Shown piece by piece: positions 1-32,587 of a stretch of 32,587 nucleotides of DNA. The notes beneath the pieces are model-generated. The model did not search any database, was not told the DNA's origin, and saw only the letters and a program-made list of their open reading frames with translations. Each line of letters starts with the position of its first letter. Position 1 is the first letter of the stretch. A program made the translations under genes and the position numbers. Origin of the DNA: Verrucomicrobiales bacterium. Lineage in GTDB: Bacteria; Verrucomicrobiota; Verrucomicrobiia; Verrucomicrobiales; DEV007. The stretch spans positions 47,070 to 79,656 of the forward strand of contig JARGOP010000007.1 of NCBI GenBank assembly GCA_029233965.1, read 5' to 3'.

Positions 1-266
1 GGGCCTCACCCCGCCCGTCCCGGCAAAGTCACCCAACCTCGTCTTCTTCCTCGTCGACGATCCCGGGTGGAGCGATTCGCGCTGGTGATTTGAAACTCAT
101 CAAATATTTGAAAACCAGTTCCGTTCAACTGTTCGACCTGAAAAATGACCCCGGCGAGCACTTGGATCTCAGCAAAGAAGTTCCTGAAAAGACCCGGGAG
201 CTCCTGACCACTCTCCGACAATGGCGAGACGAAACAGGAGCTTTGATGCCTACCAGAAAACCATGA
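1..266 (+). pseudogene. Sulfatase remnant with large internal deletion
   Basis: Two pieces of one sulfatase gene lie in different frames. Frame 2 (2-88) reads an N-terminal sulfatase signature, PNLVFFLVDDPGWSD, with the metal-binding Asp pair, and stops at TGA 86-88. Frame 3 (72-266) reads a sulfatase C-terminus (AIRAGDLKLIKYL, then LFDLKNDPGEHLDLS, ending in a WRDETGALMPT-type tail). Family members are about 450-550 residues, so roughly 380 central residues, including the CxPxR formylglycine site, are missing. The junction lies at about 72-95. The upstream end is outside the window. The stop TGA (264-266) overlaps the next gene's ATG (ATGA), which is what an ancestral operon with the downstream cytochrome gene would leave. 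An assembly collapse could give the same picture. Confidence 0.8.
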
Positions 267-3200
267 TGCAAGCCGACCCGAAAATCCCCCTGATTCTCCT
301 CTTTCTGATCTGCACCGTACCGGCCCCGGCCGATACCTGGAAAACAAAGCCACTCCTCTCTGAATTCTACGCAGAAGGAGCCGGTGCCGGTGACCTCAAC
401 GGTGACGGACATCCCGACATTGCCTATGGTCCCTACTGGTTCGCCGGCCCTGATTTCGAAAAGCGGATGCGCTTTGCCGACGGCGAACCCTTCGACGGCA
501 GCACCGGCTACTCGGATAATTTTTTCAGCTTTGTCAGGGACTTTAACGGAGACGGGAAAAATGACATTCTTGTCTTTGGCTTTCCCGGCAAGTCGGCACG
601 ACTCTATCTGAACAGCGATGCGGATCGATGGGAAATGATCGAGATCGCCGACGCGGTCGCCAACGAGTCCCCACACCTCAGCGATCTCATTCCCGGCGGG
701 CATCCTGAAATCGTCTGCGCAAGAGAGAGCACCTACGGCTACTACGAGGCCGGTGAGGACGCAACGAAACCGTGGCAGTGGCACACCATCTCAGGGCCCA
801 AAGAAGCCGCAACGCCGTTCGGTCATGGACTGGGTGTGGGCGATATCAACGGCGACGGCCGCCCCGACCTTGTCGAAAAAATGCACTGGTATGAGCAACC
901 TGCCGAACCCGGCAACGGCCCCTGGAGGAAACACAAGTGGGCCCTCGTCCCATACGGAGGCGGAGGCGCGCAGATTCTTGTGGATGATGTGGACGGGGAC
1001 GGCGACAACGATCTCATCACCTCACTCAATGCCCACGGCTACGGCGTCTCCTGGTTCGAACAGCACGCCCCGGGCAAATTCGGAAGGCACGACATTATCG
1101 GGGAAAGCAGTACCGAAAATCCCTACGGCGTCGCTTTCAGTCAGCCTCATGCCCTTGCTCTCGCCGACATCGATGGTGACGGTCGCAATGACTTTGTCAC
1201 TGGAAAACGTTACCTCGCGCACAAAGGAAAAGATCCCGGCGGTCTTCAGGAACCGGTCGTCTACTGGTTCCGGAACACGACGACGGAAGACGGCATCGAG
1301 TTCGTCCCGCATCTCGTCGACAATGATTCCGGCGTCGGGGTCGACGTCACGGTCACCGATTTGAACGGCGACGGAGCACCCGATATCATCAGTGGAAACA
1401 AGCGCGGACTCGCGATCCACCTGCGCGATCCGGGGGTCGCTTTCACCGCACCTGAGCCCTGGAAAAAGGACCCGACACCTCAACCCGAATACGGCAGCGG
1501 GCTTTCTCCGGAAGAGGCAACGGCCCGCTACCGGGTTCCTGAAGGATTCTCCGTCGATCTCATCGCCGCCGAACCGGAGGTGACTCAGCCCATCGCGATG
1601 TGCTTCGACGCGCGCGGTCGCATCTGGGTCGTCGAGGGGCACACCTACCCGGTCCGCAACGAAGGCGGATGGAATGAGGGAAAGGATCGCGTCATCATTC
1701 TCGAGGACACCGACTCCGACGGCACCTTTGAAACGAAAAAGACCTTTCTCGAAAACGTGAACCTCGCGAGCGGGATCGAAGTCGGTTTCGGCGGGGTCTA
1801 CATCGGTGCCGCCCCCTACCTCCTTTTCTTTCCTGACAAAGACCAAAACGACATCCCCGACGGCGAGCCGGAAATCCTTCTCGATGGCTGGGGCTGGCAG
1901 GATACGCATGAAACCCTGAACGCCTTTACCTGGGGACCCGACGGTTGGCTCTACGGATGCCACGGTGTCTTCACCCACTCGAAAGTCGGCAAACCGGGCA
2001 CGCCCGAGGAGGAGCGAGAGCCGCTCAACGCCGGGGTCTGGCGCTACCACCCGACGAAGCACCGGTTCGAAGTCTGGGCCCGGGGCACCTCGAACCCCTG
2101 GGGCGTGGATTTCAACGAATACGGCGACTGGTTCGTGAGTGCCTGTGTCATTCCCCACTTTCATCACCTCAGTCAGGGCGGTCGCCACATGCGTCAGGCC
2201 GGGCAGCATTTCAATCCCTACATCTTCGGAGACATTCAGACGATCGCGGATCATGATCACTACCTCGGGAATATCCGGGCGCTCTGGGGCGCGAAAAATG
2301 CCAACGTTCCCGAAGAGCAAAAGAACTTCACCAATCTCGTCGGCGGCGGGCACGCCCATTGCGGTCTCACGATCTACGAGGCACCGGAGTTTCCGGAAGA
2401 ATATCGCGGGCGCGCCTTTTTCCACAATCTCCACGGACACCGTATCGTCAGTGAGAGACTGGAGAAAAACGGGGCCAGCTACGTGGCCCGCCATGCTCCC
2501 GACTTTGCCTATGCCGAAGATCACAACCAGGTCGGAGTCACGGTGATGCAGGGTCCCGACGGCGCCCTCTACTCCAGCGACTGGCAGGACAGCCAGACCT
2601 GCCACCACCGGGACGTCGAAATCTGGGACCGCAGCAACGGACGTATTTTCCGCATCCGCCACGGCGGGATCAAACCGACGACGACGCGCCTCACCGAAAT
2701 GGAACCCGACGAACTCGTCGCGACCCTCGCTCACGAAAACCGCTTTCATGCGAATCAGGCGAGACGCCTGCTTCAGGAGGGAGCCGCCACCGGTCAATTC
2801 GAAAAGCCGACCCTCCGCGATTCCCTGACAAACTTCGAATCAAGGCAGACCACGACCGCGCTGCGACTTCGTGCCTACTGGGCGATGCATGCCTGCGGCG
2901 TCCTGGAAGAGGACGATCTCATCGCGCGCCTTTCCGATCCGGATCCCTACCTCCGCGGCTGGAGTTTGCAGTTCCTTGGCGAGTCCGGGACCGCCCTCAG
3001 CGACCCTGCCCGCGAGGCCGTCCTCGCGATGGCAAAAACAGAGCCCTCCGCAATCGTGCGTCGCTACCTTGCCTCGCTTCTACAGCGCATCCCTCTTGAG
3101 CAGCGCTGGGCTCTCGTCGATACCCTCGTTACCCGCACTCCGGACAAATACGACCCGGCCATTCCCTACCTCGTCTGGTTTGCGGTCGAGCCCATGGTCG

Positions 3201-4948
3201 CGCACGATCCCGATCGCGCCCTTTCAGAAATCCTCCCGCGAACCTCCTGGGAGCAGCTCAACGATTTCATCATCCGGCGGGCCGCTGTCTTTCCCGGGGG
3301 AAGGACCTCCCTCATGACCTCGCTTTCCTCGGCGTCGAGCCCCGGGGCGTTCCTCGATCAAATCAAACGGCTCATGGCAGCCCTGGACTCACTGCCTCCC
3401 ATCGAACGGCCCGCCGGTTGGGAGAAGATGAAGGCAAAGGGAACCGACTTCGCGGAAAAAGATCCCGCGATCCGGAAGCCATTGGAGGAACTGGGAGCCA
3501 TCGTTGGTGACGCGGACTTTTTCGCCCCCTTCCGGGCGCTTGCCGCGAACGCAAACGCTTCCCAATCGGATCGAACGCGCGCCCTGCAGCTTCTCCGTCG
3601 TGGCAAAGATCCGGAGCTTGGACGTCTTGCCCGCGAAACCGTCGCGCTGGAGGGGGCGATTCGGACCGCCAGCCTCGAAGCACTGGCACTGTTCCCTTCT
3701 TCCGAAACTGCGAAAAGCCTCGTGACGCACCTCGAAAAATTCAATTCCGGAGAACGAAACCGTGCCATCAACCTCCTCTCGCGCACTCCCGGAATGGCCC
3801 TGGTGCTCCTCAAAGCGGTGCATGAAAAACAGCTCCCGGCCTCGCTCGTTTCCCCCGTGCTTCTCGATCAGTTTGAAAGATTCGACAACGACGAAATCAA
3901 CGAGCTCATCGAAGCAAACTGGACCCGGGGAGGAGGATCTGTCGATCTCGCCGCGCTCAGCGCCTCCATCAAACAGTGGGAAGCAAAACTGAACCCCCGA
4001 ATGATGGACAGGGCCAATGCCTCCCGAGGTCGTGCCCTTTACAAAATGACCTGCGGCACCTGCCATGTTCTCTTCAACGACGGCATCCACCTCGGCCCGA
4101 ATCTGACCGGTTCCAACCGCGGTGATCTTCACTACCTCCTCGAAAACGTCCTCGCGCCCAACGCCGTGATTGGAAAGGACTATCAACTCAACATTTTCAC
4201 CCTCGCCGACGGGCAGGTTGTCAGTGGCATGGTGCAGAGCGAAACCGGTGAATTTTTCAAAATCGCGATGCCCGGCGGAGTGAACGTCGACGTCAACAAG
4301 GCGGATGTGAAGGACCGCCGGATCCTTGAGCAATCGCTCATGCCGGCCGGTCTCTTCGACACCATGCCCGTTGAACAGGTCGCCGATCTCGTGAAGTATC
4401 TGGCAAGCACAAGTCAGGTCCCTCTTCCCGGACAACCCGCCGCCACCCCGGAAAACGCCTCCGTTTCCGCGCTTCCCCCACCGGCCGAAGGGATCCTCCG
4501 CATCGAGGGCGAGTCTCTCGTCGGCAGGTTCCAACCCGGCGGAGGACAATCGGTCGTCCAGAACATGCAGAATTTTCCCGACAGCTGGTCCGAAGGAAAA
4601 CAACTCTGGTGGCGCGGCGGCAAGCCGGGGGACATCTACACGCTCAAACTCGATGGGATCGAGCCGGGCAATTACGAAGTGACTCTCTTTGCGACCCGCG
4701 CAAAGGACTACGCCACCGCAAAGTTTGCGATCAACGGACAACTTCAGGAAGCCGATTTTTTTCATCCGACCGTGACCCTGGCTGATCCCGTCCTCTTCGG
4801 CGGCGTCAATGTCAGTCCAACGGAACCGCTTCAGATCGACATCCACCTCACAGGCAAAAACGAAGCCGCCATCGGCAATTTTATGGTCGGCCTTGATCGC
4901 ATCGAGTTGAAGAAGACAGGAAAGCTGAACAAGGTTCGAAAGAACTGA
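263..4948 (+). CDS. PVC-type haem-binding dehydrogenase with N-terminal FG-GAP propeller
   Basis: Secreted multidomain cytochrome of about 1561 residues. The start is placed at 263 because it begins a signal peptide (MMQADPKIPLILLFLICTV) and overlaps the upstream stop as ATGA; the earlier in-frame ATG at 221 would add a charged extension before the signal. Domains: six Ca-binding DxNGDG/DxDGDG loops of an FG-GAP/VCBS propeller (D44, D93, D194, D242, D302, D366); a PVC-type membrane-bound dehydrogenase domain at about 422-800 (starts YRVPEGFSVDLIAAEPEV); HEAT-like helical repeats about 800-1200; a cytochrome c with C1264-GT-C1267-H1268 and likely distal Met1360 (SLMPAG); and a C-terminal beta domain, about 1405-1555, like galactose-binding folds. 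Family knowledge suggests PQQ- or sugar-dehydrogenase-like electron transfer; the substrate is unknown. First intact gene of a cluster with the DUF1592 and DUF1552 genes. Confidence 0.9.
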   Translation: MMQADPKIPLILLFLICTVPAPADTWKTKPLLSEFYAEGAGAGDLNGDGHPDIAYGPYWFAGPDFEKRMRFADGEPFDGSTGYSDNFFSFVRDFNGDGKNDILVFGFPGKSARLYLNSDADRWEMIEIADAVANESPHLSDLIPGGHPEIVCARESTYGYYEAGEDATKPWQWHTISGPKEAATPFGHGLGVGDINGDGRPDLVEKMHWYEQPAEPGNGPWRKHKWALVPYGGGGAQILVDDVDGDGDNDLITSLNAHGYGVSWFEQHAPGKFGRHDIIGESSTENPYGVAFSQPHALALADIDGDGRNDFVTGKRYLAHKGKDPGGLQEPVVYWFRNTTTEDGIEFVPHLVDNDSGVGVDVTVTDLNGDGAPDIISGNKRGLAIHLRDPGVAFTAPEPWKKDPTPQPEYGSGLSPEEATARYRVPEGFSVDLIAAEPEVTQPIAMCFDARGRIWVVEGHTYPVRNEGGWNEGKDRVIILEDTDSDGTFETKKTFLENVNLASGIEVGFGGVYIGAAPYLLFFPDKDQNDIPDGEPEILLDGWGWQDTHETLNAFTWGPDGWLYGCHGVFTHSKVGKPGTPEEEREPLNAGVWRYHPTKHRFEVWARGTSNPWGVDFNEYGDWFVSACVIPHFHHLSQGGRHMRQAGQHFNPYIFGDIQTIADHDHYLGNIRALWGAKNANVPEEQKNFTNLVGGGHAHCGLTIYEAPEFPEEYRGRAFFHNLHGHRIVSERLEKNGASYVARHAPDFAYAEDHNQVGVTVMQGPDGALYSSDWQDSQTCHHRDVEIWDRSNGRIFRIRHGGIKPTTTRLTEMEPDELVATLAHENRFHANQARRLLQEGAATGQFEKPTLRDSLTNFESRQTTTALRLRAYWAMHACGVLEEDDLIARLSDPDPYLRGWSLQFLGESGTALSDPAREAVLAMAKTEPSAIVRRYLASLLQRIPLEQRWALVDTLVTRTPDKYDPAIPYLVWFAVEPMVAHDPDRALSEILPRTSWEQLNDFIIRRAAVFPGGRTSLMTSLSSASSPGAFLDQIKRLMAALDSLPPIERPAGWEKMKAKGTDFAEKDPAIRKPLEELGAIVGDADFFAPFRALAANANASQSDRTRALQLLRRGKDPELGRLARETVALEGAIRTASLEALALFPSSETAKSLVTHLEKFNSGERNRAINLLSRTPGMALVLLKAVHEKQLPASLVSPVLLDQFERFDNDEINELIEANWTRGGGSVDLAALSASIKQWEAKLNPRMMDRANASRGRALYKMTCGTCHVLFNDGIHLGPNLTGSNRGDLHYLLENVLAPNAVIGKDYQLNIFTLADGQVVSGMVQSETGEFFKIAMPGGVNVDVNKADVKDRRILEQSLMPAGLFDTMPVEQVADLVKYLASTSQVPLPGQPAATPENASVSALPPPAEGILRIEGESLVGRFQPGGGQSVVQNMQNFPDSWSEGKQLWWRGGKPGDIYTLKLDGIEPGNYEVTLFATRAKDYATAKFAINGQLQEADFFHPTVTLADPVLFGGVNVSPTEPLQIDIHLTGKNEAAIGNFMVGLDRIELKKTGKLNKVRKN

Positions 4949-4988
4949 CGCAAACAGGGAAGGCAATCCGTAATCATATCGGTTTACC

Positions 4989-5023
4989 GGAGGACTGGAA
5001 TATCGTTCCTTACCCTCTCCTCC
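4989..5023 (+). promoter_or_regulatory. Inverted repeat in leader before DUF1592 gene
   Basis: GGAGGA (4989-4994) can pair with TCCTCC (5018-5023), and GGAA (4997-5000) with TTCC (5006-5009) inside it. The structure lies just upstream of the ATG at 5027. GGAGGA is also the only Shine-Dalgarno-like string nearby, but it is 32 bases from the start and would be sequestered. A role is not shown. Confidence 0.25.
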
Positions 5024-5026
5024 CTC

Positions 5027-7579
5027 ATGTTTCGAATCACCCCGTTTCTTTTGGTATTTCTCCTTCTTCCGGTCTCGGCCGACGAGTCAAAGAAAGAGCG
5101 TGCCGTTGTCCCCGAAGCCCACTTTGCGATCCTCGATAAATACTGCCTCGAGTGTCATGACTCGCTCACCGAAAAGGGCGGCATTGATCTCGAAGGACTC
5201 TCCTTTGCGCTCGAGTCGGTGCAATCCGCGGAAACCTGGCAGAAGGTCTTGAACGTCATGAACTCCGGCGAGATGCCGCCGGAGAAAAAGCCGCAGCTCA
5301 GTTTCGACGAAAAGTCGGCCTTTCTCACCGACCTCTCCCGGGAACTCGTCGTCGCACGGCAACTCCTCAGCGACACCGGCGGAGTCATCACGATGCGCCG
5401 CCTCAACCGCCGCGAATATGAGAACACGGTCGAAGATCTTCTCGGGATCCGCATCGAAGCCGGCGTTCTTCCCGACGATGCCAATTCCGGCGGCTTCGAT
5501 ACCGATGGTTCCGCACTGTTTTTCTCCAGCGATCAGTTCGAGCAATATCTCGCTCTCGCCAAAGAGGCCCTCGACGCGGCCTTCGTTTTCGGCGATCACC
5601 CGGAACGGCGAACCATGGAACGCGAGTCGGAAACGAGCATCAACGCCTTTTTCTCAAAACGGGCGGAGAAACTCAAAGCCGACTATGAGCGGGCCCAGGA
5701 GTGGCGCGCCAGTGCCGAAACGAAAGCGCCCTCCGACTACGGATTCATCGACGAGAATGACGTCAAATTCTGGGAGCGTCTCTACAACCAGCAATACGAA
5801 ACCTTCCGCCAGTATCTGGACCGCGAGGAATCGAAGTCCGGCGTTCTTCTGGCGAAACATTTCAATGGAGCCGTCGTCGATCAGATCAAATTGCCGAACT
5901 GGCTTCCCGGAGAATACATCATGACAGTCCGGGCCGGTTACCTCCCCGGCTCTCGACCTCACGAGCGATTCATCGAATACGGCATCCCCGGCAACGGAGC
6001 ACGCTCCGGGGAAATGTCTCTCCTCGGTTGCGTCGAGGTCACCGGGACCGTCGAAAACCCGCAGGAACTGACGATCCCCATCACCCTGACGAAGAATGGA
6101 AACCGCGACTTCGGTCTGCGCCAGCGCCAGCACAACAATCGCGACGCGACCCGGGCCGCCTATGTTCAGCATGAAGCGAGGCACGGCGTTGGACCTCCCC
6201 CTGCCCTGTGGGTCGATTCGGTCAAAGTTGAAGGCCCCATCATTGAAAACTGGCCTCCGGAGAACGTTTCCGAGATCTTCTTCAAGGGCATGTGGTGGAA
6301 ACAGGACGATGAGGACGCCTACGCCAGAGAAATCATCGAACGTTTCGCGAAGCGGGCCTTCCGGATCAAGGCACCTTCCGACTCGTTCCTCGAGAAGCTC
6401 TATCAACTCTATCTCAACGAGAAAGCGAACGGCGAAAAGTTCTTTCAGGCGATCCGGGAACCACTCGCAGTGGTGATGGCTTCCCCCGGGTTTCTCTACC
6501 TCCTCGAACCGGTTCCGGGCGCGGAGAAACGGGAACTTACGGACCTCGAGATGGCGGTGAGACTTTCCTACTTCCTCTGGAGTTCCCCCCCTGACAACCA
6601 TCTCTACGAGGCGGCGCGGTCCGGAAAACTGAAGATGCCCGCCAACCTTAGCTGGCACGTCAACCGCATGCTCGACGATCCGCGCTCGGATGCGTTCATC
6701 GCCGGATTCACCCATCAGTGGCTGCACATGGAACGACTCGATTTTTTCCAGTTCGACTACGCCCTCTTCCCCGAATTTGATGACAGTGTCAAAGAGGCCG
6801 CCCGGCAGGAGGTCTACGAAACGATCCGCTCTGTCCTCAAAGAAAAGCGCCCTCTCGGGGATCTTCTCAAGAGCGACCATGTCATCGTGAACGATCTCCT
6901 TGCCAACTACTACGGTCTTGAGGGGGTGCGCGGCAGAGAGTTCCGGAAGGTCCCGCTTCCCGGGGACTCCCCTCGCGGCGGTCTCCTCGGCATGGCCGCC
7001 GTTCATGCCATGGGATCCGACGGCACTCATTCCTCCCTGGTGGAGCGGGGAGCGTGGGTGATGCGTTACCTTCTCAATGACCCGCCCCCGCCGGCACCCC
7101 CGAACGTTCCTCAATTGAGCCGACTCGACGGCAAACTCCTTTCCCCGCGTGAGCAACTGGCCGCCCATATGGAGGAGGCCCAGTGTGCAAGCTGCCATTC
7201 GCGGATCGACCCGGTCGGTTACGGCATGCAGAACTTCGATGCGTCCGGCAGATGGCGCGAGGAACTCACTCTCGTGAAAAAGGAAGGCAAACGAGTGAAG
7301 ACGAGAAAACAGGTGCCGGTCGATCCCGGCGGCAGTCTCCCCGACGGCACTTCCTTCGCCAACTTCTTTGAGCTGCGGGACCGGGTCGCAGAGCGGGACG
7401 ACGCGTTCTCCCGCAGCTTCGCCGAATCGCTCATCGAGTATGCACTGGGACGCCCCTACGGATTCTCAGACGAAGCCCTCCGGGAAAAAATTCTTGAACA
7501 CGCCGACTCCGGAGGAGAGCAAATGCGTGAAGTCATCATCGCCCTCATCCAATCCAAAGCCTTTCGAACCAAGAAATGA
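5027..7579 (+). CDS. DUF1592 domain-containing planctomycete cytochrome c protein
   Basis: An 850-residue secreted protein with a Sec signal (MFRITPFLLVFLLLPVSA). Domain order follows the usual DUF1587-DUF1595-DUF1592-DUF1588-DUF1585 arrangement: PSCyt1 haem site C40-LE-C43-H44; RRLNRREYENTVEDLLGI (DUF1587) about 125-142; DUF1595 from about 430; DUF1592 from about 500 (LTDLEMAVRLSYFLWSSPPD); DUF1588 from about 615 with a second CxxCH, C720-AS-C723-H724; DUF1585 about 785-845. Length is typical. It presumably binds haem in the periplasm or envelope, but no activity has been established for the family. It follows the large cytochrome by 78 bases and overlaps the DUF1552 gene by 4 bases (ATGA), so translational coupling is likely; the DUF1592/DUF1552 pair recurs in PVC genomes. 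Confidence 0.93.
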   Translation: MFRITPFLLVFLLLPVSADESKKERAVVPEAHFAILDKYCLECHDSLTEKGGIDLEGLSFALESVQSAETWQKVLNVMNSGEMPPEKKPQLSFDEKSAFLTDLSRELVVARQLLSDTGGVITMRRLNRREYENTVEDLLGIRIEAGVLPDDANSGGFDTDGSALFFSSDQFEQYLALAKEALDAAFVFGDHPERRTMERESETSINAFFSKRAEKLKADYERAQEWRASAETKAPSDYGFIDENDVKFWERLYNQQYETFRQYLDREESKSGVLLAKHFNGAVVDQIKLPNWLPGEYIMTVRAGYLPGSRPHERFIEYGIPGNGARSGEMSLLGCVEVTGTVENPQELTIPITLTKNGNRDFGLRQRQHNNRDATRAAYVQHEARHGVGPPPALWVDSVKVEGPIIENWPPENVSEIFFKGMWWKQDDEDAYAREIIERFAKRAFRIKAPSDSFLEKLYQLYLNEKANGEKFFQAIREPLAVVMASPGFLYLLEPVPGAEKRELTDLEMAVRLSYFLWSSPPDNHLYEAARSGKLKMPANLSWHVNRMLDDPRSDAFIAGFTHQWLHMERLDFFQFDYALFPEFDDSVKEAARQEVYETIRSVLKEKRPLGDLLKSDHVIVNDLLANYYGLEGVRGREFRKVPLPGDSPRGGLLGMAAVHAMGSDGTHSSLVERGAWVMRYLLNDPPPPAPPNVPQLSRLDGKLLSPREQLAAHMEEAQCASCHSRIDPVGYGMQNFDASGRWREELTLVKKEGKRVKTRKQVPVDPGGSLPDGTSFANFFELRDRVAERDDAFSRSFAESLIEYALGRPYGFSDEALREKILEHADSGGEQMREVIIALIQSKAFRTKK

Positions 7580-8877
7580 AAAGTCGCCCCTCCCTTCCCC
7601 GACGTCACTTTCTCCGCAGTAGTTCAGCGGTGATCGCGCTCCCCTTTCTTGAGTCTTTCGGTTTTCGCCGTTTCGCCTCGGCCGCAGCGCCGACCACTCC
7701 CCCGAAACGCCTCGCCTTCCTCGGCATGGGTTTCGGAGTGACGAAAGACACCTGGTATCCTGACAAAAACTCCGTTGGATCCGACTATGTTCTTCCCGAA
7801 GGCCTTCAGCCGCTCGCCCGCCACAGGGACGACATCACCATCATTCAAAACCTCGCGAACCAGTACAACAATGAAGCCCACTGGGGCAGCACCTTCTGGC
7901 TCACCGGCGCAAACCGCTACGCCGAACCGGGGCAAAGTTTTCACAACACCATCTCGGCCGATCAGGTAGCCGCTGAGGTTCTCGGGAAAGAGACCCGCTT
8001 CACCTCCGTCCAACTCGGCTACGAGGGAGGGGACAATTCCGGTCACGGCCCCGGCCTCTCGCTGGCCTGGAACCGTCAAGGCAAGCCGGTCTCTGCCCTC
8101 AATAATCCCGTGGCAGCCTTTCACCGCCTTTTCGCCGACGACGGCACCCCGCTCGAACAGCGTCAGGCCGACCTCCGGAAACAGCGCAGCATTCTCGATA
8201 CGGTTCTGGATGATGCCAGATCCGCAAAGCGCGGCCTGACCAAATCCGACACCGACAAGATCGACGAATACTTTCAGTCGATTCGGGAAATCGAAGTCCG
8301 TCTCGCCAAAGAAGAGCAATGGCTCGAAGTCCCCAAGGCGAAACCTGACGACGCCATAATCGAACCTGACAAAGGCCTCAAAGGAGTCGAGGAAGTAAAG
8401 GTCATGTATGATCTCATGGTCGCGGCGATGCAGGTCGATGCATCGCGCGTTTTCTCCTATCGCCAGCCGCTCGACACCTTCATTCGCAGCATGGGGGCAA
8501 CGATCACCGCTCACAACATGAGCCACTACGCCGACGGTGCGCGGAAGCTGGTTTCGCAGGAGCGTGACCGGAAGCAGTCCGAGCTCTTCGCTCATTTCAT
8601 CGGACGCCTCAAAGCAACGAAGGAACCCGATGGATCGACCCTCTTTGATCATACGACCCTGACCCTGGGAAGCAACATTCACTCGATTCACTACCTGACA
8701 AACTGCCCGACGATCGTGACCGGCGGCGGTTCCGGAATCAAGCATGGCCGCCATCTCGTCATGCCGGAGAAGACTCCACTCTGCAACTTATGGCTGAGTC
8801 TGCTCAACGGATCAGGCATCGAAGCAGAATCTCACGGAGACTCGAAAGGCCGGATCGAGGAGCTTTTTATCGCGTGA
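7576..8877 (+). CDS. DUF1552 domain-containing Tat-exported protein
   Basis: A 433-residue protein with an N-terminal twin-arginine signal (RRHFLRSSSAVIALPFLESFG). The body matches DUF1552: the opening KRLAFLGMGFGV, the LTGANRY and YEGGDNSGHG stretches, and the C-terminal TTLTLGSNIHSIHYLTN region. DUF1552 proteins resemble the alkaline phosphatase/sulfatase superfamily at the level of fold but have no proven reaction; export by Tat implies folding, perhaps with a cofactor, before secretion. The start codon overlaps the stop of the DUF1592 gene (ATGA), and the two are almost certainly made together. Last gene of the plus-strand cluster; it converges on the minus-strand lipoprotein gene with a 28-base gap. 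Confidence 0.92.
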   Translation: MKSRPSLPRRHFLRSSSAVIALPFLESFGFRRFASAAAPTTPPKRLAFLGMGFGVTKDTWYPDKNSVGSDYVLPEGLQPLARHRDDITIIQNLANQYNNEAHWGSTFWLTGANRYAEPGQSFHNTISADQVAAEVLGKETRFTSVQLGYEGGDNSGHGPGLSLAWNRQGKPVSALNNPVAAFHRLFADDGTPLEQRQADLRKQRSILDTVLDDARSAKRGLTKSDTDKIDEYFQSIREIEVRLAKEEQWLEVPKAKPDDAIIEPDKGLKGVEEVKVMYDLMVAAMQVDASRVFSYRQPLDTFIRSMGATITAHNMSHYADGARKLVSQERDRKQSELFAHFIGRLKATKEPDGSTLFDHTTLTLGSNIHSIHYLTNCPTIVTGGGSGIKHGRHLVMPEKTPLCNLWLSLLNGSGIEAESHGDSKGRIEELFIA

Positions 8878-8884
8878 CGGAACC

Positions 8885-8918
8885 TACTCCCGGCGCTGAC
8901 GACACTTACTCCCGGCGC
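8885..8918. repeat. 12-bp direct repeat at the lipoprotein stop codon
   Basis: TACTCCCGGCGC occurs at 8885-8896 and again at 8907-8918, period 22. The second copy encodes the final RRE-stop of the minus-strand lipoprotein. It looks like a small tandem duplication of the gene end, in the gap between two convergent genes. Confidence 0.7.
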
Positions 8919-9721
8919 AATTGTTCCACTTCCAATCTCATCGCCTGATACTGCTGAGTCGCCGCCTGAAGTGATTTCGAAAGCTGGGCGACCAGTTGCT
9001 CCTCCACTTTGATCTGAGCCTCAAGCTGTCTCGCTTCTTTCTTCCGGTCAACAAGGGTGGACTCCCCGCCAATCCGCTCGACACGAACCCCGCCGGAACG
9101 CTGGCTGGACTGAAGAGCACGGGTGGATTGCAGCTGTGCCCGAAGACTGTTCAGGAGAATCGAGTGACGGGAGAGATCAGACTCGAGGGTTCTAATCCCC
9201 GCCATTTGCGCTTCCATCATCTGTTCTTTCTGCCGGATTTCCAGTGCCCGCTGCTGCGGATTGACTTTCGGTTTTGAAACGGGGCGGACTTCAGGAGCCT
9301 CTTCGGTTACGTCCACACTCTTCTCAGCCGGTTTCGTCAACTCGGGAATCATTTTGGTGAGCTTATTGACGATAGACTCTGCAGAGGGATCGTAGCCCCA
9401 GCGCTCCCGCACCTCTTCAGAGACTTCACTCCAGGGAACTTCATCGACACCTCCGGAGTGTGAAACGACGATGAACCGGTCACTGATATCCCGGACTTCA
9501 GCGTCTGAGAACACTCGCGCCCCCAGAGTCAACGCTTCGAATCTCTGACCAATCACGGTCTGCCGGATCCGGTCGAAGGAATCTCCCGGCACGGGAGCCA
9601 CAGCCTCCTCCATTTCCCCGGCATCAGTCTCCGAAGCGAGCTTGGGGTCCTTGCAACTCACCGCAAAGAAAGCGGCAACGGCAACTGTCACCCATGTCAT
9701 TTTCCCGATACTCCTGCTCAT
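8906..9721 (-). CDS. Probable lipoprotein with C-terminal coiled coil
   Basis: About 271 residues if started at ATG 9721; an earlier in-frame start at 9754 would put eleven extra residues before the signal. The N-terminus is lipoprotein-like: a short basic region, a hydrophobic core, then AVSC with the acceptor Cys23. Residues about 45-110 form a small beta module ending VPWSEVSEEVRERWGYDP, a pattern frequent in Verrucomicrobia and Planctomycetes (TYxNVxV..H..G...IP). From about 155 to the end it is Gln/Arg/Glu-rich with heptad spacing (LESDLSRHSILLNSLRAQL, then EQLVAQLSKSLQAATQQ), so a coiled coil is expected. Possibly an envelope structural or anchoring protein; the function is unknown. Confidence 0.8.
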   Translation of the reverse strand: MSRSIGKMTWVTVAVAAFFAVSCKDPKLASETDAGEMEEAVAPVPGDSFDRIRQTVIGQRFEALTLGARVFSDAEVRDISDRFIVVSHSGGVDEVPWSEVSEEVRERWGYDPSAESIVNKLTKMIPELTKPAEKSVDVTEEAPEVRPVSKPKVNPQQRALEIRQKEQMMEAQMAGIRTLESDLSRHSILLNSLRAQLQSTRALQSSQRSGGVRVERIGGESTLVDRKKEARQLEAQIKVEEQLVAQLSKSLQAATQQYQAMRLEVEQLRRE

Positions 9722-9744
9722 ATACTCTGCCCCTTCTGCGTGGG

Positions 9745-9774
9745 AGTGTAGCAAAGGATACGATAGAGAGCCAA
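9745..9774 (-). promoter_or_regulatory. Sigma70-like promoter for the lipoprotein gene
   Basis: On the minus strand, TTGGCT (9774-9769), an 18-base spacer, and TACACT (9750-9745). The predicted start of transcription near 9738 gives a leader of about 17 bases before ATG 9721. Confidence 0.4.
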
Positions 9775-9824
9775 GCGGCGTTCATCGCCGATCCCGAAGG
9801 CCCGCCCCGGGAAATGGCGACCGT

Positions 9825-10406
9825 TTAATCCCCGGTACCGAGATTTTCGAAATCTGAAAAGAGATTCATCCCCATGAGCACGTAATCATGAGACTGCGCC
9901 TGCATGTCCCTGATGTAATTGGGGAGACGAACCAATTCCCGGAACCCGATCGAGGCCATCGAATCGATCGCCACCTTACGCTCCCCGTTGAGCTCTGACT
10001 CGAGTTTCGTCAGTCCGATCTGGGTTGAAATCTTCACAAGAATCCCGAGCAGTTCGTCGAGAATGCCCAGTCCGCGAAATTCAGGATGAGTCAGAAAGTA
10101 GACTCTTCCGATGTGGCGTTTCCACCCTCCGGGTCGTTGATGAAGCGAGCCCATCGCCACGAGTCGACCATCGACAAAGGCGAGCAGTGCAAAATGCTGT
10201 ACGTTTTGTTGATCGCTGATCCACTCATGGAAAAGGCTGCCATCCTTAATTTGCGACCGGATGAAAAGCTGCTCCTCCTCCGTAATCACTGCATGAAAAC
10301 TCCGGAAAGCGGACTCGTCCTCTTCACCGATCGGACGAATCGTACAGGCCGCCCCGTTCGGGAGGTCAATCCTGACCGGAAATTGATCTTTCAGAAGGCC
10401 CAACAT
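9825..10406 (-). CDS. GNAT family N-acetyltransferase
   Basis: A 193-residue single-domain protein. It opens with the beta strand typical of GNATs (ACTIRPIGEEDESAFRSF), has the central strand HFALLAFVDGRLVAMGSLHQ, then the acetyl-CoA pyrophosphate-binding motif A (YFLTHPEFRGLGILDELL, close to the Q/RxxGxG/A consensus with R-G-L-G-I) and a C-terminal helix-strand ending MASIGFRELVRLPNYIRD. No signal peptide, so it is cytoplasmic. Family role: transfer of acetyl from acetyl-CoA to an amine of a small molecule or protein; the acceptor cannot be inferred. It is transcribed away from the SLC13 transporter gene. A 7-bp inverted repeat (CATCGCC 10436-10442, GGCGATG 10457-10463) lies upstream of its start. 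Confidence 0.88.
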   Translation of the reverse strand: MLGLLKDQFPVRIDLPNGAACTIRPIGEEDESAFRSFHAVITEEEQLFIRSQIKDGSLFHEWISDQQNVQHFALLAFVDGRLVAMGSLHQRPGGWKRHIGRVYFLTHPEFRGLGILDELLGILVKISTQIGLTKLESELNGERKVAIDSMASIGFRELVRLPNYIRDMQAQSHDYVLMGMNLFSDFENLGTGD

Positions 10407-10541
10407 TGTATTCAGGCAGAAAGCAGTTCCTGTGCCATCGCCGCACGAAGGCCGGAGGCGATGTGATCAGAGTGAAGCACTAATCGGCTGGACTCGGCAC
10501 GCATAGTGCACTTCAACTGGGAAACCATTTCTCACCCACTT

Positions 10542-12080
10542 ATGTCTACAGAGGAAGAAGATCATACACCCCGCGAACAGCGCCAATCGCACGCTTTTCA
10601 CTTCCCGATCCCCCACCTTATTTCCCGGGCGGACACGAGAGCCGAGTACCGCCGTATCCTCGGTCATCTGGAGTTTCGATCCGGTCTCGCCCTCCTGAAG
10701 TTCGTTCTCTGTCTTCTTGCCGCAGCCGCAATCGCATTTCTGCCGAACTACACAGACCTGGCCCCTGCCGCGCAGTGGACGCTCGCCATCGTTCTTTTTT
10801 GCGGGCTGCTCTGGATGACAGAAGCGATTCCCGCTTTCGCAGTCGCCCTCCTCGCGATCGGCCTCCAGATCATGATCCTGGGTCAACCCGGCGGGGTTAT
10901 GAATCCGGAAGGCAACCCCTCCGCGTGGCAGAAATTTGTGCAACCCTGGGCCAGTCCCTCGATGTGGCTGTTCTTCGGTGGATTCATTCTCGCAAAAGCT
11001 TCCTCAAGAACCGGCCTCGACCGCTCTCTCGCCGGCAACCTTCTCCGTCTCGCCGGATCAAAGCCTGAGCGGGTCCTTCTCGTGGCCATGGGGACAACTT
11101 TCGTTTTCTCCATGTTTCTTTCGAATACGGCCACCGCCGCGATGATGCTTGCAATTCTGGCACCGATGTTAGGAAGCATGAAAGCTGTCGGTGCCGCAAG
11201 AGCGATGATTATCGGAGTCGCCTTCTCAGCCAACCTCGGCGGGATGGGAACGATTATCGGGACCCCGCCCAACGCCATCGCCTCGGGCCTTCTGAGTAAC
11301 GTCTACACAATCGACTTCCTGAAATGGATGCTCTTCGGGCTCCCCCCTGCAATCATTCTCATGACCGGCCTCTGGTGGGTTCTCTCGAAGAAGGTACGAT
11401 TAGCGTCCTTCCAGCTTCAGGACCCGGATGCAGAGCAGGCCCCGGAGCATCCCGGAAAACACCCGGACCACGCCCCGCGCTGGCAGCGCTGGACCGTTCT
11501 CGCGATCTTTGTCGCGACGATTGGACTCTGGCTCTCGGGCAGCTGGCACGGCATTCCCACGGCTGTCGTCTCATTTCTTCCCATTGTCCTTTTTTCCATC
11601 ACCGGAGTGATTCGGGCAAAGGATATCCGGACTCTCGATTGGGATATTCTGATCCTTCTCGCGGGAGGTTTGTCGCTCGGGGTCGGCGTCTCCGAGAGCG
11701 GACTCGCTGAGTGGATTGCGGGTCAGCTCGGCAGCCTTGATGTGGCACCCTGGGCGATGGGGTTGATCTTTGGAATGCTGACTCTCCTGCTCTCCAACTT
11801 CATGAGCAATACCGCCGCTTCCAATATTCTGATTCCTATCGGCATCGCCGCCGGGGCTGCGAGCGGTGGCAGCGTCGAAGCGGCAGCCTTCGCCGTCCCC
11901 ATGGCCCTCAGTGCCTCCGCCGCGATGTGCCTCCCCATTTCCACTCCTCCCAATGCCATCGCGTATGCGAGTGGGCGGATCCGCTCGAAAGACTTTCTTC
12001 TTCCGGGTGCAATTATTGGATTGATTGCGGTGCCGCTCGCGACTTTCTGGTGTCGCTTGCTGCTTTCCTGGATCGGTTAG
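10542..12080 (+). CDS. SLC13/DASS family anion:sodium symporter
   Basis: A polytopic inner-membrane protein of 512 residues from ATG 10542; the in-frame start at 10506 would add twelve residues with no support. The cytoplasmic N-terminus is hydrophilic, followed by about a dozen hydrophobic segments. It has both halves of the DASS substrate/sodium signature: SNTATAAMML with GTIIGTPPNAIASGLL (GTPPN at about 240), and SNFMSNTAASNILIPIG with LPISTPPNAIAYASGRI (STPPN at about 467). The family imports dicarboxylates, citrate or sulfate with sodium; sequence alone does not settle which. Nearby sulfatases make sulfate conceivable, but the paired TPPN motifs are equally typical of dicarboxylate carriers. 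The P450 gene follows after 82 bases with its own promoter. Confidence 0.93.
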   Translation: MSTEEEDHTPREQRQSHAFHFPIPHLISRADTRAEYRRILGHLEFRSGLALLKFVLCLLAAAAIAFLPNYTDLAPAAQWTLAIVLFCGLLWMTEAIPAFAVALLAIGLQIMILGQPGGVMNPEGNPSAWQKFVQPWASPSMWLFFGGFILAKASSRTGLDRSLAGNLLRLAGSKPERVLLVAMGTTFVFSMFLSNTATAAMMLAILAPMLGSMKAVGAARAMIIGVAFSANLGGMGTIIGTPPNAIASGLLSNVYTIDFLKWMLFGLPPAIILMTGLWWVLSKKVRLASFQLQDPDAEQAPEHPGKHPDHAPRWQRWTVLAIFVATIGLWLSGSWHGIPTAVVSFLPIVLFSITGVIRAKDIRTLDWDILILLAGGLSLGVGVSESGLAEWIAGQLGSLDVAPWAMGLIFGMLTLLLSNFMSNTAASNILIPIGIAAGAASGGSVEAAAFAVPMALSASAAMCLPISTPPNAIAYASGRIRSKDFLLPGAIIGLIAVPLATFWCRLLLSWIG

Positions 12081-12125
12081 ATCTCGCAAAACGAAAGAGC
12101 CAAAACAAAGAAGAAAAAGCCCTGC

Positions 12126-12154
12126 TGGACGGTGCGATGAGAGGCCGATATAAT
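12126..12154 (+). promoter_or_regulatory. Strong promoter giving a near-leaderless P450 mRNA
   Basis: TGGACG (12126-12131), a 17-base spacer, then a perfect TATAAT (12149-12154). Transcription should begin around 12160-12162, at or one to three bases before ATG 12163, so the mRNA would have essentially no leader and no Shine-Dalgarno site. Confidence 0.55.
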
Positions 12155-12162
12155 CCGTTTCC

Positions 12163-13314
12163 ATGAGCGATTCATCCACCCCTCTCCCCGATCCTTTCAA
12201 AGAAGCCCGACGCGAGTCCGGTGTCTTACAGTGTCCTTTTCAGGGCGAGGAAATCCCCATGATCCTTCGGCACGCCGATGTTCGCGAGGCAGCCAAAGAC
12301 TGGAAGACTTACAGCTCTGACGCGCCGTTCCGTGTTCCGATTCCCTCTGAAGAAGAGGTTCGCACGATGCGTCAGCTCCCCATTGAAACGGACCCGCCCC
12401 TGCACGGGGAATACCGCGATATCGCCGAACCGTTTTTCCAGCGGGCAAAGAAGCCGGAAATGATCGCTCAGGTCGAAACCCTGATTCAGGAAACGATCTC
12501 AGATGCGACCAACCGGGACTCGATTGAAATCGTCAACGATTTCGCACTCCCGATCCAATCGAGAGCCCTCACCTACCTGCTCAATGTCGATGAATCAGAG
12601 GCCGAAACCTGGATCAGTTGGGGCATGCATGTTTTCAAGGTCACCGGAGGCACCTTCAAGAAAGGCAATCAGCTTGAAGAGTACCTCCACGAACAATTTG
12701 ACCGGGCCGAAGCAAATCCCGGCGAGGATTTTTTCAGCGCCCTGACACAGGCGGAATTTCAGGGGCGCAAACTCACCCGCGAGGAGATGATGGGCTTCGG
12801 AAATCTCACTTTCGCCGGGGGACGCGATACGATCATTCACAGCATATCCTCCATCATCGCCTACTTCGGGGAAAACCCCGACAAACTGGAATTCCTTCGC
12901 GGCGATCACAAGCGGATCCGGCTCGCCTCGGAAGAGTTCTTTCGCGTTTTCATGCCTCTTACTCATATCGGTCGGGTTTGCCCGGTGGAAACGGATGTTC
13001 ACGGCGTCAAGGTCCCCGCGAACGGTCGGGTCTCCCTCTGCTGGAATTCGGCCAATCACGATGAGAAGGTTTTCGAAAATCCTGACACGATCCAACTCGA
13101 CCGGAAGCCCAACCCTCACGTCTCGTTTGGATTCGGCACCCACCTCTGCCTCGGGGCACCTCATGCGAGGCTCGTGGTGAGAACGCTCCTGGAGACGCTG
13201 GTGTCCACGATTTCCTCCATCGAGATCCTCGAAGCAAAACCCCATATTGAGGTAGAGGAAAAATACAGCCGCCTCAATGGTTTCGAATCGTTGCGGGTGA
13301 TATTTCACTCCTGA
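12163..13314 (+). CDS. Cytochrome P450 (soluble bacterial class)
   Basis: A 383-residue soluble P450, typical bacterial length. Visible hallmarks: the I-helix oxygen-binding segment FAGGRDTI (A/G-G-x-D-T), the K-helix ExxR within SEEFFR, and the haem-binding loop SFGFGTHLCLG with proximal Cys329. The N-terminus has no membrane anchor. Such enzymes insert one oxygen atom from O2 into a substrate with electrons from NAD(P)H through a ferredoxin and reductase; neither partner is encoded in this window, so electrons must come from elsewhere. The substrate is unknown. Some marine polysaccharide degraders use P450s for oxidative demethylation of methylated sugars, a possibility for this setting but not shown by the sequence. 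Confidence 0.95.
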   Translation: MSDSSTPLPDPFKEARRESGVLQCPFQGEEIPMILRHADVREAAKDWKTYSSDAPFRVPIPSEEEVRTMRQLPIETDPPLHGEYRDIAEPFFQRAKKPEMIAQVETLIQETISDATNRDSIEIVNDFALPIQSRALTYLLNVDESEAETWISWGMHVFKVTGGTFKKGNQLEEYLHEQFDRAEANPGEDFFSALTQAEFQGRKLTREEMMGFGNLTFAGGRDTIIHSISSIIAYFGENPDKLEFLRGDHKRIRLASEEFFRVFMPLTHIGRVCPVETDVHGVKVPANGRVSLCWNSANHDEKVFENPDTIQLDRKPNPHVSFGFGTHLCLGAPHARLVVRTLLETLVSTISSIEILEAKPHIEVEEKYSRLNGFESLRVIFHS

Positions 13315-13329
13315 CCGTTTTCGCGGGAA

Positions 13330-13613
13330 TCACCAATTGATCCGGACCCCGGTGGAAACGCTCCAGCCATCGTAATCGCCACCGTCCCCGGCATCGTCGA
13401 CAAGGTCGATAGGCCGAAAGCCGCATTGCCACTTCAACTCTTGACCCCGGAGATAGACATTCAGCCCTGAATAGAGTTCGAGATATTCATTTCCGCGTCC
13501 CGGCTGGATGCGGTTTTCATAGACTCCGAGTCCGATTCAGTTGTCGTCCCGACTCTTCATCGAGGTGATGCAGCAACCCACTTGAGGTTTTCGGTGATGC
13601 CGTAGAAAGGCAT
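13330..13613 (-). pseudogene. Decayed C-terminus of an OprP/OprO-type porin
   Basis: On the minus strand, 13536-13330 reads a beta-barrel C-terminus (NEYLELYSGLNVYLRG, then DDAGDGGDYDGWSV, ending STGVRINW-stop with the terminal aromatic residue of outer-membrane proteins). This resembles the end of phosphate-selective-porin-like proteins of Verrucomicrobia. Upstream an in-frame TGA (13539-13537) interrupts DDN/IGLGV, and the preceding strand, PFYGITENLKWV, starting at 13613, is in another frame. At least one nonsense and one frameshift change are therefore present. No N-terminal three-quarters of the gene can be found, so this is a remnant. It converges on the P450 gene, which ends 16 bases away. 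Confidence 0.65.
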
Positions 13614-13939
13614 AAGACGACCCCTCTCTGATCACTCTGCCCCAACTTGCCGCTCGCCCCGCCGAAACGAAAAGGGAATTTGATTCCCGCCAGTATATCG
13701 CAATCGATGCGGAGTCGGGAGGCGATAAGCGAACTTCGGGCGCCACCCAAGGGCTCTGCAAGATCGTCAAGGCAGCCTGTCCTCCTCTTCCCCTGCAACC
13801 GCCCTCTTTTTCCAGGTCAGTGAAACCGGCTGCCTCCCCTGCCTGCCGAAGCTGCCGCGCCATTCGAACGTTCTCATCACCCGATTACGTGCTGGCTTTA
13901 GTTAGCCTCTTCGTTCAGGCTCGCTGACCCTTACTTCCC
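13614..13939. other. 326-base stretch with no recognisable gene
   Basis: All frames give short, low-complexity peptides with no family resemblance. The minus strand may hold further degraded porin sequence, but I cannot align it. The plus strand must contain the promoter of the sulfatase at 13940; no convincing -35/-10 pair was seen. The last bases before the ATG are pyrimidine-rich with no Shine-Dalgarno site. Confidence 0.5.
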
Positions 13940-15664
13940 ATGACCAGGCTACTTTCATTCACCCTCCTGATTCTCCTCTACAGCTCCTCACCAGCCGATG
14001 ATCGACCCAACATCATTCTCATCATGTCCGACGATATGGGCTGGTCGGACATCGGGTGCTATGGCGGCGAAATCGAAACACCCCATCTTGATTCGCTCGC
14101 CAAAGACGGGGTTCGCTTCACTCAGTTTTACAATACGGGCCGGTGCTGTCCGACGAGAGCCTCACTCCTGACTGGACTCTACCCACACCAGGCCGGCATC
14201 GGACACATGATGGAAGACCGCGGCTTCCCCGCTTATCAAGGCGACTTGAACCGGGAGTGCGTCACCATCGCGGAAGCCCTGAAACCTGCGGGTTATCGCA
14301 CCTACATGGCAGGCAAATGGCACGTCACCCCCTATCGGGCCGACGCACTCGAAAAACCCGACGTTTCCAACTGGCCAATGCAGCGCGGCTTCGATCGCTT
14401 CTACGGAACGATCCACGGCGCCGGCTCCTTCTTTGACCCTAACAGCCTGACAAGGGACAACCGCTACATCACTCCGGAAAACGACCCTGAGTATCAGCCC
14501 GAAGGCACCTGGTATTACACCGATGCGATCTCTGACAACACCGTCCGCTACATCCGCGATCATGCGGAACATCACAAAGATGAGCCCTTCTTCCACTACG
14601 TCGCCTACACCGCCGCGCACTGGCCGATGCATGCCCTCCCGGAGGACATCGCCAAATACGAGGGAAAATATGACGGTGGCTACGCACCGACTCGCGAAGC
14701 CCGGATCGAAAAGTTAAAGACCCTGAAACTCCTTCCGGATGACTGGGAGGTTGCTCCTCAAATCGGTGACTGGAGTGAAGTCGAATTGAAAGAATGGGAA
14801 GCCGCCTGCATGGAAGTCTACGCCGCCATGGTCGACAACATGGATCAGGGAATCGGACGGATTATCGAGGTTCTCAAAGAAACCGGCGAATACGAGAACA
14901 CGCTGATTCTCTTCCTCCAGGACAACGGCGGCTGCGCCGAAGTCTTCGGCAGAAATCAGCAAGTCGGCCCTCTCGAACGCCCTGACAAACCAACGCTTCC
15001 TGCGATGGGACGCGACGAACTTCAGACCGAAATGATCCCGGTGCAGTCCCGGGACGGCTACCCGCTCCGTCGCGGAACAGGAGTCATGCCCGGCCCTTAT
15101 CCGGAAGTGGAGATCGGCTATGGGGAAAACTGGGCCAATGTCTCCAACACACCTTTCCGCGAGTACAAGCACTGGGTGCACGAGGGAGGCATCGCAACCC
15201 CACTCATCGCCCATTGGCCCAAGGGAATCGCCCGCGAAGGCGACGCGTTCCGCGTGACCGATCAGGGTCCCCTGCATGATGGGACGTCTCACCTTATCGA
15301 CGTCATGGCGACCGCGCTGGAGCTCGCCGGTGCCGCCTACCCGAAAGAGAAGGACGGGAATGAAATCCTCCCCCTCGAAGGCACCTCTCTCGTCGCTGCG
15401 CTGAAAGGAGAACCCATCAAGCGCGGCAACCCGATCTATTTCGAACACGAAGGCAACCGTGCCGTCCGCGATGGAAAGTGGAAGCTCGTCGCCAAGGGAA
15501 GCAAGGGCCCGTGGGAACTCTACAATATGGAGAACGATCGGACCGAAATGAACGATCTCATCGAATCAGAATCTGCCATCGGGGAAAAAATGATCGCGCA
15601 ATACGAGCGATGGGCTGAGCACGTCGGAGCGGTCCCGTTTCACACCCTCAGGAAAAAGCCGTGA
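13940..15664 (+). CDS. Secreted arylsulfatase (PF00884)
   Basis: A 574-residue sulfatase with a Sec signal (MTRLLSFTLLILLYSSSPA). It has the N-terminal metal-binding Asp pair D31-D32 (IILIMSDDMGWSDIGCYGG), the formylglycine motif with catalytic Cys69 (CCPTRASLLTG), the AGKWH substrate/sulfate-binding histidine loop, and LFLQDNGGC carrying the second metal-binding Asp/Asn, followed by HEGGIATPLIAHWPKGI. All catalytic elements are present, so it should be active once Cys69 is converted to formylglycine by a maturase not encoded here. It hydrolyses sulfate esters outside the cytoplasm; the sugar substrate is not evident. It stands alone, between a dead porin and a broken OmpA-type gene that ends 7 bases downstream on the other strand. 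Confidence 0.95.
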   Translation: MTRLLSFTLLILLYSSSPADDRPNIILIMSDDMGWSDIGCYGGEIETPHLDSLAKDGVRFTQFYNTGRCCPTRASLLTGLYPHQAGIGHMMEDRGFPAYQGDLNRECVTIAEALKPAGYRTYMAGKWHVTPYRADALEKPDVSNWPMQRGFDRFYGTIHGAGSFFDPNSLTRDNRYITPENDPEYQPEGTWYYTDAISDNTVRYIRDHAEHHKDEPFFHYVAYTAAHWPMHALPEDIAKYEGKYDGGYAPTREARIEKLKTLKLLPDDWEVAPQIGDWSEVELKEWEAACMEVYAAMVDNMDQGIGRIIEVLKETGEYENTLILFLQDNGGCAEVFGRNQQVGPLERPDKPTLPAMGRDELQTEMIPVQSRDGYPLRRGTGVMPGPYPEVEIGYGENWANVSNTPFREYKHWVHEGGIATPLIAHWPKGIAREGDAFRVTDQGPLHDGTSHLIDVMATALELAGAAYPKEKDGNEILPLEGTSLVAALKGEPIKRGNPIYFEHEGNRAVRDGKWKLVAKGSKGPWELYNMENDRTEMNDLIESESAIGEKMIAQYERWAEHVGAVPFHTLRKKP

Positions 15665-15671
15665 GGCAAAG

Positions 15672-16277
15672 CTATCTCAGGTGGTAGACCTCGACGACGA
15701 CCCTCCGACTGCGGCGGAGTTGTTCGTCGGTTTCCTTTCCGGGAATTTCCCGGGAGAGCGTGTCGCCCCGGGTTTTCACTTCCGCCGTCACCTCTTCCGC
15801 GATATCACCGGCGAAAATGAGAACTTTGATCCGGTTCGCTCTTGCCGGGGCAAGCTTTTGATTCTGCTCAAAGCTGCCGCGGTAGTCGGAATAGCCGGTC
15901 ACGTAGACAAAGGAGCGAGGTCGCTTCGCGCGCTGGATCGCGACCTCGATCTTTTCGAGTTGAGACGCCTCAATCTATGCTGCAGGGGAATCGAAATAAA
16001 AAATCAGGGGGCCTCCATCATCGACAAACGGGTTCTCTCCCGATTCGCTCGCGGCAGACGGCCCGGATGGTTCCTGATCCACAACCGGAGAAGATTCCGG
16101 GACGATGACAGTTTCTTCACTTTCCCCGGCCTCCGCCCGCAGATCCGGAACGGTGTGGATGCCATACTGCTCATCGAAGGGGGCGACGAAGACAAGACTT
16201 TCCGGATCCGCTTCAATCCCCTCTTCGGCCTCAGGAACCATCTCCCCAGTCGACTTGAGCGACTGATTTTCTGAATC
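15672..16277 (-). pseudogene. OmpA-like C-terminal domain with amber stop, detached from its N-terminus
   Basis: One minus-strand frame runs from the end of the upstream BON-domain gene to 15672, with a single TAG at 15977-15975. Before the stop is an acidic linker and the first OmpA strand (GGPLIFYFDSPAA). After it come IEASQLEKIEVAIQRAKR, the VTGYSDYRGSFEQNQKLAPARA peptidoglycan-binding stretch and the closing RRSRRVVVEV. Read through the amber, this is a full OmpA/MotB-type peptidoglycan-binding domain of about 110 residues. It is one frame away from the upstream coding sequence and has no obvious start of its own other than ATG 16241. Most simply, it is the C-terminal half of one gene broken by a frameshift and a nonsense change. 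Confidence 0.7.
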
Positions 16278-17055
16278 AATGAACTTCGATCTCCTCTTCT
16301 TCAGGAGGAGAGGCTTTCACCGGCATAGTCGCTACCACCTTTTCCGGAATCTCCTCGACCTTCCCTTTCAGCGATTCATCCACATCGACCTGCTCTTCGA
16401 GAACCAGTCCGTATTTCTTCAATGGCTTTGCCCATTGCAAGAGGCTCTTCTTTGCCTCTTTCGACGCGACAGCTCCGGCAAGGATCAGTTTTCCATCGAC
16501 GATCGTCAGTTCGTGATTGCCCCCCGTGTATTGAAAGTAGCGCCCGATAAAGTCAGGAAGATAGCTGATCCAGAGACCGCTTCGCGTCTCCGGAGAAAAT
16601 TTGAGACGATTGTCCACCGACTCGTCTTCAAAGGCCTTCGCGATCGCCTCGGAAATCGCGGCTTTGATTTCCCGGGTGGGAATCGATCCCTGCATTGAGA
16701 CCCCCTCTTCCGCGGCATTGATGTTCAGGACAAAAGGCAGGACCGGAGCAGGGGGACCATAGGGCTCATTAACTATTCTCCGCGCTACCTTTTTCGGTGG
16801 TGTTTCAGTGGATGCCACCGGATCGGACACTTCAGGTTCAACCTGAGCCTCTGCCACTGTTTCGAGTACGGCTTCGACTTCAGGCTCAACCGCAACAATT
16901 TCAGCGACTTTATTCTCGACGACAGGACCTGACACCATGGGTGGATAGGACTCCGGCGAACGCCTTGGCACTTCCCCCCCGGTCTTGACCATGACGCCTG
17001 TAAACACCACCGCGCTCAGAACCGCGAGCACAGATGAGTTGATAAAAGTCTTCAT
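16276..17055 (-). CDS. Membrane-anchored BON-like protein, N-terminal part of a broken BON-OmpA gene
   Basis: 259 residues from ATG 17055 (a GTG three codons upstream is possible). An N-terminal hydrophobic segment (SSVLAVLSAVVFTGVMV) is a signal or membrane anchor. A Pro/Glu/Val-rich linker follows to about residue 105. Two BON-like halves come next: VSMQGSIPTREIKAAISEAI, then HELTIVDGKLILAGAVASK with the strand YGLVLEEQVDVD. The tail is acidic (SPPEEEEIEVH) and stops at 16278. BON repeats before an OmpA domain are known in ArfA-type envelope proteins, and an OmpA domain lies directly downstream one frame off. The protein may therefore be a truncated product without peptidoglycan binding. 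Transcribed in the same direction as the two-component genes, 101 bases downstream of them. Confidence 0.65.
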   Translation of the reverse strand: MKTFINSSVLAVLSAVVFTGVMVKTGGEVPRRSPESYPPMVSGPVVENKVAEIVAVEPEVEAVLETVAEAQVEPEVSDPVASTETPPKKVARRIVNEPYGPPAPVLPFVLNINAAEEGVSMQGSIPTREIKAAISEAIAKAFEDESVDNRLKFSPETRSGLWISYLPDFIGRYFQYTGGNHELTIVDGKLILAGAVASKEAKKSLLQWAKPLKKYGLVLEEQVDVDESLKGKVEEIPEKVVATMPVKASPPEEEEIEVH

Positions 17056-17156
17056 GGGATACACGGACCAAACAGAGCTCAGAATAGATCATCCTCCGCA
17101 TCAGGAAACGAAATTCTCCCCGAATTCCCCTGATTTTTGTCCTGAACTCCTTAACT

Positions 17157-17798
17157 TCAGCGAAGGATTCCAAGGCGAAAAGCACGCGCTACCGCCGCAG
17201 ACTGGTTCGGCGCATTCAGCTTTCGGTAGAGGTTTCTCAGGTGTGAATCGACCGTGTGAATACTGAGATCCATCGCCACGGCAATTTGTTTTGCCGGTTT
17301 GCCGTCCGCAAGATGACGAAGCACTTCGAACTCCTTCGGCGAGAGCGTCGCCCCCTCCTCTTCCGGTGCTTCCCGCAACTGGTCAACGAGATGATGATTC
17401 AAATCGGGATCGACGGTCACTCCGCCACGGCAGGCCCGGCGGATTGCGGCCTCGATCTCGTCCGGTGTCGAGGTCTTGAGAAGATAGCCTGCGGCTCCTT
17501 TCCGGAGACCCTCGAGGAGATCCTTTTCGTCATCGGAGGCGGTGAGTAAAATCACTTTCAACGCGGGGAAGAGTCGTCGCATTTCTTGAAGTGCTTCAAG
17601 GCCTGATACCTGAGGCATCCTCAGATCGAGCAAAACGACGTCCGGCACGGGGCCTTTCGCCAAATCGGAGAACAGGCCCCTCGCCGACGACAAAACTTTC
17701 TCACAAAGGAACCCGCGCCGCTCCAGGACCCTGACAAGATCCCTTCGGAAGCCGACATGATCATCAACGATCCAGAGTCTCATCAAATCATTTTCCAT
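17157..17798 (-). CDS. NarL/FixJ-type response regulator
   Basis: 213 residues from ATG 17798. The receiver domain has the acidic pair in LWIVDDH, phospho-acceptor Asp58 (VVLLDLRMPQVSG), the switch Thr in VILLTASDD and the conserved Lys in YLLKTSTPDE. The C-terminal LuxR-type helix-turn-helix reads LSPKEFEVLRHLADGKPAKQ then LSIHTVDSHLRNLYRKLNAP. Start and upstream kinase stop overlap by one base (TGATG), so kinase and regulator are co-translated. It is expected to bind DNA as a dimer when phosphorylated. The 18-bp palindrome at 19887-19904 in the divergent control region is a candidate site, by position only. Confidence 0.95.
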   Translation of the reverse strand: MENDLMRLWIVDDHVGFRRDLVRVLERRGFLCEKVLSSARGLFSDLAKGPVPDVVLLDLRMPQVSGLEALQEMRRLFPALKVILLTASDDEKDLLEGLRKGAAGYLLKTSTPDEIEAAIRRACRGGVTVDPDLNHHLVDQLREAPEEEGATLSPKEFEVLRHLADGKPAKQIAVAMDLSIHTVDSHLRNLYRKLNAPNQSAAVARAFRLGILR

Positions 17799-19864
17799 CA
17801 AAGGGGCGCCGTTTCGATTTCGAGAATGAGGGAGTTTCCGTCATCCCGTAGCTCAACTTCAACACGGGTTGCCAGTCGCTGTACCCGTCGCTGAAGGCTG
17901 TTGGAAAGGAGGATCCCGTTTTCAGTGATCGGGATCGAACTGTCGTCCTCAATTTTGAACAGAATCACATCCCGGGAGGCCTCCAGCTGCACGAGGACCC
18001 GGGTCGCATCGCTGTGTTGACTGAGGTTGTGAAGCGACTCCTTACAGAACAGCAGAATTTCCCGCCGCTGTTTCCCGGAAAGGCGGGCAATGGTCTTCCC
18101 CCCGTCATCAGGAATCGTGAGATAACCATGGTCTTCACCGAAGAAATCCCGAACCGAAAACCTGAGGCGGCTCACAAAAGCATCTTCATCAAGAGAAAGC
18201 CCACGACGATCGTCACTGACCTCCAGGATCGTCCGCAGCTGATTTCGGCTCTCGCGGGCCAACTCCACAACTCGCAACAGATCATCGGAAGCGTCACGGT
18301 TGTTCCGGCCATTTTCGCGAACCTGATCGGCGAGGAGAACTATACTTCCGAGATTTCCACCCAGATCGTCATGCAGATCGGAAGCCAGTTGCTTCCGGAA
18401 CCGCGAAGACTCCGCTTCTGCCCGACGGCGTTCCCGCCACCAGGAAACTGCAAAGCCGATCGCGACGAGAGTCAGGGCCACGATGATCGTAAGAAAGAGG
18501 ATCTCGTTCGTCAAACGAATCACCCGCCGCAACCTGTCTGTGTAGGCGAGTCGCTCTTTCCGAACGAGGCGCGCTTCATCAAGGCCGCGCAACCACTCTC
18601 CCGAGCTGATAAGACGGCCTTCGCTGGCGAGCCCATCCGTTAACGACTCCAAATTCCAGATCCTGTTTTCAATTCCATCCGAGCTCACTGCCAGCTTCGC
18701 TTTGGCGGCGAGATTCTCCCCCTTGCCTCCGAAGGCCTCAATTTCGGCGAGGGCAAGAAACCGACTCGACCTGCGCTGCCAGAGTTCCGTCGCGACCCAG
18801 CGGACGCGGTCAACCTCCTGCCCCGCAAAGCCCGGAACGGTCACGACATTCTGGCCGGGATCGATCGCATACCGAACGCTGCGGCTCCCCAGCTTCTCCC
18901 CTCTGAGAAAAAAATCGGTCCGGTGAGCGAGAGGAAACCCAAAGGTCTCTGTATGAGGCAGCACCCTCTGTTGCGCGGGAATCAGGCGAATCGAAGCAAT
19001 TTCCTGCGGCCTGTCCCAGGTCAATTCAATCCACTCTTCATCGACCTCGGCAGCCTCCTTGATTTCACTGTGATAACCGAGAACAGAAGTTTCTTCCCGA
19101 ATCAGCGGCAATCCGAGCGGAGTCTTTTCATCCTTCAAAAAACCCGGTGCCATGGAGCGGTCGGGCAGAAACGAATCCGACCACCGAAGTCGACCCTCTG
19201 GGGCAATGTTAGTGTCCCCCGAAAGAATGAAGATCTCCGATACGGCAAGGTACCCGATAGTAAACGGGGCATAAGGCTTTTCAATCACCCATCGAATCGT
19301 GCGGCAGGGCAGGCCATCCAGGGCGACCCGAATCGGAAATCCGGCGGGACCGCCGCTCTCGGCTGAGGGCACCTCGAAAACCCGGGAATCGGCGTCAAAA
19401 TCCCCCGTGGCGGAAATTTCGATTCGGGACTGCAGAGGAAATCCAAGGGTCCTGATCGTGCCGTCGGCCTGCGGAATACGGGTCGGGAGAAGAAAGATGT
19501 CCTGCACCGGCACCGCCTCATCCACCTCCCAGATGAGGCTGTAACCCACCTCCGACTCCAGGCAGCGGAAAAGAGCAAATTTGTTGCTGCGATCGCCCTG
19601 CAGCTCAAAGCGCAGACGCGGCAGTTCGCGTTCCCGCTCCAACCCTGAAGCCACTTTCTCTCGCAGACGGCGGACGAAAGGGTTCCAGCCGTCCTGCCAG
19701 GATTCCGGAACCTCATCAAGATCCGAAAGAGGCCGTTCCTGCACCGCGATTCTCTCGTAATACCAGGCATCACCATCCGGTTCCTGAGCCGGAATGCAGG
19801 AGAAAAAACCTCCGGCGAGCAGGAGAAACCCGATGAGACCACCTTTCGTCATAAAATCTACCAT
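17798..19864 (-). CDS. Sensor histidine kinase with large discoidin-like periplasmic region
   Basis: About 688 residues from ATG 19864, chosen because GGGAAAGG sits just upstream and a signal peptide follows (GLIGFLLLAGGFFSC); an in-frame ATG at 19852 is also possible, and reading back to 20095 adds only non-conserved sequence. About 425 extracytoplasmic residues hold two beta-sandwich-like units resembling F5/8-type (discoidin) carbohydrate-binding domains, the last ending LTDG...SSGEWLRGL. One transmembrane helix (about 454-476) precedes the HisKA_3-type dimerisation motif LASDLHDDLGGNLG (His498). The ATPase domain has an N-box (KESLHNLSQHSDA), but the glycine boxes are poor: IEDDSSIPITENG replaces D-x-G-x-G, and GILL replaces GxGL. 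It probably senses an extracellular glycan or wall signal and phosphorylates the co-translated regulator, if it still binds ATP. Confidence 0.88.
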   Translation of the reverse strand: MVDFMTKGGLIGFLLLAGGFFSCIPAQEPDGDAWYYERIAVQERPLSDLDEVPESWQDGWNPFVRRLREKVASGLERERELPRLRFELQGDRSNKFALFRCLESEVGYSLIWEVDEAVPVQDIFLLPTRIPQADGTIRTLGFPLQSRIEISATGDFDADSRVFEVPSAESGGPAGFPIRVALDGLPCRTIRWVIEKPYAPFTIGYLAVSEIFILSGDTNIAPEGRLRWSDSFLPDRSMAPGFLKDEKTPLGLPLIREETSVLGYHSEIKEAAEVDEEWIELTWDRPQEIASIRLIPAQQRVLPHTETFGFPLAHRTDFFLRGEKLGSRSVRYAIDPGQNVVTVPGFAGQEVDRVRWVATELWQRRSSRFLALAEIEAFGGKGENLAAKAKLAVSSDGIENRIWNLESLTDGLASEGRLISSGEWLRGLDEARLVRKERLAYTDRLRRVIRLTNEILFLTIIVALTLVAIGFAVSWWRERRRAEAESSRFRKQLASDLHDDLGGNLGSIVLLADQVRENGRNNRDASDDLLRVVELARESRNQLRTILEVSDDRRGLSLDEDAFVSRLRFSVRDFFGEDHGYLTIPDDGGKTIARLSGKQRREILLFCKESLHNLSQHSDATRVLVQLEASRDVILFKIEDDSSIPITENGILLSNSLQRRVQRLATRVEVELRDDGNSLILEIETAPL

Positions 19865-19886
19865 GTCGCCTTTCCCGCAATGCCGC

Positions 19887-19904
19887 ATCACGAATTTCCG
19901 TGAT
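19887..19904. promoter_or_regulatory. 18-bp palindrome between divergent operons
   Basis: ATCACG (19887-19892), six bases AATTTC, CGTGAT (19899-19904). It lies between the two-component operon start (19864, minus) and the DUF1549/DUF1553 gene start (19941, plus). This size and symmetry suit a dimeric helix-turn-helix regulator. Confidence 0.4.
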
Positions 19905-19940
19905 AGCAGAGATGGGCGCTCCTCGCTACACTTGGAAAGT

Positions 19941-22349
19941 ATGAGATTTCCCCGGACTATTCCCGCCTTTGCTGGACTCGCCTTAGCCACCCCGGCAATC
20001 GCCGAAATCGACTTTGTCCACCAGGTCGTACCCGTTCTCAAAGAACACTGCAGCGAATGCCACGCCGGGGAGAAAGCCGAAGGTGGTTTTTCCATGAACC
20101 ATCGCGATCTTTTCCTCGACGACGATACCGCCGTGCCCGGAAAAGCCCACGAGTCCTACTTCATCGATCTGATCCATGATCCAGACCCGGATTACCAGAT
20201 GCCGCCGGACGACATGCCCCGGGTCCCGGCAGAGCAGATTGCGATCCTCGAGCAATGGGTGAACGAGGGCATGAAGTGGGAGCCCGGATTTACCTTTGCT
20301 ACGCCCACCTACGAGCCGCCCTTCAAACCGCGTCGCCCCGAACTTCCCGAAGTGACCGGAGGAAAAGATCATCCTGTGGATCGAATTATCGATGCCTACC
20401 TGGCCGCCCGGAACCTCGAGAATCCTCAGCCCATTGACGATTCAACCTTCCTGCGACGGGTTTCGCTCGATCTCACCGGACTCCTCCCGAACCCGGACCG
20501 GGTCCGCACCTTTCTCGAGGATAAGTCTCCGAACAAGCGCGAAGCCATCATCGATGAGTTGCTCGCCGATGAAGTCGCCTACACCGAGCACTGGCTCACC
20601 TTCTGGAACGACCTCCTCCGCAACGACTATGACGGGACCGGATTCATCACCGGCGGCCGGACCCAGATCAGCGAGTGGCTCTATCAATCGCTGAAAGAGA
20701 ACAAACCGTTCGACGCGATGGTGCGGGAATTGATCGCCCCGGCAGACACGGCCAGCGCCGGCTTTATCAACGGCATCAAATGGCGGGGCACCGTCAGTGC
20801 CGGGCAGACCTTGCCTATCCAGTTTTCGCAAAGCCTTTCCCAGTCCTTCCTCGGCATCAACATGAAGTGCGCCTCCTGCCACGACAGTTTCCTCGACCGT
20901 TGGAAGCTTGAGGACGCTTACGCTCTCGCCGCGATCTACTCTGACGAGTCCATTGAGCTTCACCGATGCGACAAACCCACCGGTGAAACGGCAACAGCCG
21001 CGTGGCTTTTTCCGGAAATCGGCAACATCGATCCGGCTGCCCCGAAAGAGGAAAGGCTCAAGCAACTCGCCGGACTCATGACGCATCCGGAGAACGGGCG
21101 CGTCCCCCGCACGATGGTAAACCGTCTCTGGGGCCAGCTCATGGGACGTGGAATTGTGCACCCGTTAGATGCGATGCAGACGGAACCGTGGAACGAAGAT
21201 CTCCTCGACTGGATCGCCGCCGAGTTTCAGGAGAACGGCTACGACTTGAAGCACACCCTTCGCCTCATCACGACTTCCGCCGCTTACCAGAGCGGGACGC
21301 CCGCCCACGGGGAATCGAAGGAGACGACTGACTACACCTTCGAAGGCCCGCTCCCGAAGCGACTTACCGCCGAGCAGTATGTCGACGCCATCTGGCAGAT
21401 CACCAACAGCGCCCCGGCTTCCTACGACGCCCCCGTCGCGCGGGGAGTCGTTGATCCCGGTTTGGTCAGGAAGCTGAGCTTCGAAAGCTCCTGGATCTGG
21501 GGACCTTCGGCAAAGCCGGGCCCGCCGCCACATGGGGAAAAGATTCTCCTGCGCCGTGACTTCTCACCGAAATCAAAAGTCCGTTCAGCCGGTATCATCG
21601 CAGCGGCCGACAACGCCTACGTCCTCTACCTGAATGGGCGCAAGATCATGGACGGAAGCAAGTGGAGCGAACTCGACGCCGCCCCGATCGCCAACTCGAT
21701 CAAGCCGAAGAATCAACTTCTCATCGTTGCCGAAAACCGGGGCCCGAAGCCCAACGTAGCCGGAGCGTTCTGCGCCGTGAGAATCGAATACGAGGACGGT
21801 TCCGATGAGATCATCCTCACTGACGAAACCTGGCAAGTCAGCGAGACTGTTCCCACCGGGAGCCGCGCCGGCCAGTGGAAGCTCAACGAACTCACCTGGA
21901 CCGCTGCCGTTCCTGTCAGCATTCCGCAGTGGAAAGAAGCCACCGACAAGCGGATCGGCGCCACCCTCGCGCGGGCCTCGGCGGGCAGCGATTACCTCAT
22001 CCGGGCCGCTTTGCTGAAGGCGGATGACCTCATGCGCGCACTGGGTCGACCAAATCGTGATCAGATTGTGACCTCGCGTCCTTCCGAGCTGACCACTCTC
22101 GAAGCCGTCAACCTCGCCACCAGCGAAAATCTGATTCAAAGCTTGAAGCAGGGAGCGGAACAGCTGATCGGCGAACGGACCTCCACGGAACTCATTGAAG
22201 AAGTCTACCTTTCCACCCTCTCCCGCTACCCCACCGAATCTGAAATGAGCTTCGCCGCCGAAGCGCTCGGTGAAGCCCCTGACGAGGCCATCATCACCGA
22301 CCTTCTCTGGGCGATCACGATGACCCCCGAATTCCTCATCGTTCGCTAA
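19941..22349 (+). CDS. DUF1549/DUF1553 planctomycete cytochrome c protein with inserted beta domain
   Basis: 802 residues from ATG 19941, chosen for GGAAAG eight bases upstream and a signal peptide (RTIPAFAGLALATPAIA). Domain order: PSCyt1 with C37-SE-C40-H41; PSCyt2/DUF1549 from about 146 (DRIIDAYL, then FLRRVSLDLTGLLPNPD) with a second haem site C310-AS-C313-H314; the first part of PSD1/DUF1553 at about 372-460 (NRLWGQLMGRGIVHPLDAMQ). An all-beta insertion at about 530-640 (FSPKSKVRSAGIIAAADNAY, VLYLNGRKIMDGSKW) resembles galactose-binding modules. The DUF1553 tail (EEVYLSTLSRYPTESEM) then resumes. It is probably a periplasmic electron carrier or haem enzyme of unknown reaction. The DUF1501 gene follows 49 bases downstream, the usual partner. 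Confidence 0.92.
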   Translation: MRFPRTIPAFAGLALATPAIAEIDFVHQVVPVLKEHCSECHAGEKAEGGFSMNHRDLFLDDDTAVPGKAHESYFIDLIHDPDPDYQMPPDDMPRVPAEQIAILEQWVNEGMKWEPGFTFATPTYEPPFKPRRPELPEVTGGKDHPVDRIIDAYLAARNLENPQPIDDSTFLRRVSLDLTGLLPNPDRVRTFLEDKSPNKREAIIDELLADEVAYTEHWLTFWNDLLRNDYDGTGFITGGRTQISEWLYQSLKENKPFDAMVRELIAPADTASAGFINGIKWRGTVSAGQTLPIQFSQSLSQSFLGINMKCASCHDSFLDRWKLEDAYALAAIYSDESIELHRCDKPTGETATAAWLFPEIGNIDPAAPKEERLKQLAGLMTHPENGRVPRTMVNRLWGQLMGRGIVHPLDAMQTEPWNEDLLDWIAAEFQENGYDLKHTLRLITTSAAYQSGTPAHGESKETTDYTFEGPLPKRLTAEQYVDAIWQITNSAPASYDAPVARGVVDPGLVRKLSFESSWIWGPSAKPGPPPHGEKILLRRDFSPKSKVRSAGIIAAADNAYVLYLNGRKIMDGSKWSELDAAPIANSIKPKNQLLIVAENRGPKPNVAGAFCAVRIEYEDGSDEIILTDETWQVSETVPTGSRAGQWKLNELTWTAAVPVSIPQWKEATDKRIGATLARASAGSDYLIRAALLKADDLMRALGRPNRDQIVTSRPSELTTLEAVNLATSENLIQSLKQGAEQLIGERTSTELIEEVYLSTLSRYPTESEMSFAAEALGEAPDEAIITDLLWAITMTPEFLIVR

Positions 22350-22398
22350 CTCCCATTCTCAACTCTTCTACTCCTTCCCTCTTCACATTCTTCTTCCC

Positions 22399-23847
22399 AT
22401 GAAATTTGACATCGATCCTGAGGCCCCCGATTCCATCGTCCGCCGGGACTTTCTCAAAAAACTTGGCGCTGCCTCCACTGCCGCCTGGATGTCCGGCGCT
22501 CCGCAAATCGTCCGCGGTGCCGGCGTGGAGCATCCCGAAGCCAAAGCCGATGCCTGCATTCTTCTCTGGATGGGTGGAGGCATGGCGGCCCCGGAGACCT
22601 TTGATCCGAAGCGCTACGCCCCTTTCGAAAGCGGCATGCCCGTCGACTCAGTCCTGAGTACCTTCCCTTCGATCGACACCTCGGTCGACCATATCAAAAT
22701 TTGCGCGGGACTGGAAAATATCGCGCAGGTCATGGATCGCGGCACCCTTCTCCGCTCGGTTGTCCAACCTGATCTCGGCAGTATCCTCCACAGTCGTCAC
22801 CAGTATCACTGGCACACCGGCTACGTCCCGCCGCAGACGGTTGCCGCGCCACACCTCGGCGCCTGGATGGCGCGGGTCCTCGGGCCGCAAAACGAAGTGA
22901 TGCCTCCTTTCATCAATATCGGTCAACGTCTTGAAGGCGTCGGCGAAAAGGAGGAACTCAAAGCCTTCACCACCGCCGGATTTTTCGGAAGCGAATACGG
23001 CCCCATGAACCTCCCCTTCCCTGAAGAAGCGGCCGCCGCAGTGCGCCCGCCCGAAGGCATGACCGGGTCACGTTTTTCCGACCGGAACAAACTCTTCCGT
23101 CAACTTGTCGACCGCAGCCCGCATCGCGAATATGCCAGTGACCACCAACAGGAGTCACTGATGCGCTCGATGGACAATGCCTACCGTCTCCTCAACTCGA
23201 AGGAGCGCGAAGCCTTCGACATCGAAAAGGAGCCTCAGGAAGTGCGCGACAAATACGACACCGGTCGCTTCGGACGGGGTTGTCTTCTCGCCCGCCGCCT
23301 TGTTGAAAACGGGGCCCGCTTCGTTGAGGTCACGACCGAGTATGTCCCCTTTCTGCACTGGGACACGCATGCCAACGGGCATGAAACCGTGGATCGCCTG
23401 CACCAGGAAATCGATCAGCCGATCGCCCGGCTCGTCCTTGATCTAGAGGAGCGTGGCCTCCTTGACCGGACTCTCGTGATCGTCGCGTCCGAGTTCAGCC
23501 GCGATGCCCTCATGGAAGGCAAGCCCGGTTCCGAAGCAAATGACCAGGCCACTCACAAAGTCGACAACATCACCGAGATGAAGCACTACGGTCTCCACCG
23601 TCACTTCACCGACGGCAGCAGTGTCATGATGTTCGGCGGCGGGGTGAAGAAAGGCCATCTCTACGGAGCCACCGCCGACGAGCGGCCACTCATCGCAGTC
23701 GAAGATCCCGTGACGATCACCGACCTCCATGCCACGATCATGACCGCGATGGGGGTGAGTCCACGAACCGTCTTCATGATCGAAGGGCGACCGTTCTATG
23801 TTACCAAGGACGGCGCAGGAAAACCGGTAAAGGAGATCTTCGCGTAA
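22399..23847 (+). CDS. DUF1501 domain-containing Tat-exported protein
   Basis: 482 residues with a twin-arginine signal (VRRDFLKKLGAASTAAW). The body matches DUF1501: CILLWMGGGMAAPETFDPK near the start, the HSRHQYHWHTGY stretch, GRGCLLARRLVENGARFVEV, HWDTHANGHET, and LVIVASEFSRDALMEG. The fold is related to alkaline phosphatases and sulfatases, and the Asp/His pattern (WDTH, ASEF) resembles metal ligands, but there is no formylglycine site and no proven reaction. The start is preceded by a long pyrimidine tract rather than a Shine-Dalgarno site. It forms an operon with the DUF1549/DUF1553 gene, the partnership seen widely in PVC bacteria. Confidence 0.93.
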   Translation: MKFDIDPEAPDSIVRRDFLKKLGAASTAAWMSGAPQIVRGAGVEHPEAKADACILLWMGGGMAAPETFDPKRYAPFESGMPVDSVLSTFPSIDTSVDHIKICAGLENIAQVMDRGTLLRSVVQPDLGSILHSRHQYHWHTGYVPPQTVAAPHLGAWMARVLGPQNEVMPPFINIGQRLEGVGEKEELKAFTTAGFFGSEYGPMNLPFPEEAAAAVRPPEGMTGSRFSDRNKLFRQLVDRSPHREYASDHQQESLMRSMDNAYRLLNSKEREAFDIEKEPQEVRDKYDTGRFGRGCLLARRLVENGARFVEVTTEYVPFLHWDTHANGHETVDRLHQEIDQPIARLVLDLEERGLLDRTLVIVASEFSRDALMEGKPGSEANDQATHKVDNITEMKHYGLHRHFTDGSSVMMFGGGVKKGHLYGATADERPLIAVEDPVTITDLHATIMTAMGVSPRTVFMIEGRPFYVTKDGAGKPVKEIFA

Positions 23848-23930
23848 GCACGCGGGAAGATGGCTGGCGAGCATGATCAAGCAGCCCGTCCACAACGCGC
23901 CTCCCGACGCAACGCGCGGGCCGCACCCGG

Positions 23931-25535
23931 CTACCAGACAAACTTCGGGACCGACCGGAAAAGCTTCATCTCAGTGTCGTTCGAAAGAGGCTCACCGGGA
24001 GTTGAGCGCCCCCGATTCAGAAGGGCTTCCAAATCCCCTAACATCGCCGCAAGCCGGTCCGCCTCCTTCCCGGCGAGGTCTTTCGATTCCGTCGGATCGG
24101 TGGGTAAATGATAGAGCTGCACAAACGGCGTCCGTTTCAGTTCGTCATGATTTTCCGGTTTCTTTCCAAACGACTCCACCGCTGCCTTCCACGCACTGTT
24201 TGAATCGGGGCGACTCGCAAAGCGGCCGTTCGATCCACTTCCGGGTCCGACGATCAATTTCCAATCGCCTTTACGATACGAGTGCGCTGTCGAGCCACTG
24301 GCAATGAGGCTGGTTCGTGTCGGCGCGGTTTCCGGATCCTTGAGGAGCGGGAGAAAGCTGATCGAATCAGGTCCCTCCTCATCGGACAATGCCTGCCCCG
24401 TCACCTCCGCAAGCGTCGCCATCAAATCGATCGTACTGATCATTTCTTCGCAGACACCGCCACCCTCAATGACCCCGGGCCACGCCGCGGCAAAGGGTAC
24501 ACGATGGCCTCCCTCCAGCGCCGAAAATTTGTACCCCCGCCACGGTCCGTTCGCATGGTGTCCATCCTTGTGCATTTCTTCGGCCTGAAAGGCCGTCGCC
24601 TCGTACTTCCGCCCGGAGTAATGCCCCGGGCCGTGGTCCGAGGTAGCGATGAAAAGCGTTTCCCCCTCCACGCCATGCCGCGCGAGCGCTTCGCGGATCC
24701 GGCCAATACAGGCGTCGGTGTTCATGACAAAGTCTCCGTAGATCCCGATGCGACTTTTCCCGAGAAACTCCGGTTCCGGAGAAGTCGGGGTATGCGGTGC
24801 CGTCAGCCCGACGAAGAGAAAAAACGGCTCGTCTCTTGCCGCCTGCCCGCCAATGAAGCGGTCCGCCTCTTCGCAAAACCGCGGCAGCACTTCATGATCC
24901 ACAAAATCCTCCGAGGCAGGGCCGAGCCGGTTGAAGGCACTCCACCCTTTCTCGGCGGTGACGGACCCAACCCAGTCACCGTTCCTGAGAAACGCATAGG
25001 GAGGCATGTCCAGCGACCCGGGAAGAATGAAGGTCTCATCGAATCCAAAATCGTTCGGACCGGTCAGGAGCGGCTTCGTGAAGTCTACCGTCTCATCACT
25101 CTGCACGGCTCCACCTTTCGTGGCCATCCCGGTGCCAAGGTGCCACTTCCCGACGTAGCCGGTGGTATACCCCGCACGCTTCATGAGGTCTCCCAGGGTA
25201 AAGCGATCCGGCGAAAACTGTGGACCGAGAAATCCCCAGGGGCCACCGCCTTTGGGGCGCTCGTATCGCAGGGCGTAGCGTCCCGTCATCATGGAAACCC
25301 GGCTCGGGATACACACCGAATCGGTGACATGAGCATCCGTGAACTTGATACCGTCGGCACAAAGCTGATCAAAGTGAGGAGTATCGATATTGCAAAAATC
25401 ACCCCCGAAAGATTCGATATCTCCGTAGCCAAGGTCATCGGCAACGAGCAAGACCACATTGGGCCGGGAGACCGGTTCCGCAAAAACCGGATGAAAGAAA
25501 AGACACAAAGCGAAGAGGTAGAGAATTCGAACCAT
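23931..25535 (-). CDS. Secreted sulfatase (PF00884)
   Basis: 534 residues from ATG 25535, which begins a Sec signal (MVRILYLFALCLFFHPVFA); the longer in-frame start at 25622 puts 29 residues before the signal. It has the metal-binding Asp pair (VVLLVADDLGYGDIESFGG), formylglycine motif C75-IPSR in VCIPSRVSMMTGRYALR, GYVGKWHLGTG, the second metal site FIATSDHGPGHYSG, and LEGGHRVPFAAAWPG. All catalytic elements are present. It should cleave sulfate esters in the periplasm or outside the cell; the substrate is unresolved, with the C-terminal half similar to the N-acetylgalactosamine/choline-type sulfatase region. Divergent from the sulfatase at 25743, sharing a 207-base control region with a palindrome at 25617-25636. 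Confidence 0.95.
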   Translation of the reverse strand: MVRILYLFALCLFFHPVFAEPVSRPNVVLLVADDLGYGDIESFGGDFCNIDTPHFDQLCADGIKFTDAHVTDSVCIPSRVSMMTGRYALRYERPKGGGPWGFLGPQFSPDRFTLGDLMKRAGYTTGYVGKWHLGTGMATKGGAVQSDETVDFTKPLLTGPNDFGFDETFILPGSLDMPPYAFLRNGDWVGSVTAEKGWSAFNRLGPASEDFVDHEVLPRFCEEADRFIGGQAARDEPFFLFVGLTAPHTPTSPEPEFLGKSRIGIYGDFVMNTDACIGRIREALARHGVEGETLFIATSDHGPGHYSGRKYEATAFQAEEMHKDGHHANGPWRGYKFSALEGGHRVPFAAAWPGVIEGGGVCEEMISTIDLMATLAEVTGQALSDEEGPDSISFLPLLKDPETAPTRTSLIASGSTAHSYRKGDWKLIVGPGSGSNGRFASRPDSNSAWKAAVESFGKKPENHDELKRTPFVQLYHLPTDPTESKDLAGKEADRLAAMLGDLEALLNRGRSTPGEPLSNDTEMKLFRSVPKFVW

Positions 25536-25616
25536 GGAGACAGCGTCCTGAATTCCCGTCTCCTTCGCAATCCGCAAAAAGGACGACTTCGCGGAACCCG
25601 CCCGAGTTTTGAGCAC

Positions 25617-25636
25617 GAACAAGCAGACCCTTGTTC
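25617..25636. promoter_or_regulatory. 20-bp palindrome in the divergent sulfatase control region
   Basis: GAACAAG (25617-25623), loop CAGACC, CTTGTTC (25630-25636): a perfect 7-bp inverted repeat. It lies 82 bases before the minus-strand sulfatase start and 107 before the plus-strand one. Candidate operator, or a leader hairpin of the minus-strand mRNA. Confidence 0.35.
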
Positions 25637-25742
25637 CATCGTTTTCACTTACGCTTAAACCCTACCCAGGCGAATTTGGCTTGATCACGCATTTTCCAAC
25701 CGCACCTTCCTTTCTTTACCTAACCGGCGCTAAAGACACCCC

Positions 25743-27233
25743 ATGAAGACTTTTTTCCCTGTCCTCCTCTCTGTCCTCTCTCTCTCAACGATCTGTCACG
25801 CTGATGCGCGTCCCAATTTCATCGTCCTTATTTCCGATGACATCAGCTACGACGATCTCGGGTGCTACGGCAGCCTCGACGCCCGCACCCCACACATCGA
25901 TGCGCTTGCGGAGGAGGGCATGCTTTTCACGAACGCCTACCTCACTGCAAGCAGCTGCAGCCCGAGCCGGTCGAGCATCATCACGGGGCGCTACCCTCAC
26001 AACAACGGCGATGCCTCGGAGCTTCACCGCCCCATTTCCTGGCACATCCCTTCTCTTGGAGGCATCCTCCGCGACGCCGGTTACTACACCGCTCTCGCCG
26101 GCAAAGATCACATGACCTGGCACAAGGCACCGGAGGGCGAAACCGCCCCGACGGATTCCTTTGAGAAGCGTTACGACTCCAAGGTCAAGGGAAACAGCGG
26201 CGGCCATGGCAACTGGCTCACCGCCCTCGCAGAGCGGCCAAAGGAAAAACCCTTCTTTCTCTGGCTCGCCGCTCTCGATGCCCACCGCGTCTGGGACGGT
26301 CGCCACGAATGGGACGAAGCACTCTACGGACCAAAGTATGATCCGGCCAAACTCACTCTGCCACCTGCTTTCATCGATACCCCGGAGACCCGCGAAGACT
26401 TCGCTGCCTACCTCCTCGAGGTGACCCGCTTTGACTACTTTGTCGGACAGGTCGTCGATCAGCTCAAGAAAGAGGGGGAATTTGAGAACACCTATCTCTA
26501 CGTCATCGCCGACAACGGCCGCCCCTTTCCCCGGGCCAAAACCCGTCTCCACGACGACGGCATGAAGACCTATTTCGTCGCGAGTGGCCCTTCCATTGCT
26601 GCGCCCGGATCGCGCAGCCGGTCCCTCGTCAGTGTCATCGATATCGCTCCGACGATGGTCGAACTCGCGGGACTGGAGAAGCCGGAAACCTTCCAGGGCC
26701 GATCCATAACTCCCCTCTACGCCGACGCAACCGCCTCGATCCGCCCCTTCGCCTTCTCCGAGCACAACTGGCATGACTACGAAGCCCACGGTCGCTCCGT
26801 GCGCGACGGTCGCTGGCTTTACATCCGGAATTCACGTCCACAACTGGCGCTCGAAGGACCTGCTGACTCTGCTGGTTCCCCGACCTTTCAGGATCTCATC
26901 ACCGCTGCGGAATCCTCCGAGCCACTCCCCCCGATCCAGGCCGATATCTTCCTTGCCCCGCGCCCGGAAGTGGAACTCTACGACTCGGCGGCGGACCCGC
27001 ATCAAATCAGCAATCTCGCGGGACAGGAATCCTATGCCTCCATCGAGAAGCGACTTTCCGACGCATTGGACCACTGGATCGACAAAACCGGTGACTCAGC
27101 CCCGGAGGAAATCAGCAAAGACGGATTCGACCGTCGCACCGGAAAGAAGACCTTTACGTCACGGGACGACTACCAGCGACCTCCTGCGGGTGCTGATCGC
27201 GGTGCGGACATGATCAATCACGAGGGGCTTTAA
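25743..27233 (+). CDS. Sulfatase of the N-sulfoglucosamine sulfohydrolase type
   Basis: 496 residues with a Sec signal (MKTFFPVLLSVLSLSTICHA). It carries FIVLISDDISYDDLGCYG (metal-binding Asp pair), the formylglycine motif C72-SPSR in SSCSPSRSSIITGRYPH, LAGKDHMTW and YVIADNGRPFPRAKTRLHDD. The last segment, with DDGMKTYF in place of the EGG-R-P loop of ordinary arylsulfatases, is characteristic of heparan N-sulfatase-like enzymes (SGSH-like, family S1_8 in my reading). Members remove N-linked sulfate from glucosamine, or ester sulfate from related sugars; here the substrate is inferred only. It ends 88 bases before a convergent minus-strand operon, with a double hairpin between. Confidence 0.93.
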   Translation: MKTFFPVLLSVLSLSTICHADARPNFIVLISDDISYDDLGCYGSLDARTPHIDALAEEGMLFTNAYLTASSCSPSRSSIITGRYPHNNGDASELHRPISWHIPSLGGILRDAGYYTALAGKDHMTWHKAPEGETAPTDSFEKRYDSKVKGNSGGHGNWLTALAERPKEKPFFLWLAALDAHRVWDGRHEWDEALYGPKYDPAKLTLPPAFIDTPETREDFAAYLLEVTRFDYFVGQVVDQLKKEGEFENTYLYVIADNGRPFPRAKTRLHDDGMKTYFVASGPSIAAPGSRSRSLVSVIDIAPTMVELAGLEKPETFQGRSITPLYADATASIRPFAFSEHNWHDYEAHGRSVRDGRWLYIRNSRPQLALEGPADSAGSPTFQDLITAAESSEPLPPIQADIFLAPRPEVELYDSAADPHQISNLAGQESYASIEKRLSDALDHWIDKTGDSAPEEISKDGFDRRTGKKTFTSRDDYQRPPAGADRGADMINHEGL

Positions 27234-27240
27234 CCTTGCT

Positions 27241-27306
27241 GGACGGACAGGGCAGTCCGTCCTACGGCTACCAGTGAGAAAGCAGGACGGGTTGCCTAAT
27301 CCCGTC
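27241..27306. repeat. Two hairpins sharing a GGACGG core between convergent genes
   Basis: GGACGGAC (27241-27248)/GTCCGTCC (27255-27262) with a 6-base loop, then GACGGG (27286-27291)/CCCGTC (27301-27306) with a 9-base loop. They sit between genes ending at 27233 (+) and 27321 (-). No T-tract follows on either strand, so this is either a factor-dependent bidirectional terminator or a REP-like element. Confidence 0.55.
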
Positions 27307-27320
27307 TCCTCCCATCAGGC

Positions 27321-28220
27321 TCACCCCTTCGGATCCACCGCCCGATAGGCTTCGATGACCGCTTCTTCTCCTGCGACGCCCTTGCCGGCGTTCCCGTGCT
27401 CCATCCCGACGATGCCGTCGAATCCCGACGCATGCACATGGGCAAAAACTTTCGCGTAGTTGATCTCGCCCGTTCCGGGCTCTTTGCGGCCCGGATTATC
27501 GCCCACCTGGAGATAGCCGATCTGATCGCGGCAGAGATCAAATAACGGAATCAGATTTCCACCCGCAATCTGTTGATGATAGAGATCGTAGAGCACCTTG
27601 CAGTTCGGATGATCCACCGCTTCACAAATCAGAAAGCCTTCCGTGACCGTCTGGAGAAAAGAACCGGGATGATTCTGAAAACGGTTCAGTGGCTCCATCA
27701 CCATCGTGATGCCATGCGGCTCGACAATTTCACTGGCCCGACGCAACAGCTCGATACAATTCGCGTATTGAATTTCACGCGGCCAGCGGGGATCGACCTG
27801 CCCTGACACGAGCGTCATGTAGCCGGCATTGACCCGCTTCGCGACTTCAATTGTGTCACGAATCTGATCGAGGACCAGCTGCCTCGCCTCTTTGTCTTTC
27901 GAAGCAAAATTCAAAGCGCCAATGCCCGTCTTCGCGGAAACGACGCCCATCGTCATGCCCAGCTTTTCCATAAGAGCACCGATCGCCTTCTGGTCTTCCA
28001 ACGGTCGGGATCCCATCCCGTTATCCTCCCAGGCCCGGAACCCCTGATCATAGGCAAATTGCAATTCATCGAGCAACCCGCCGGGAGCGGACTCCTTGAA
28101 CATACCAAAATGGGGCGCGTAATTCAGAGTGAAGGCCGACTCGCTTTGGGCAAAAGCCCTCCCCGCAAAGAAGGCGGTTCCTCCCGCTGCGACCGAGGAA
28201 ACAAAGTGGCGTCGATTCAT
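27321..28220 (-). CDS. Hydroxypyruvate isomerase-like TIM-barrel protein with Tat signal
   Basis: 299 residues with an N-terminal NRRHFVSSVAAGGTAFFAG twin-arginine signal, so it is probably exported. The rest matches the hydroxypyruvate isomerase/xylose-isomerase-like TIM barrel (AP endonuclease 2 superfamily): ITMVMEPLNRF with Glu176, VLYDLYHQQ, YLQVGDNPGRKEPGTGEINY, and GIVGMEHGN with Glu274. These are the two metal-binding/catalytic glutamates and the PGRxEPGxGE loop of Hyi enzymes. Family members isomerise or epimerise small hydroxy-keto compounds or sugars. The ATG overlaps the stop of the SsuD-like gene (TAATG), so the two are co-translated; that suggests it acts on a product or precursor in the same pathway. 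Confidence 0.9.
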   Translation of the reverse strand: MNRRHFVSSVAAGGTAFFAGRAFAQSESAFTLNYAPHFGMFKESAPGGLLDELQFAYDQGFRAWEDNGMGSRPLEDQKAIGALMEKLGMTMGVVSAKTGIGALNFASKDKEARQLVLDQIRDTIEVAKRVNAGYMTLVSGQVDPRWPREIQYANCIELLRRASEIVEPHGITMVMEPLNRFQNHPGSFLQTVTEGFLICEAVDHPNCKVLYDLYHQQIAGGNLIPLFDLCRDQIGYLQVGDNPGRKEPGTGEINYAKVFAHVHASGFDGIVGMEHGNAGKGVAGEEAVIEAYRAVDPKG

Positions 28221-29386
28221 TACTTCCTTTCTCCGTAGGTGAGAGGAGTCTCCGGCGTTTCGGCGGGGAGACGTCCCTGGGCAATGTTCAGCTTCGTCGT
28301 GTCAAGTCGCGGCAGGACATGTTTCGCAAAGAGTTCGCATTCGTCGAGGTGGGGATAACCGGACAAAATGAAGGCCCGCATTCCCATGTCGATGTAACGC
28401 TGCATCTTCTCATAAACCTGATCCGGATTTCCGACGATGGCACTTCCGCATCCTGATCGGGCGCGTCCGACACCTGACCAGATATGATCCTCGATGTAGT
28501 CATCCTGCGACTGAGCCCGCAGTTCATCCTGACGGAGCACCCCCGCTGATTTGTTGTCCTGGGCACGATTTTTAATCTCCTCTCCCTTGTCGGCATCGAG
28601 TTTGGAAATCAGCTTTTGCGCCGCGGCCCGGGCCTCTTCCCCGGTCTCGCGGACGATCATGTGGATGCGCAATCCAAAATCGATCTTCCTTCCGAATCCA
28701 GCGGCAAGTGTGCTCATTTCGCTCATGGTCTCCGCAAGGCGTTCCTCGGTTTCCGGCCACATCAAAAAGACATCACAGTGCTCGGCACAGAGAGCCTTTG
28801 CTCCGGGGGAAATCCCGCCAAAATAGAGCAGCGGACCGCCATTCTGCTGATAGGGCTTTGCGGCATCGGTGTTGGGAATCTCGAGATTGTAGTGCTCTCC
28901 CTTGAAACTGATGGCGTCCTCAGTCCAGCATTGCTTCAGGATCTCGATCACTTCCCGTGACTTGGCGTAGCGAACTTCACTTTCCACCCGCTCCCCCGGG
29001 AGATCCGAGGAAATGATGTTTACCGCCATGCGCCCTTTCGCGATGTGATCAATCGTGCTGAGATGGCGCGCCAGCATCGGGGGATGAATCTCGCCCATGC
29101 GGACTGCAATCAGTTGATTGATTTGTTCGGTCTGAGCTGCCATTGCCGAGGCAAAAGGCAGCGGTTCCTGACCGACAACAAAGGACGACGGAAGCAATAT
29201 ATTCTGATAACCGAGACGATCGGCCATCCTGACAATATCACCACAGTGATCATAACTGCTTCGCAAATAGCCGTTCGGAACGCCGAGGTATTCGTAGTCA
29301 TCGCCACAAAGAGCGGAGAACCAGGCAACCTCGACTTTTCGTTCCGGGCTGCGAATTTCGATGGGGGGAGACGGAGTATCTGACAT
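28220..29386 (-). CDS. SsuD-like LLM-class flavin-dependent monooxygenase
   Basis: 388 residues from ATG 29386 (starting at 29434 would add sixteen residues). It is collinear with alkanesulfonate monooxygenase Ssu[15 protein letters not shown] at the first strand, [56 protein letters not shown] (Arg240, His242), [14 protein letters not shown] and [10 protein letters not shown] (Tyr344). Recalled against E. coli SsuD, the Arg226, His228, Arg297 and Tyr331 positions are kept, but the His11 and Cys54 positions are not (Cys, and Val/Gly). The fold and FMNH2 chemistry are therefore likely conserved while the substrate pocket differs. Expected reaction: FMNH2 and O2 cleave a sulfonate C-S bond to an aldehyde plus sulfite. 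No flavin reductase is encoded nearby. Sixteen bases downstream of the exporter gene. Confidence 0.9.
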
Positions 29387-29402
29387 AAATGAAGAAGGTG
29401 GG

Positions 29403-30542
29403 TTAGAAGAAAGCACGAACCGCCGCAACAACAACGACGGTAATGAAAATAGAGGCGGAAACGGAAGCGACGAGCGGACGCAAGCCCACTTCCCGGGCCT
29501 GCGAAATCCGCGTCTGGAACCCTACCCCGACCATGCCGGCAGCAAGGAGAAACGTGGAAACCAGCTTGAGCAGCCCGGCGCTGTCAAACTCCACCCCCGT
29601 CGTTTCCCATTTCAGGGCGACCTCGGGGAACAATCCGAAGGTCCTCGCAAGGGCGACCAGCAAAAAGCCGATCGCAAAACCGGGAACGAGGCGATACCAG
29701 GGCTTCTTTGTTGCGGCAGACCCGGATTCAGCACGCGACATCCACCACCCGATGATCACTGCCACCGGCGCAAGGAGGCAAACCCGCGAGAGCTTGGCGA
29801 CCGTGGCCACCTGACCGGCTTCCTCTCCGACCGCAAATCCTGCCGCAATCACCTGGGGTGTCTGATGAATTGTGAGTCCGGCGAGCAATCCGAATTGCGT
29901 CTGTGATAGGCCCAGCAGACCCGCCACAAGCGGTAAGAGAATCATCGCCCCCAGACCAATCAAGGTGACCAGCCCGACACAGACGAGGACATGGTTTTCC
30001 TTCGCTTTCAGCAAGGGGGCCACCGCGACGATGGCGGTTCCCCCGCAAATCCCGGTCCCGACGCCAAGCAGCAGCGCCATGTTCCGATCAAGACCGAGAA
30101 GTTTTCCCAGCCAGTGAAAAAGCCCGATCGAAATCACAACCACACCCAGACCCATCGCCATCCCGGGCCCACCGATGCGCAATGCTTCGAGGAAGTCCAT
30201 GCGCGCGCCGAGTAAAATGATCCCGAAAGGGAGGAGCCTCCGGACCGTGAAACTTGCCCCGGGCAGCAGCTTTCTCGCCGCGATCAGATTTCCGGCCGCC
30301 AGCCCCAGGAGCATGCTGAGCAGGACCGGGTCGAGGAGCATCGCCTGAGTCCACCCTGCCCTGATGATCCCCCAACTGATCGCAAAAGCGACGCCGGCGA
30401 GGGCGATCATGACGAACACTCCCGGCCATGAGCGCTCTTTTGACTGCGGCTCTACCGGTTCCCCCCCTTCCATCCAAATGAGATGCTCGGCCCACGCATA
30501 GCGGGGCGGCTCTCCGGATTCTGATGGATTGGTTGCGGTCAT
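29403..30542 (-). CDS. Putative sulfate exporter family transporter (YeiH/PSE)
   Basis: 379 residues from ATG 30542, preceded by CAGGAAA at Shine-Dalgarno distance; a TTG at 30557 is a weaker start. A hydrophilic N-terminus of about 40 residues is followed by ten or eleven hydrophobic helices. Family signatures: [37 protein letters not shown], and the repeated [13 protein letters not shown] and [13 protein letters not shown] motifs. This is the COG2855/UPF0324 family (PSE), members of which (for example SuyZ in sulfolactate degraders) are proposed to export sulfate or sulfite set free from sulfonates. It is the first gene of a three-gene operon with the SsuD-like monooxygenase, which fits disposal of the released sulfur anion. 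Confidence 0.92.
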
Positions 30543-30550
30543 GAAATTTC

Positions 30551-30579
30551 CTGACAAAGTGAGGATTAAACTTTAATAA
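30551..30579 (+). promoter_or_regulatory. Sigma70-like promoter for the Gfo/Idh/MocA gene
   Basis: CTGACA (30551-30556), a 17-base spacer, TAATAA (30574-30579), in a strikingly AT-rich divergent region. The predicted transcript would start near 30586, leaving about 36 leader bases before ATG 30622. Confidence 0.45.
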
Positions 30580-30583
30580 TTTT

Positions 30584-30611
30584 GTTTGCAACTAATTAAT
30601 TCGTTTGTTAC
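30584..30611. promoter_or_regulatory. Direct repeat flanking an AT-rich core in the divergent promoter region
   Basis: GTTTGCAAC (30584-30592) and GTTTGTTAC (30603-30611), 19 bases apart, on either side of TAATTAATT. The repeat overlaps the predicted transcription start of the plus-strand gene and lies upstream of the minus-strand operon. Two turns of the helix apart on one face, it could be a regulator site controlling both. Confidence 0.3.
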
Positions 30612-30621
30612 TCATCCGCCC

Positions 30622-31947
30622 ATGAAATCACCTTACGCATCCACAAGACGGGAATTCCTCGAGCGATCCGGCACTCTCTCCGCCGCGTCTCTCACCCTCG
30701 CGCTGGCCTCCGAAATGTCAGCGCATGCCGCCAATGGATCCGGAGAATTGAAACTGGGACTGGTGGGATGCGGCGGTCGCGGTGCCGGGGCTGCCAATCA
30801 GGCTCTCACCGCCGACGACGGACTGAAGCTTTTCTCCATGTGCGACGTGAATCGCGAAACCATGGATACCGCAGCCGATATTCTGGAGAAGCAAAAGCCC
30901 GGACGACTCAATGTCTCTCCCGAGCGACGATACCGTGACTTCGACGGATTCAAGCGCGTCATCGCCGACTGCGATGTCATCATTCTCGCGACCTCACCGG
31001 GCTTTCGCCCGCAGCACTTCGAGGAAGCCGTCGCTCAGGGAAAACACGTTTTCATGGAGAAGCCGGTCGCAACCGATGTGGCCGGGATCAAGCGGGTCCT
31101 CGAAACGGCAAAGATCGCGAAGGCGAAAAATTTGAAAGTCGGCGTCGGGTTACAGCGACGCCACCAACCCGGATACCAGGAGTGGCTCAAGCGTATTCAG
31201 GATGGAGCGATCGGAGATCTCATCACAATCCGGGCGCTTTGGAACGGTTCCTCCCGCCCCGGTAAACCGCGTCTCGAAGGGGAAAGCGAACTCGAATACC
31301 AGATCCGGAACTGGTACTATTTCACCTGGCTTTCCGGCGATCACAACGTCGAGCAGCATGTTCACAATCTCGACGTCGCCAACTGGATGATGGGAGACCG
31401 GCATCCTGTCGTCGCCCGCGGCATGGGCGGGCGCGAAGTCCGCAATGCCCCTGAGAACGGCCAGATCTACGACCACCATTTCGTGGAGTATGAGTATGCC
31501 GACGGAACTCTGCTCTACAGCCAGGCCCGACAGATTCCCGGCTGCGCCCGGGACATCAGTGAATCGGCCGTTGGAACGCTCGGCCGTGCCAACCTCATGC
31601 AGCGCGAGTTCACCCTCTCCGGCCCCAACGCTGACACGATGCGTTTTCGTCAGAACGAAGACGGCCATCAACTCGAGCACTATCCCCTTTTCAAAGCGAT
31701 CCGCGAAAATCTCGACTACAACGAAGCCGAACGCGGTGCCATGGCAACGATGACCGGCATCCTCGGGCGCATGGCCAACTACTCCGGCCAGGAAGTGCGC
31801 TGGGATGACGCGATGGCGTCGAATCAGACCCTCGTCCCGACTGATCTCGTCGACTTCACCTCCCCTGCGCCGGTCCTTCCCGATGACGAAGGCCGCTACC
31901 CCGTAGCCGTCCCCGGAGCGACGGATCCTTTCGCAGTCTGGTATTGA
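30622..31947 (+). CDS. Tat-exported Gfo/Idh/MocA family oxidoreductase
   Basis: 441 residues from ATG 30622; a TTG at 30586 is rejected because it coincides with the expected transcript start. N-terminal twin-arginine signal (STRREFLERSGTLSAASLTL). Rossmann motif LGLVGCGGRGAGAANQAL at about 42-60, the catalytic-lysine motif EKPVATD near residue 146, and the C-terminal-domain signature DHNVEQHVHNLDVANWMMG. Family members use a tightly bound NAD(P) to oxidise, reduce or internally rearrange sugars, and PVC bacteria encode many exported versions. The substrate is unknown. It is divergent from the sulfonate-type operon and 83 bases upstream of an MFS transporter, so the pair may take up and convert a released sugar. 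Confidence 0.93.
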   Translation: MKSPYASTRREFLERSGTLSAASLTLALASEMSAHAANGSGELKLGLVGCGGRGAGAANQALTADDGLKLFSMCDVNRETMDTAADILEKQKPGRLNVSPERRYRDFDGFKRVIADCDVIILATSPGFRPQHFEEAVAQGKHVFMEKPVATDVAGIKRVLETAKIAKAKNLKVGVGLQRRHQPGYQEWLKRIQDGAIGDLITIRALWNGSSRPGKPRLEGESELEYQIRNWYYFTWLSGDHNVEQHVHNLDVANWMMGDRHPVVARGMGGREVRNAPENGQIYDHHFVEYEYADGTLLYSQARQIPGCARDISESAVGTLGRANLMQREFTLSGPNADTMRFRQNEDGHQLEHYPLFKAIRENLDYNEAERGAMATMTGILGRMANYSGQEVRWDDAMASNQTLVPTDLVDFTSPAPVLPDDEGRYPVAVPGATDPFAVWY

Positions 31948-31969
31948 CCTCCCTGATCACGCCTGAGAC

Positions 31970-32000
31970 AACAGGGTTTACTCCTAGACTGAACCCTGTT
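31970..32000 (+). terminator. Stem-loop between oxidoreductase and MFS genes
   Basis: AACAGGGTT (31970-31978) pairs perfectly with AACCCTGTT (31992-32000) around a 13-base loop. Only TTT follows the second arm, so it is a weak intrinsic terminator at best; an operator or attenuator for the MFS gene is the alternative. Confidence 0.45.
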
Positions 32001-32030
32001 TAGTCACTCATTCTTTCCCCACCCAAGACC

Positions 32031-32587
32031 ATGTCCAACGACCTCACCAAAAACGAAAAATGGTATCACGGAGTGACTCGCTACGAGTGGCTCGTTCTCA
32101 TCATCGCCTCCGCCGGCTGGATCTTTGACGTCTACGAAGGCCAGATCTTCAACCTGACGCGGAACGACATGCTCGCCGACATTCTTGGCCAGGAGCTCGG
32201 GAGCGCTGATGTAAAAAGATATGGTGACTGGTTTCTTGCCGTCTTCCTCATCGGGGGAACGTTTGGAGGTCTTCTTTTCGGATCTCTGGCTGACCGCTAC
32301 GGACGACGTCCCATCATGATCGTCACGATCCTGATGTATTCAGTCTTCTCCGGACTTACCTTTTTCGCGACCGAACTCTGGCATGTTACCGCTCTGCGTT
32401 TTCTCGTTGCCATGGGTGTCGGCGGGGAATGGGCCGTCGCCGCCGCCCTCGTTTCCGAGGTCTTCCCGAAAAAGGCGAGGGCGCATGCTTCCAGTATTTT
32501 CCACGCCTCTTCGGTGATTGGAACCTGGCTTGCCGCGATTGCCGCCTATCTCGTGAACACGAACTGGGAATACGCCTACCTCGTCGG
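32031..32587 (+). CDS. MFS transporter, N-terminal part (runs off the window)
   Basis: 185 codons are present; the gene continues past the end. It shows the first transmembrane helices of a major facilitator: EWLVLIIASAGWIFDVYEGQ (helix 1 with a membrane-embedded acidic residue), GGTFGGLLFGSLADRYGRRP (the loop 2-3 motif A, G-x-L-A-D-R-x-G-R-R), and ALRFLVAMGVGGEWAVAAAL (helix 4, R-x-x-x-G-x-G-x-G), typical of the sugar/organic-acid porter side of the family. Likely a proton-coupled importer of a sugar or organic acid; the substrate is unknown. Start at 32031 with no Shine-Dalgarno site upstream. Confidence 0.93.
   Translation, partial: MSNDLTKNEKWYHGVTRYEWLVLIIASAGWIFDVYEGQIFNLTRNDMLADILGQELGSADVKRYGDWFLAVFLIGGTFGGLLFGSLADRYGRRPIMIVTILMYSVFSGLTFFATELWHVTALRFLVAMGVGGEWAVAAALVSEVFPKKARAHASSIFHASSVIGTWLAAIAAYLVNTNWEYAYLV

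Follow-up and report, generated by a model that had tools for sequence, protein, structure and literature searches.

The locus and its question

What is degraded by the products of a compact gene cluster in a Verrucomicrobiales bacterium, and do three of its genes form one functional unit? The cluster lies in the window, meaning the whole analysed stretch of 32,587 nucleotides. The original prediction saw here a new sulfonate-cleaving operon, in which a monooxygenase would yield an aldehyde and sulfite, an exporter would dispose of the sulfur product and an isomerase would process the carbon product. Its description of the genes themselves holds. On the minus strand, three intact ORFs encode a YeiH/PSE-family exporter (29403-30542; 379 aa from ATG; PF03601), a luciferase-like monooxygenase (LLM; 28220-29386; 388 aa from ATG; PF00296) and a hydroxypyruvate-isomerase-like protein (27321-28220; 299 aa; PF01261). 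The exporter and LLM genes are 16 bases apart, and the LLM stop overlaps the isomerase start in the TAATG at 28218-28222. Judging by the N-termini of relatives, translation of the LLM probably begins with the ATG at 29386 rather than with an upstream TTG.

Divergent from these genes, the plus strand carries a gene for a Gfo/Idh/MocA oxidoreductase with a Tat-type export signal (30622-31947; PF01408), followed by the 5' part of a gene for an MFS transporter of the organic-anion/sugar type (32031-32587; its 3' end, at ~33299, lies beyond the window) and, outside the window, by a ROK regulator gene (~33315-34490). The divergent promoter contains a probable operator, TAATTTTGTTTGCAAC (30577-30592, plus strand), recognised by motif conservation. 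Two neighbouring sulfatase genes were considered as part of a conserved unit and rejected: orthologues above 70% identity stand beside only two relatives' loci, and the other sulfatase matches at the compared loci are paralogues at 23-37%.

A monooxygenase of the sulfoquinovose clade

By its sequence, the window LLM is an FMNH2-dependent monooxygenase of the sulfoquinovose-monooxygenase (SmoC/SquD) clade and not a generic SsuD. The closest solved structures are 7oh2 (Z 45.2, 54% identity) and 7olf (Z 44.7, 53%), whose PDB titles describe monooxygenases for the oxidative desulfurization of sulfoquinovose (SQ), whereas identity to SsuD/MsuD PDB entries is 26-35%. In the tree, a 26-row clade unites the window enzyme with 7olf, 7oh2 and proteins of Rhizobium SL42, Roseivivax and Novosphingobium, and is split from SsuD/MsuD at 99/99; the tree includes three long outer rows and does not settle the branch order within the clade. 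This phylogeny had been proposed as a check, and no placement in a non-sulfonate clade was encountered. Residues W210, R240 and R310 are the equivalents of MsuD W195, R225 and R296, to which passages of PMC8234197 assign sulfonate-binding roles. The loop RSGC is found in 24 of the 26 clade rows, versus RGGA/RGGS in all six SsuD-like rows. The window enzyme is 53% and 49% identical to its counterparts in two SQ-type clusters, which are 51% identical to each other.

Since the LLM groups with 7oh2/7olf apart from SsuD/MsuD and keeps the sulfonate-binding residues, the earlier guess of an SQ-like substrate, made by analogy with Agrobacterium, is supported. The same applies to the proposal that an FMNH2 monooxygenase cleaves the C-S bond oxygenolytically, the nearest solved relatives being SQ monooxygenases. 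It is possible that the substrate varies within the clade, because its Bacteroidota members adjoin other genes (GH95, SoxC), with no annotated SQase in the stretch covered.

The exporter scores 220 bits against PF03601 (threshold 24.5) and 153.8 bits against TIGR00698 (YeiH), below the curated cut-off of 232.6. It is a YeiH/PSE-family protein, probably with sulfite as its cargo. A putative sulfate exporter, 30% identical to it, adjoins the SQ-type cluster of Rhizobium sp. SL42, which also favors the SQ-like substrate.

Linkage across relatives

How much of this arrangement is conserved? Counts refer to 85 loci (L002, L034, L037-L039 and L042-L121), many of them on short contigs, and ignore shared ancestry. 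Of 132 confirmed loci, 80 were kept as relatives, 76 of which bear Verrucomicrobiota-type names. Loci L023-L033, L035, L036 and L040 are excluded because they duplicate contigs already in the set; L041 (genome G001) is also outside the count set, though ROK, MFS and Gfo genes are present there.

The LLM gene was found in 20 of the 36 genomes searched, the window's own counted, and three near relatives (L042, L043 and L062; LLM identity 87-93%) keep the order ROK, MFS, Gfo, exporter, LLM, isomerase; the cluster is therefore more than a chance assembly. The predicted trio fares worse. Exporter, monooxygenase and isomerase occur together at only 5 of the 85 loci, a YeiH gene lies near the LLM gene at only seven, and relatives with unlinked genes were found, which speaks against both the conserved linkage and the trio as a functional unit.

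More commonly the unit is made up of monooxygenase, MFS and ROK genes, to which a gene for an exported Gfo protein, for a flavin reductase or for a cytosolic oxidoreductase is often added. MFS genes were found at 53 of the 85 loci and ROK-family genes at 43, many of the ROK matches (29-37%) being possible paralogues; an FMN_red-type gene adjoins the LLM gene at 14 loci and a SmoB-like AKR at five. Matches cluster near the LLM gene, with 53 within 6 kb versus none at 6-9.5 kb for MFS, 44 versus 1 for ROK, 43 versus 3 for C6 (a cytosolic Gfo protein), 27 versus 1 for the exported Gfo and 14 versus 0 for the FMN reductase. Among the 39 loci whose contigs extend 6 kb or more in each direction, MFS was present in 26, ROK in 25, C6 in 21, exported Gfo in 17, FMN reductase in nine, YeiH in five, isomerase in four and AKR in two. 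A few C6 matches are at 22-28%, and one Gfo match is at 28%.

Two arrangements illustrate the variety. In L048 (LLM identity 85%), a single run comprises exporter, FMN reductase, LLM, SmoB-like AKR and isomerase. In Chthoniobacter flavus Ellin428, the order is ROK, FMN reductase, LLM, C6 and MFS, with the exported Gfo gene divergent. The lack of a flavin reductase gene, once regarded as a distinguishing mark of the window cluster, loses that meaning given the 14 loci with an FMN_red-type neighbour and the sulfo-ASMO clusters that, according to a passage of a review (PMC9594981), do without one.

Exported and cytosolic accessory proteins

The isomerase-like TIM barrel is restricted to a subset of the relatives. 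It lies near the LLM gene at 8 of the 85 loci, one of them a 24% match (L083), leaving orthologues at seven, and directly 3' of the LLM gene at six. Its N-terminus carries an RRxF-type twin-arginine signal in 7/7 orthologues, and the protein is thus unlikely to process a cytosolic product. In genome G004 the isomerase gene (82% identity) is on a contig other than that of the LLM gene, and in the surrounding 8 kb no operator motif was found even with three mismatches allowed; membership of the isomerase in the regulon everywhere was rejected on these grounds. The signal, the seven loci and the separation in G004 together speak against the predicted action on the carbon product. The protein scores 122 bits against TIGR03234 (hydroxypyruvate isomerase; curated cut-off 353). 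Its model (pLDDT 72) best matches 3ngf, a Brucella protein (Z 22.8), and 1k77 (Z 22.5), ahead of the 3-keto-glucoside 4-epimerase YcjR (Z 20.6) and tagatose 3-epimerases (Z 20.4-20.6), and such fold matches do not separate an isomerase from an epimerase or a lyase.

An RRx[FVL] twin-arginine signal is also found in 27 of the 28 relatives of the exported Gfo protein. Could this protein be a GH188 sulfoquinovosidase? The Gfo protein of SL42 matches 8qc2/8qc3, which we take to be SqgA entries, and has the EHRFPFL.K loop. That loop is described as the sulfonate loop of SqgA in passages of PMC10755693. The window protein, read by eye, lacks both EHRFPFL.K and EKCCHFFD, motifs of the SL42 protein and of 8qc2/8qc3, and the GH188 assignment was therefore rejected.

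C6 lies directly downstream of the monooxygenase in 31 cases among the relatives. In the PDB it best matches generic dehydrogenases (E 2e-23), whereas 8qc2 reaches E 1e-18. Genomes G028, G032 and G035 combine C6 in the cluster with an AKR gene at a separate locus (51-52% to the L048 protein), which counts against C6 as a stand-in for SmoB.

A candidate operator

The 16-base motif has 16 matches, located in the divergent promoter of the window cluster and its near relatives, and every one lies ~230 bases or less from the start of a Gfo, YeiH, FMN-reductase or LLM gene. Thirty scrambled patterns gave 0-2 matches each. The exact form occurs once per genome in 9 of 12 genomes, always at the LLM cluster. 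Lying between the two divergent operons, TAATTNNNTTTGCAAC is probably an operator, and the ROK protein would be its ligand. The motif is present at only 15 of the 85 loci.

Pathway genes elsewhere in the genome

The pathway is incomplete as found, since several expected partners, a 6-dehydroglucose reductase among them, gave no match in this genome. The best SmoB-like AKR match is 35% over part of the length, the best C6 match is 30%, and no FMN reductase of the L048 type was found. SmoA of SL42 had no match either, an empty search that by itself carries no weight; one PF01613 gene and one PF03358 gene lie elsewhere in the genome. The genome search returned no GH31 (the same search was positive in 6 of 14 controls) and no close GH188, the best match to the GH188-type protein of SL42 being at 31%. 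As the assembly is 96% complete and split into 151 contigs, a missing SQase could reflect a gap in it. The clusters that bracket the window enzyme do have SQ-type partners, which favors SQ: SL42 has the Gfo protein matching 8qc2/8qc3, and Novosphingobium US6-1 has a GH31 protein that matches the sulfoquinovosidase YihQ. For the L048 AKR, the top PDB matches are generic members of the family (e.g., YdhF; E 1e-60 to 1e-59), followed by 7bby/7bbz, presumably SmoB, at E 1e-54.

Function of the cluster

The genes most probably form a regulated unit for the catabolism of SQ or of a sulfo-sugar much like it, a variant of the sulfo-SMO pathway in Verrucomicrobiota. SmoC and SquD are reported to cleave the C-S bond of SQ, a sulfo-sugar of plants and algae, to give sulfite and 6-dehydroglucose. 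Here, the MFS symporter would take up the anionic sugar, the cytosolic monooxygenase would convert SQ to the same two products with O2 and with FMNH2 supplied by a flavin reductase encoded elsewhere, and the YeiH protein would export the sulfite. A ROK repressor probably binds TAATTNNNTTTGCAAC between the divergent operons. Judging by its signal, the exported Gfo protein probably acts on the sugar or its glycosides while these are still outside the cytoplasm; in the nearest relatives the exported isomerase-like protein, likewise judged by its signal, probably does so too. The 6-dehydroglucose reductase of the relatives may be the SmoB-like AKR (5 of 85 loci) or C6 (the 31 cases). A far-reaching version would credit Verrucomicrobiota with a complete sulfolytic SQ system of their own. 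A Tat-exported NAD-type oxidoreductase, joined in some lineages by a Tat-exported TIM-barrel lyase, would open SQ glycosides outside the cytoplasm in place of known sulfoquinovosidases, and free SQ would enter by the MFS symporter for SmoC-type cleavage. In many relatives the cytosolic Gfo/Idh/MocA protein would stand in for SmoB, and both divergent operons of the window and its near relatives would be under the control of a dedicated ROK operator. Taken jointly, these claims are rather unlikely to hold.

Would the same chemistry serve another substrate? A different sulfo-sugar or a sulfonated polyol (e.g., sulfofucose or a sulfo-glycoside) would fit the failure to find GH31 and close GH188 genes in this genome, and the Bacteroidota clade members beside GH95 or SoxC-type genes. 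However, the window enzyme is as similar to the two SQ-type enzymes as these are to each other and shares the RSGC loop with both, and we regard a substrate other than SQ as unlikely. A broad SsuD/MsuD-like alkanesulfonate monooxygenase for sulfur scavenging is very improbable: superfamily, W, R, R residues and a score of 258 bits against the SsuD profile TIGR03565 are in its favor, but the curated cut-off is 518, identity is far higher to the SQ enzymes, and the neighbours are ROK and MFS genes, with no ABC sulfonate importer recognised among the surrounding ORFs. Least credible is the trio as one unit with an isomerase acting on the carbon product; the tight spacing, the TAATG overlap and the six loci with the isomerase directly 3' of the LLM gene are outweighed by the Tat-type signals, the five complete trios and the unlinked, motif-free G004 gene.

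Significance and comparison with known systems

A catabolic unit for SQ would matter because of scale, SQ production being put at ~10 billion tons/year in PMC12890257 and PMC10755693. The monooxygenase route is placed mainly in alpha- and beta-proteobacteria by passages of a 2026 review (PMC12890257), and a 2026 survey (PMC13372026) adds Actinomycetota and Spirochaetota; this survey scores a genome only where SmoB and SmoC are within 10 ORFs of each other and lists a SmoA-type flavin reductase without requiring it. The window cluster has no SmoB beside its SmoC-type gene, and a SmoB-like neighbour occurs at 5 of the 85 loci. As most relatives are Verrucomicrobiota-type, such a rule probably misses most of these loci, and the share of Verrucomicrobiota in sulfur cycling is probably undercounted by SmoB-dependent surveys. 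No Verrucomicrobiota SQ monooxygenase was met in the literature searched, which comprised listings and passages; absence from print is not implied.

The SQ claim is testable in Chthoniobacter flavus and Brevifollis gellanilyticus, presumably both isolates. The ssu/msu systems rely on an ABC importer and sulfur-starvation control. The window cluster has in common with them a luciferase-like FMNH2 monooxygenase and C-S cleavage to aldehyde and sulfite; its LLM belongs to a different clade, the RGGA/RGGS loop being an SsuD-like feature. With GH188 SqgA (PMC10755693), it shares a Gfo/Idh/MocA fold adjoining an SQ-type monooxygenase, but the window protein has a Tat-type signal and lacks the two SqgA motifs. 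In deglycosylation by oxidation plus beta-elimination, the route of the 3-keto-glycoside eliminases in passages of PMC10628242, an enzyme that oxidises the sugar at position 3 is paired with a metal-dependent TIM barrel; the window cluster shows a likeness of fold types only. Closest are the sulfo-SMO/sulfo-ASMO systems (SmoC of Agrobacterium tumefaciens, SquD of Novosphingobium aromaticivorans), with which the clade and the sulfonate-binding residues are shared, as is the exporter family beside the SL42 cluster. Differently to these, no SmoA, SmoB or SQase gene was seen in the window cluster, which has instead MFS, ROK and exported Gfo/Idh/MocA genes; in 31 cases its relatives place a cytosolic Gfo gene after the monooxygenase, and its host belongs to the Verrucomicrobiota.

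Monooxygenase and candidate substrate

The FMNH2-dependent monooxygenase (28220-29386, minus strand) is encoded by the one PF00296 gene of the window's genome (4.83 Mb; the contig holding the window has 115,621 bases). Its top PDB matches are 7olf (E = 2.6e-136) and 7oh2 (E = 1e-135), both titled for oxidative desulfurization of sulfoquinovose (SQ). The predicted model (pLDDT 82) aligns with these at Z = 44.7 and 45.2 (53 and 54% identity), against 39.7 (35%) for MsuD and 30.5-35.3 (26-34%) for SsuD entries. The phylogeny proposed as a check of the original prediction (IQ-TREE, 34 rows) places the protein in a 26-row clade (support 99/99) with 7olf, 7oh2 and proteins of apparently SQ-dedicated clusters, leaving six SsuD/MsuD-like rows outside; inside the clade the branch order is not settled and three outer rows are long-branched. 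The residues described as binding the sulfonate in MsuD, W195, R225 and R296 (PMC8234197), correspond to W210, R240 and R310, conserved in 26, 26 and 25 of the 26 clade rows, respectively. A loop reads RSGC in 24/26 clade rows, whereas it is RGGA or RGGS in 6/6 SsuD-like rows. Both sequence and predicted structure identify the protein as a new member of this clade of SQ monooxygenases.

Why would SQ be the substrate? SQ-type partner genes occur in two clusters from separate parts of the clade, in Rhizobium sp. SL42 and Novosphingobium US6-1, whose monooxygenases are 53 and 49% identical to that of the window and 51% to each other, making the three about equally close. The SL42 cluster comprises the monooxygenase, an aldo-keto reductase (AKR), a flavin reductase, a TRAP importer, a putative sulfate exporter and a Gfo/Idh/MocA (Gfo) protein. 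The last matches 8zn9 (E = 9e-153; named merely putative oxidoreductase) and 8qc3 and 8qc2 (E = 1e-108 and 9e-108), which we take to be SqgA entries. It also keeps the EHRFPFL.K loop, whose Arg, Leu and Lys are described as binding the sulfonate in SqgA (PMC10755693). The US6-1 cluster holds a GH31 protein matching YihQ, whose entry 5aed is named sulfoquinovosidase. Sulfite release from SQ is described for SmoC and SquD (PMC12890257). With its closest structures titled for SQ and a clade shared with SQ-type clusters, the sulfo-sugar originally guessed at appears well chosen.

Gene neighborhood

The minus-strand interval 27321-30542 holds three intact ORFs, for an isomerase (PF01261, 27321-28220), the monooxygenase (PF00296) and a YeiH exporter (PF03601, 29403-30542). 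The predicted TAATG overlap of monooxygenase and isomerase and the 16-base gap between exporter and monooxygenase are both present. On the divergent side, a Gfo gene (30622-31947, plus strand; "exported Gfo" for its Tat-type signal) comes first, then MFS and ROK regulator genes, the series continuing beyond the window end. Two PF00884 sulfatase genes (23931-27233) adjoin the cluster; just two near relatives have close orthologues in the corresponding position.

Among genome contigs, 132 relatives were confirmed and 80 kept, 76 with Verrucomicrobiota-type titles and the others titled Hydrogenedentota, Blastopirellula, Kuenenia or plain bacterium. Of these others, the monooxygenase relatives titled Blastopirellula (L118), Kuenenia (L121) and Hydrogenedentota (L064) are on MAG contigs and fall outside Verrucomicrobiota. 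Within 8 kb of the monooxygenase, the 85 loci compared contain MFS (53), C6, a cytosolic Gfo (44), ROK family (43), exported Gfo (27), FMN reductase (14), isomerase (8, one a 24% match), YeiH (7) and SmoB-like AKR (5) genes. Matches at up to 6 kb versus 6-9.5 kb, a zone about 36% as long, number 53/0 for MFS, 44/1 for ROK, 43/3 for C6, 27/1 for exported Gfo and 14/0 for FMN reductase. In 31 cases the next gene downstream of the monooxygenase, with the same orientation, is C6; FMN reductase lies immediately upstream in 10. C6 (L086, 10100-11191, and relatives) is a candidate 6-dehydroglucose reductase or glycosidase.

The three-gene operon as first drawn does not hold across relatives, the full trio being present in just 5/85 loci (L002, L042, L043, L048, L062). 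L048 fills the gaps of the window cluster: a single run there holds the exporter, an FMN reductase, the monooxygenase, a SmoB-like AKR and the isomerase. Its AKR is 37% identical to that of SL42, and generic AKRs rank above 7bby/7bbz among its PDB matches. In Chthoniobacter flavus Ellin428 (L054, 7217-12454), a possible test host, ROK, FMN reductase, monooxygenase, C6 and MFS genes form one run with a divergent exported Gfo. On a Spirosoma plasmid (L125, 8977-13408), a clade monooxygenase precedes permease, cytochrome c and SoxC-type sulfite dehydrogenase genes, a set that would fit sulfite release and oxidation. On an Emticicia plasmid (L122, 6489-12417), GH95 and sodium/solute symporter genes accompany a clade monooxygenase, hinting at a different sulfo-sugar.

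Several expected parts were looked for in the window's genome without success. Its 34 Gfo-type matches include no C6 orthologue (best 30%), and SL42 SmoA gave no match; a close SmoB-like AKR, a GH31 protein, a close match to GH188 and an L048-type FMN reductase, which 9/20 genomes have, were likewise not found. FMNH2 could come from the products of two genes located elsewhere in the genome, one PF01613 and one PF03358; a review presumes a supply of this kind where a cluster has no reductase of its own (PMC9594981).

Isomerase and exported Gfo

The isomerase had been expected to process the carbon product. An export-signal pattern, RRx[FVL] within the first 75 residues, is found in 7/7 isomerase orthologues and 27/28 exported-Gfo relatives, the single miss (L066) probably reflecting a misplaced ORF start. 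Elsewhere it occurs in 4/85 monooxygenases, 1/43 C6 and 1/53 MFS proteins. We infer that the isomerase is Tat-exported; since the FMNH2 enzyme is cytosolic, its product would be hard for such a protein to process, and the proposed role is unlikely. In L045, L046 and L050, broken fragments of the exported-Gfo gene (tblastn, 39-49% identity over 73-105 residues) lie in the divergent gap upstream of the monooxygenase, with no isomerase within 8 kb. The best isomerase match is 53% identical in G011 and G021, taken as the genomes of L046 and L050, and 82-88% in G002, G004, G006, G012 and G014. A 52% paralogue with an RR-type start (G000:C117:32875-33792; L200, 3855-4793) adjoins a sulfatase-like gene.

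Putative operator

A 16-base putative operator, TAATTNNNTTTGCAAC, conserved across near relatives, lies in the divergent promoter (30577-30592). Allowing one mismatch, it has 16 matches in 15/85 loci (1.22 Mb), all about 230 bases or less from a Gfo, YeiH, FMN reductase or monooxygenase gene start; 30 scrambled patterns gave 0-2. It is therefore a trait of the window's near relatives and not general to the loci compared. In L055, whose exported Gfo gene is separate from the monooxygenase operon, both promoters bear it. Among 12 whole genomes, nine contain one exact copy, always at the monooxygenase cluster, and a tenth (G015) a one-mismatch copy there; other one-mismatch matches equal background (21 versus 22 for the reversed pattern). 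The palindrome score is modest (6.5/12 pairs). From linkage, we infer the ROK protein as its ligand.

Comparison with sulfo-SMO

In its text, a 2026 survey of sulfo-SMO, the monooxygenase route for SQ, names Pseudomonadota orders, Actinomycetota and Spirochaetota; within that text no word starts with "verrucomicrob" (PMC13372026). Under the survey's rule of SmoB plus SmoC (PMC13372026), the window cluster would not be counted. Judged by its genes, the cluster is nevertheless a variant of sulfo-SMO and, by analogy, should function like it.
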